Below are positions 1 to 46,879 of a stretch of 46,879 nt of DNA, piece after piece. Under the pieces are notes generated by a model. It saw only the letters and a program-made list of their open reading frames with translations. It was not told where the DNA came from and ran no database searches. The position numbers were made by a program, and so were the translations under genes. This stretch comes from an uncultured Anaerolineae bacterium (GTDB lineage Bacteria; Chloroflexota; Anaerolineae; Promineifilales; Promineifilaceae): contig CALECP010000256.1 in assembly GCA_937949915.1 (NCBI GenBank), forward strand, positions 1 through 46,879, read 5' to 3'. Numbering within the stretch: position 1 is the first letter of the stretch; each line of letters opens with the position of its first letter.

Positions 1-543
1 GGTGAGGAATTGGGTGAGCGCGGCCGGGTCGATGGTGCGGGGTGCGTGGGGGTGTGCGAGGATCGCTTTTAGTTCGGAGGCGAAGAAGAAGCGGCCGTTG
101 TGCTGGCTATAATAGAGCGGTTTGATACCGAGACGATCCCGGGCGATAAAGAGCGCACGCTGCTGGCTGTCCCAGATGGCGAGGGCGAACATGCCGTTGA
201 AATGGTCGAGGCAGGCGCGTCCCCAGTGCAGGTATGCTTGCAGCACGACTTCGCTGTCGCTGTTGGTGGCAAAGGTGCGGCCGTGCTGGCGTAGTTGGGC
301 GCGAAGCGGCCGATAGTTATACAGTTCGCCGTTGAAAACGAGATGATAACGGCCGCTGGAATCGCTGATCGGTTGGCGGCCGCCAGCCAGATCGATGATG
401 CTGAGGCGGCGCATCGCAATAGCGGCGTGGTCGTCGGCAAAGAGGCCGCTATCGTCTGGGCCGCGATGGTGCAGGGTGTCGTTCATGCGGCCGATGGTCG
501 CATGGTCGGGGTTGGGTTCAACTGTTCCGCAGATGCCGCACAT
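1..543 (-). CDS. asnB: Asparagine synthetase (glutamine-hydrolysing), 5' part, cut by window edge
   Basis: The reading frame is open to base 1, so only the first 181 residues are present. The protein starts MCGICG. Cys2 is the N-terminal nucleophile of the class II glutamine amidotransferase domain, which releases ammonia from glutamine for transfer to an ATP-activated aspartate in the synthetase domain. Further landmarks of that domain are HHRGPDDSG (about residue 26), MRRLSIIDL (about 44), VFNGELYNYR (about 69) and the RDRLGIKPLYY region near 138, just before the synthetase domain begins. The C-terminal ATP-binding half lies outside the window. A related amidotransferase used in polysaccharide or peptide modification cannot be excluded without the C-terminus. 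The start is fixed by Cys2 having to follow Met1. No clear Shine-Dalgarno sequence is visible. Confidence 0.93.
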   Translation of the reverse strand, partial: MCGICGTVEPNPDHATIGRMNDTLHHRGPDDSGLFADDHAAIAMRRLSIIDLAGGRQPISDSSGRYHLVFNGELYNYRPLRAQLRQHGRTFATNSDSEVVLQAYLHWGRACLDHFNGMFALAIWDSQQRALFIARDRLGIKPLYYSQHNGRFFFASELKAILAHPHAPRTIDPAALTQFLT

Positions 544-564
544 ATTTAGTGATGAGCGACGAAG

Positions 565-1194
565 CTATTCGTCAGAATGTGTTTGATCAGCAACTTGGGT
601 ATGAATGTATCGAAGCCCATCTACAAAACGGGGCATCATTTTGCAATTGTATTGTTCTAACTCGTTTTTGACTTCTTGTGTGCCGAAATCTGTTGTGTTG
701 CGATTCAAAAAACAGGAAGGGGTTGCATGATTGTGTTTTAGGTGTGATAGAACAGAAGCAAAGACGATAGCATCTTGCGCGTCAAATTCATACGGTTGAA
801 ATTCATAGTTGGCTGCTTCTACAAGAATGGTGTGGTTAAGTGGGATAAGCGCGGCCGTGTTGAGTAATTTCTCGCGTATATCGTTGAAGCGATGACGGGC
901 ATCTCGGCTACTTTGTATCAGTAATGAAATACCGTCGTCAAACTTTTCGACTTTCTCGGCATAATCTTCTGTGCGGCGCAATTGTGAAAATACCTGTTGC
1001 AGTTCGCGCTCTAATGCTTTGTACCGCTTTTGCTCTCGTATCAATTTTTCGTGTGGTTCGGCTAGGCAATAGGCGGGTAAAACAAGCTGTATCTGACCAG
1101 ATTGTGCGAGTGTGATCAATTGAGAGCAAATCTGATGGTCTTCTTGACGGAGGGCAATTTCAAAAACAAAATTGGTTTCGATATAGACGATCAC
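565..1194 (-). CDS. PIN-like domain protein (putative ribonuclease)
   Basis: This 209-residue protein begins MIVYIETNFVFE, which matches the first acidic strand of PIN-fold nucleases (usually DxN or DTN, here ETN). Later acidic positions are AEPHEK (about 46), FDAQDAIVFASV (about 138) and NRNTTDF (about 165), in the order expected of a PIN active site. The middle (about 55-105) is helical and charged, longer than in a VapC toxin, as in the larger PIN-like families. The start is GTG at 1194, in a GTGA overlap with the stop of the upstream gene, so the two are translationally coupled. Known PIN proteins cleave RNA in toxin-antitoxin or RNA-decay roles. The substrate here is unknown. No VapB-like antitoxin is next to it; its partner is a nuclease-like protein. 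Confidence 0.7.
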   Translation of the reverse strand: MIVYIETNFVFEIALRQEDHQICSQLITLAQSGQIQLVLPAYCLAEPHEKLIREQKRYKALERELQQVFSQLRRTEDYAEKVEKFDDGISLLIQSSRDARHRFNDIREKLLNTAALIPLNHTILVEAANYEFQPYEFDAQDAIVFASVLSHLKHNHATPSCFLNRNTTDFGTQEVKNELEQYNCKMMPRFVDGLRYIHTQVADQTHSDE

Positions 1195-1655
1195 ACAACA
1201 GCCTCGTAATCATAATGAAGCTGTTTGTTCGCGATAGCATCATGTAAGCCTGATTGGTGAATCCAATTCTGTAGATCGTCGTTTGTAGGTTGTTGTCGGC
1301 CCTCCATCAAATCAAAGAGCCAGAGTCGTACAACCGCTTCAAAATCTTCTCTATGCAGCCGATTTGATGGATGTAATCCGATACGCTTGAAGTAAGGCTG
1401 TAAGCTATAGGCTGCATCACCAGCAAAATCGGGCAAACGATCTATTGTTGCTTCTTTGTTGTTTTTCCACAGGTAAAATTTCTCTGGGAAAACCATGAGT
1501 AGATATGGTGGGAGATTTTCGGTATGTGCGTGTGCTAACAAATTGCGTCGCCAGTTGGCCGCCCATTCGGCCGATGTGCGCGGCCGTCCTTTTGCTTCTA
1601 CTGCTAACACTGTATTTTCATGTTGATCGCGCACGATCATGTCCCATTGAATCAT
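1191..1655 (-). CDS. PD-(D/E)XK-like nuclease-fold protein, small
   Basis: This 154-residue protein shows an N-terminal D...VEAKGR signature (WDMIVRD near residue 4, then LAVEAKGRP near 17). It fits the D-x(n)-(D/E)-x-K core of the restriction-endonuclease fold. The rest (WRRNLLAHA, PPYLLMVFPEKFYLWK) resembles the helix and strand that follow the core in type I R-subunit-like and Holliday-resolvase-like nucleases. It is the first gene of a two-gene minus-strand operon with the PIN-like gene. The start ATG at 1655 lies exactly 6 bases after the hexamer TAGAAT, with no Shine-Dalgarno, consistent with a leaderless mRNA. It is shorter than a full restriction enzyme, so it may be a regulatory or accessory nuclease. 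Function is inferred from the fold only. Confidence 0.55.
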   Translation of the reverse strand: MIQWDMIVRDQHENTVLAVEAKGRPRTSAEWAANWRRNLLAHAHTENLPPYLLMVFPEKFYLWKNNKEATIDRLPDFAGDAAYSLQPYFKRIGLHPSNRLHREDFEAVVRLWLFDLMEGRQQPTNDDLQNWIHQSGLHDAIANKQLHYDYEAVV

Positions 1656-1667
1656 ACCTACATTCTA
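1656..1667 (-). promoter_or_regulatory. -10-like element, leaderless start of nuclease pair
   Basis: On the minus strand TAGAAT (1667-1662) is followed by six bases and then the ATG at 1655-1653. A transcript starting 6-7 bases after the hexamer would begin at the start codon. No good -35 is seen. Confidence 0.45.
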
Positions 1668-1746
1668 AGTGGTTTTAGGGTATTGATCAACAGAGTTATC
1701 AGTCAGGTTTCATACTTGCCAACCGCCTTTCCTGCTTGGCACAATT

Positions 1747-1761
1747 TGCTACACTGTGCAA
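1747..1761 (+). promoter_or_regulatory. Extended -10 element of the MOSC gene, probably leaderless
   Basis: TGC TACACT (hexamer 1750-1755) is an extended -10 motif, followed by six bases and ATG at 1762. It is divergent from the promoter at 1656-1667. No strong -35 is visible at the expected distance. Confidence 0.45.
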
Positions 1762-2244
1762 ATGTTAAATGCACAATCTTCGCTCAAAAAATTGTTGGAT
1801 ACGTTGCCGCAGGTCGGCCGGGTGTGTTGGATCGGTGTGCGTCCGGCTAAATATGTGCCGCTTGTGTCGTGTGATGTGGTGGCGGTAGACGAAAAGGGGC
1901 TGGCGGGAGATCGCTACAACGGCCGAAACGGCAAACGGGCGGTGACACTGATGCAGCACGAACATTTGGCGGCCGTGGCTGCAATGTTGGGGATAGACGA
2001 ACTGTTGCCAGAGATAGTACGACGCAACATCGTCGTGCAGGGAGTCAATTTGCTTGCGCTCAAAGACAAGCGTTTTTGGGTGGGCGACGCATTGCTTGAA
2101 TACACAGGGCTGTGTCATCCTTGCTCGCGCATGGAAGATGCTCTCGGTGCAGGGGGATACAATGCGATGCGTGGACACGGCGGTATTACGGCACGGGTGA
2201 TTACGTCGGGAACGATTGCGGTCGGGGCGAAAGTTTATGCTTGA
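1762..2244 (+). CDS. MOSC domain protein
   Basis: The protein has about 160 residues. MOSC landmarks are GLAGDRYNGRNGKR (about 46-59), LMQHEHL (about 63), the IVRRNIVVQGVNL segment (about 85-97) and LCHPCSRM (about 117-124), whose Cys is the conserved MOSC cysteine. MOSC domains are the C-terminal part of molybdenum cofactor sulfurases and the core of YiiM- and mARC-like proteins. They handle sulfur or the pterin-molybdenum cofactor. As a stand-alone domain it is closest in size to small YiiM-like proteins. No molybdenum cofactor genes are nearby, so the substrate stays open. An in-frame GTG at 1756 is an alternative start. I prefer ATG 1762 because the -10 element sits exactly six bases upstream of it. 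Confidence 0.85.
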   Translation: MLNAQSSLKKLLDTLPQVGRVCWIGVRPAKYVPLVSCDVVAVDEKGLAGDRYNGRNGKRAVTLMQHEHLAAVAAMLGIDELLPEIVRRNIVVQGVNLLALKDKRFWVGDALLEYTGLCHPCSRMEDALGAGGYNAMRGHGGITARVITSGTIAVGAKVYA

Positions 2245-2576
2245 AATGTGATAAACGTGACGAATTGAGTAAATAGCGGTCTAAACTTTATGCACAGACG
2301 AAAGAAGTTGTCCATAGGCGCAATCTTCTGTAATGTCTATGTGTTCTTTATGTTGAATAGCAGTTAGTTAGTAAAGGGTAGTAGTAGGTGTCAGGGTTAA
2401 AACACTCGTATTTATAGACCGGAATTTATTTTCCGAACCCGCACCCGTAATTCATCTTGAAAAACAAATAATAGGAAAAGGATAAAAACATCTACAGTGC
2501 TGTAGAGGTTTGCTTACGCTTGCCTCCACGCATATTTAGAAGCGTTGGCTTCTATGTAGTTAAAGAGGAAAAATCT
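2245..2576 (+). promoter_or_regulatory. Leader/regulatory region of the giant surface protein
   Basis: These 332 bases hold no convincing gene and no CGGCCG. Two hairpins stand out: CTACAG-TG-CTGTAG (2492-2505), and AGAAGC-GTTG-GCTTCT (2538-2553) just before the ribosome binding site AAAGAGG (about 2555-2561). The segment between has GAGG/CCTC complementarity around 2505-2527. It could be a structured 5' leader or an operator. I could not match it to a known riboswitch. Confidence 0.35.
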
Positions 2577-5500
2577 ATGAAACAGACTAAATCAATTCAA
2601 CTCATGCTCTTTTTGTTTGCATGTATGATGCTTGCACTTGGCATTGTGGCAACAACCGATTCGGTGTATGCACAATCGCCAGCTTACGCTCCGACACAAA
2701 CGGCTTGTGATAGCCACGAAACCAGCTTGCTAGACTGGAACGATACACTTGTTCTTCCTGCATTTGATCCAGCTTTGGGTACATTGACCTCAGTTGAGCT
2801 GACTGGCTCTATCCAAATTACAACAACTTTTCTTTTGCGTAATCTAAACGCATTAGAAAATACGATTTTTGGTACATACGAGGCGGAGTTGAGTGTTTTG
2901 TTACCGGATGGGTCATTTTTGTCAGTTGATGCGACAGCAAGCGTTACTGAAACGTTGCCTGGAGCGACAGACCCATTTAACCCACCTGAGATCACGGTCA
3001 ATGGCGCACCGATTGCAAGTGCTGATGTGATACAGTACACACCTTTTGCTGATTTTGTTGGCGCGCCGGGTACCATGATTTCATTTACAACGGCTGCAAA
3101 TTCTGAAGACTTGCAGTTGTCGAGTACGGAGGGCAGCCAGGGTGGCGATGCGTTTAGTTTTGGCGAGTCTGAACTGTGTGTAACTTACACATACGAGCCT
3201 TATGGCAGCATCGGCGACACGATTTACCATGATGCGGATGCGAGTGGGACACAAGAGAGTGGTGAGCCTGGTTTGCCGGGTGTGGTTGTTTCTTTGGATG
3301 ATGGTATGGGCAATGTCATCACTGCGACGACAACAATCACAGGCTTTTATCAGTTTGATACGCTGCCGATGGGGACGTATACGATTACGGTAGATACAAC
3401 CAACCTACCGGGACAAAAAGAGTTAGCACCTAGTGATGATCCTGAAGGGGACGGTAATGTTGTTGCGACAACGACGCTGGCTGTAGATGATCCGGGTACG
3501 GCCGAGGATGAGGCGCATGATCCAGAACAAGACTTTGGTTTCCGGCCGCTCGTGCCTGGTGTCGAGATCGTGAAGACGGCCGGAGATGCGGCCGATGGTG
3601 GCGTATACATGACGGCTGCCGGTGATGTCCTTTATACCTTTGTTGTGAGCAATACGGGTGAGACACATTTGAGTGATTTGGTTATTGTTGACGATTTGGG
3701 AACGGCCGCAGCGGCCGATGATGTGACCCTGACCAGCGCTGAGTGCGGCGGTTTGGCAGGTCCACTTGCCCCGGGCGGTACTGTTGAGTGTACGCTGACA
3801 TTGCCTGTGACCGAAGATACAACCAACGTCGCTGGTGTGACGGGTACGCCTACCACGCCCAGTGGCGACGACATTCCTGATTTGACTGATCCGACTGATG
3901 ATGACGATGCTGTTGTCGAAATTTTGACACCCGGTATTGAGATCGTGAAAACGGCCGGAGATGCGGCCGATGGCGATGTGCTGACTACTGCACCGGGCGA
4001 TGTTGTTTACACCTACGTCATTACCAACACTGGTAACACCAACTTAGCGGATGTTACTGTTGTTGATGATGCAGGTACACCGACGGATAGTGGCGATGAT
4101 GTAACGATTGATGGAGCGATTTGTGCGGCACTGATGGCTGTTTTAGCTCCGGGTGAAAGTGTGACTTGTACCGCGACATTGACAGTTAACACTGATACGA
4201 CAAACGTGGCTGATGTGACTGGTTTGCCTGTGGACGATGGTGGCGACCCGTTGCCAAATGTTGATCCGCCGATGGATGATGATCCGGCCGAGGTTGTGGT
4301 TATTTTAGGGCAGATCGGCGACTTTATTTTCCATGATGCGAACAATGACGGTGTTTATGATCCGGCCGATGGCGATACACCATTACCAAACGTGATCGTG
4401 ACACTGACTGATGCCAATGGCAACGACACCATCGAAACGACCGACGGAAACGGCTTCTATTTATTCGACAATTTGCCGATGGGTCAGTACACCATTACGG
4501 TGGACACGCGCACCATTTCGCCAGAAAAAATAGTTGTGCCATCGGCCGATCCTGAAAATGATGGCGATAGTACATCAGAGGTAACGTTGACAGAAAGCGA
4601 GCCGACTGATCTTGTCCAAGATTTTGGCTACTCGCCTATCTTGGGGAGCTTGGGCGACACCATTTTCCATGATATAGACGGCAATGGTGTGTACAACATC
4701 AGCGAGGGCGACTTCCCGCTCAAAGATGTCGATGTCATCCTTGAAGATGAGAACGGCATTACCCAAACGACGACGACGGATGCGAATGGCTTCTATCAGT
4801 TTACCGATTTGCCGCTTGGCACATACACGGTGACAGTGGATGCTGATACAGTGCCGACTGATAAAGTGGATGATCCCACGGCCGATCCCGATGACGATGG
4901 CGACGAAACAGCCACTACTACCCTGACAGCAGATGCACCAAATGACCCCACGCTCGACTTCGGTTATTCACCTGTTTTGGGTCGCATCGGCGACTTGATT
5001 TTCCATGATACAGATGGTGATGGTGTATACGAACCGAATGATGGCGACTTCCCGTTGTCTAACGTCGTTGTGACGTTAACAGACGAAAATGGTGTGGAAA
5101 CGCGAGAAACAACAAATGGGAGCGGTATCTATCTATTTGAAAATTTGCCGATGGGTGACTACACCATTACGGTAGACACGCGCACCCTGGCGACAGAAAA
5201 AGTGGTGATTCCATCGGCCGACCCTGACAATGATGGCGATAGCACTTCAGATGTAAGATTGACGGAGAATGATCCGGCCGATCTTGAGCAAGATTTCGGT
5301 TATCGGCCGATTTTGGGCAGCTTGGGCGACACCATTTTCCATGATATAGACGGCAATGGTGTGTACAACATCAGCCAGGGCGACTTCCCGCTCAAAGATG
5401 TCGATGTCATCCTTGAAGATGAGAACGGTATTACCCAAACGACGACAACAGATGCAAACGGCTTCTATTTGTTCACCGATTTGCCGCTTGGCGCATACAC

Positions 5501-8162
5501 AGTGACAGTGGATGCCAATACAGTACCGACTGATAAAGTGGATGCCCCCACGGACGATCCTGAAGATAATGGTGACGGAACAGCCACCACTATCCTGACA
5601 CCTGATGAGCCAAGTGACTCGACGCTCGACTTCGGGTACGAGCCAGTTTTGGGCAGCATTGGTGACTTGATTTTCCATGATGCGGATGGTGATGGCGTGT
5701 TTGAACCGGCCGATGGCGATTTCCCATTGGCTGATGTGCTTGTTGTGTTGACCGACGAGGGCGGCGACGAAATGACGACCACAACGGACGAAAGTGGCAA
5801 CTATTTGTTCGATATGCTGCCATTAGGTGCGTATACTGTGACTGTTGATGTGCGTACATTGACCATTGATAAAGTGACTGACCCCACGGCCGATCCTGAA
5901 AACGACGGTGACAATAGCTCTGAAACTGTTTTGACCGAAGACGCGCCTGACGACATGATGCAGGACTTTGGCTATCAGCCCGGTGCTGGCAGCATTGGCG
6001 ATACCATTTTCCACGATGCAAATGGTGATGGTGTGTACGATGCTGACGATGGTGACTTCCCATTGCCCGGTGTCGTGATTACGCTCACGGCCGCAAGCGG
6101 CGATGCGATTACAACGACGACCGGCACAGATGGCATGTATCAATTCACCAATTTGCCATTTGGTGACTACACGGTGACGATTGATGAAACGACATTGCCG
6201 GATGACAAAGTAGGCGAGCCTTCGGCCGATCCTGAAGGCGACGGCGACAACAGTTCGTCTGTTTCATTGTCTCCGACTGAGCCGACTAATGATGACCAAG
6301 ATTTTGGCTACGAGCCTATTTTGAGCAGCATTGGTGACACTGTTTGGTTTGACCTAGATGGCAATGGTGAGCAGGATACAGGCGAATTGGGCATCGAAAA
6401 TGTGACTGTTGTGCTAACGGATGAGGACGGCGGCCAAACAGTGGACTTCACCGATAGCGATGGCATGTATTTGTTCGATGGCTTGACGGCCGGGACGTAC
6501 ACCGTCACTGTCATTCCTAGCTCGTTACCGCTCAACGACCCATTGATCGCGCTCATCAGCCAAACGTATGATGCCGATGGCTTGGATACGCCTGATCAAT
6601 CAGTCTATGAGCTGGGCGAAGCAGAAGACGACCGTGACCAAGACTTCGGTTATCAACCATCGCCACCACAAGGTAGCATCGGCGGTACTATTTACAATGA
6701 CCCTGATGGTATTCCGATGAACGAAGATGATGCGCTGATTGCAGATGGCGTGGTTGTTAAATTGCTCAATGAGGCTGGCGATGTGATCGAGACGGCCGTG
6801 ACCCAAGATGGCATATACTTGTTCCCCAATCTGCCTCTGGGCGCATATACTGTTGAAGTAGATACAACAACTATCCCCGAAACGAAATTGGGCGACACGT
6901 CTACTTACCCCGACCCGCTTGCTATTGTCTTGAGTGAAACTGACCCGCTTGATGTGGACAATGATTTCGGCTACCCGACAACGGTTGGCAGCATTGGCGA
7001 CACTATTTTCCATGATACAGATAGCGATGGCGTGTATGAGCCAGATGACGGCGACTTCCCATTACCTAACGTGATCGTGACTTTGACTGACGAAAACGGC
7101 AATGAAACGCTGGAAACGACTGACGAAGACGGCATGTATTTGTTTGACGAGTTGGTGTTTGGTGCATATACGGTGACTGTAGACACACGCACCTTACCAG
7201 AGGACAAAGTAGACGATACACCAACGGCCGATCCCGAAGATGATGGCGACAGTACATCAGCTACAATGGTTAGCAATGGTGAGCCGAATGACTTAGATCA
7301 AGATTTCGGTTATGGACCAGTTTTGGGTAGCGTGGGCGATATGATCTTCCATGATGCGGATGGCGACGGCGTGTACAACCCCGATTCGGACGATAGACCA
7401 TTGGCTGATGTCGCTGTGACGTTGACAGACGCATCAGGTACTGAGTGGACAACAAATACGAACGAGAGTGGTGAGTATCTCTTCGAGAGCCTGCCATTGG
7501 GCGACTACACAGTCACTATTGATGAGACGACATTACCGAACGATAAGAGCAACGTCCCCTCAGCCGATCCTGAAAACGATGGCGACAACAATTCGTCTGT
7601 CAGTCTGACAGTCGATACGCCAAATAATCTCGATCAAGATTATGGTTATCAATCACCAGAAGTAGAAGAGTTACGCGGTAGCATCGGCAACTTTGTGTTC
7701 TATGACTTTGATGCAAATGGCTTGAATCCATCTGTAGAAAATGACTTCAACTTGCCGTTGCCTAATGTATTTGTCCAATTGATAGATTCAGATGGCAATA
7801 TCGAGACAGAGGTCACAGATGCAAGAGGATATTATCTGTTCGATGATTTGCCGATGGGTACATACACTGTCACGGTGGTGAACTCGACGGTTCTCTCGCC
7901 ATACGATCCGTTCGATCAAGTGGCACTTGACATCACGTATGATCCGACGGGCGCGGCCGATGGTGTTTCGACCACGACGCTTACCCCAGATGCACCCGAC
8001 GTAGTTGACCAAGATTTCGGTTACTGGCGTGAACCAAAACCGACCAGCGTGAACTTGGCTGACCTGACCACACAATCATGGTCATTGGCTCTGGTTGCGA
8101 TCACGATGACGACACTGCTGACGGCCGTAACGGGCTGGGCGACTGTCAAACGCAACAGCTAG
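2577..8162 (+). CDS. Giant cell-surface protein of DUF11 and SdrD-like repeats with C-terminal sorting tail
   Basis: About 1861 residues from ATG 2577, which has an AAAGAGG ribosome binding site. An in-frame start at 2520 is less likely because it would bury the signal peptide. Order: signal peptide (MKQTK, then a hydrophobic core ending VYAQS); a unique N-terminal beta domain (to about 3200); one SdrD/Cna-B-like module (about 3205); two DUF11-like modules starting with EIVKTAGDAADG (about 3560 and 3940); then eleven more SdrD-like modules of about 112 residues starting near 4310, 4648, 4980, 5320, 5652, 5987, 6323, 6672, 6987, 7323 and 7678. Most open with IGDxIFHDxDGDGVY, an acidic DxDGDG loop likely to bind calcium. 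The C-terminus (8040-8159) is PTSVNL, a membrane span and VKRNS. Likely a stalk or adhesin on the cell surface. The protein is very acidic. Its terminator follows at 8187. Confidence 0.88.
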   Translation: MKQTKSIQLMLFLFACMMLALGIVATTDSVYAQSPAYAPTQTACDSHETSLLDWNDTLVLPAFDPALGTLTSVELTGSIQITTTFLLRNLNALENTIFGTYEAELSVLLPDGSFLSVDATASVTETLPGATDPFNPPEITVNGAPIASADVIQYTPFADFVGAPGTMISFTTAANSEDLQLSSTEGSQGGDAFSFGESELCVTYTYEPYGSIGDTIYHDADASGTQESGEPGLPGVVVSLDDGMGNVITATTTITGFYQFDTLPMGTYTITVDTTNLPGQKELAPSDDPEGDGNVVATTTLAVDDPGTAEDEAHDPEQDFGFRPLVPGVEIVKTAGDAADGGVYMTAAGDVLYTFVVSNTGETHLSDLVIVDDLGTAAAADDVTLTSAECGGLAGPLAPGGTVECTLTLPVTEDTTNVAGVTGTPTTPSGDDIPDLTDPTDDDDAVVEILTPGIEIVKTAGDAADGDVLTTAPGDVVYTYVITNTGNTNLADVTVVDDAGTPTDSGDDVTIDGAICAALMAVLAPGESVTCTATLTVNTDTTNVADVTGLPVDDGGDPLPNVDPPMDDDPAEVVVILGQIGDFIFHDANNDGVYDPADGDTPLPNVIVTLTDANGNDTIETTDGNGFYLFDNLPMGQYTITVDTRTISPEKIVVPSADPENDGDSTSEVTLTESEPTDLVQDFGYSPILGSLGDTIFHDIDGNGVYNISEGDFPLKDVDVILEDENGITQTTTTDANGFYQFTDLPLGTYTVTVDADTVPTDKVDDPTADPDDDGDETATTTLTADAPNDPTLDFGYSPVLGRIGDLIFHDTDGDGVYEPNDGDFPLSNVVVTLTDENGVETRETTNGSGIYLFENLPMGDYTITVDTRTLATEKVVIPSADPDNDGDSTSDVRLTENDPADLEQDFGYRPILGSLGDTIFHDIDGNGVYNISQGDFPLKDVDVILEDENGITQTTTTDANGFYLFTDLPLGAYTVTVDANTVPTDKVDAPTDDPEDNGDGTATTILTPDEPSDSTLDFGYEPVLGSIGDLIFHDADGDGVFEPADGDFPLADVLVVLTDEGGDEMTTTTDESGNYLFDMLPLGAYTVTVDVRTLTIDKVTDPTADPENDGDNSSETVLTEDAPDDMMQDFGYQPGAGSIGDTIFHDANGDGVYDADDGDFPLPGVVITLTAASGDAITTTTGTDGMYQFTNLPFGDYTVTIDETTLPDDKVGEPSADPEGDGDNSSSVSLSPTEPTNDDQDFGYEPILSSIGDTVWFDLDGNGEQDTGELGIENVTVVLTDEDGGQTVDFTDSDGMYLFDGLTAGTYTVTVIPSSLPLNDPLIALISQTYDADGLDTPDQSVYELGEAEDDRDQDFGYQPSPPQGSIGGTIYNDPDGIPMNEDDALIADGVVVKLLNEAGDVIETAVTQDGIYLFPNLPLGAYTVEVDTTTIPETKLGDTSTYPDPLAIVLSETDPLDVDNDFGYPTTVGSIGDTIFHDTDSDGVYEPDDGDFPLPNVIVTLTDENGNETLETTDEDGMYLFDELVFGAYTVTVDTRTLPEDKVDDTPTADPEDDGDSTSATMVSNGEPNDLDQDFGYGPVLGSVGDMIFHDADGDGVYNPDSDDRPLADVAVTLTDASGTEWTTNTNESGEYLFESLPLGDYTVTIDETTLPNDKSNVPSADPENDGDNNSSVSLTVDTPNNLDQDYGYQSPEVEELRGSIGNFVFYDFDANGLNPSVENDFNLPLPNVFVQLIDSDGNIETEVTDARGYYLFDDLPMGTYTVTVVNSTVLSPYDPFDQVALDITYDPTGAADGVSTTTLTPDAPDVVDQDFGYWREPKPTSVNLADLTTQSWSLALVAITMTTLLTAVTGWATVKRNS
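4647..5450 (+). repeat. Near-identical internal duplication of SdrD-like modules
   Basis: About 130 bases beginning at 4647 recur at 5319 with only about two differences, then diverge further. The offset is 672 bases, exactly two 112-residue modules. Neighbouring modules are much more diverged, so this points to a recent two-module duplication or gene conversion. Confidence 0.8.
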
Positions 8163-8186
8163 AACGACCTGTTTATCACTTCCATA

Positions 8187-8223
8187 AAAAAGGGGCGGTC
8201 GCTACGTGCGGCCGCCCCTTTTG
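8187..8223 (+). terminator. Rho-independent terminator of the surface protein gene
   Basis: A strong hairpin AAAAGGGGCGG...CCGCCCCTTTT with a short TACGT-centred loop and flanking A and T runs lies 25 bases after the stop codon. The A and T runs on both sides would let it work in both directions. Confidence 0.85.
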
Positions 8224-8236
8224 TGTCAATTTTGTC

Positions 8237-9711
8237 GTAACTATTCAGGTCTTGCAAACATGGTATAACAAGTGTGATGGAAGAATTACAACGTGAAAAT
8301 GAGCAGTTGAAGCAAAAAAACGCTGAGTTGAGTGGTTTATTGGAAGCCGCCGTTGTGCGGATCGAGCAACTGACCGCACACCTGAACCAAAATAGTCGTA
8401 ATTCAAATTGGCCATCCAGTCGGGACAAGGGAAAAAAGCGGACGAGGAGCCAGCGCAAAAAAAGTGGTAAACCGGTTGGTGGGCAGAAAGGGCATAAGGG
8501 AGAAACGCTGCAACCGAATCCAAATCCAGACGTGATTGAAACGCATCGTCCGACCCATTGTGTGCATTGCAAGCAAGCGGTAAGCGACGATGCGGAAGTG
8601 AGTGACGTGAGAAAACGGCAACTGTTGGAGTTGCCGCCGTTGCAAATCGTGACAAGAGAGCATCAAGCAGAGACAGTTGTGTGTGCAGGATGTGGAGAGG
8701 AAACGAGTGGTCAGTTCCCAGAGGGCGTGAGCAATCCAGTCCAGTACGATGCAAATGTGAAACAGTTGGCTGTCTATTTGAAAAATGAGCAGTTCATCCC
8801 GTATGGGAGACAACAACAACTGTTTTCAGACCTGTTCGGTTTGTCGATTAGCACAGCGAGTTTGCACAACTTTGTGAAGAAGGCAGGGAAGAACGTCGAA
8901 GATGTTGTGGCGGAAATCGGCGAGGCAGTCAAAAAAAGCAACGTTGTTCATGCAGATGAGACTGGCTTTTATGTGGAGGGGGAGCGGCATTGGTTGCATA
9001 CAGCGAGTACACCCCAGTTGAGCTACTATGCAGCGCATCGCAATCGAGGCAGTAAGGCAGTCAATGAAATCGGTATTTTACCCGACTGTCGCGGGACATT
9101 AGTGCATGATGCGTGGGCAACTTACTTTATGTATAAGCAAGCTGAGCATGCGTTGTGCAACGTCCATCACATCCGCGATTTGACAGCCGTGATTGAAAAC
9201 GAAAAGCATGAGTGGGCAACAAAAATGCTTGATTTGTTGATGGCAACGAAGCGAAAAGTCGATTTAGCCCGTGATTCAGCACAAAAAACGCTGACAATAG
9301 AACAACTGGCGGAGTTGGAAAAGCAGTATGATGCCATTGTCCAAGACGGGTTGGCACAAGTGCCACTCCCGACCAAGCCCCCGACGACAGATGGACGGCG
9401 GGGGCGATTGAAAAAGAGTAAATCGCGCAATTTAGTTGAGCGATTCCAAAATCGAAAACCCCAGATTATCCGTTTTGCTTATGACTTTGATGTGCCATTT
9501 GACAACAACTTGGCCGAACGAGATATTCGGATGATGAAAGTACAGCAAAAGGTCTCAGGCTGTTTCCGTAGTGAAGAGGGGGCATCCGCTTTCTGCAAAT
9601 TGCGGAGCTATACATCAACCGTCCGCAAGCAAGGGCTGAGTGTATGGAATGCACTTGGATCATTATTTTCCGGCGAGGTACTCAAGCCTGCGCTGGCACC
9701 TGAATAGTTAC
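8237..9711 (+). mobile_element. IS66-family insertion sequence (single-transposase type)
   Basis: The element is 1475 bases with perfect 14-base terminal inverted repeats: GTAACTATTCAGGT at 8237-8250 and its complement at 9698-9711. The GTAA end is typical of IS66. It carries only the transposase gene, as in ISBst12-like members that lack tnpA/tnpB. The transposase stop lies inside the right repeat. The flanking octamers (8229-8236 and 9712-9719) do not match, so the usual 8-base target duplication is missing. No CGGCCG occurs in the element, unlike the host DNA around it, which supports recent arrival from elsewhere. Confidence 0.92.
8277..9707 (+). CDS. IS66-family transposase
   Basis: A full-length transposase of about 476 residues. 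An N-terminal coiled coil rich in Glu/Leu/Gln (about 1-45) is followed by a basic segment with the IS66 GGQKGHKG motif (about 78-85). Next comes a CxxC...CxxC zinc finger (CVHC about 106, CAGC about 146) and the DDE core: HADET (first Asp), LVHDAW (second Asp) and NNLAERDIRM (Glu). No motif is broken, so it is probably active. GTG 8274 is an alternative start. The hexamer TATAAC (8264-8269), in a TG-extended context, lies seven bases before ATG 8277 and no Shine-Dalgarno is present, so a leaderless transcript is likely. Confidence 0.95.
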   Translation: MEELQRENEQLKQKNAELSGLLEAAVVRIEQLTAHLNQNSRNSNWPSSRDKGKKRTRSQRKKSGKPVGGQKGHKGETLQPNPNPDVIETHRPTHCVHCKQAVSDDAEVSDVRKRQLLELPPLQIVTREHQAETVVCAGCGEETSGQFPEGVSNPVQYDANVKQLAVYLKNEQFIPYGRQQQLFSDLFGLSISTASLHNFVKKAGKNVEDVVAEIGEAVKKSNVVHADETGFYVEGERHWLHTASTPQLSYYAAHRNRGSKAVNEIGILPDCRGTLVHDAWATYFMYKQAEHALCNVHHIRDLTAVIENEKHEWATKMLDLLMATKRKVDLARDSAQKTLTIEQLAELEKQYDAIVQDGLAQVPLPTKPPTTDGRRGRLKKSKSRNLVERFQNRKPQIIRFAYDFDVPFDNNLAERDIRMMKVQQKVSGCFRSEEGASAFCKLRSYTSTVRKQGLSVWNALGSLFSGEVLKPALAPE

Positions 9712-9727
9712 CAAATAATTAAGTTGT

Positions 9728-9750
9728 AAGGGGTTGGCACATCCCTTTTT
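9728..9750 (+). terminator. Putative rho-independent hairpin after the IS66 element
   Basis: The stem AAGGG/CCCTT with a loop of about ten bases is followed by further T. It lies just outside the right IS end, so it belongs to the host side of the insertion or stops transposase transcription. The remaining bases to 9900 hold no gene I trust. A 14-codon frame near 9842 (MNMKANYILIL) follows an AAAGGA sequence but is probably a remnant. Confidence 0.5.
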
Positions 9751-9900
9751 CCTACTACCTACCAACAACAGAATCATAACATCGGTTTGTTCTGATGGGC
9801 AAATTTATCAGATAAAATGCAGGGAAAATGAGGCAAAGGATATGAACATGAAAGCGAACTATATCCTCATTTTGTCGATAGTATAATGTCAACCTTAAAT

Positions 9901-9933
9901 AAAAAAGCCGCAGCATTATGCTAACGGCTTTTC
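9901..9933 (-). terminator. Terminator of the fasciclin gene
   Basis: The outer stem AAAAGCCG/CGGCTTTT encloses an inner AGCA-TTA-TGCT hairpin. It lies 41 bases after the minus-strand stop codon, and the T run is in the right place for minus-strand transcripts. The mirror T run also allows action on the plus strand. Confidence 0.75.
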
Positions 9934-9973
9934 ATTCATCTGGTCAAAAGACCATCTTTTAGCTTTGCTATGC

Positions 9974-11674
9974 TTACTGGAGATCAGCAAGGATGATGTC
10001 AACAGCCTCTATTGTCTCACGTGCGTAAGGCGCAGACAGATTCAACATATCTAGTGCGCCTTCAATACTGACTTGTAACTGATCAAGCACCATAAACATT
10101 TGAATCAGTAACTCACTAAACTGCTCATCCGTCAATGAATAAGAGCCTGTGCTTTCGCATGACTCGATGATTGGTTGGCTTAATACGGCAAAATTTTCAA
10201 GAGAATTACGATAGTTATCGTAAATTCCTGCCCATTCAGCCGGAACATCTTTATATTCTGGTGTCAGCAATGCCATAAGTAAAAATATAGAGAAAAATTC
10301 GCAATCTTCTGAACCTGCGAAGAGAGCTGTTACCAACATCCCATTTGAGGATTGAAACATATCTGCATACAGATCATATCCATTAAATGGTAATGGGCCA
10401 CCTTCGAGATATGCTTCTAGTCGTTCAATATATGCTTCGGCCGCAGCATCAATTTCAGCATTGCTTAGTTCACCATCACCATCAGTGTCAATTGGATCCA
10501 TGCCAGCAGGTGTGTCCTCGTTTGGCATTTCATCCATCGGCATATCATCTTTTGGCTGGGCAGGCATGTCGTCCATCGGCATGTCCATGTCGCCCTCTTT
10601 TTCCTCGTCATCCATTGGCATATCTGCATCGTCGCTGTCATCAGCATCGTCCATTGGCATAGATGGCATCGTGTCTGGCAATGAGTCAAAGACAACGGCC
10701 GCAATTTCGACCACAGGAATCAACATATCAAGCGCTTCATTGATGCCGATACGAGCAACATCACGGTTGAAGCCTTGTGGAATTTTGTTGTCATTCTCAC
10801 ACGCCTCTTTGATACCCGCGTTGGTGTCGATCACTTTGGCGATAGCTGCTTGATACACACTGTAGTACGCATCTAGCTCTGGTGACAGACCTTCCATCAT
10901 CGGTGCCATTTCAAGGCCATTGTAGTAACCGAGGTACTCTGCACATAGATTGGTGTCGCCACGATAAGAACGGTCTAGCACACCACCCATCTGCTCGATG
11001 ATGAAGCGCAATTTTTGCATGTTGTCTAGCAATTGACTCGCGGCCGAACCATCAACCATCGGCTCATCCGTGTCCATGTTGCCATCATCCATGCCGCCGT
11101 CCATGTCGTCGCCGCCCATGTCATCACCCATATCTGCATGGCCGATAGCTGTTCCCGTTTCCATCGTTCCCCACGCGGCCGGGGGCAACAAAATCGCATC
11201 GATCACGTGGATGATGCCATTTTCTGTCTGAATGTCAGTCATCACCACGTTTGCACCACCATTGAGGACAACGCCGCCGTCCATCACTTCGATGCCCACA
11301 TATTTGCCCAATGCCGTTTGTGCCATGTCGAGTGTCACCACATCGGCCGCGCTGACCTCACCCTGCACAATGTGATAGAGCAAAATCTGGCGCAATGCAC
11401 CGGTCGGGTCTTCGAGCAATGATTCCACCGTGCCTTCTGGCAAAGAAGCAAATGCCGCATCTGTTGGCGCAAATACGGTGAATGGGCCGTTCGCGTCGAG
11501 CATTTCAGCCAATCCGGCCGCCTCGGCCGCAGCCAACAGCGTCGTGAAATTGCCATTTTCGGCCGCAACATCCACAATCGAACCATGTCCGTCTGCAAAC
11601 GTGCTGCCAACCGACACCATCATGCCAAGCGCAAGCAACATCATCACAAGCAAATAATTTTTCATCTTTTTCAT
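9974..11674 (-). CDS. Secreted fasciclin (FAS1) domain protein with Met/Asp-rich region
   Basis: 566 residues with a GGAGG ribosome binding site 11 bases before the ATG. A signal peptide (MKKMKN, hydrophobic core, STFADG) precedes one FAS1 domain (about 30-165). It shows the family landmarks FTVFAPTDAAFASLP and YHIVQGEV and ends near ENGIIHVIDAILLP. FAS1 domains mediate adhesion in secreted or surface proteins. A Met/Asp/Gly linker (about 180-210) leads to a helical domain (about 212-335). After it comes a strongly acidic Met-Pro-Met-Asp-Asp-rich stretch (about 338-395) and a DTDGDGELS EF-hand-like loop. A second helical domain closes the protein. Repeated PMDD/MPMD units could bind metal, for example copper, but this is a guess. 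The helical domains are unrecognised. No C-terminal anchor is present, so it is probably released. Confidence 0.85.
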   Translation of the reverse strand: MKKMKNYLLVMMLLALGMMVSVGSTFADGHGSIVDVAAENGNFTTLLAAAEAAGLAEMLDANGPFTVFAPTDAAFASLPEGTVESLLEDPTGALRQILLYHIVQGEVSAADVVTLDMAQTALGKYVGIEVMDGGVVLNGGANVVMTDIQTENGIIHVIDAILLPPAAWGTMETGTAIGHADMGDDMGGDDMDGGMDDGNMDTDEPMVDGSAASQLLDNMQKLRFIIEQMGGVLDRSYRGDTNLCAEYLGYYNGLEMAPMMEGLSPELDAYYSVYQAAIAKVIDTNAGIKEACENDNKIPQGFNRDVARIGINEALDMLIPVVEIAAVVFDSLPDTMPSMPMDDADDSDDADMPMDDEEKEGDMDMPMDDMPAQPKDDMPMDEMPNEDTPAGMDPIDTDGDGELSNAEIDAAAEAYIERLEAYLEGGPLPFNGYDLYADMFQSSNGMLVTALFAGSEDCEFFSIFLLMALLTPEYKDVPAEWAGIYDNYRNSLENFAVLSQPIIESCESTGSYSLTDEQFSELLIQMFMVLDQLQVSIEGALDMLNLSAPYARETIEAVDIILADLQ

Positions 11675-12069
11675 TTGGTTTATATCCTCCGTTCATTAAA
11701 GAACTGATTAAGTTTTTGTTTCTCGGTCAATGCTCATTGATTGAGCATAGATAATTCACTGGTCTTTTTACAACAACTCACCACACCATTCGTGATTGCC
11801 TCACATAGCATAGCAAGCGTTCACACAAGCCTAATTGTACGCCATTTGTCTATCTTTTCACCATACTTACCCTCTTTGCACCATATTAGGCACTTTTTGA
11901 CAAATAATTGTAGGCACAGCCCCTCTCATTTATCTATTTGATACCCCGGTTGACTGAAATGTTGCAGAATCGTGCTTCGATTGGTGGGTATATCGCTCAC
12001 ACGTTACAACTATGTTATGCTCCCCAACGATATTTTACTAAACATGCACAGCACATTAAGGAAGATAAA
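11675..12069. promoter_or_regulatory. Divergent intergenic region between fasciclin and SDR genes
   Basis: There is no gene here. A perfect inverted repeat, ATGCTCA-TTGAT-TGAGCAT (11730-11748), lies about 55 bases upstream of the fasciclin start and may be an operator. On the SDR side TGTTATGCT near 12012-12020 resembles an extended -10, and AAGGAAG (about 12058-12064) is the ribosome binding site. Confidence 0.4.
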
Positions 12070-12771
12070 ATGACGAAAAAAGTAGCGATTGTTATGGCGG
12101 CCGGAAAAGGAATGGGGGCAGCGATTGCCCGTGAATTGGCCGCAAGCGACTATCATGTTGCGCTGATGTCTGTCTCGGACAGTGCGACCAAATTGGCGGC
12201 CGAGCTAGGCGGCATTGGCTTCTATGGCTCTGTTTTGGAGACGGCCGACATCCAGCGCGTAGTCGATGGCACAATGGAAAAGTACGGCCGGATCGATGCC
12301 GTTGTCAACAACACCGGCCACCCTCCCAAAGGCGGCTTGCTCGACATTCCTGATGCGGACTGGCACAGTGGCATGGAAATGGTGATGCTCAACGTCATCC
12401 GCATGGCACGGATCATCACACCGATCATGGAAGCACAGGGCGGCGGCAACATCGTCAACATTTCTACCTTTGCCGCGTTTGAGCCCAGCGACAAATTCCC
12501 TGTATCGTCTGCCTTCCGCGCTTCGTTAGCTGGCTTTGTCAAAATGTACGCCGATCAATATGCGGCCGCTGGCATTCGCATGAACAATGTGTTACCCGGT
12601 TTCATCAATAGCTACCCCGAATCGGCCGAACTCGTAGCGAAAATCCCGATGGGACGCTTTGGCATGGTCGAAGAAATCGCCAAGACGACCCGCTTCTTGC
12701 TCTCCGATGACGCGGGTTACATCACCGGGCAAAATCTGCGCGTCGATGGTGGTATTACACGTTCTGTTTAA
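12070..12771 (+). CDS. SDR-family Rossmann protein lacking the catalytic Tyr and Lys
   Basis: About 233 residues from ATG 12070, preceded by AAGGAAG. The frame opens further upstream, but those codons look non-coding. The NAD(P)-binding motif is present as AAGKGMG (about 10-16). The family's NNAG motif appears as VVNNTG (about 79-84), and the C-terminal GYITGQNLRVDGG is typical of 3-oxoacyl-ACP-reductase-like SDRs. At the active site the expected YxAxK is replaced by SSAFR (about 142-146), so the catalytic Tyr is Ser and the Lys is Arg. The catalytic Ser equivalent (NIST) is kept. It is probably not a normal dehydrogenase: it may bind a nucleotide as a regulator or use a different chemistry. 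It converges with the receiver gene, 16 bases apart. Confidence 0.8.
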   Translation: MTKKVAIVMAAGKGMGAAIARELAASDYHVALMSVSDSATKLAAELGGIGFYGSVLETADIQRVVDGTMEKYGRIDAVVNNTGHPPKGGLLDIPDADWHSGMEMVMLNVIRMARIITPIMEAQGGGNIVNISTFAAFEPSDKFPVSSAFRASLAGFVKMYADQYAAAGIRMNNVLPGFINSYPESAELVAKIPMGRFGMVEEIAKTTRFLLSDDAGYITGQNLRVDGGITRSV

Positions 12772-12787
12772 TCTTCCGGGGCAACCG

Positions 12788-13243
12788 TTATTTTTTTAGT
12801 TTGAAATTAAGCTCGTCAATGCGTTGCTCGTAACGGTCGCGTAGTTCGCTCATGATACGGTGGCGCTCGATGGCAAAGCGCAAACATTTGCCCAGCCAAT
12901 GGCTATCCACCTTTGTCTTGATCAAATAATCTTGCGCCCCCGCTTGCAACGCATTGATACTCATTTGCTCTTCGTCGATGTTGGTGAGCAGCACAATCGG
13001 CAAATTATTCGCTTGGTCTTGTACCAGATGCAAAGTACCAAGCCCATAATTGTCCGGTAGTTGCAAATCGGTCAGCACCACATCATACTGTTCTTCAGCC
13101 AGCCGTTTCAGCCCGGCCGTCAGTGATTGCACCCATTCAACCTCAAATTCGATATTTCGCGCCCGCTCCAAATGACGGTGGATCAGCTTTGCTTCAGTCG
13201 GGGTATCTTCGATATGTAGAACTTTGATCGTTGGTCTTGCCAT
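12788..13243 (-). CDS. Stand-alone response regulator receiver protein
   Basis: 151 residues made almost only of a CheY-like receiver domain. The acidic pair ED is at about 12-13, the phospho-acceptor Asp lies in VVLTDLQLPD (about 59), the switch Thr in IVLLTNID (about 87), and the Lys in DYLIKTK (about 109). The C-terminal helix (ERHRIMSELRDRYEQRIDEL) is charged and could be a coiled coil. There is no output domain, so it acts through protein contacts or passes phosphate on in a relay. No sensor kinase is adjacent; the partner must be elsewhere. Receivers with this PTEAKLIHRHLE-type start are often linked to phytochrome-like or hybrid kinases. That is a family observation only. Confidence 0.88.
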   Translation of the reverse strand: MARPTIKVLHIEDTPTEAKLIHRHLERARNIEFEVEWVQSLTAGLKRLAEEQYDVVLTDLQLPDNYGLGTLHLVQDQANNLPIVLLTNIDEEQMSINALQAGAQDYLIKTKVDSHWLGKCLRFAIERHRIMSELRDRYEQRIDELNFKLKK

Positions 13244-13370
13244 GTTTGTCTCGCTTGTTTGTCGCTTGCCCGTATCTTTCTTGTTTCCGTATCGTTATCT
13301 TTATTGAATCAAGTTGATTGATTCATCGTAATGTATTGTACACCAAGCAGATAGCGTATAAGTAAGGAGA

Positions 13371-13400
13371 CAACGGGCGTAGCAATAGCTGCGCCCGTTG
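13371..13400. terminator. Hairpin downstream of tyrS
   Basis: The stem CAACGGGCG/CGCCCGTTG has a 12-base loop. It lies 29 bases past the tyrS stop. The T-rich tail (TTTGTTTAG) is on the plus-strand side, so it is a poor classical terminator for minus-strand tyrS. It may work in both directions or only protect the 3' end. Confidence 0.45.
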
Positions 13401-13428
13401 TTTGTTTAGTTGCTTGTTTAATAGATGA

Positions 13429-14700
13429 TCAATTGAGTTTGATCAGATGATACCGTTTTTTGCCTTTGCGGAGGACGATAAAACGGCCGTCCACAGCATC
13501 GGTGCGCGTCAAAGTAAGTGCCGCATCAGTCACGCGCTGATTATTGACATTAAGTGCGCCATCCTTCAACGAACGCCGCGCATCCCCCTTTGAGCTAACC
13601 AATCCAGACTGCACAAAAAGATCGATCACAGACACGCCATCACCATCACCAACAGCCACTTCGCTCGATGGCACATCGGCGAAAATATCAGCAATATCGG
13701 CCGCCGACAACCCATCCAGACTGCCGCCAAATAACACTTTGGCCGCGCTTTCTGCCCGTGCCACGGCCGTTTCGCCATGCAGCATCCGGGTGATCTCTTG
13801 TGCCAGCTTCGTCTGGGCAGCGCGGCGATGCGGTTCATCCTGCGTCAGTTGCGCCAGTGCCGCGATCTCATTTTGGTCGAGCCACGTGAAGAATTGCAGA
13901 TATTTAATTACGTCTGCATCGGCCGCGTTATACCAGTATTGATAGAAGCGATACGGTGATGTGCGTTCAGGATCGAGCCACACGCTTTGACCATCGGCCG
14001 TCTTGCCAAACTTGCTGCCGTCGGCACGGGTGAGCAATGGATAGACAAGCGCGTTGACCGGCGTTTGGCGCACTTTTCGCAGCAGGGTTGTTCCGGCCGT
14101 GATGTTGCCCCACTGGTCGCTGCCCCCCACCTGCATCGTCACGCCCATGTTGTCATGCAGCCACATAAAATCATACGATTGCAAAATCATGTAGCTAAAT
14201 TCAGTGTACGAAAAGCCCGATTCCCGGCCGAGCCGATTCTTGACCGACTCTTTGCTCATCATGTAGCCAATGTTGAAATGTTTGCCCACGTCGCGCAAAT
14301 AATCGATCATCGACAGTTGACTAAGCCAGTCATAATTGTTGACGATTTGGGCTGGATTGCTGGCAACATCAAAATCAAGCACCCGCGCCAACTGCGGCCG
14401 AATCCCGGCGATATTGGCTTCGATTTGCTCCGTCGTCAACAGGTTGCGCTCGGCCGAACGGCCGCTTGGATCGCCGATCATGCCTGTGCCACCGCCGACG
14501 AGCGCAATGGGCGTATGTCCCGCCCGTTGCAGCCGCGCCAGCCCCATCATCGGCACCAGATGCCCCACGTGCAGACTATCGGCCGTCGGATCAAACCCGT
14601 TGTAGACGCGCACATTGCCGTTTGCTAGGGCTGCGGCCGTGCCTTCTGTCTTGTCGTACACCAGCCCACGCCATGTCAATTCATCAAAAACGTTGCTCAC
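13429..14700 (-). CDS. tyrS: Tyrosyl-tRNA synthetase
   Basis: About 423 residues; it activates tyrosine with ATP and charges tRNA-Tyr. The class I HIGH motif is HVGH (PTADSLHVGHLVP) and the KMSKS loop appears as KFGKT. The tyrosine-pocket region QVGGSDQWGNI is intact. A C-terminal S4 RNA-binding domain is recognisable by ARRSLKDGALNVNNQRV, ending in RKGKKRYH. Start: an ATG nine codons upstream (14727) is possible, but AGGAGA lies about eight bases before the GTG at 14700. That fits a GTG start giving SNVFDELTWRG, the usual N-terminus of this family. It lies downstream of parB on the same strand, separated by 105 bases that hold two palindromes. No T-box is seen upstream, unlike serS in this window. 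Confidence 0.96.
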   Translation of the reverse strand: MSNVFDELTWRGLVYDKTEGTAAALANGNVRVYNGFDPTADSLHVGHLVPMMGLARLQRAGHTPIALVGGGTGMIGDPSGRSAERNLLTTEQIEANIAGIRPQLARVLDFDVASNPAQIVNNYDWLSQLSMIDYLRDVGKHFNIGYMMSKESVKNRLGRESGFSYTEFSYMILQSYDFMWLHDNMGVTMQVGGSDQWGNITAGTTLLRKVRQTPVNALVYPLLTRADGSKFGKTADGQSVWLDPERTSPYRFYQYWYNAADADVIKYLQFFTWLDQNEIAALAQLTQDEPHRRAAQTKLAQEITRMLHGETAVARAESAAKVLFGGSLDGLSAADIADIFADVPSSEVAVGDGDGVSVIDLFVQSGLVSSKGDARRSLKDGALNVNNQRVTDAALTLTRTDAVDGRFIVLRKGKKRYHLIKLN

Positions 14701-14726
14701 AAATGCGTTCTCCTGAAATTGCAGCA

Positions 14727-14800
14727 TGTACGGACACGGTTAACTGTGTCCGTACACACCATGCCCGACGTAGGGACATGGCGCGCCATGTCCCTACGTC
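14727..14800. repeat. Two adjacent long palindromes between parB and tyrS
   Basis: First unit, 14727-14756: TGTACGGACAC, eight central bases with GTTAAC, then the complement GTGTCCGTACA. Second unit, 14767-14800: a perfect 34-base palindrome, GACGTAGGGACATGGCG followed by its exact complement. The arms resemble each other (TACGGACACGG versus TAGGGACATGG), so they are members of one palindromic family, like REP or small MITE units. They could also end parB transcription, although no T run follows. Confidence 0.85.
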
Positions 14801-14805
14801 AGAAT

Positions 14806-15681
14806 TTAATGTCCCACAATCGTATCGTAGATCGCGTTAAATTCTTCGAGTGATGTGTAATGGATTACGATTTTGCCACCGCGCTTGCCATCCTGAATAT
14901 CGACCGGAGCAGCCAGACGGTTCTCAAATTGTTGGCGCACATCTTCCATTTCGGCCGATAGATATTTCGCTTGCTTGGCGGCCGGTTTTTGGGTCAATTT
15001 GCGCTTTTTCACCAGCTCTTCTGTCTGGCGCACACTCAGCCCATTCTTGATCACAATGCCGAGGATTTCGACCTGCATTGCGGCCGTGGGCAAAGATTTA
15101 ATCGCCTTCGCATGACCGCCACTGATCTCCCCATCGATCACCGCCTTTTTGACGCGATCTGGCAAATCGAGCAAATTAATGGTGTTGGTGATAGCAGGGC
15201 GCGATTTACCCACCCGCCGCGCAATCTCTTCGTGCGTCAGCCCAAACTCGCTGTTCAATTGTTGGTACGCGAGGGCTTCTTCGAGCGCGTTCAGGTCGGC
15301 GCGTTGCACATTCTCAATAATCGCCAATTCGAGCATTTCCAGTGCGGAGATGTCGTTTTTGACGACGACAGGCACTTCTTTTAGCCCCGCCCGTTGACTG
15401 GCTCGCCAGCGTCGTTCACCCGCGATCAAAATGTAGTCGCCCGACGGCTCACGATTGACGATGAGCGGCTGGATCAGCCCATGTTCTTTGATGGACGCAG
15501 CCAATTCTGCCAGGGCAGACTCTTCAAATTCGGTGCGTGGCTGGTACGGGTTGGGTTTGATCTGGGCAACTGGAATCGTTTGCAGACCGCTTGCCGGAAT
15601 TTGGCTGGCTGCTTCGCCGTCACTCGTCGGGATTAGTGCGCCCAACCCTTTGCCAAGACCGCTTTTTTTGCGTTTGGTCAT
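14806..15681 (-). CDS. parB: Chromosome partition protein ParB
   Basis: 291 residues. The N-terminal GLGKGLGALIP motif is the ParA-interacting tail seen in chromosomal ParB/Spo0J. The core has NPYQPRTEF, GERRWRAS (the CTP-binding C-motif region) and ENVQRADLNALEEA. A helix-turn-helix follows (EEIARRVGKSRPAITNTINLL, about 163-183) and binds parS. The C-terminus is a dimerisation region. It overlaps parA by four bases (ATGA, 15678-15681), so the two are coupled. ParB loads at parS, spreads as a CTP clamp and positions the origin with ParA and SMC. Chromosomal parAB often lies near the origin, but the usual rsmG/rnpA neighbours are absent here. Confidence 0.96.
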   Translation of the reverse strand: MTKRKKSGLGKGLGALIPTSDGEAASQIPASGLQTIPVAQIKPNPYQPRTEFEESALAELAASIKEHGLIQPLIVNREPSGDYILIAGERRWRASQRAGLKEVPVVVKNDISALEMLELAIIENVQRADLNALEEALAYQQLNSEFGLTHEEIARRVGKSRPAITNTINLLDLPDRVKKAVIDGEISGGHAKAIKSLPTAAMQVEILGIVIKNGLSVRQTEELVKKRKLTQKPAAKQAKYLSAEMEDVRQQFENRLAAPVDIQDGKRGGKIVIHYTSLEEFNAIYDTIVGH

Positions 15682-16460
15682 CGCTCCTTCCTTTTATTAT
15701 CAGTTTGCAGTAGTTCGGCCGCCAGCACTTTGTAGCCAAACGCCCCGGCCGAATCGGGAGCGTACAGGCTGATTGGTTGTCCGTAGCTGGGGGCTTCTGC
15801 CAGCCGAATGTTGCGCGGCACAATCGCCCGAAACACTTTGCCAGGGAAATGTTCGCGTACTTCGCTGACCACTTGGCGGCTGAGATTTGTCCGGCCGTCG
15901 TACATGGTCAAGATCAATCCCCGCACCTTGAGGCGCGTATTGAGGTGCTGTTTCACCAAGTCAATTGTATTGAGCAATTGGGTCAACCCCTCCAGCGCCA
16001 GGTACTCTGTCTGCACAGGAATGATCACGCCGTCCCGTGCGGCCGTCAGCGCATTGACAGTCAGCAGACCCAAACTGGGCGGACAATCCATCAATACATA
16101 ATCATATTGCTTTTCGATTTTCTCCAACGCTTTTTTCAGGCGATATTCACGCGCAACCTGGTTGACCAACTCCGCCTCTGCCCCGGCAAGGGCTGGCTTC
16201 GATGGCAACAGATCGATCTTTGCCTCTGCATTGCGGATAATCGCCTCCGCTACGTTGGGTTCGCCTAGCAAAATCTCGTAGCAGCTATCGCCGATGGTGT
16301 GTTTGTCGAAGCCTAGCGATGAAGTTGCGTTGGCTTGCGAATCCATATCCACAATCAACACTTTCATTCCCGCTTCGGCGAGATAGGCTCCGATGTTGAT
16401 GACGCTGGTGGTTTTGCCAACGCCTCCTTTTTGATTGACAAAAGCGTAAATTTTAGCCAT
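15678..16460 (-). CDS. parA: Chromosome partition ATPase ParA (Soj)
   Basis: About 260 residues. The deviant Walker A motif KGGVGKTT (residues 11-18 from this start) carries the signature lysine. Also present are DMDSQANAT, the Walker B-like VLMDCPPSLGLLTVNAL, and VPRNIRLAEAPSYGQP, all typical of Soj. It is an ATP-switched, DNA-binding partner of ParB that drives origin segregation. The start is set at 16460 (MAKIYAFVNQKGG), overlapping the kinase stop by eight bases. An upstream ATG at 16499 would add 13 unusual residues and a longer overlap. The operon order is PfkB-like kinase, parA, parB. Confidence 0.96.
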   Translation of the reverse strand: MAKIYAFVNQKGGVGKTTSVINIGAYLAEAGMKVLIVDMDSQANATSSLGFDKHTIGDSCYEILLGEPNVAEAIIRNAEAKIDLLPSKPALAGAEAELVNQVAREYRLKKALEKIEKQYDYVLMDCPPSLGLLTVNALTAARDGVIIPVQTEYLALEGLTQLLNTIDLVKQHLNTRLKVRGLILTMYDGRTNLSRQVVSEVREHFPGKVFRAIVPRNIRLAEAPSYGQPISLYAPDSAGAFGYKVLAAELLQTDNKRKER

Positions 16461-17337
16461 AAGATTGTGTTGCGCTTGCGGTGTGACGGCCGTTGTCATC
16501 GGCCGTGTGTCTTGTTTGCATGATTGCGTCGATTTTGCTTGTCAGGTTGGGTTGGGTGACGGACAGTGCCGCGATGCGATTCGCAAATTCGGCCGCCACG
16601 ATCATATCCCCGTCTGTCTCATGCAGCTTGATAAAGAAGGCGGTGGCAAAAATATCACCCGCGCCCGTTGCGTTTAATTCTTCTACGGCCGGGGCAGGTA
16701 CGTCGATCACACGGCCGTCTTGGAATAGGGTGCAGCCTTGTGCGCTGCGCGTCAGCACCAGCAAGCGGCATAACTGGCGCAATCGTTCCAATTCGCCCGT
16801 ATCGACCAAATCTTCTTCGCCGATCACCACCGCGTCGGCCGGAGGCAATAGCACCTCAGCCACTTCCATCACGATGGGGCTAACGCGGCCGTCTGCGTCC
16901 CACGTTCGCATCCAGCCCTGGGGCGTAATGCCGATCAAGCTGTCATCAAACGCATTGACCAAATGATGATCGATGCGGTCGGTAATCGGCCCCAGATGGA
17001 CAATCGGTATGGTGCGCCATGCGTCTGGCAGGTGGTCGATGGTGACGTGCGCGGCCAAATCATGCACGATTTGCTGACGGCCGTCTGGTGTGTAGATGTT
17101 GGAGAAGGTGGTGGATTGTGCGGCCGGAACGTTGACGACCACGCTGCCCGGTAGGGTGCTTGGCAGGTCGATGTCGGCGGCCGTGCTGGTTAGCACGGCC
17201 GTCTTACACCCTAGTGCTTGCGCCACTTGGCTCGAAAATGCGGCCGTGCCACCCGTCGTATATCCTTCGGGCGCAACTTTCGCAGAAACAAGATCGCGGC
17301 TCACATGTCCGGCAACTAAATAATCGAGCGTACTCAT
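16453..17337 (-). CDS. PfkB-family carbohydrate/nucleoside kinase
   Basis: 294 residues. The N-terminal GTAAFSSQVAQALG segment (about 30-43) corresponds to PfkB signature 1. Signature 2 is NATGAGDIFATAFF (about 233-246), with the catalytic Asp in GAGD. The usual leading Asp of DTxGAGD is Asn. The family phosphorylates sugars or nucleosides such as ribose, fructose or adenosine. The substrate cannot be told from sequence. It is the first gene of the operon with parA and parB, and its stop overlaps the parA start. An extended -10 (TGC TATAAT) lies 11 bases before the ATG with no Shine-Dalgarno. Transcription would begin within a few bases of the start codon. Confidence 0.85.
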   Translation of the reverse strand: MSTLDYLVAGHVSRDLVSAKVAPEGYTTGGTAAFSSQVAQALGCKTAVLTSTAADIDLPSTLPGSVVVNVPAAQSTTFSNIYTPDGRQQIVHDLAAHVTIDHLPDAWRTIPIVHLGPITDRIDHHLVNAFDDSLIGITPQGWMRTWDADGRVSPIVMEVAEVLLPPADAVVIGEEDLVDTGELERLRQLCRLLVLTRSAQGCTLFQDGRVIDVPAPAVEELNATGAGDIFATAFFIKLHETDGDMIVAAEFANRIAALSVTQPNLTSKIDAIMQTRHTADDNGRHTASATQSYG

Positions 17338-17341
17338 ATTC

Positions 17342-17368
17342 AGGCGACATTATAGCATAATGTCGCCT
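17342..17368 (-). promoter_or_regulatory. Extended -10 buried in a perfect 12-base inverted repeat, upstream of the PfkB gene
   Basis: AGGCGACATTAT-AGC-ATAATGTCGCCT is a perfect inverted repeat. On the minus strand it contains TGC TATAAT (hexamer 17354-17349). The symmetric site overlapping the promoter is a good candidate for an operator that controls the kinase-parAB operon. Confidence 0.6.
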
Positions 17369-17370
17369 AT

Positions 17371-17421
17371 GTTTCACGCATGTTCCACACCGTTTCACGA
17401 TGTTCCACGCCCCGTTTCACG
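17371..17421. repeat. Array of five parS-like half-sites
   Basis: GTTTCACG or GTTCCAC occurs five times in direct orientation at 17371, 17382, 17392, 17402 and 17414, spaced 10-12 bases (about one helical turn). GTTTCAC and GTTCCAC are half-sites of the conserved parS palindrome TGTTTCACGTGAAACA. No full palindrome is present. The array lies just upstream of the operon that contains parAB. Confidence 0.6.
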
Positions 17422-17429
17422 CTGCGCTA

Positions 17430-19094
17430 CTATCTAAAAACAGCCCATTTATTGTTATCGTATGGCACCCACACATAGCCACGCGCTTCGGTGATGTGGA
17501 GGTAGAACGGGATAAATTGATCCGGTAGCAACAACTGATATTGCCCCAACTGAATCGGCTGGAACGGATCGAGATCGTACATGCGTAGTTGTGATGTGTT
17601 CCGCGCCCATTCGCCAGACGAACAGCCCCATAGCGTGTACAAAACCCCTTCTTTGATAAAGACACTGTGCGCGTATCCGGGGTTGTCGATGACAGCGATG
17701 CGGAATGGGTTGGCAGGGTCGGCTACGTTGATAATGTCGATTTGTCCCCGGCAGCTATGACCGCCGTGAAACTGATCATCCGTCCACGCCACGTACATGT
17801 ATTCGCCCGAAACAGCGATGTCTGTCACGAATCGGCCGAAACCAAGCGGATAGCGTCCTGCCCAATAGTTGCCGCGCCACTGATCGATAATATCGACCCC
17901 GCCACCCGTTTCGTCACTGTAGGCACTGTACCGATAACGGGCGTTGTCTTGGCTGGGCGCACCACCACCAGGGACAGATGAACTTGCATCCCCGTGCATA
18001 CCACCGTTGCCCGTCTGCGAACTGCCCGGTGCGGTGCTGCCATTCCCGCCTGTGGTCGTCACTTGCTGGCGGTACAGTTCGCCCGGTACGCCTTGTCCGG
18101 GCTGAAGCGGGAAATAGCCACCGGGCGCACTGGTGATCACGCCCTCTTCGACGATCACTTCGCCCACGTGGTTGAGCATTCGCAATGGGTTGCTGCGCTG
18201 CTCTTGGGCCAGTTCGTTGATTTTGTAATAGTTGGCTTCTAGGAAAGCATACCCGCTTGCTTCATAGTATTCGAGACGCACGGTATGTGTGCCGGGATAG
18301 AGCGTAATATCGGCCGAAATCGGATTCCATGCTTGCCCCGTCCAGCCATCGATCAACAGTTGATCATCGACATAAATCCGTACCCCATCATCTGCTCGCA
18401 CGGTGAAGCGATACAGTTCGGCCGGGCCACCTGGCACTGTGATCAGCCGTTGCATCCGCACCCCAAAGTTATCTGCATTGACACCGGGCGCAGGCGCGTT
18501 ATAGCTCCAATCGTGATAGATTTCTGTCTCTTCATGCACGAAAACAGGGTTGGTAAATTCCCAGGGGGAGTTGAAGTATTCGGTCATCCACGTATCGGTG
18601 GAGAGGGCAGCGCGGGGGAAGAATTGGAAGCGGATTTGTGCGTTGCCGGTGTTCTCAAAGTAGGTGACGGTGATGTTGTGGTTGCCTGCCTCAAGCGTGA
18701 GATCGAGAGAGGTGGGGACGAGGGGCGTTTTCCACCAATTGTCTATCACCAGCTTGCCATCCACCCAGACCCGTGCGCCGTCGTCCGCCTCTAGCTCAAA
18801 ACGGTAGCCGCTACGGACAGGCACATTGAAGTTGCGCGTCCATTTGGCAGAAAAATAGTCGTTGGGCAGGGTAACGTCGGGTGAGCTTTGCCCCCAATTG
18901 AACGCGACAATCGAATCGTTGCGTGTCAGGGTGGGTGTTCCGGCCGCGTACTGGTGGCTAAAGTATTCGGCGTACCAATAACTGTTATCGGTGTTATCGA
19001 TCTGGGTGTTGTCTTGGCTGGGAACTTGGGCAACGGCCGTGCTTACGCCGAGGGCGATGAGCAATAGCAGGGTGATGGTGCGAAGTGGTTTCAT
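17430..19094 (-). CDS. Secreted PA14 domain protein with C-terminal propeller-like domain
   Basis: About 554 residues from ATG 19094. GGAG lies six bases upstream, while an ATG 12 bases earlier overlaps that site. A signal peptide (KPLRTITLLLLIALGVSTAVAQ) is followed by two PA14 domains. The first (about 40-160) has YRFELEADDGARVWVDGKLVIDNW and the second (about 170-290) has YRFTVRADDGVRIYVDDQLLIDGW. PA14 domains bind carbohydrates. A Gly/Ser-rich, low-complexity linker (about 345-385) leads to a C-terminal region with repeats like GRFVTDIAVSGEYMYVAW and IDIINVADPANPFRIAVID, which resemble LVIVD-type beta-propeller blades. It has no membrane anchor and ends abruptly after WAVFR. Divergent from the lipoprotein gene. 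A role in surface carbohydrate binding is inferred. Confidence 0.85.
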   Translation of the reverse strand: MKPLRTITLLLLIALGVSTAVAQVPSQDNTQIDNTDNSYWYAEYFSHQYAAGTPTLTRNDSIVAFNWGQSSPDVTLPNDYFSAKWTRNFNVPVRSGYRFELEADDGARVWVDGKLVIDNWWKTPLVPTSLDLTLEAGNHNITVTYFENTGNAQIRFQFFPRAALSTDTWMTEYFNSPWEFTNPVFVHEETEIYHDWSYNAPAPGVNADNFGVRMQRLITVPGGPAELYRFTVRADDGVRIYVDDQLLIDGWTGQAWNPISADITLYPGTHTVRLEYYEASGYAFLEANYYKINELAQEQRSNPLRMLNHVGEVIVEEGVITSAPGGYFPLQPGQGVPGELYRQQVTTTGGNGSTAPGSSQTGNGGMHGDASSSVPGGGAPSQDNARYRYSAYSDETGGGVDIIDQWRGNYWAGRYPLGFGRFVTDIAVSGEYMYVAWTDDQFHGGHSCRGQIDIINVADPANPFRIAVIDNPGYAHSVFIKEGVLYTLWGCSSGEWARNTSQLRMYDLDPFQPIQLGQYQLLLPDQFIPFYLHITEARGYVWVPYDNNKWAVFR

Positions 19095-19291
19095 CAAAAA
19101 CTCCATATAATTTCAAATCAGCGACATTGTGGCACAACTGTATGCAATCCACAAGTAAGCACAGCACATTTTCATTTTATAGGAGGGTGATAGGTGGCTG
19201 TTTTCGATGCAAGTTAGGCGATTTGGGTACGGGGTGGCTATTTTGTGTGTTAATCGGTGTGAGAATGGGGAACGGCCGCATACACTCAAAA

Positions 19292-20356
19292 ATGATGAAC
19301 GCGACAAAACTGTTTTTGCTCCTCTGTCTCTTTTTGCTGCTAATGGCGTGTCGAGAACGGCCGCTTGATCCTACCCCGCCGACGGCCGTGCCTACTGCGA
19401 TGGTTTCCGCTACTGCAACGGCCGTGCCAACCGCCATTCCGCCCACTGCCACAAAAACGATACGGCCGAGCGAGACACCGCCTCCATCAACAGAAACCCC
19501 TGCACCGACCGCCACACAAAAGCGCGTCCCATTTATCGAGATCGATGCTCCACCGACTCGGACGGCCGTGCCAACCCCCAAGCGTTTTCCCACGCTTGCG
19601 ATCATCGTGCAAGAGAAGACAGTACGGCCGATTTCCCCATCCCAAACACCGCGCCCTGCCACGTCAACATCTGTCAGCACCCATACGCCTCAACCAGCTT
19701 GGACAGCTTCATCTACCCCATTGCCTATCAGCACCAATACACCTCAACCAGCCTGGACAGCTTCGCCTACGCTACTGCCCACAGAAACCCCATTTGTTCC
19801 GCTTGATTGCACAGATCGCTGGTTTTTCACGCCCGGTTTGACAAGAGAATGCCCGTTTTTGACATCACAAATGGCGGCTTCTCAACAACAATTTGAGCGC
19901 GGTTATTTGTTATGGATGGAAGGACGCAATGAGATTATTGTGTTGCCGAAAGATGGGACGACGTTGTGTGATGCGCCCGGTTTTCGTCTTGTGTTCCGCG
20001 ATACGTTTGATGCGGCCGTAGACCCGATTGATGATCCGGCGATTGTGCCGCCTGACGGCTATTTGCAGCCACAGTACGGGTTTGGCAAAGTGTGGCGCAA
20101 CAACGAGAGTCTACGCACATACTTGGGATGGGCGGTCGCTGCTCCGTATAATTTCCAGACGATCTCCCACATCAGCCATGTGCGGATCGATGATTCTAAT
20201 GTACGGCCGCGCAGTCACATCAAATTGGCAGACGGCCGCGTTGCTCGCTCGACAGTGCAAGGCTGTATGGAAATTGCCCCCGGTTTAACGAGTCGCCCCA
20301 GTTGTCATGTGGTTGTTGCGCCCAGCAAACCGGCCGTTTTGGTGTGCGATCAATGA
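19292..20356 (+). CDS. Lipoprotein with Pro/Thr-rich stalk and unknown C-terminal domain
   Basis: About 354 residues from the ATG pair at 19292. MMNATKLFLLLCLFLLLMACRE is a lipoprotein signal with a lipobox ending LMAC, so the mature protein is tethered by its Cys. Residues about 25-175 are Pro/Thr-rich, with a repeated TPQPAWTAS unit, and form an extended wall-spanning stalk. The C-terminal globular part (CTDRWFFTPGLTRECPFL to the end) is about 175 residues with several Cys and many Trp/Tyr. I do not recognise it. An earlier in-frame ATG at 19265 is possible; neither start has a clear Shine-Dalgarno. CGGCCG is frequent in the stalk codons (ACGGCCGTG, Thr-Ala-Val). Probably binds an extracellular ligand. 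Confidence 0.8.
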   Translation: MMNATKLFLLLCLFLLLMACRERPLDPTPPTAVPTAMVSATATAVPTAIPPTATKTIRPSETPPPSTETPAPTATQKRVPFIEIDAPPTRTAVPTPKRFPTLAIIVQEKTVRPISPSQTPRPATSTSVSTHTPQPAWTASSTPLPISTNTPQPAWTASPTLLPTETPFVPLDCTDRWFFTPGLTRECPFLTSQMAASQQQFERGYLLWMEGRNEIIVLPKDGTTLCDAPGFRLVFRDTFDAAVDPIDDPAIVPPDGYLQPQYGFGKVWRNNESLRTYLGWAVAAPYNFQTISHISHVRIDDSNVRPRSHIKLADGRVARSTVQGCMEIAPGLTSRPSCHVVVAPSKPAVLVCDQ

Positions 20357-20602
20357 GTGCGCTGTCTCAAGTTGATCGGCGTATTGTAAATTTGGATAGC
20401 TTCTCCTCCATCGCTTTGTAAACATGTTTGACAAACCCGATAAGGAATTGTATTGTTACGCCGATTTTGCCCATGCTCACGCATTCACATGCCAATAATA
20501 GAGCGGCCGGGCCACATGATAAGGGATGGGGAGTATGAACAGTCAATAATGCCTGAATGCCTGTTTATCGGACGACGCAATTATTTTGTAGGACATAGCA
20601 TC

Positions 20603-22024
20603 ATGAAAAAGCTCAAAATCATCGCCTCATTGACCATACTCTCGTTGTTGCTCACTATGGGTGTCTATTCATCCCCGATCAACCTGATCAGCAATGGCGG
20701 TTTTGAGGATGGCGAGATTTCGCCGTGGACGACATGGGGCGGTGGGGTTATCGTTAGTTCAGGACAACGCACTGGCTCTCATGCAGGTCAGTTACCCGGC
20801 GAAGGGGCGTTTGAGCAGACTGTCACAGGTTTAGCATCCAGCACCACCTATCGCTTAACAGGGTGGGGCAAATTAAATGATGGCAGTACCGGTCAGTTGA
20901 TTATCGGAGTCAAAGATCACGGTAGTCCACAACAAACTGCTCCTGCCATTACCAGCACCACCTACCAAGAAGGCTCACTCGAATTTACCACCGCCTCATG
21001 GGCGACCTCGGCAAAAATTTTCTGCTTCAAATATCAGGGCAGTGGTGGCGCATATTGCGACGACTTCACCCTTGAAGCAGTCACCGTCACGCCGCCTGTT
21101 GAAACAAATCCCACTGACAACCTACAACTGATATGGAATGATGAGTTTGACGGCAATACCCTAGATGCCACCAAATGGAAACCTGCTCCCGAATGGTTTA
21201 GACAAGGCGGAAGCTATTGGTCTGACGACAATTATGAGATGACGGGGAATGGTCAGGTCAAACTGTCAGTGAGTGAAGAGAATGGCGTGGTCTACGCTGG
21301 CGCGATTCGGACACACCAACTGTTTGATACAAAATATGGGTATTTTGAAGTCAGATGTAAGCTACCGCAAATCCAAGGGGGGTGGGCGGCCTTTTGGCTT
21401 ATGCCCTATAACAACAACCCTGGAGAACAGGGAAATGATGGAACGGAGATCGATGTTTTTGAGTCGATCAATGGCTGGAATGGACAAATAAACCACGCAA
21501 TTCACTGGGACGGTTACGGAGCAGAACATCAAAAGGACTCGGCTGGGTTTAACCGTCCAGACCTTTACGACGATCAATATCATACGTTTGGCATGTTATG
21601 GACTCCCGATGAGTACATATTTTACATTGATGATGAAGAATCTTGGCGAACCAGTGCTGGCGGTGTGTCAGATGTGAACCAGTATATGAAATTAACGATG
21701 GAAGTCACAGATGGCGCGTGGGCGGGAAATTGGAGTAACCAAGTTGAAAAACCGATTGAGTGGTTGGTCGATTATGTGCGGGTGTATCAATCGTCGGCCG
21801 TGACACCGACACCGACACCGACCAATACACCAACGTCATTGCCTACAGAGACACCACCACCGACCAACACGGCGCTGCCAGTGGCTACGGATACACCGAC
21901 ACCTGCTGCTCCTTTGACCGTTGGATTGGATACGGACGCAACTGCCCGATCCTCATCTATTTTCTTATTGAGCGTAACCTTTTTTCTAACTTTCTTGCTT
22001 ATCACATGGCGGAAAATGAGTTGA
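20603..22024 (+). CDS. Secreted GH16 beta-glucanase (laminarinase-like) with CBM and sorting tail
   Basis: About 473 residues from ATG 20603. A longer in-frame start at 20453 has no signal peptide logic. Order: signal peptide; a carbohydrate-binding module (NLISNGGFEDGEISPWTTWG to about 160); GH16 catalytic domain (LIWNDEFDGNTLDATKW, WAAFWLMP) with the catalytic ExDxxE motif as EIDVFE; a VDYVRVYQ end typical of GH16; a Thr/Pro linker; and the C-terminal tail PLTVGLD, membrane span, WRKMS. The family hydrolyses beta-1,3 or mixed-link glucans. The EIDxxE form without the extra residue is usual for laminarinases and lichenases. It is one base apart from the next gene, which carries a tail of identical length, so they form an operon for extracellular polysaccharide breakdown. 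Confidence 0.92.
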   Translation: MKKLKIIASLTILSLLLTMGVYSSPINLISNGGFEDGEISPWTTWGGGVIVSSGQRTGSHAGQLPGEGAFEQTVTGLASSTTYRLTGWGKLNDGSTGQLIIGVKDHGSPQQTAPAITSTTYQEGSLEFTTASWATSAKIFCFKYQGSGGAYCDDFTLEAVTVTPPVETNPTDNLQLIWNDEFDGNTLDATKWKPAPEWFRQGGSYWSDDNYEMTGNGQVKLSVSEENGVVYAGAIRTHQLFDTKYGYFEVRCKLPQIQGGWAAFWLMPYNNNPGEQGNDGTEIDVFESINGWNGQINHAIHWDGYGAEHQKDSAGFNRPDLYDDQYHTFGMLWTPDEYIFYIDDEESWRTSAGGVSDVNQYMKLTMEVTDGAWAGNWSNQVEKPIEWLVDYVRVYQSSAVTPTPTPTNTPTSLPTETPPPTNTALPVATDTPTPAAPLTVGLDTDATARSSSIFLLSVTFFLTFLLITWRKMS

Positions 22025-22025
22025 T

Positions 22026-23834
22026 ATGACACGAAAAACATTGCCCTTCCTCATTGCTCTACTCGCTTTGTTTATGACGAGCTTAGATGCACATGCACAA
22101 CAATCGGCCGAAGACATCTACTTGCAAAAAGTGATCGATTATGCCGAAACGATGCTGGCAGACGGCCGTGACGACGAACGATATGGCCCCGAAACCTCTC
22201 CCATGTTCTCCGTATTCCTGAGACGAGAAACAAACGCCCTGCCTGCTTTTCCCGCGTTTAATACCACCAGTGGCGAGACATTCAGTGATCTCGATTTCCC
22301 CGGCGCGTGGTCATATCGTGCGTTCACCAACATTCCCATGATGAGCAAGAAAAATCCTGATAACTGGAATCATGGTCAGGACAAAGCGCATAAACAAACC
22401 GTCACAGGCGCAGACCCATTGGAGAATGGCGGTATGTACTTAGCTTTTCAGTCGCTGAGTGTTGTGACTGGGGATTCCAAATACGTTGATGCCGTGCGTG
22501 AGTCTCTCAACTGGTTTAGCGACAAACAATCTGCCAAAGGACTGTACCCATTTGGTGAGCATTCTGGATGGGATTTTAGATATGACAGCCCTGCGTACCT
22601 TACAACCATCAATGCCGACATTCCGTACACATGGCATTCGCCAGACGATGCACCGCTTTATCACGCTTGGTTGCATGAGCCAAACGGTGCTTATGAGAAG
22701 TTCGCGCCGTTCTATGCTTACTTGATGACCAATCATCCTGACAGATTCAAGGCGTATGCGAGAGGTCTTTGGGAAGAGCATTTTTGGGACAAAGAGAACG
22801 GTTTTTACAACAGGCATGGCGACATCTATATTGACGAGTTAGACGGATGGGGAATGCACGAAGATGATCTGTATGGCTCATTTCCAAGAATGACACGGAT
22901 ATTTGCAGAGGTGTGGACAGATGCGTATTTGGCGTATCCAGACGATGCCGAATTTCAAGCGGACATGGTGTTTTACCTGAACAAATTGATCGACGGCCGC
23001 ATCCTAGACGTAACGAACAATGATGGCTCTATTCCTTTTGATAGACGATCCGGGTCTAAAAACCCATACATTCCCAGACAATACCTATCTATGAATCATG
23101 GTGTAGAAGATGCTGCCAATCGACTGGCTGCGTTCGAGCCAGCATTAGCGGCAAAAATGGCGAGTTTTGCAGACCAGCAATGGGGTTGGTTTTTTCCGTG
23201 GGTTGTTCCTGCCAATGGGTATCAGGGAACTGATTGGGCGAGCGAGTACGCTTTGGGTGACATTTATAGCGTTCAATATGCCCATGACGAGCTTCACCAG
23301 CCTGAAAATGGATTGGAGCATACGCGATTAGACGATATGTATTGGTATTTTGCAGATGCCCTAGAAGATGGGTCTGTCACGATGTACGACAATAATGCGA
23401 GAAGCTGGGCAACGGCTATCGATTATATGGTGAACGCTTACCACAAATCTGGAGATAGCAAATATCTGAACAAGGCTCAAGCGTTTGCTGATTGGACGTT
23501 AGACAACTATTTTGATGAGACTTCTGCGCTTCCAAAAGCTGTCTCTTTCGGTGTCGAGGGTGTATCGACATTGACCACGACAGACGGACAGGTTTGGCAA
23601 CCACCGTATGATGCCCAAATGGGTAGTGCAGACTTGATGAACGCATTAATCAACCTTTATGCAGCTATGACAGAGATAGATTTAGAAAATGGTCAATTAA
23701 CGTCAACGACACCTGATGTTCCATTGGCGATTGGGTTGGATTCGGCCGAAATCGCCCAACCACCACCTGTTCTTTTGCTCGGTACAGCTTTGTTGTTGAC
23801 TGCGCCGCTTATCGTGTGGCGCAAAATAGGTTGA
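22026..23834 (+). CDS. Secreted alpha-toroid protein, likely polysaccharide-active, with sorting tail
   Basis: 602 residues. A signal peptide (TRKTLPFLIALLALFMTSLDAHAQ) is followed by a long helical domain with aromatic-rich segments such as DFPGAWSYRAF, ENGGMYLAF, YDSPAYLTTI, DDMYWYFAD and NNARSWATAIDYM. This spacing of helices with Trp/Tyr/His/Asp fits an (alpha/alpha)6 barrel, as in polysaccharide lyases and several glycoside hydrolases. I cannot assign a family. It is co-transcribed with GH16 (start one base after that stop). The C-terminus is PLAIGLD, a hydrophobic span and WRKIG, 37 residues from the Pro, exactly as in its neighbour. It probably acts on products of, or on a polymer mixed with, the GH16 substrate at the cell surface. 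Confidence 0.75.
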   Translation: MTRKTLPFLIALLALFMTSLDAHAQQSAEDIYLQKVIDYAETMLADGRDDERYGPETSPMFSVFLRRETNALPAFPAFNTTSGETFSDLDFPGAWSYRAFTNIPMMSKKNPDNWNHGQDKAHKQTVTGADPLENGGMYLAFQSLSVVTGDSKYVDAVRESLNWFSDKQSAKGLYPFGEHSGWDFRYDSPAYLTTINADIPYTWHSPDDAPLYHAWLHEPNGAYEKFAPFYAYLMTNHPDRFKAYARGLWEEHFWDKENGFYNRHGDIYIDELDGWGMHEDDLYGSFPRMTRIFAEVWTDAYLAYPDDAEFQADMVFYLNKLIDGRILDVTNNDGSIPFDRRSGSKNPYIPRQYLSMNHGVEDAANRLAAFEPALAAKMASFADQQWGWFFPWVVPANGYQGTDWASEYALGDIYSVQYAHDELHQPENGLEHTRLDDMYWYFADALEDGSVTMYDNNARSWATAIDYMVNAYHKSGDSKYLNKAQAFADWTLDNYFDETSALPKAVSFGVEGVSTLTTTDGQVWQPPYDAQMGSADLMNALINLYAAMTEIDLENGQLTSTTPDVPLAIGLDSAEIAQPPPVLLLGTALLLTAPLIVWRKIG

Positions 23835-24018
23835 TGCGTTCGCATGTGTTGACATGCCTCCTAGAGGCGATGGTCGCCTTGCGCGGCCGTGTACCAGAGT
23901 AAGGCGATGGCGACAAACGCATTGATTTCGGCCGAAAAAACAGGCAGGATTTTTGTGTGTATGAAACAGTTCGTATTACTCGCAATGAGACGGACAACGT
24001 ATTATCATCGTGCCACTT

Positions 24019-25122
24019 ATGAAAGTGGTGATGGTCTCCAAAGCGTGCGTCTCCGGGGCGTACCAAACAAAGCTCGAAGCGATTGGGCAAACCCCCGATA
24101 TTGATTTGACCGTTGTCGTCCCCCCCAGTTGGGGCGAAGCGGGAGGCAATCTGACGCTCGAATCGAGCCACACCAATGGGTACCGGCTACAAGTTGAACC
24201 GATCCGCTTCAATGGCAAGCACCATCTGCATTATTATCCTGGTCTCCCCAAACTGCTGCGCGACATCAAGCCCGACATCGTACACATGGATGAAGAGCCG
24301 TATAGCTTTGTGACATGGCACGGGATGCGCCATGCGCGAAAAGCAGGCGCGAAAGTGCTGTTTTTCTCGTGGCAAAACATCTATCGAGACTATCCGCCGC
24401 CGTTTCGCTGGATCGAGCAAAAGGTGCTGGCGTGGTCGCGCTACGGAATTATGGGCAATGCCGCGGCCGATCAGATTTGGCGGCGCAAAGGGTTCACGGG
24501 TGATTCGATGGTGCTGCCACAATTTGGGGTGACACCCTCATTGTTTACACCACGCGGCGCACGTTCGGCCGCGCAATTTGTCATCGGCTCTGCCAGCCGC
24601 CGCCTCAACCCAGAGAAAGGGGTTGACCTTATTTTGCGCGCGGCCGCACGTCTTCCCGGCAATTGGCAGATCAAAATTGCGGGAGATGGTGGCGCACGAG
24701 CCGAGCTAGAAAAATTGGCAGATGACCTTTCTATCAAAGAGCGTGTCCAATTTGTAGGAAAGATCGGTTCGGAAGATGTTCCCGCCTTTTTACGACAGCT
24801 AGACGTGATGGTGTTGCCATCGCGCACACTGCCCACCTGGAAAGAGCAGTTCGGCCGGGTGATCATCGAGTCGATGGCGTGTGAAGTCCCTGTGATCGGC
24901 TCTGATAGTGGCGAGATTCCCAATGTGATCGGTGATGCCGGCCTCGTTTTCCCAGAAGATGACGTTGATGCGCTGTATGAGCATTTGTACATGCTGCAAC
25001 AATCGACGGCCGCACGGGAACAGCTTGGCAAAAAGGGCCGCGCTTGGGCATTAGCCAACTACACACAATCCCAGATCGCAGGGAAAACGGTGGCTATTTA
25101 TCACGCAATTATGAGAGAGTAA
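24019..25122 (+). CDS. Glycosyltransferase family 4 (GT-B fold)
   Basis: About 367 residues from ATG 24019. GTG 24010 is an alternative, with TATTAT just upstream. The N-terminal Rossmann half starts KVVMVSKACVSGAYQTKLEAIG. The C-terminal half has IGSASRRLNPEKGVDLILRAAARL, IAGDGGARAELEKLADDL and the EX7E motif in EQFGRVIIESMACEVPVIGSDSGEIPNVI, which binds the nucleotide-sugar donor. This is a retaining, soluble GT4 enzyme of cell-envelope polysaccharide or glycolipid synthesis. The acceptor and sugar are unknown. It follows the GH operon after 184 bases with no clear terminator, so it may be transcribed separately. Confidence 0.92.
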   Translation: MKVVMVSKACVSGAYQTKLEAIGQTPDIDLTVVVPPSWGEAGGNLTLESSHTNGYRLQVEPIRFNGKHHLHYYPGLPKLLRDIKPDIVHMDEEPYSFVTWHGMRHARKAGAKVLFFSWQNIYRDYPPPFRWIEQKVLAWSRYGIMGNAAADQIWRRKGFTGDSMVLPQFGVTPSLFTPRGARSAAQFVIGSASRRLNPEKGVDLILRAAARLPGNWQIKIAGDGGARAELEKLADDLSIKERVQFVGKIGSEDVPAFLRQLDVMVLPSRTLPTWKEQFGRVIIESMACEVPVIGSDSGEIPNVIGDAGLVFPEDDVDALYEHLYMLQQSTAAREQLGKKGRAWALANYTQSQIAGKTVAIYHAIMRE

Positions 25123-25181
25123 GCTATACTCAAACCCCGGTGACTTGTTGTTAGTGGCAAGTCGCATTATGGAGAGAATCG

Positions 25182-26357
25182 TTGAGCGCATTACGCAAAG
25201 GGTTGCGAATAATCGGATTGGTGTTGATCGTTGCCGCTATTTTGGCTGCATACTTTGGTTTTGTGGTGATGATGGGCGTTCGCAGTGGCGAATCGGAACG
25301 GGCGGAGCGGCAGATCGCTACCGTCAATGCTGATGTCGTCATCAATTATACGCTGGCACAAGATAGCCTAGAGGCGGAGAATTACGTGTTGGCCGAACGG
25401 GCGATTGAGCGTGTTATGACCGAGATTCCGTATGCGACGGCCGGAGACGTGAGCCGCGAAGATGTCGATATACTGTATGCGGAGATCGTCGGCCGTCAGG
25501 CATCTATTCCGATGCCTACCGCCACAGTCGAACTGCTGCCCCCGCCCGAAGCGACCGCTACCCGCCGCCCGACGCGCACACCGCGCCCCGGCACAGACGA
25601 CCGCACACCTGAACCAGCGACAAAAACGCCGCAGCCCACCCTAGAACCGACAACTGAACCAACGAAAACAGTAGACGAAGAAGAGCTAAACGAGGAGATC
25701 GCGGCCGCCGAAACATTGCTCGAAAACAGCAAGTATGAAAGCGCCGTTGAAGCGTTGATCGCGTTCCAGCTGGTGAACCCTAATTATGAACGGTATCGTA
25801 CCGATTCGCTGCTATTTGATGCGTATATCGGCGTTGGTTTTCAGTTGACATCGGGCAACGAAGTGTCTCGCGGGGTCAACTATCTTGAGCTGGCGCAACG
25901 GCTTGGTACATTGCCTGCCTCGGCCGACGCGCAGCTACAATCGTCCAAACTTTACCTGCAAGGACTGGCATATCGCGGCATTCGCTGGCCTGTTTCTATC
26001 GCCAATTTCAGCAGTCTGTGCGGGTATGCGCCCGGTTTTCATGATCCGTGTGGCTTGCTGTACGATGCGTATGTCGCCTACGGTCGCCAACTGGCCGAAA
26101 GCGGTTCACCTTGCTTGGCTATCGAGCAATATCAACTCGCGTATGCTCAGTCTGCTACGGCCGCGCTCAATCAACCGCTTGCTCAGGCAGAAGCTGACTG
26201 CACGGCTGACAAAGCGAAGGCCGGTATCACAACAACGATCAAAGCGACCGTCGCCATCACCGACACAGGCGGCACGCTGACCATTATGCCCCTCCCCACA
26301 CAAACGTTGCGGCCGGGACAAGGCCCCTGGACACCCACACCTGAACCGAATGAATGA
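25182..26357 (+). CDS. Membrane-anchored TPR-like protein with Pro/Thr-rich linker
   Basis: 391 residues. The start is TTG at 25182, chosen because GGAGAG sits six bases upstream. One N-terminal membrane span (GLRIIGLVLIVAAILAAYFGFVVMMG, about 7-32) is followed by a helical segment and a Pro/Thr-rich linker (about 105-165, RRPTRTPRPGTDDRTPEPATKTPQP). A TPR-like domain follows (about 168-340; repeats such as AETLLENSKYESAVEALIAFQLVNP and SGSPCLAIEQYQLAYAQS), and then a Pro-rich tail. The domain likely faces outside. No enzyme motif is seen. It lies directly before the LuxR-Kelch gene, on the same strand, 85 bases apart, so the two may work together. A promoter-like TATACT is near 25125. Confidence 0.7.
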   Translation: MSALRKGLRIIGLVLIVAAILAAYFGFVVMMGVRSGESERAERQIATVNADVVINYTLAQDSLEAENYVLAERAIERVMTEIPYATAGDVSREDVDILYAEIVGRQASIPMPTATVELLPPPEATATRRPTRTPRPGTDDRTPEPATKTPQPTLEPTTEPTKTVDEEELNEEIAAAETLLENSKYESAVEALIAFQLVNPNYERYRTDSLLFDAYIGVGFQLTSGNEVSRGVNYLELAQRLGTLPASADAQLQSSKLYLQGLAYRGIRWPVSIANFSSLCGYAPGFHDPCGLLYDAYVAYGRQLAESGSPCLAIEQYQLAYAQSATAALNQPLAQAEADCTADKAKAGITTTIKATVAITDTGGTLTIMPLPTQTLRPGQGPWTPTPEPNE

Positions 26358-26442
26358 TTGAGATCGGCGTTGTGAATTTGTTGTTAAAAACGATTCGATA
26401 CGGGCGACATTCCAGAAAAAGTTAGTAGAATAATGGCGATTT

Positions 26443-27894
26443 ATGGCTGAATATGGCGAGCGTTTGAGTGTCCGCGAAATGGATGTATTGGTTGTGTTGT
26501 CAAAAGGGGCGACCAACAATGAAGTTGCCCAGCACCTGTCGATCAGCCCGAATACGGTCAAGGTACATGTCCGCAATATCTACGCCAAGCTGGGTGCATC
26601 GAACCGGACGGAGGCGGTGGCGATTGCGACGGGGCAGGGGCTTTTTGAGACGGAGGAGAAGATAGAAGAGAAGATAGAGATAGAGGCGGGAGATAGAGAA
26701 GGGGATTTGGTTGAGGGGGTTGAGACGGCCGAGCAGGTAGCAAGTGCGAGTGATGAAGAAAAAGCATTTGAGCCGCTCCCTGTCGCTCCGCCTCCTGTAT
26801 CCCCTTTGCCGGAATCGAATACATCTTCGGAATCGAATACATCTTCTTTCATTTGGTTACTGCCGCTTTTGGTGTTGGCTGTGGGGATTGTGGGCTTTTT
26901 GGGCTGGCGGTCTATGCAGGGGCAGGAAACGGCCGCGCTTTCTGCGACGGCCGTGCCGCTACCGGTCGCTACTTTTGCGCCACAGCCGATTGGCGATAAC
27001 ACGTATTGGTCAACGACTGCCCCGATGCCGGAAGAGCGCGAGGGGTTTGCGCTGGCAGCGGCCGGGTCAGACGTGTATGCCATTGGTGGCGAAACGGCCG
27101 TGGGCGTGACAGGCGCAGGCGTTGCCCTCACGACGCGCACCAACGTATGGCGATCATTAACAGAAAAACCGACGGCCGTGCGCGATGCGGCCGCGGGCGT
27201 GGTGCTGGGTCAGGTGATCATCCCCGGCGGCATGACGGCCGAGAATGCGCCCACCGATGTCGTCGAAATCTACAGCCCGTCCAATGATGCGTGGCGCACG
27301 GCCGCCGCCCTGCCGCAACCGATCAGTGGCGCAGTCACTATCGCCTACAATGACAATATCTACCTGTTTGGTGGCACGAATGGCACGGCCGCGCTGTCCA
27401 CAGCGTTTGTGTACGATCCGGCCGCCGATGCGTGGCGGCCGTTGCCCGATATGCTGACCGGCCGCACAGGGGCAACGGGTGGCGTGGTGCAAAATCAGCT
27501 TTATGTTGTCGGTGGCCAAGCCGCCGGACAAGAGTTAACGACGTGCGAAGCGTTTGACCCGGCGGCCGAACAGTGGCAGCCATGTGCCGATATGCTGCAA
27601 CCGCGCAGTCAGGCGACCAGTGCAACATTGCTCAATAAATTGTATGTGGTGGGGGGCGGTTTGGCAGAAGGGCGGCCGTATGGCGAGTTGTATGACCCGA
27701 TTGCTGATACGTGGCAAGTGTTTAATTTGCCGATGCTGGACACAGACACCCAATGGTTGGGCAGCGCGATGACAACGGTCGAAACGCGCATCTATCTATT
27801 TGGCGGCCGTCGCCAAAACAAACGCACAAACGACAGCTACATCTACAATGCGCTACCGTTCCAATTTTTTGTACCGTCTACTATTCGGGATTGA
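26443..27894 (+). CDS. Transmembrane one-component regulator: LuxR-type HTH, membrane span, Kelch propeller
   Basis: 483 residues. The N-terminus is a LuxR/GerE DNA-binding domain (about 5-62): LSVREMDVLVVLSKGATNNEVAQHL, then SPNTVKVHVRNIYAKLGASNRTEAV. An acidic Glu-rich linker (about 68-112) and a Pro-rich segment lead to one membrane span (FIWLLPLLVLAVGIVGFLGW, about 135-154). The rest (about 185-480) is five or six Kelch repeats, for example DNIYLFGG, NQLYVVGG, NKLYVVGG and RIYLFGGR with VYDPAADAW and LYDPIADTW. The topology is HTH inside and propeller outside, like ToxR or CadC but with different domains. TAGAAT lies 11 bases before the ATG and no Shine-Dalgarno is visible. The Kelch part likely senses a ligand or partner. 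Confidence 0.85.
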   Translation: MAEYGERLSVREMDVLVVLSKGATNNEVAQHLSISPNTVKVHVRNIYAKLGASNRTEAVAIATGQGLFETEEKIEEKIEIEAGDREGDLVEGVETAEQVASASDEEKAFEPLPVAPPPVSPLPESNTSSESNTSSFIWLLPLLVLAVGIVGFLGWRSMQGQETAALSATAVPLPVATFAPQPIGDNTYWSTTAPMPEEREGFALAAAGSDVYAIGGETAVGVTGAGVALTTRTNVWRSLTEKPTAVRDAAAGVVLGQVIIPGGMTAENAPTDVVEIYSPSNDAWRTAAALPQPISGAVTIAYNDNIYLFGGTNGTAALSTAFVYDPAADAWRPLPDMLTGRTGATGGVVQNQLYVVGGQAAGQELTTCEAFDPAAEQWQPCADMLQPRSQATSATLLNKLYVVGGGLAEGRPYGELYDPIADTWQVFNLPMLDTDTQWLGSAMTTVETRIYLFGGRRQNKRTNDSYIYNALPFQFFVPSTIRD

Positions 27895-27897
27895 TCC

Positions 27898-28026
27898 ATT
27901 GTTAGGCGAAAGGTATCATCTATTAGCGGTTTTACCGTAGCGACAAAGGACAGCTTGAAAAATGAAGTGTATGCAGAAGCTCTCTCAAATCTACCTGTGA
28001 CTGAATTAGAGCAAGTCCAGAAATGA
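27898..28026 (+). other. Small reading frame, possibly a gene remnant
   Basis: An open frame of 42 codons without an ATG ends ...NEVYAEALSNLPVTELEQVQK and a TGA. The composition looks protein-like, but there is no ribosome binding site. TTG 27955 is the only plausible start. It could be the 3' end of a lost gene or chance. Confidence 0.25.
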
Positions 28027-28067
28027 AAGCCTAAGACATTGGGTGACGCAAAACGATGTTCTTTTTA

Positions 28068-28082
28068 TGCTACACTATTCTC
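28068..28082 (+). promoter_or_regulatory. Extended -10 of the toxin-antitoxin operon, leaderless
   Basis: TGC TACACT (hexamer 28071-28076) is followed by exactly six bases and ATG 28083. The same arrangement and hexamer occur before the MOSC gene at 1750-1762. Confidence 0.5.
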
Positions 28083-28331
28083 ATGGACGTGATAATAACC
28101 TTACCACCACAACAATTCATGCTCGACACACCAAATCGTGTCGCCGAGAAAATCAAACTATACGCAGCTGTAGCGATGTATCAAATCGGCGAGTTATCCA
28201 TTGGCGCGGCCTGTGAAGTGGCGAATGTTGATCGCTATTGGTTTCTAGACTTTTTGAAGCAACATAACATTACACTTCAAGTGCAGACACCTGATGAGCT
28301 TGAAGCTGAGTTCAACACCCTTCTAGTCTAA
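28083..28331 (+). CDS. UPF0175-family antitoxin
   Basis: 82 residues from ATG 28083. Landmarks of the small UPF0175 family: AEKIKLYAAVAMYQIGELSIGAACEVA, followed by RYWFLDFLKQHNI and a C-terminal acidic LEAEFNTLL. The central helices (GELSIGAACEVANVDRYWFLDFL) form the HTH-like DNA-binding part by which antitoxins of this type repress their operon. It is followed after two bases by the DUF3368 toxin gene, the usual order. An in-frame ATG nine codons upstream (28056) overlaps the promoter-like sequence and is less likely. It presumably binds and inhibits the downstream PIN protein. Confidence 0.85.
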   Translation: MDVIITLPPQQFMLDTPNRVAEKIKLYAAVAMYQIGELSIGAACEVANVDRYWFLDFLKQHNITLQVQTPDELEAEFNTLLV

Positions 28332-28333
28332 AA

Positions 28334-28810
28334 ATGATTATTGTCGCTGATAGTTCTGCACTTATCGCTTTGGCGACCTGCTCATCATTGAGTGTGTTGG
28401 TTGATTTGTATGATGATGTCTATGTCCCGATTTCTGTCTATCAAGAGGTAAGTCAACTCGATAAACCACAAGCTGTTGTTTTGAAAGAGTTCCTGCGTGA
28501 GCGAATTATCGAAGTTGATCAAAATCAACTCGTCATTGCTGTTGGTGGATTAGGTACAGGCGAGCTTGAAGCAATGGCACTGTATCAGCAGCTCAATGCT
28601 CACAAATTGCTGATTGATGATCGTCGGGCAAGACGTGTGGCCGAGGCAAACGGGATTGATTGTATTGGTGCTCTGGGTATATTGTTACTGGCGAAGAATA
28701 AAGGGTCTATTGCCGAAATTAGACCGTTGATAAATCAACTTCGTGATTCAACGTTGCATTATTCAAATGCCATTTTGAATAAAGTTTTGCAGTTAGCTGG
28801 TGAGACATAA
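28334..28810 (+). CDS. DUF3368-family PIN-domain toxin
   Basis: 158 residues. It opens IIVADSSALIALATC, the first PIN strand with Asp6. Further landmarks are VPISVYQEV (about 32), GTGELEAMALYQQ (about 76, acidic pair), LLIDDRRARRVAEANGI (about 95, third acidic site) and GALGILLLAKNKGSI, characteristic of DUF3368. These are PIN ribonucleases paired with UPF0175 antitoxins. The gene starts two bases after the antitoxin stop, so it is translationally coupled. All catalytic acids are present, so the toxin is probably functional. The RNA target is unknown. Confidence 0.85.
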   Translation: MIIVADSSALIALATCSSLSVLVDLYDDVYVPISVYQEVSQLDKPQAVVLKEFLRERIIEVDQNQLVIAVGGLGTGELEAMALYQQLNAHKLLIDDRRARRVAEANGIDCIGALGILLLAKNKGSIAEIRPLINQLRDSTLHYSNAILNKVLQLAGET

Positions 28811-28878
28811 GCTGCGGCCGCGCGATCTTGACATTCTGTTTTGACAACTTTCTTGCATTCAAACAGACAAAAATCTTC

Positions 28879-28890
28879 TATAATGAAGGT
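28879..28890 (+). promoter_or_regulatory. -10 TATAAT six bases before the DUF4177 start
   Basis: TATAAT (28879-28884), then GAAGGT and ATG 28891. The spacing favours a leaderless transcript, although GAAGG could be read as a badly placed Shine-Dalgarno. A TTGCAT lies 20 bases upstream of the hexamer, which is too far for a normal -35. Confidence 0.5.
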
Positions 28891-29145
28891 ATGAAACACA
28901 CAAAAATTATTCGCGTAGAGCCAAAAGGTAAGAGCCGTTTCCGGCGGACACATCATGGTGAATACTATTGGGAAGTGATCCAGCATTTTGCTTTGCAGGG
29001 CTGGGAGTTGATGCAGATCGTTACGCCTCCGGTGGGCGCGTATGGTATGTCTGTGTATTACGATCTGGTGTTTACGAAACCGGCCGATCAGTATGAAGTG
29101 CCGAAAGTGTCGATGCAACATTGGAAAGATATTGATGAAACGTAG
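28891..29145 (+). CDS. DUF4177-family small protein
   Basis: 84 residues from ATG 28891. The pattern YYWEVIQHFALQGWELMQIVTPPVG followed by SVYYDLVFTKP fits DUF4177, a small alpha/beta domain of unknown function that often has a WELV/WEL motif. It starts directly after a TATAAT box and overlaps the next gene (ccmH-like) by 11 bases, so translation is coupled. No signal peptide or membrane segment. A role in the cytochrome or HAD context cannot be derived from sequence. Confidence 0.7.
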   Translation: MKHTKIIRVEPKGKSRFRRTHHGEYYWEVIQHFALQGWELMQIVTPPVGAYGMSVYYDLVFTKPADQYEVPKVSMQHWKDIDET

Positions 29146-29629
29146 TCAAAGACAGCGTGTGGTTGTCGCTTTTGTAGCCTTGCTTTTGTTGGTGCTGGCA
29201 CAGGGGGCGTTGGCCCAAGAAACAGTGACGTATGACGCGATCAATGACGTGGCGAAAGAGTTGTTTTGCCCAGTGTGCGAGAGTGAGCCGCTCGATACGT
29301 GTGCGACACAGGCGTGTCAGGATTGGCGGGAAGAGATCGGCCGTCAACTGGCAGACGGCCGTACCAAAGCAGAAATCCATGAGAACTTTCGGCAGCGTTA
29401 TGGGGATCGCGTCTTGGCCAATCCCCCGGCCGAAGGGCTGAACCTGGTGTTGTGGCTCGGCATTCCGGTGGCGGTGATCATCGGTGGCTTTTTCTTTGTG
29501 CGCTACTTGCGTCAGCTTCGCACTCCGGCCGTAGACAGTATGCCATCCGCACCGGCCGCGCCCACGGCCGACACCACCGCGCTTGACCCATATTTACAAC
29601 AAATCGAAGAGGAAGTACAGCAGCGATGA
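29135..29629 (+). CDS. CcmH/CycL-family cytochrome c maturation protein
   Basis: About 164 residues from ATG 29135. A signal-anchor (VVVAFVALLLLVLAQGALAQ) is followed by the CcmH domain ELFCPVCESEPLDTCATQACQDWREEIGRQL, with the redox CxxC as CPVC, then RYGDRVLANPPAEGLNLVLW. A C-terminal membrane span follows (IPVAVIIGGFFFVRYL, about 110-126) and a Pro/Ala-rich tail. CcmH keeps the apocytochrome CxxCH reduced and hands it to the haem lyase. Two extra Cys (DTCATQAC) are unusual. No other ccm gene is in this window, so it is an orphan here. It overlaps the upstream gene by 11 bases and the HAD gene by four. Confidence 0.88.
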   Translation: MKRSQRQRVVVAFVALLLLVLAQGALAQETVTYDAINDVAKELFCPVCESEPLDTCATQACQDWREEIGRQLADGRTKAEIHENFRQRYGDRVLANPPAEGLNLVLWLGIPVAVIIGGFFFVRYLRQLRTPAVDSMPSAPAAPTADTTALDPYLQQIEEEVQQR

Positions 29630-30330
29630 CCCGCTTTGATGTGATCGCCTTTGATGCAGACGACACGCTATGGCACGAAATCGAACATTACCACGATGCT
29701 GAGGCGCAATTTGTCGCCATGCTCTCCCGCTATCACGACAAGGCGTATATTCAGGCGCGCATGGTAGAGACAGACATTCGCAATCTCAAAATATACGGCT
29801 ACGGTGTAAAAGGGTTTGTATTGTCGATGATCGAGACGGCGATTGAGCTAACAGAGGGGCGGGTGACGGGCAATGAGATCGAGACGATTATGCAGTTCGG
29901 CCGGGAGATGATGAACGCGCCGATAGCCCTGATCGATGGGGTGCGCGAAACGCTTGAGCAGCTACGTCAAACGCACCCGATCATGATCATCACAAAGGGT
30001 GATCTATTTGCCCAAGAAACAAAGATCGCCCGATCTGGGTTGGCTGATCTGTTCACGCATATCGAAATTATCAGCGACAAGAAAGCGGCCGATTATCGTG
30101 CCGTACTGCAACGCTACAGCTATGTGCCAGACCGATTTTTGATGGCTGGCAATTCGCTGCGATCTGATGTGATGCCGGTGTGTGAGGTAGGCGGTCATGC
30201 GATTTGGCTACCCCGTGACAATACATGGGTGCATGAGCAAGTGCCGGACGTGGACAAATCCCATTTTGTGGCACTCGCTACTATTCGTGATATTCCGGCG
30301 TGGGTGCAGCGCACCGAACAGGGGTATTAA
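29626..30330 (+). CDS. HAD-superfamily hydrolase
   Basis: 234 residues. Motif I is FDADDTLW (nucleophile Asp10, general acid Asp12), motif II IMIITKGD, motif III SDKKAADY (Lys) and motif IV GNSLRSDVMP. The helical cap between residues about 15 and 85 makes it a subclass IA enzyme of phosphatase type. The substrate is unknown. It starts four bases inside the ccmH-like gene (ATGA overlap) and is the last gene of that operon. The next gene converges, with a four-base overlap of the two stops (30327-30330), so no terminator lies between. Confidence 0.9.
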   Translation: MTRFDVIAFDADDTLWHEIEHYHDAEAQFVAMLSRYHDKAYIQARMVETDIRNLKIYGYGVKGFVLSMIETAIELTEGRVTGNEIETIMQFGREMMNAPIALIDGVRETLEQLRQTHPIMIITKGDLFAQETKIARSGLADLFTHIEIISDKKAADYRAVLQRYSYVPDRFLMAGNSLRSDVMPVCEVGGHAIWLPRDNTWVHEQVPDVDKSHFVALATIRDIPAWVQRTEQGY

Positions 30331-30791
30331 CCACGCTGTTTCAGGCGAAAGGCGCGGCGTTCTTCGGCCGCCACATAGCGTTGTTTCTGCACGGCCGTCG
30401 TCGTGATGATCTCCGGTACTTTGGTCGGCCGTCCCAATTTGTTGAGCGCGACATACACAAAATAAGCGGTATTGGTGTGGGTCACTTTGCCTGTCAGAAC
30501 ATCTTCGGCCGTTACCAGCACCTCCGTCTCAATCGACGTATTGCCCACCCAAGACACCTCCGCCCGGAGCGTCAGCAAATTGCCCACATGGACGGGCGAA
30601 TGAAACTGCATCGAATCGACAGCCACCGTCACACACGGCTTCCGCGCATGTTTGATCGCCGCCATCGCCCCCGCCTCATCGCATAGCTTCATAATGTTGC
30701 CGCCATGCACATTGCCATACACATTAGCCAACTCTTGCCCCATCACTTGCGTCAGCGTCACACGCGACTCGTCTATCGTTTTTGCACTCAT
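30327..30791 (-). CDS. Acyl-CoA thioesterase, hotdog fold
   Basis: 154 residues from ATG 30791. The hotdog core is visible as GNVHGGNIMKLCDEAGAMAA (about 26-45, with the catalytic-region Asp), VDSMQFHSPVHVGNLLTLRAEV (about 58-79) and GKVTHTNTAYFVYVAL. This is the YciA/BACH-type pattern for hydrolysis of acyl-CoA. The C-terminal tail is basic (RYVAAEERRAFRLKQRG). Start choice: this ATG overlaps the stop of the upstream gene by four bases (ATGA). An in-frame ATG 42 bases earlier would overlap more. It is the last gene of a minus-strand operon with the phosphatase fusion. Confidence 0.88.
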   Translation of the reverse strand: MSAKTIDESRVTLTQVMGQELANVYGNVHGGNIMKLCDEAGAMAAIKHARKPCVTVAVDSMQFHSPVHVGNLLTLRAEVSWVGNTSIETEVLVTAEDVLTGKVTHTNTAYFVYVALNKLGRPTKVPEIITTTAVQKQRYVAAEERRAFRLKQRG

Positions 30792-31762
30792 GCGCTGCTC
30801 CCGATCTGCTGCTGCGGATAGGCATCTTGCCACTCGGCTATCGCTTGGCGGTGCTTGCCTTTCATGTGAACAAGCGGCCGTTTTGCAGACATAAAATCGT
30901 GCGCCTGATCATACGTCATACATTCATAACGCATCAGGTACGCCGCCACCAATGTTGCCGAACGGCTGCGCCCCTTTGCACAATGGATGTACGCCGTGCG
31001 CCCTGCCTCGATCATGGTACGTGTAAACTGTACCGCCTCCTCGATCTGCGCTGCATTCGGAACAAGGCGATCAAATACATGTATCTGAATCACTTCGATC
31101 CCATTTTGAGCATACAGTTGTCGATCATCTTGCCGTTCTGCCCGAATGTTGACAACGGCATTCAACCCATTCGCCAACACAAAATCATAGTCACGCGGGT
31201 ACGTGGGCGCACCGCCCAGCCATAGCTGAGGTATGATCTCGGTGAACCAATCGTTTTTGTTCCATTTTTCGTGATACCAGCGAATGAGCGGGTACAGCTT
31301 GTCATACACATAATGGAAAAGAGAGATTTTGGTGGGCGTAGGTTGGGCTGATGTTTTCATAAATATGTTCACTTGTTGATTATTAACGCTTGCAATGAGT
31401 GGCGATTGGTCGTGAGCAGGATTGTTGAACAAAAGTTGGTTGTCATCAACGCTGACCAAAACGAGTACATGTGGCCCGCCAAAGTTTGTCCATGATAGAT
31501 ATTCAGCGCGAACGGATACGATTGGGAAGATGCCATTATTGACTGCATCGATCAGTTGCTCGGCCGATTTTTCCGTTCGGTCAATATCAAAACCGAGTGC
31601 GTTGAGGCGATCTAGGCGATTAAATGGTGTTCCGATTGTTGTATCGAATAATTTGACAAGAGCTTGTTCGCTGATTTCGCAACCATAAGCAGCCAGTGCC
31701 ATCCGCGGACAGGCTGGTAAGTAGTATCCATCATGACTTTGCTTGTAATGTGAAACCTTCAT
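30788..31762 (-). CDS. Fusion of C39-like cysteine peptidase domain and dual-specificity phosphatase
   Basis: About 324 residues from ATG 31762. The N-terminal half (about 1-150) resembles a C39-like papain-fold domain: HDGYYLPACPRMALAAYG carries the Cys, FPIVSVRAEYLSW and GPHVLVLVSVDD the His, and LLFNNPAHD the third position. The C-terminal half (about 180-320) is a dual-specificity phosphatase: IIPQLWLGGAPT, then the P-loop HCAKGRSRSATLVAAYLM (HCxxGxxRS), with Asp in HVFDRLVP as general acid. Such phosphatases remove phosphate from proteins, lipids or nucleotides. The fusion is unusual. It overlaps the upstream small gene by 32 bases and the thioesterase gene by four. Confidence 0.8.
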   Translation of the reverse strand: MKVSHYKQSHDGYYLPACPRMALAAYGCEISEQALVKLFDTTIGTPFNRLDRLNALGFDIDRTEKSAEQLIDAVNNGIFPIVSVRAEYLSWTNFGGPHVLVLVSVDDNQLLFNNPAHDQSPLIASVNNQQVNIFMKTSAQPTPTKISLFHYVYDKLYPLIRWYHEKWNKNDWFTEIIPQLWLGGAPTYPRDYDFVLANGLNAVVNIRAERQDDRQLYAQNGIEVIQIHVFDRLVPNAAQIEEAVQFTRTMIEAGRTAYIHCAKGRSRSATLVAAYLMRYECMTYDQAHDFMSAKRPLVHMKGKHRQAIAEWQDAYPQQQIGSSA

Positions 31763-32087
31763 ACAAACGGGTCGCGTAATCGATGATTTGTTGATCGTTT
31801 TCTGGGGAAGTATGAAGTTCGGCCGTTTGGGCATCAACCAACATTGAGCCAACGATGCCGATTGTGTCAGAGAAAGGGAAGGCTAAGATGAGTGGCACAC
31901 GCCAAAATGTTTGTTCAGCGTCGATGATTAGCTCTGGTGTTTCTGCGCCGATATTTGTGCTTAGTTCTGTACCGACGTAGCGGTTGACAGTTCGTTTGGC
32001 TTCGGCCGCCGACACAGATACTTTTGCAGAAACCGTCAACTCAAATGGAACGCTTTGTTGTTCGTAAAGAATAGCAAAAACACTCAT
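31731..32087 (-). CDS. Small protein of unknown function, first gene of the C39-phosphatase operon
   Basis: 118 residues, mostly beta strand by composition (FAILYEQQSVPFELTVSAKVSVSAAEAKRTVNRYVG, TFWRVPLILAFPFSD, IVGSMLVDAQTAELH). I do not recognise the family, though the end (VGSMLVDAQTAEL) recalls PepSY-like strands. It has no signal peptide. It overlaps the next gene by 32 bases, which suggests the two proteins are needed together, perhaps as a substrate or inhibitor and its processing enzyme. That is inference. TGC TATACT lies exactly six bases before the ATG, so it is likely leaderless. Confidence 0.6.
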   Translation of the reverse strand: MSVFAILYEQQSVPFELTVSAKVSVSAAEAKRTVNRYVGTELSTNIGAETPELIIDAEQTFWRVPLILAFPFSDTIGIVGSMLVDAQTAELHTSPENDQQIIDYATRLYEGFTLQAKS

Positions 32088-32406
32088 ATTTTCAGTATAG
32101 CATAGAAAGTCGATATGGCTCGATCCTGATCTCGGTACGCACGGTACAGGTGCTAGAGCGGCTGGCGCACGGTTTGTCGTTGTCGTAACCGTTTGTGCAT
32201 CATCACATACGCCATCGAATCAAGGCAATATACGCTCACAAATTCGCCGATTTCCTTTGGTAATTACAAGAAAATACGGTATTCTAAACATAGTTGGAGA
32301 ACAAGAGAGGCAGGTGGCGGCAATTAAAAAACGCAAGAGCGATGCGTATAAATGGGCAGAGGCAATGCTGACCCATTAAGCTATGAGTAACACAAGTGAG
32401 GTTGGC
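32088..32406 (+). other. Intergenic region before the AfsR-like regulator, with a possible tiny ORF
   Basis: No clear gene. From about 32281 a frame reads without stop to TAA 32377-32379, ending VAAIKKRKSDAYKWAEAMLTH. GTG 32314 with AGAGG just upstream would give 22 residues. It could be a leader peptide or the end of a lost gene. Confidence 0.25.
32094..32102 (-). promoter_or_regulatory. Extended -10 of the C39-phosphatase operon
   Basis: On the minus strand TGC TATACT (32102-32094) is followed by six bases and the ATG at 32087-32085. Confidence 0.5.
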
Positions 32407-35400
32407 ATGAGCAAGTCAAAGGTTCAATTGATGGGTGTTCCTTCAATCGCTTCGGGCGATACAACCCTATCAACATTTCGGTCACGCCGTGCGCTGGCAC
32501 TGTTGGCTTATTTGATCAGCCAGCATCGTGCTGTGCCACGGGCTGAATTGGTAGAGTTGCTTTGGCCAGACAAAACGGAGAAGCAAGGGCGTGCCAATTT
32601 GCGCTGGGCGTTGTCTTATCTCGGTGGGCTTTTGCCTAATCAGATCGAGCGTACCCGGCAGGCGATTCAATTTGTCTATGATGACAATTGTTGGGTCGAT
32701 GTGCTGGCGTTTGAGACAGCATTGAAAGCATCTGACCATACGATGCTGGCACAATGTGTACAGGAGATCAAGGGTGAATTTATGCAGGGGCTGTTTTATG
32801 ATGAAACACCCCATTTTGAGCATTGGCTGGTGGGGCAACGGGAGCGCTGGCAATCAAAATTACAGGATACGCTGGCATTGTTGGTTGACCATTATACGAT
32901 GCAGGGGGATTTTCGGACGGCATTGACGCTGGCGCAAAGATGGGTGGCGATAGAACCCTGGGAAGAGGCGGCTCATTTGCATGTGATGGAACTGTATACG
33001 CGCATGGGGCGCATCGCGGCCGCAAAGGCACAGTATGAACGGTGCAAACGCATGTTGGAGGAGGAGTTGGGTGTAGAACCGGGGATTGAGCTACAGTCGC
33101 AATACCAATACTTAGAGGAGATAGATAGACGACGGCCGCGCCAAAACAAGCAATCGATCCAATACAAGACACGCTTTATCGGCCGTGTGGCTGAGTTGAC
33201 GACACTCTATGCGTGGCTGATGGATGAGCGCATACGCTTTATCACGCTTTATAGTGCGAAGAGCATGGGCAAATCACGCTTGCTCAATGAAGTCGCCATG
33301 GAAGCGGTGCAACCGTTTGTCGATCATGTAATCTGGGTCGATGCAAGTACGGTGACGGCCGCCGATCAAATTCCCCGACTGGTGCTGCAAGCGATGGATG
33401 CTATGCCTGCTTTTGCAAAATTAACTGACCAGCGCAGCATCGAAACACACTTGCATAACGTTTTGCATAACCAGCAGCTTTTGCTCGTTTTAGATGGGTT
33501 GCCGATATTGGACGAAGTACGGAAGTTGGTCAAAGAGTGGCTGCGAATCGCTCCTCGGCTACGGCTGCTGGTAGCGGCGGCCGAGCCAGTGGGGGCAGAG
33601 GGTGAACAGTTATTGGAAGTGAAGGCATTGTCGGCCGATGCAGCCAATATGCTTTTTACAAACGTCGTCAATCATCAAGATCGTGACCAAGATGACAAAA
33701 CAACTTTGATGGACACCGTTCACATTCGCACTATTTGCACACTATTGGAGGCCAATCCGCAAGCTATCGAATTGCTGGCACAACATATCTCTGTTGCTTA
33801 TGCAGAAGTGGTGGAGCAGTTGCAAAAGATGGCTCAAACGGCCGATACTTCTCAACATTTGGTGGGTATGTATGTGTGGCAACAACAGCCAAAATTATTA
33901 CAAGAGCAACTCAGTCATTTGGCAGTATTTGCTGATCACTTTACATTGCAGGCAGCGGCCGCCTTAACTGATATAACTGAAGAAGCTATCGACGATATGC
34001 TGGAGAAATCGCTCCTCACCCAAACGGAAAATGGGGCAGGCTATCGACTACATCCATTGATACGCGACTATGCGCGGGTGGTGATAGATGATGAACAGTA
34101 TATGCGCCATGCCACACGCCTTGCCCGGTGGGCGGCGACCTATTTGGCTGACCGTTTGCCACAAATCGCGGCCGGAGAAGCTGGGGCAATGCGTGAAATA
34201 GACAGTTTTTTCAGCAACGTCGTGCAAGCATGGCAATGGGCAGTTCACGAAAAAATGTGGCGGACATTGACGAAAATGTGGTTTCCATTGGTGCGTTTTC
34301 TCAATAGCAGTGCGCGGTGGAGCGAGGGAAATGCGTTGTTTCGAGAGGCGATTGATGCCCTTCGGGAGACGGCCGAAACGGCACAAGATCAGCGTATAAA
34401 GGCGGTATGGAGTGGTGTTTTGTACGGCAAAGGGACGTTTGAGGCGCGGCTCAGTCGTTTTGGGTTGGCAAATGCGTCGCTCGACAAAGCATTGGAGGTG
34501 CTAGACCAAGATCGTCTGGATGCCCATCAAGCGTATATTTTTCTCGCGCTCGGCCGTTTGGCAATTACGACGACGCAGTACACAAGAGCATACGATATGT
34601 TTGTGCAAGGGTTTGATGAGGCGGCGGAAAATAATGCAGACGAATTATTGCCGATCATCATGCTTCATTTGGTGCAGATCGCCTATTGGCAGGGCAACAT
34701 GAATACTGCGCTGGCATGGGCAAATGATGCGGCCGCACTCTTTGAACAAAACGCGCAGTGGGAATATCTGAGCATCGTCGATTTTTGGCGTGGTTACATT
34801 GCGATTGGGCAAGGCGATTATGAGCAAGCGGGGGCACATGCTATCGCATCAGAGACGCATGGCAGGCAGATCAAGAGCGAATTGCGTGTTGCGTATGCTC
34901 ACCAGCTCCGTGCCAGTGTTTATCGAGCAAATAAGGTTTACGAACCAGCGCGTGATCTACTGAGACAAGCGGTTTCTGTTATCAATAAAGCGCATCGCTC
35001 GGAGGCAGTCGCTTTGTGCGAATTGGCGATTATTGAAAACGAGCGTGGTCAATATAAGATCGCTAATCAGTTGACGGCAAAAGCGATTCGTGCGAGCCAA
35101 GCGTACAACGATGTACCCGCATTGATCTATGGTTGGATTGTGGAGGGCTTGGTCAAAATAGAGCAAAATGACATGCTTATGGCACGGGCTCTGTTGTTGC
35201 GGGGGCTAGAGACGGCCGTGGCAGGGGAGATTCATTTGATGTCACAAACTGCCTTGATCGGCATGGCATTGCTCGAATGGTATGAGGGGAATTTCACGTT
35301 ATCGGCACAATTAAGCGATGTTGTGCGCTCGTTGCCAGAGCCAAATGTGTTACTGCTGGAAACGTTGCCACCGACGGACGGTGAGCCGGACAACAAGATC

Positions 35401-35481
35401 AGTTATGAGCAAGCTATCGCACATTACGGTATCGACATCCATACGGCCGCGCCCCTTGTGCGAGACGCAAGCCTATTTTGA
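32407..35481 (+). CDS. AfsR/SARP-like regulator: winged helix, BTAD, STAND ATPase, TPR
   Basis: About 1024 residues from ATG 32407, which has GAGG upstream; ATG 32383 is an alternative. The N-terminal winged helix (KVQLMGVPSI, RSRRALALLAYLISQHRAVPRAELVELLWPD) is followed by a BTAD domain (about 95-240, ending MLEEELGVEPGIELQSQY). Next comes a P-loop NTPase of STAND type (about 260-600) and TPR-like helices to the end. The Walker A motif is YSAKSMGKSRL, with Ser in place of the first Gly of GxxxxGKS. Walker B is LLLVLDG. Proteins of this build activate target operons when a ligand or partner binds. The degenerate P-loop leaves ATPase activity in doubt. The target is unknown. Confidence 0.88.
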   Translation: MSKSKVQLMGVPSIASGDTTLSTFRSRRALALLAYLISQHRAVPRAELVELLWPDKTEKQGRANLRWALSYLGGLLPNQIERTRQAIQFVYDDNCWVDVLAFETALKASDHTMLAQCVQEIKGEFMQGLFYDETPHFEHWLVGQRERWQSKLQDTLALLVDHYTMQGDFRTALTLAQRWVAIEPWEEAAHLHVMELYTRMGRIAAAKAQYERCKRMLEEELGVEPGIELQSQYQYLEEIDRRRPRQNKQSIQYKTRFIGRVAELTTLYAWLMDERIRFITLYSAKSMGKSRLLNEVAMEAVQPFVDHVIWVDASTVTAADQIPRLVLQAMDAMPAFAKLTDQRSIETHLHNVLHNQQLLLVLDGLPILDEVRKLVKEWLRIAPRLRLLVAAAEPVGAEGEQLLEVKALSADAANMLFTNVVNHQDRDQDDKTTLMDTVHIRTICTLLEANPQAIELLAQHISVAYAEVVEQLQKMAQTADTSQHLVGMYVWQQQPKLLQEQLSHLAVFADHFTLQAAAALTDITEEAIDDMLEKSLLTQTENGAGYRLHPLIRDYARVVIDDEQYMRHATRLARWAATYLADRLPQIAAGEAGAMREIDSFFSNVVQAWQWAVHEKMWRTLTKMWFPLVRFLNSSARWSEGNALFREAIDALRETAETAQDQRIKAVWSGVLYGKGTFEARLSRFGLANASLDKALEVLDQDRLDAHQAYIFLALGRLAITTTQYTRAYDMFVQGFDEAAENNADELLPIIMLHLVQIAYWQGNMNTALAWANDAAALFEQNAQWEYLSIVDFWRGYIAIGQGDYEQAGAHAIASETHGRQIKSELRVAYAHQLRASVYRANKVYEPARDLLRQAVSVINKAHRSEAVALCELAIIENERGQYKIANQLTAKAIRASQAYNDVPALIYGWIVEGLVKIEQNDMLMARALLLRGLETAVAGEIHLMSQTALIGMALLEWYEGNFTLSAQLSDVVRSLPEPNVLLLETLPPTDGEPDNKISYEQAIAHYGIDIHTAAPLVRDASLF

Positions 35482-35535
35482 TGATGTCAGCCTGACGTTT
35501 GACAGGCGGTTCTATATATTACACAACATGACACA

Positions 35536-37809
35536 TTACGGATTCCATGCTTTCCAAGTCGTTTGCCAAGCGGCATGGTATGCCAGCAACCGCTCCCGAT
35601 AAAACAGCAAGCACAGCCCACCGCCAAGCAATGTCAGCCCAATGCCGCCGATCTGGACAAAACGGGGCGTTCCGGCCGCATGAACATAAAATTGCCACAT
35701 GCCAAAGAGTATGAGGGCAGTGACCCCCAGACGGACAAAGTTGCGCGACTGTGTGAAGATGCCCCACGCCACGGCCGCAACCCCTTCGACGATGAACAGC
35801 AGTGCGATCCGGCCGTTGTACGTCTCCAAAAATGAGGTGCTGAACATGATGAGCAATGCACCCCATGTCAACCAGCGATAGATCGTCATATTGCCGCGCT
35901 GCTTTTCATACCAGCCTACAGCCAGCATATATAGTCCGATGGGAACGATCAACATTTGTATATGCAGCAGCCACCCTATTTCGTAGACAATCACGAGCAA
36001 GCCTGCCAAAATGACGGCACCGCCTACTTCGCTCATGCGCGGCTGGCGTTTTTGAATACCGATCAATAACAGGGGCAGTCCGATGAACACAAGCGCAACC
36101 CCATTAAAGCCGATGCCAAGCAACATGATCAGCCAACCAAAGATGAGAAACGGGATACGGCTATGACGGCCGAAATCGCCCCGCATCAATAGTCCGATCA
36201 CGACATGTGCGATACCCCATACAAGCAAGAGGCTTTGGAGCGCACGTACACTTTCAAATGGGAAGGCGACGAGAACACCCGCAAAACTGAGCAGGAGACC
36301 GATGCAAATGGTGAAGCTGAGTGCATAGGAGCGGTGGCGATTTTGCCATGTGTACAGGTAGAAAACGGCCGCGCCTATCTGCAAGCCTATGCTTTGCACG
36401 ACTTTGTTTGAGACAAATGTGATCAAGCCATCGTACAACGGCCGCCATATAGCTGCGGCCGTTTCTATCATCCATTGCAATACCGATAGCCAATCAACGG
36501 CCGTTGCAAGCCCGGCCGCGATCAGCAGCAGCCCACTGACCATGAAGGCGCGTGGCAGGTGTGATGTAGTAGGGCGTGTGTGGCGCAAACGACGGCCGAT
36601 CACAAAATACAAAATGCCGACAAACAAACCGACAAACACAAAGGGCGGCTGTGACCAGAACAGCGTTTTTGGAACAAGTGCCAACATCCAAACAGCCGCC
36701 AAAAACAAGCCCATCGCTAGATAGACAGGAATCTCTCGTTTGTGCATAAACGCAACGAGCAAACAAATCAGTGCATCGGCGAATAACAGGAGGGCGATGT
36801 CGATCTGAGGTGCAGAATACGTCATCCAAGCCAGCAGATTGACGAGCGCGATCAAGACGTAACCGGCGACATAAAGGGGAAATACACGTTTTGTCTGATC
36901 ATCAGATTCTTGATTATCAAACTTCCATGCCAACGTCCAATAGCCGACACCAAGCAATAACAAGATCAACGCTGTCCAGAAAAACGGCAGCGCGAACTGA
37001 AACACGCTCATCAGAAACGTACCGGTGACCATGCTGACAGACAGCCATCGCTCCCACGCACGGCTATTGAGCCAATCTGTTGTCCAATAAAAAGCTGCAC
37101 TGATCCCTGTCACAGCGAGCAGTGTCCAGGGGTCGAATGTTTGCAGTATCAAAAGTTCATCGAGCGCATTAATGGTGCCATTGACCCAGAGTGTGGTGCT
37201 ACCTAGCCAGAGCAATGGGGTGGCGATATGAGCGAGTGTGTGCAGGGGGCGGCCGAGCCATGCGTGATGCTGCCATCGTCGTGAAAGCGCGGAGAGAAGA
37301 AAGGGCGGAAGGCACAATAGGAGCATCCAGACAGCGATAGGCGGTGTGAAAAAGGCGATGACGGCCGCATATGCACTCAATCCAGCCAGCGCGGTAAACA
37401 ACGTTAGTAACCCCGCTCGCACACGATGCACCGTCCAGCCATAGACGGCCGCGCACACCAGCGATCCCAGCAGCCATGTCCAGCGCGGGTCAATCGTTGG
37501 CGGAATGACATCGAGCATATCGAGCAAAACAAAGTTGAGTGGGGCAAATCCGGCCGCGACACCCAGCAAAGCCAACGCCCCTACACGCAACGAAGACGAC
37601 CGCCGCGCCAGCAACACCCCACTGCCATACGTCAACACCGTCATACCCATCGTCACACTTACTTTTTGCCACGCTTGCAGCATCGCCCACTGCGTCTGCA
37701 CAAACACAATCCCCGCCAAAACAAGCAGAAATGCCCCTGAATATAAAATCATTTTGAGCGTTCGCTCGCTCAATAACCACTGCTGAAACGACAACTTCTC
37801 TTCCATCAT
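35536..37809 (-). CDS. Large polytopic membrane protein, DUF2157-like
   Basis: About 757 residues from ATG 37809, with GAGGAT just upstream. ATG 37824 and TTG 37827 are weaker starts. A short hydrophilic N-terminus (MMEEKLSFQQWLLSERTLKMILYSG) leads into more than 20 hydrophobic spans separated by short loops, such as GAFLLVLAGIVFVQTQWAML, VSVTMGMTVLTYGSGVLLA and IGGIGLTLLGGGLCLLFYR. The pattern resembles DUF2157/DUF2339-type envelope proteins of unknown function. There are no transporter or enzyme motifs. It converges with the AfsR-like gene, 54 bases apart. A weak GCCTG/CAGGC hairpin (about 35490-35508) lies between them. Confidence 0.7.
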   Translation of the reverse strand: MMEEKLSFQQWLLSERTLKMILYSGAFLLVLAGIVFVQTQWAMLQAWQKVSVTMGMTVLTYGSGVLLARRSSSLRVGALALLGVAAGFAPLNFVLLDMLDVIPPTIDPRWTWLLGSLVCAAVYGWTVHRVRAGLLTLFTALAGLSAYAAVIAFFTPPIAVWMLLLCLPPFLLSALSRRWQHHAWLGRPLHTLAHIATPLLWLGSTTLWVNGTINALDELLILQTFDPWTLLAVTGISAAFYWTTDWLNSRAWERWLSVSMVTGTFLMSVFQFALPFFWTALILLLLGVGYWTLAWKFDNQESDDQTKRVFPLYVAGYVLIALVNLLAWMTYSAPQIDIALLLFADALICLLVAFMHKREIPVYLAMGLFLAAVWMLALVPKTLFWSQPPFVFVGLFVGILYFVIGRRLRHTRPTTSHLPRAFMVSGLLLIAAGLATAVDWLSVLQWMIETAAAIWRPLYDGLITFVSNKVVQSIGLQIGAAVFYLYTWQNRHRSYALSFTICIGLLLSFAGVLVAFPFESVRALQSLLLVWGIAHVVIGLLMRGDFGRHSRIPFLIFGWLIMLLGIGFNGVALVFIGLPLLLIGIQKRQPRMSEVGGAVILAGLLVIVYEIGWLLHIQMLIVPIGLYMLAVGWYEKQRGNMTIYRWLTWGALLIMFSTSFLETYNGRIALLFIVEGVAAVAWGIFTQSRNFVRLGVTALILFGMWQFYVHAAGTPRFVQIGGIGLTLLGGGLCLLFYRERLLAYHAAWQTTWKAWNP

Positions 37810-38074
37810 AGCATCCTCATACATCAACGTTTAATCACTTGATACTATGAGGGTACATATCAAAATTGAGGAAAATATGCGCGAGTTGTGGTCAATTTGT
37901 GAAAACAATTTGAAGAAAATGTGAGAATACCTCTATTGTCAGAACCAGTACCAACGCAGTAAACAGGCGATTCCTATCCAATTTGAGATTCGTAAGCGAC
38001 TGTAAGGTAGTTTACAAGGTTGATGTGTCAATATATACATTAGAAATGATGTTAAACATTTTTGAGGCACAAAA

Positions 38075-39673
38075 ATGAGCGTTCGTAACACACTAACCAC
38101 TACTTTCTTCTTTTTCGTTGTTTTTCTATTGGCTTTTCATACACAAGCGTATGCGGCAGAAAGCGCGATGATGGCGGTTAGCAATGCGAGCCATGCAGAC
38201 GCGCTCCCACAGCAATACATCGTCATGCTCAATACGACAGACGAGACAGAAAAGGTGGCTCTCTACAAAACAATCGTCAAACATGGCGGCTCAATCCTCC
38301 ATCAATACGATGCGCTCAACGGTTTTGCGGCCGTCATGCCAGAGGATGCGCTGGTGACAGTGCGTACCAGCACGGCCGTTTCCCACATCGAAGCAGATAT
38401 GATTGTACGCGGCATGACTGACCCCGTTGAAAACACGATTAACGACCCGGCGAACTGGGGTCTGGATCGCATCGACAACAGAACATTGCCGATGGACAAT
38501 GCGTATACAAGCAACTCAGATGGTACAGGGGTACATGTTTATGTGTTTGATACAGGCATCAATGCAGAACACAGCGAATTTGACGGCCGGGTTGTCAATG
38601 ATTATGACAACATCGAAGATGGTCTAACTTCTTGTGGCAATCATGGTACAGGGGTTGCGGGTATCATCGGCGGCAAAAATGTGGGGGTAGCCAGTGGGGT
38701 GACATTACACGCCATGCGCGTACTCGATTGCAATGTAGCGGGCAATGTTTCTCGCATTTTGGAAGCGATGGATTGGTTGAGCGACAACGCGCAGTATCCG
38801 GCCATCGTCAACATGAGTTTGGGCAGCTATGACTCTGTTTCTTATGATGCGGCCGTTGATAAATTGATTTCTAAAGGCATTACTGTCGTGGCAGCGGCCG
38901 GAAACAAATACCAGTACGACGCATGTAAAATCTCTCCCGGTGGCGCGAGCAATGTGATTACGGTTGCCGCTTCTGACCAAGCTGACCGCGCCGCCACATT
39001 TACAGCAATGGGGGCTTGTGTCGAACTGTTTGCGCCCGGTGTAGACATCTACATGGCAACAGATGAGACAGAAGGGTATCGCGTTAAAAACGGCACATCG
39101 TATGCCACCCCACATGTCACCGGCTGCGCGGCACGGTATTTGCAGCAAAACCCATTCGCCACCCCGGCCGAAGTGAAAGACGCACTGCTGGCGGCCGCTA
39201 CTCCCGGTCTTATTTCTGGCGATTTGCAAGATACGCCCAACCGACTACTGTATTGTCAATTTGACACGACTGATACAACAACGTTAGAGAGCGAATCAGT
39301 AAACATCAGAGACATTCAAGAAAGCACAGACGACGCAATAGACAATTTGCCAGTGATGATGGAATCGTCTAGTTTGTTGGTTGTTGAGGATGAAGTTGTA
39401 CAAGTTGAGTCAATACAGTTAACCGACAATAACTTGGTTGAAGATGAAGCCGTACAAGTTGAGCCAATACAGTTAACTGATAATAATTTGGTTGAAGATG
39501 AAGCTGTACAAGTTGAGCCAGTAGAGACAAGTGAGCTTGAGAACATCGTCAACATTCCCCTAGCAATTACATTGAATGATACGGCCGTCTCGACAACCAG
39601 CCCCGCGACACTGCTCGCTTTATTCCTCACAGCATTGGTTTCTCTGACAAGCATCGCCGTCAGACGCGCATAA
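38075..39673 (+). CDS. Subtilisin-like serine protease (S8, proteinase K type) with sorting tail
   Basis: 532 residues. GAGGCAC lies just before the ATG. Order: signal peptide (about 1-27); I9 inhibitor-like propeptide (about 45-110, YIVMLNTTDETEK to HIEADMIV); and an S8 catalytic domain. The triad is Asp in YVFDTGIN (about 160), His in GNHGTGVAG (about 190) and Ser in NGTSYATPH (about 341), with oxyanion Asn in AAAGN. The acidic C-terminal region (about 400-490) contains three 18-residue repeats starting VEDE. The C-terminus is PLAITLND, a hydrophobic span and VRRA. It is exported, self-processed and probably held at the surface, where it could degrade proteins or cut surface proteins. Confidence 0.94.
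   Translation: MSVRNTLTTTFFFFVVFLLAFHTQAYAAESAMMAVSNASHADALPQQYIVMLNTTDETEKVALYKTIVKHGGSILHQYDALNGFAAVMPEDALVTVRTSTAVSHIEADMIVRGMTDPVENTINDPANWGLDRIDNRTLPMDNAYTSNSDGTGVHVYVFDTGINAEHSEFDGRVVNDYDNIEDGLTSCGNHGTGVAGIIGGKNVGVASGVTLHAMRVLDCNVAGNVSRILEAMDWLSDNAQYPAIVNMSLGSYDSVSYDAAVDKLISKGITVVAAAGNKYQYDACKISPGGASNVITVAASDQADRAATFTAMGACVELFAPGVDIYMATDETEGYRVKNGTSYATPHVTGCAARYLQQNPFATPAEVKDALLAAATPGLISGDLQDTPNRLLYCQFDTTDTTTLESESVNIRDIQESTDDAIDNLPVMMESSSLLVVEDEVVQVESIQLTDNNLVEDEAVQVEPIQLTDNNLVEDEAVQVEPVETSELENIVNIPLAITLNDTAVSTTSPATLLALFLTALVSLTSIAVRRA
39383..39526 (+). repeat. Tandem 54-base repeat in the protease gene
   Basis: Two full units (39383-39436, 39437-39490) and a partial third encode VEDE[VA]VQVE[SP]IQLTDNNL. 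They form an acidic spacer between the catalytic domain and the sorting tail, and the unit number may vary among strains. Confidence 0.85.
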
Positions 39674-39750
39674 TCTCGACTCCTCACAAATCACCTTCTA
39701 TCATTCATTTTTTGGAAAAGGCGGCTCTTCGGGGTACGCTTTTTGTGTTT

Positions 39751-40533
39751 ATGGCAACAGAGCAGCAGGTAATCGAACGGTTTCGGCAAGTGATGACAGC
39801 GCGGGGGCGGGCGCGATTCGGCCGCTTCTCCATTGAAGGCACACGCTTGGTCGAACGCGCCTTACGGGCGGGATGGACGATCACGCACGCTATTTACGCA
39901 CCACATTTTATCGACAAACCACGCCACCAGACGGTGCTGACTGAACTGATCGAAACAGGGTGCGAAACAACGGCCGTATCGGCCGCAACCCTCGCCCCCT
40001 TCACAGGCGAGCGCAATCTAGGCGGCATGATGGCACTGGTGACACTTCCGCCCGAACCGACGCACATTTTGGCGCAAAAAGGTCTGTTCGCGGTGGCGGC
40101 CGATGTGGTTGATCCGGGCAACATCGGCGCACTGATACGGTCGGCACATGGCATGGGCGCGGCCGCGTTTGTCGCCATCGGCACAAGCGATCCTTTTCAT
40201 CCAAAAGCGGTACGCACGTCGATGGGCAGCCTGTTCAAATTGCCGATTGTGCGCCAACCCTCATTGGCAGCATTTGCCGTCCACGCCCAGCAACATGAGA
40301 TCGAAGTGCTGGGGTCGGTAGCGGAGAATGGGGTCGCGTTGCCCCAGTTGGTATGTCGGCCGTCTGTGGCTGTGGTGCTGGGGGGCGAATATCATGGGCT
40401 GACGGCCGCGCAGCAAGCGTTGTGCGATCAATTGGTGACGATTCCAATGGCGGCCGGGATCGACTCATTTTCTGTCAGCGCGGCCGGAGCGATTTTGTTT
40501 TACGGCGTGAGGCAGCATTTAGGAAAAGGTTAA
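39751..40533 (+). CDS. SpoU/TrmH-family RNA 2'-O-methyltransferase
   Basis: About 260 residues from ATG 39751. A TTG at 39712 extends the frame but adds unlikely sequence. The N-terminal substrate-binding domain has FSIEGTRLVERALRAG (about 26-41). The SPOUT catalytic domain shows motif 1 DPGNIGALIRSA (about 127-138), motif 2 VVLGGEYHGL (about 218-227) and motif 3 IPMAAGIDSFSVSAAGAILFYGV (about 238-260). This is the pattern of RlmB/TrmH-like enzymes that methylate ribose of rRNA or tRNA. In motif 3 the conserved Asn of SLNVS is Ser (SFSVS). The exact target base cannot be inferred. It converges with rsmI, ten bases apart. Confidence 0.9.
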   Translation: MATEQQVIERFRQVMTARGRARFGRFSIEGTRLVERALRAGWTITHAIYAPHFIDKPRHQTVLTELIETGCETTAVSAATLAPFTGERNLGGMMALVTLPPEPTHILAQKGLFAVAADVVDPGNIGALIRSAHGMGAAAFVAIGTSDPFHPKAVRTSMGSLFKLPIVRQPSLAAFAVHAQQHEIEVLGSVAENGVALPQLVCRPSVAVVLGGEYHGLTAAQQALCDQLVTIPMAAGIDSFSVSAAGAILFYGVRQHLGKG

Positions 40534-40543
40534 AAAGTTTCAG

Positions 40544-41359
40544 TTACCCGTTTTCCAGGCTCAACCGATAGATGTCTCGCTTGCGCCAGCCAGAGAGATC
40601 GGCCAATTGTGCGGCCGCTTCTTTGCGCGACTGACCCTCTGCCAACCGTTCACGCAGGGCTGTTTGAATAGTCGCTTCTGTCCACGATACGGCCGTTTTT
40701 TCCTGTCCTGCAATCACCACCGTTATTTCGCCCCGCACCCCCTTTTCATCAAAATGGAGGATCGCGTCTGTCACCGTCCCGCGAAACAGTTCTTCGTGCA
40801 GCTTCGTCAGTTCACGCGCCACGCACACCTGCCTGTCTCCCAAAACAGACAGCACCGCCCCCAACAATTTGAGTAAACGGTGCGGCGATTCATAGAGAAC
40901 AAGCGTATACGGCAATGAGGCCACTTCTTGCAGAGCGTTTTGCCGCGCCTGCTGCTGTTTGGGCAAGAAGCCGAGGAAGAGAAAGTTGTCGGTAGGCAAG
41001 CCACTGGCGACCAGCGCGGCCGTCACCGCATTCGCCCCTGGAATCGGCACGATGGTATGCCCGGCCGCAATGGCAGCCTGCACCAGTCGATAGCCCGGAT
41101 CAGAAATGCCGGGTGTTCCCGCGTCGGTGATGAGGGCGACAGATTGCGTCGTCAATCGCTCGATCAATTGGTCGAGCTTGCTGTTATCGCTGTATTCGTG
41201 GAAGCTGATCAGCGGCGTGTCTATCTGGTGGTGCTTGAGCAACTTCCCAGAGGTGCGCGTATCTTCGGCCGCGATCAAATCGACTTCGCGCAGCGTTCGC
41301 ACAGCACGGAGCGTGATGTCCTCTAGGTTGCCGATGGGGGTAGAGACGAGATAAAGCAT
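40544..41359 (-). CDS. rsmI: 16S rRNA (cytidine-1402-2'-O)-methyltransferase RsmI
   Basis: 271 residues. Family landmarks: YLVSTPIGNLEDITLRAV (about 3-20), DLIAAEDTRTSGKLLKH (about 27-43), ALITDAGTPGISDPGYRLV (about 75-93), VPIPGANAVTAALVASGLP (about 103-121), FLGFLP, and LVLYESPHRL (about 153). It methylates the 2'-OH of C1402 in 16S rRNA with S-adenosylmethionine, in the ribosomal P site. The C-terminal domain (about 225-271) is complete. It is downstream of the GT2 gene on the same strand. The 48 bases between consist almost only of three 13-base repeats, and there is no Shine-Dalgarno sequence. Confidence 0.96.
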   Translation of the reverse strand: MLYLVSTPIGNLEDITLRAVRTLREVDLIAAEDTRTSGKLLKHHQIDTPLISFHEYSDNSKLDQLIERLTTQSVALITDAGTPGISDPGYRLVQAAIAAGHTIVPIPGANAVTAALVASGLPTDNFLFLGFLPKQQQARQNALQEVASLPYTLVLYESPHRLLKLLGAVLSVLGDRQVCVARELTKLHEELFRGTVTDAILHFDEKGVRGEITVVIAGQEKTAVSWTEATIQTALRERLAEGQSRKEAAAQLADLSGWRKRDIYRLSLENG

Positions 41360-41365
41360 GTTATT

Positions 41366-41404
41366 TTTTAACGGCCCGTTTTAACGGCCCGTTTTAACGG
41401 CCCC
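41366..41404. repeat. Three tandem 13-base repeats before rsmI
   Basis: TTTTAACGGCCCG occurs at 41366, 41379 and 41392 (last base C in the third). Each junction forms the small palindrome CCGTT-AA-AACGG. Next to it, around the GT2 stop codon, CCCATT-AG-AATGGG forms another hairpin. The array starts seven bases upstream of the rsmI ATG. Confidence 0.85.
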
Positions 41405-41407
41405 ATT

Positions 41408-42415
41408 CTAATGGGCGCGTACCACCGTTCGCACTTGGTACACCGGTTTGTTTTGGCTTTCGTAATAGGTACGCACGAGCAGTTCAGCCAGCAAGCCCAT
41501 CATCAAAAATTGTGCGCCCAAAATCATAAGCAGCACCGCCAATGTAAGGAGCGGCCGATCTATCACGTTCGCCCGATAGCCGTCTATGCCACCCATCGCC
41601 AGCCCCAGCAATTTATAAACAGCCAGCCCTAGGCTGATGATCACACCGACCGCGCCAGACGATAAACCCAACATGCCGAATAAGTGCATCGGCCGATCTC
41701 CGTACTTCCGCAAAAAAGTGACTGTCATCAAATCCATGATGACGCGAAAGGTGCGACTAAGGCCATATTTTGATGTGCCAAGCGCACGGGCGCGGTGGTC
41801 AACTGGCACTTCTGTCATCTTGAATCCGGCGTTGGCAATCAGTTCGGGGATGAAGCGGTGCATTTCGCCATACAGGTTCAATTCGTCTACCACTTCGCGC
41901 CGGAACGCCCGCATCGAGCAGCCGCGATCATGCAGATCGACACCAGATGAACGGGCGATTAGACCATTGGCTATTTTCGATGGAATTGTCCGCACTACGT
42001 CATCTTTGCGATTGACGCGCCACCCATTGACCACATCCCAGTCGCCGTCTGGCTCGTTTAATTTGTTGACGAGGTTGGGAATATCGGCCGGGGGGTTTTG
42101 TCCGTCTGCATCGAGCGTCACGATGGTATCGGCGCGTGCGTGATCAAACCCGGCCGCGAACCCGGCCGTTTGTCCATAGTTGCGCCGGAAGCTGACAACG
42201 ACAATGCGCGGATCGGCGGCCGCCATCTCTTCCAGCAGCGCAAAACTGCCATCTTTGCTGCCATCGTCCACAAACAGCATTTCGTAATCCCAGCCGGTCG
42301 GGTCAAGGCTCTCGTGAATTTCGGCGATCAAGTGGGGCAGGCTTTCTACCTCATTGTAAACCGGTATCACCAAACTCAAATCGGGCTTTTTTCTATCTAT
42401 ATCTGTCTCGCTCAT
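41408..42415 (-). CDS. Membrane-bound family 2 glycosyltransferase (DPM1/ArnC-like)
   Basis: About 335 residues from ATG 42415; an ATG six codons upstream is also possible. The GT-A domain has LSLVIPVYNEVESLP, FVDDGSKDGS, VSFRRNYGQTAGFAAGFDHA, and the metal-binding DxD in TLDADGQNPP. Two membrane spans lie near the C-terminus (LFGMLGLSSGAVGVIISLGLAVYKL, about 235-260, and LLTLAVLLMILGAQFLMMGLLAELL, about 280-305). This is the layout of enzymes that move a sugar from a nucleotide to polyprenyl phosphate for cell-envelope glycans. The sugar cannot be assigned. An acyltransferase gene lies 39 bases upstream on the same strand. Confidence 0.93.
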   Translation of the reverse strand: MSETDIDRKKPDLSLVIPVYNEVESLPHLIAEIHESLDPTGWDYEMLFVDDGSKDGSFALLEEMAAADPRIVVVSFRRNYGQTAGFAAGFDHARADTIVTLDADGQNPPADIPNLVNKLNEPDGDWDVVNGWRVNRKDDVVRTIPSKIANGLIARSSGVDLHDRGCSMRAFRREVVDELNLYGEMHRFIPELIANAGFKMTEVPVDHRARALGTSKYGLSRTFRVIMDLMTVTFLRKYGDRPMHLFGMLGLSSGAVGVIISLGLAVYKLLGLAMGGIDGYRANVIDRPLLTLAVLLMILGAQFLMMGLLAELLVRTYYESQNKPVYQVRTVVRAH

Positions 42416-42454
42416 CGCCGAGAACGATAGCACATGAAGGAAGATCGGGCATAT

Positions 42455-43378
42455 TCACGACACAGCCCAGCCACGTTCCGCATAGGTGGCAAGGAGCGCG
42501 TCTTTTTCTACCCACAATTGATTGAGCCACGTGTGAAATGCCTCTTTGAATACGGGATCGTTGCTGTAGTCGCTGTCGAGAAAGTGGGCAGGGATCGGCC
42601 GTTGCTTGACATCGACGACGATGCGGCCGATTTGCCCAGACAACAAGGCGGCCAAAGAGGGCGGATGCGAATAAACGAGCGTGACATCGAGCAGCATGTC
42701 TAGTTCGTCGCCCAACGCATGGATCGCTTGTGCCATCCCACCCGCTTTTGGTTTGAGTAAATAGTTGTAGGGCGATTGTTGTTTCGCTTTTTTGGCAGGC
42801 GTTTTGCGCGTTCCTTCTACATAATTGATGATGGAGAAAGGTGTACCGCGCAATTTGTTACACGCTGCATGGGCGGTACGGAAATCTTCACCCCGTTTTT
42901 CCGGGTGCTTTTCTAGGTAGGCGCGGGAGTAGCGTTTCATAAATGGCATGTCGTAGGCACGACAAACAGCACTGATGAGTGGCACCCATCGCAGATTGCT
43001 CTTGACGAAAAAGCGCATAATCGGGATATGGGCAACGTGGTGCAGCGCGTGGATAACGGCAAGAATATCGACGGCCGAAACATGATTGCTCATGATCAAG
43101 TAGTTCTTGTTGGGGTCGAGATCGGCCGCGCCGATCACCTCCCATTCAGTCAGCTCAAACCTTTCGTATACCTGTGCGTTGCGGCCGGTATACGCATACC
43201 CAATCGCTGCAATGTGCTGTGTCAGCTTATCGCGCCACGCCTGCCGGGGCAGCAGTCGTCGCAGCAGCGCATACATCATCGCGCTCCCCGCCAAACGGCC
43301 GAGATACAGCAAGAGAAGTGATGTCACCGCTATTCGTTTCCATAACGTCAGTTGTTTCTTTGATTGCTTCTTATCCAT
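42455..43378 (-). CDS. PlsC-like acyltransferase
   Basis: 307 residues. A hydrophobic N-terminal span (about 12-37) is followed by the LPLAT domain: IMSNHVSAVDILAVIHAL with the catalytic HX4D (H-VSAV-D, about 97-102), FVKSNLRWVPLISAV (about 123-137), and NYVEGTRK (about 187, the EGT motif that binds the phosphate). It transfers fatty acyl groups to lysophospholipid-type acceptors. Its length and the FMKRYSR segment resemble the YihG/LCLAT-like group rather than the short 1-acyl-glycerol-3-phosphate PlsC. It lies upstream of the GT2 gene, so the pair may supply or modify membrane lipids and glycolipids. No clear ribosome binding site. Confidence 0.88.
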   Translation of the reverse strand: MDKKQSKKQLTLWKRIAVTSLLLLYLGRLAGSAMMYALLRRLLPRQAWRDKLTQHIAAIGYAYTGRNAQVYERFELTEWEVIGAADLDPNKNYLIMSNHVSAVDILAVIHALHHVAHIPIMRFFVKSNLRWVPLISAVCRAYDMPFMKRYSRAYLEKHPEKRGEDFRTAHAACNKLRGTPFSIINYVEGTRKTPAKKAKQQSPYNYLLKPKAGGMAQAIHALGDELDMLLDVTLVYSHPPSLAALLSGQIGRIVVDVKQRPIPAHFLDSDYSNDPVFKEAFHTWLNQLWVEKDALLATYAERGWAVS

Positions 43379-43683
43379 CTTTCAACCTACACGGAACCAT
43401 ACACATATTCGCCTCGTTCACTTCCGTTTTATATAGAAAGTGGCTGTATCGTGCAATCAAAATCTCGCTCACGGCCGTTTTTCTGTACTTTTTCCGAACT
43501 TTGGGAGATTTCTGACAAATAATTGTCGCGGCCGTGTCTTGCACCTACCCGGCACACAAGGCGATCTATTGGTGGACAATCTGATGCCGGTTGGTCGGGT
43601 TGTACTTTGATGTGTCAAATGAGTGATCACCCGCACACCGCACACATTCCGCCATTTACCTATGGCGGCCCAGTGTGTGAGGA
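43379..43683. other. Intergenic stretch without a recognised gene
   Basis: About 305 bases. Reading frames here lack coding character. I see no tRNA or CRISPR repeat. A short inverted repeat near 43651-43666 (CCGCCAT/ATGGCGG) is the only structure I noticed. Confidence 0.4.
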
Positions 43684-43711
43684 TTGACACCCCCACATTT
43701 CCCCATACAAT
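43684..43711 (+). promoter_or_regulatory. Sigma-70-type promoter of the interrupted frame
   Basis: TTGACA (43684-43689), a 16-base spacer and TACAAT (43706-43711). It reads into the short frame cut by the IS3 element. It resembles the serS promoter (TTGACA, 17 bases, TACAAT). Confidence 0.65.
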
Positions 43712-43778
43712 CAAGCATGTCAGTATGAGCCAATTATGAAGCAATGAGTTGGTGGCGTTTAAGGAAGATATACAAACT

Positions 43779-43840
43779 ATGTCACAAAAGATTGAACTCA
43801 AATTAGTTAAAGAGTTGGAAGATAGAAATATCTACTATGC
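43779..43840 (+). pseudogene. 5' fragment of a small gene interrupted by IS3
   Basis: A frame starting MSQKIELKLVKELEDRNIYYA (ATG 43779, or GTG 43752) has the AAGGAAG sequence upstream and the promoter at 43684. It runs into the left IS3 end after about 21 codons. After the right IS end, a frame reads YYAILKLASMNPQC before entering the serS control region, so the sequence on both sides encodes Tyr-Tyr-Ala. Too short to name. Confidence 0.45.
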
Positions 43841-43920
43841 TGCCCCCCATTGTCAAGACAAAAAATGGTCTAAAATAAGGTTCTCAATAAGCATGTTTTC
43901 TTCGTCTTCCGTTGGTTGGT

Positions 43921-44754
43921 TTATGGAGGAGGCGATTTCAAGCTCTTCGCCCCCTGAGAATATACTTCCAATGGTGTTTTGTAGGCGAGGCTTTGGTGAA
44001 TCCGCTCCTGATTATAGAAGGCGAAGTACCGTTGCAGTCCGGCCGTTAAGTCAGACACCGTTTCATATCGCTTGAGATAAATATCTTCATATTTGAGCGA
44101 CCGCCAAAATCGCTCAATGAAAATGTTATCCAACGCACGCCCTTTTCCATCCATGCTGATAGCGATCTCTTGCGCTTTCAACGTGTCCGTAAAATAATGC
44201 GATGTGAATTGTGCGCCTTGGTCTGTGTTAAAAATCGCTGGCTTGTTCTTTTTGAGCGCATCTTGTAACGCTTGCACACAGAAAATACTTTCCAACGTAT
44301 TGGACAGTTGCCACGACAGAATGTAGCGGCTGTACCAATCGATCACAGCAACCAAATACATGAATCCCCGTGCCAGTGGAATGTAAGTGATGTCGCTACT
44401 CCACACATGATTCGGAGATTCAACCGTCACATCTCGTAACAAATACGGGTAAATTGGGTGATTTTTCGCCCGGCGTGTTGTATTCGGGCGCGTATAGAGG
44501 GCGGTAATACCCATCAACCGCATCAAACGGCGAACGCGCTTTCTATTAACGTTATATCCTTGTCGGCGCAACCAGTGTGTCATCTTGCGGTATCCATAGA
44601 ACGGTGTCAACATATATTGTTCGTCGATTAAACGCATCAATTCCAAATTCAAGTCGCTTTCAGTCGCTGGTTTGTAGTACCACGCCGCACGGCTCAGACC
44701 CAACAACTTGCATTGACGACCGATACTCAGCGCGGCGTGGTTTGGCTCAATCAA
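43921..44754 (-). CDS. IS3-family transposase OrfB (integrase core)
   Basis: 277 residues as an open frame, normally made as an OrfAB fusion. An HTH_21-like segment (LIDEQYMLTPFYGYRKMTHWLRRQGYNV) precedes the rve domain. The catalytic DDE is Asp in VWSSDITYI, Asp in FNTDQGAQFTSHYF, and Glu in IERFWRSLKYEDIYL. The C-terminal YNQERIHQSLAYKTPLEVY is typical of the family. Read back from its first Met in the same frame, it joins the orfA end at the run of nine A (44794-44786). A -1 shift there gives KKNLPLSAAEKRRLIEPNH. All motifs are intact. Confidence 0.94.
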   Translation of the reverse strand: MIEPNHAALSIGRQCKLLGLSRAAWYYKPATESDLNLELMRLIDEQYMLTPFYGYRKMTHWLRRQGYNVNRKRVRRLMRLMGITALYTRPNTTRRAKNHPIYPYLLRDVTVESPNHVWSSDITYIPLARGFMYLVAVIDWYSRYILSWQLSNTLESIFCVQALQDALKKNKPAIFNTDQGAQFTSHYFTDTLKAQEIAISMDGKGRALDNIFIERFWRSLKYEDIYLKRYETVSDLTAGLQRYFAFYNQERIHQSLAYKTPLEVYSQGAKSLKSPPP

Positions 44755-44764
44755 TCGACGCTTT

Positions 44765-45061
44765 TCAGCGGCCGATAAGGGTAGATTTTTTTTTCAGCCA
44801 TTCCACTTCCACTTTCAGTCGCCCAATCTGCTCATACAATTGTGCTTCTTGGTCTGCTTGCGCTTTCTTCTGTTTGTCTTTCGACTGACGTTCGAATAAT
44901 TGCGAGCCGTTTGTCAGCAGTTGCGCTTTCCACTTACTCACTTGCATCGGGTGCACTTCGTAGTGTGCGGCTATTTCACTGCGTGTCCTCGATTCTTTGA
45001 CCGCTTCCAATGCAACAGTCAGTTTGAATTGAGCCGAATACTGTTTTCTTTTCGTAGACAT
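44765..45061 (-). CDS. IS3-family transposase OrfA
   Basis: 98 residues. An HTH_Tnp_1 domain (KRKQYSAQFKLTVALEAVKESRTRSEIAAHYEVHPMQVSKWKAQLL) binds the element ends. A leucine-zipper-like helix (QADQEAQLYEQIGRLKVEVEWLKKK) mediates multimerisation. The slippery A9 run near its 3' end (44794-44786) sits in the LKKK codons, where -1 frameshifting yields OrfAB. Alone it ends STLIGR. Confidence 0.93.
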   Translation of the reverse strand: MSTKRKQYSAQFKLTVALEAVKESRTRSEIAAHYEVHPMQVSKWKAQLLTNGSQLFERQSKDKQKKAQADQEAQLYEQIGRLKVEVEWLKKKSTLIGR

Positions 45062-45213
45062 TTTTATCTCCCATTTTGTGATTTTATCGCAAATTGGGAA
45101 CCTTAATTCACTGTCTAATTATTGGGGGGCATTATATTATGCCATTCTAAAACTGGCTTCTATGAATCCTCAGTGCGTCACCTCTGCACATCATAACACG
45201 GTTTTTATAGCAA

Positions 45214-45242
45214 TTGACAGAGGTTCGGCCGAACCGTACAAT
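45214..45242 (+). promoter_or_regulatory. serS promoter with a palindrome in the spacer
   Basis: A near-consensus sigma-70 promoter: TTGACA (45214-45219), 17-base spacer, TACAAT (45237-45242). The spacer contains the perfect palindrome GGTTCGGCCGAACC, centred on a CGGCCG. Predicted transcription start is about 45249. Confidence 0.85.
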
Positions 45243-45248
45243 ATCGAC

Positions 45249-45489
45249 AACAATATAACGAAATGCGTTGACGAAGATCAGTACGTCGCACACTCTGGCA
45301 AAGAGAACCTGTGGATGGTGAAAACAGGAGCAGAGAAGCGGCCGAATCTCCTTCAGAGCAGTTGCTGACAGAAGGCAACCGGGTAAGCCCGATATAGCTG
45401 TCCGAGGCTGTTGGCACTGCGCCAATAGCAAACCCAGGTGGTACCACGAAGCTCTTTCGTCCTGTTATTGAGGATGATGGAGCTTTTTT
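45249..45489 (+). ncRNA. T-box leader (riboswitch) of serS
   Basis: This untranslated leader senses uncharged tRNA and controls read-through into serS. Visible parts: Stem I, with GAAGATCAGTA (about 45271-45281), the distal loop AGAGAACC...GGTGAAAACAGG (about 45302-45328), and a specifier region GAATCTCCTTC (about 45344-45354) containing Ser codons UCU or UCC. Next is a linker with further hairpins. The T-box core AGGTGGTACCACG is at 45436-45448, and the terminator follows. The UGGN bulge reads UGGU, so its last base would pair with discriminator A or wobble with G; bacterial tRNA-Ser normally has G73. Confidence 0.88.
45450..45489 (+). terminator. T-box-controlled intrinsic terminator
   Basis: The stem AGCTCTTTCGTCCT / AGGATGATGGAGCT has one mismatch and two G-U pairs, a seven-base loop and a run of six T. 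It overlaps the T-box antiterminator, so the two structures are alternatives. 50 bases before the serS start. Confidence 0.88.
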
Positions 45490-45539
45490 AATTTTTAGCG
45501 ATTCGCTCACAGCTAATCGCTAACGGCTAAAGGTTCAAC

Positions 45540-46868
45540 ATGTTAGATATTGCATTGATTCGAGAGAAGCCCGATTGGGTGAAAGAACAAATTATCAAAC
45601 GCGCCGACAACCCAGATCGGGTCGATGAGGCGTTGACGTCCGATACGCACCGTCGTGCGCTTTTGGTCGAGGTCGAAGCGTTGCGTCAAGAGCGCAATGT
45701 GGCGAGCAAAGCGATTGGTCGCGTGATGGGACAGTTGAAGAAGGCGGAGAAAACAGGGGATGCTGCGGCCGTTGCACAACTGACGGCAGAAGCGGAAGCA
45801 GCCAAAGATCGGCCGCGTGTGATCGGCGACCGCATCAGCCAAATCGACGAACAATTGCGTACTGTCGAAGCCAGCTTGCGCGAAGCCCTGCTCTGGATTC
45901 CTAATATCCCACACGAGAGCGTTCCCGTTGGTGTCGAAGCAGATAACGTCATCCACGCACCACAAGGCGCACCGCTGCCCCAGTTCGATTTTGAGCCACA
46001 AGCACATTGGGATTTAGGCCCACAGATCGGCATCATCGACTTTGAGCGCGGGGCAAAATTGAGCGGCAGCCGCTTTTACATGCTGCGCGGACATGGCGCA
46101 GCGTTGCAACGGGCGTTGATTCGCTTCATGCTCGATATGCACATCGACAAACACGGGTTCACCGAACTGTATTTGCCGTGGATGGTCAAATCGCAAGTGT
46201 TTGAGGGCGCGGGTCAGTTGCCCAAATTTTTTGACAACATCTATCGGGATGCGGAAGAAGATTTTATGTGGCTGGGTACGGCCGAAATCGCCCTTGCCAA
46301 CATTCATCGTGACGAACTGCTAGACGAAGCCCACTTGCCGCTCAAATATGTGGCATATACGCCGTGCTTTCGGCGCGAAAAAATGAGCGCGGGGCGGGAC
46401 GTGCGCGGCATCAAGCGGGGGCATCAGTTCGACAAAGTGGAGATGTTCCAATACGTGCATCCCGACGAAAGCTATGACCGTCTGGAAGAGATGAAACAGT
46501 ATGCGATTGACATTTGCGATGCGCTCGGTTTTCGTTATCGTTTGCTCGATTTGGCGACAGGTGACATCAGTTTTGCGATGACAAAAACGTATGACATCGA
46601 AGTGTGGGCGGCCGGGTGTGGCGAATGGCTAGAGGTCAGCTCGATTAGCAACGCGGGGGATTATCAAGCACGGCGAGCCAATGTCCGCTATCGACCGACA
46701 GACGGCGGCCGCACACAATTCCCGCACACGCTCAACGCCAGTGGTCTCGCCATTCCGCGTGTGATGATCGCTGTCATCGAAAACAATCAGCAAGCAGACG
46801 GTTCGATTGTGATTCCAGAGGCGTTACGGCCGTACATGAATGGGCTAGATGTCATTCCGGCCGCCTAA
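45540..46868 (+). CDS. serS: Seryl-tRNA synthetase
   Basis: 442 residues, complete. An N-terminal long antiparallel coiled coil (about 25-110) holds the long variable arm of tRNA-Ser. The class II catalytic core follows: motif 1 region around GSRFYMLRGHGAALQRALIRFMLDMH, TLF-type loop WLGTAEIALANIHRDEL, motif 2 YVAYTPCFRREKMSAGRDVRGIKRGHQFDKVEMFQYV and motif 3 HTLNASGLAIPRVMIAVIENNQ. The ATG at 45540 is preceded by AAAGG. It charges tRNA-Ser with serine and also provides Ser-tRNA for selenocysteine where that pathway exists. Expression is controlled by the T-box leader directly upstream. Confidence 0.97.
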   Translation: MLDIALIREKPDWVKEQIIKRADNPDRVDEALTSDTHRRALLVEVEALRQERNVASKAIGRVMGQLKKAEKTGDAAAVAQLTAEAEAAKDRPRVIGDRISQIDEQLRTVEASLREALLWIPNIPHESVPVGVEADNVIHAPQGAPLPQFDFEPQAHWDLGPQIGIIDFERGAKLSGSRFYMLRGHGAALQRALIRFMLDMHIDKHGFTELYLPWMVKSQVFEGAGQLPKFFDNIYRDAEEDFMWLGTAEIALANIHRDELLDEAHLPLKYVAYTPCFRREKMSAGRDVRGIKRGHQFDKVEMFQYVHPDESYDRLEEMKQYAIDICDALGFRYRLLDLATGDISFAMTKTYDIEVWAAGCGEWLEVSSISNAGDYQARRANVRYRPTDGGRTQFPHTLNASGLAIPRVMIAVIENNQQADGSIVIPEALRPYMNGLDVIPAA

Positions 46869-46879
46869 AAACGAGCTGG

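Follow-up and report, generated by a model that had tools for sequence, protein, structure and literature searches.

The window, a 46,879-nucleotide stretch of DNA from an uncultured Anaerolineae bacterium, encodes a 483 amino acid protein (26443–27894, forward strand) in which an N-terminal LuxR-type helix-turn-helix (HTH), one membrane span and a C-terminal Kelch propeller are joined in a single chain. This LuxR-TM-Kelch protein (LTK) is very probably a membrane-anchored regulator with its Kelch part outside, and it probably works as a single-pass one-component transcription regulator, the propeller receiving an envelope cue and the HTH acting on few promoters, with surface-glycan genes as the most plausible targets. 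The combination of LuxR and Kelch, conserved phylum-wide, appears to be new within the literature searched, while the HTH-TM-propeller layout as such is not unique.

The LTK reading frame opens with an ATG at 26443 and closes with the stop at 27894 (483 codons), an in-frame TAA lying 12 bases upstream at 26431, and has 126 full-length homologous loci. Residues 7–62 (26461–26628) form a GerE/LuxR-type HTH (Pfam, 68.0 bits against a gathering cut-off of 23.5), and residues 189–470 (27007–27852) the propeller (Kelch_1, 157.6 bits in five stretches, with a Kelch match at residues 190–470); both Pfam matches are far beyond chance. Between them lie an acidic linker (residues 66–134; 26638–26844), containing 16 E and 3 D against 3 K and 1 R, and a transmembrane helix (residues 136–159; 26848–26919), whose best 19-mer (136–154) has a hydropathy score of 2.53. 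No second span was indicated by hydropathy. Across the family the linker has a median net charge of -6 and a length of 13–105 residues. The order originally read from the letters, LuxR/GerE domain, acidic linker, one span and Kelch repeats in a single protein, is exact at these coordinates by Pfam and hydropathy, domain and topology prediction having recovered GerE, one TM and Kelch. That reading had left the repeats at five or six; the propeller stands, and its repeats number exactly six, with tryptophans at 189, 236, 284, 331, 378 and 424 and GG pairs at 215, 262, 310, 357, 404 and 454, spaced by 47–50 residues. The HTH of PF00196 proteins is usually C-terminal, following a receiver, autoinducer or ATPase domain; that of LTK is N-terminal, and the domain search returned no receiver or autoinducer domain. 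With a DNA-binding domain and a TM in one chain, and without two-component core domains, LTK has the layout of a one-component transmembrane regulator.

An AlphaFold2 (AF2) model built on 42 homologues agrees with these assignments of the HTH, span and propeller. Its pLDDT is approximately 95 in the HTH and 98 in the propeller, and falls in the linker from about residue 87, to below 50 at residues 87–108 and 122–136, this region being disordered in the model. The transmembrane helix spans residues 139–159. The propeller consists of six four-stranded blades, a first strand at 189–191 closing the ring. A Foldseek search of the PDB returned six-bladed Kelch structures with TM-scores of about 0.8 normalised to the target, the best being the designed SAKe proteins, Keap1, KLHL17/20 and NS1-BP. 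Keap1/KLHL-type and SAKe propellers share the six-bladed fold with LTK; the former are eukaryotic ubiquitin-ligase adaptors, the latter are designed, and none has an HTH or a TM.

Topology and conservation were assessed on 121 distinct full-length LTK proteins, the counts from which are non-independent through kinship. Within 14 residues of the TM, lysine and arginine are more numerous on the HTH side in 78 proteins and less numerous in nine. The positive-inside rule makes the basic flank of a span the cytoplasmic one, so this excess assigns the HTH to the cytoplasmic side. Cys368 and Cys381 (27544–27585) are both present in 55 of the 121 proteins and both absent in 59, only seven having one of them; in the AF2 model they lie opposite each other on adjacent strands (368–372 and 377–381) of one hairpin. 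Paired keeping and loss, together with these facing positions, fit a candidate extracytoplasmic disulfide. The charge bias, the cysteine pair and the homologues thus all uphold the proposed orientation, LuxR HTH inside and Kelch outside.

The mean frequency of the commonest residue is 0.74 in the HTH and 0.47 in the Kelch part, with 0.31 in the TM and 0.48 in the linker. Ten HTH residues (R11, E12, G22, T38, V39, K40, H42, N45, K49 and R55) are conserved in 96–100% of the 121 homologues, and those of the recognition helix at 93–100%. That the HTH, recognition helix included, is conserved above the propeller indicates that DNA binding is under selection. In the propeller the conserved residues are almost all structural tryptophans, glycines, tyrosines and prolines, joined by K242, P243, E275 and Y307, and nothing of the His, Cys and Tyr catalytic or metal-ligand set of galactose oxidase/NanM-type Kelch enzymes is conserved in the 121 propellers. 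Since no histidine is conserved and the conservation is structural, an enzyme of the galactose oxidase kind is unlikely.

A homologue of LTK was found in 53 of 58 relatives, full-length in 52 and truncated at a contig end in one; the relatives without it are mostly incomplete assemblies. All 126 full-length loci (121 distinct proteins) have HTH, TM and Kelch in that order, as the search for homologues proposed originally was meant to establish, and both GerE and Kelch were matched in 42 of 42 members from named genomes. A frameshift joining two genes, and loss of the span in homologues, had been named as evidence against the protein. The span is present in 121 of 121 distinct homologues (minimum hydropathy 1.6), and no frameshift was found. 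Two genes fused by a frameshift or misassembly would account for an unusual domain combination and for nothing more; this artefact is so improbable as to be negligible and is rejected, given full-length homologues of the same order in the 52 relatives and 126 full-length loci from independent assemblies, among them that of the cultured strain Herpetosiphon geysericola DSM 7119. The other LuxR-type proteins examined in the window's genome are all soluble receiver-HTH response regulators, which makes the span specific to LTK there.

The hosts of LTK belong to the Anaerolineae and Chloroflexia and include Roseiflexus, Oscillochloris, Thermoflexus, Bellilinea and Anaerolinea; when 301 Chloroflexota genomes were sampled evenly, a full-length match came from about 44 of them. 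There is usually one copy per genome, with two in a Roseiflexus MAG. In a quick tree of LTK the window's family and the Chloroflexia each remain nearly intact, in line with a mostly vertical inheritance. Outside the Chloroflexota, no match including the HTH was obtained in 247 genomes from the phylum to which an Acidobacteria MAG belongs, and no plasmid record covered 80% of the query; both searches were samples, not exhaustive. One Anaerolineales family (f23) is without LTK, the 17 of its genomes that were rescored having given no match extending into the Kelch part. These LTK-less Anaerolineales carry other proteins with an N-terminal LuxR HTH, a single TM and an extracytoplasmic domain without a Pfam name (L280:167–1609; L281:454–1554, reverse strand; L279:159–1430), and such LuxR-TM-X proteins, judged from their predicted domains, are a modular class in Anaerolineales.

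Regulators of the ToxR/CadC/TcpP type carry OmpR-type winged helices. Like LTK, they have an N-terminal cytoplasmic HTH, one span and a C-terminal extracytoplasmic sensor, and often a membrane partner encoded alongside them (PMC10269533, Table 1). They differ in having a winged helix and other sensor folds, where LTK combines an HTH of the LuxR/GerE type with a Kelch propeller. Trans_reg_C had no match in the LTK of the window and did not appear in a tally of the families matched by 42 members; lacking this domain, LTK is predicted to resemble the ToxR/CadC-type regulators in its working and is not a member of their family. The original prediction had described membrane regulators as users of OmpR winged helices and other sensor folds, which is correct for ToxR and CadC, but the class is not confined to these: a survey puts the number of transmembrane regulators above 50,000 and that of their types of DNA-binding domain above one hundred (PMC10269533), and Acidobacteriota have Trans_reg_C-TM-PD40 proteins. 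The text of that survey makes no mention of Kelch or of a propeller (PMC10269533).

The Acidobacteriota proteins (L271 and L275) share with LTK an N-terminal HTH, a single span and a C-terminal beta-propeller, so that an arrangement with the propeller outside and the HTH inside exists with other parts. They have a winged helix and a WD40-like PD40 propeller and are many per genome, whereas LTK has a LuxR HTH and a Kelch propeller and occurs about once; to our knowledge they are uncharacterised. Two phyla have thus built HTH-TM-propeller proteins out of different components, and LTK adds a LuxR HTH and a Kelch propeller to the combinations found among transmembrane regulators. The Reg_prop/Y_Y_Y receptors of Bacteroidota, which comprise hybrid two-component systems and LuxR-type versions and mostly use His-Asp phosphotransfer, likewise have a TM that connects an extracytoplasmic beta-propeller with a DNA-binding domain, but in the reverse order, with an N-terminal propeller of another family and a C-terminal DNA-binding domain. 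A literature search for Kelch with LuxR, Chloroflexi, Chloroflexus or one-component returned no description of a LuxR-TM-Kelch regulator, in agreement with the original statement that none has been characterised.

In the window's family LTK is usually the last gene of a predicted three-gene operon, which opens with a GT4-type glycosyltransferase (24010–25122, forward strand) and continues with a membrane-TPR protein (25182–26357, forward strand) possessing an N-terminal TM, a Pro/Thr stalk, a TPR-like domain and four invariant cysteines. This order was found in 25–27 loci of the family, with a gap between the TPR gene and LTK of 3–142 bp in 25 of 26. A gene for a PMT-type mannosyltransferase usually lies divergently upstream of the operon; past this gene come surface genes of the LysM and SdrD-like kinds. 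The TPR-like partner is without a Pfam family and is widespread in Anaerolineae. An obligate partner in the manner of ToxS is rejected as a general rule, because the protein is found also in LTK-less genomes and its linkage to LTK is limited to the window's family.

Upstream of the operon in this family is a 29-bp element, TTGTCAAAnCnnnGCAAGTATAGCAAAA, which is almost invariant while its flanks are not. It occurs exactly once per genome in 30 of the family's 52 genomes, the reversed-pattern control having no occurrence in family genomes, and lies between the divergent PMT-like and GT4 genes in 20 of 20 loci examined (L282–L301; e.g. L290, about 1501–1528). The window and its own genome contain no copy. 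In at least two family genomes the element and LTK are apart: in G018 it stays with PMT/GT4 although LTK lies elsewhere, and in G015 it is still present with LTK in another neighbourhood. One reading takes it as a pair of divergent promoters that overlap, with TTGTCA-N17-CAAAAT in the forward direction and, in several genomes, TTGACA-N16-TGCTATACT in the reverse, and it may be no more than that. Its length, uniqueness and position suggest a candidate site for a bound regulator, LTK being the local candidate. In other lineages, the n18/LTK and n36/LTK intergenic alignments contained no conserved operator directly upstream of LTK, and k-mers in the LTK-upstream intergenic regions were hardly above shuffles.

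In the proposed mechanism, the cytoplasmic LuxR-type HTH would sit on a flexible acidic linker and the Kelch propeller would be exposed outside the membrane, where it would bind a surface glycan, a wall polymer or a surface protein of the cell envelope. A plausible candidate role of the propeller, suggested originally, is to sense an extracellular ligand or protein directly. Binding would alter how the HTH dimerises or is spaced, or would free it by proteolysis. The HTH would act on few promoters, with nearby surface-glycan genes as its most plausible targets; for the window's family, the divergent promoter between the PMT-like gene and the GT4 > TPR > LTK operon would be the best candidate. 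Rigid transmission of a signal is hard to picture through a linker that is long, acidic, disordered in the model and of variable length (13–105 residues). These same features favour a protein inactive at the membrane until regulated intramembrane proteolysis releases the HTH, but no conserved cleavage motif was seen in the poorly conserved TM and linker, no dedicated protease gene adjoins LTK, and release of this kind is rather unlikely. It is highly improbable that LTK serves chiefly as an adhesin or scaffold at the surface, in which the HTH survives as a remnant with a structural or dimerisation role: Kelch propellers are common as modules that bind proteins or ligands, and the operator is only a candidate, but no part of the protein is as well conserved as the HTH, its recognition helix included.

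As to the nature of the cue, the gene neighbourhood suggests a signal from the cell surface or from a glycan rather than a generic ligand; that both the cue and the targets of LTK belong to the envelope or its glycans is put at somewhat short of an even chance. A transmembrane regulator with a cue and targets unrelated to glycans, such as the TPR partner or the redox state of the cysteine pair, and with the glycosyltransferase neighbourhood as background, is possible if on the doubtful side. Neighbours of LTK vary widely outside the window's family, the cysteine pair occurs in about half of the members, and the best structural matches are Keap1-like Kelch domains, Keap1 propellers being binders of peptides. 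Every one of these genomes has many GT4 genes, roughly 6–14 per Mb, the genome-wide density from which the expectation below was derived. Against that background, GT4 genes lie within 3 kb of LTK in 11 of 35 genomes outside the window's family, where at most 2.0 were expected (approximately 5-fold), an enrichment weaker than its counts because many of the positive loci are related. The enrichment recurs, in differing gene arrangements, in the window's family, in family f39 of the Chloroflexia and in some Anaerolineaceae, LTK standing beside GT4 and GT2 genes in the latter two. Within 5 kb a GT4 gene was found in 19 of 90 LTK loci outside the window's family, many lineages being without a glycan link. 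Under the preferred reading of an envelope sensor, LTK would, more tentatively, constitute a new family, usually of one member per genome, in which Kelch reads the envelope and the HTH controls envelope-glycosylation genes through a single-copy site, serving envelope homeostasis in Chloroflexota. Members of this phylum have unusual envelopes, are filamentous and form biofilms, and little is known of how they sense their own surface; the occurrence of LTK in most Anaerolineae families sampled and in Chloroflexia, with a defined sensor, a defined HTH and a possible target site, opens surface sensing to test.

Several further genes were noted around LTK or elsewhere in the window. Unnamed secreted families without Pfam matches recur beside it in other lineages, n18 in Chloroflexia and n6 in Chloroflexia and Anaerolineaceae (for example L196:4490–6856 and L123:9212–10651). 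In the window, LTK is followed just downstream by a toxin-antitoxin-type gene for a PIN-like DUF3368 protein (28334–28810), and a surface protein of 1880 amino acids (2520–8162) contains many near-identical SdrD_B-like repeats, as read from its translation.
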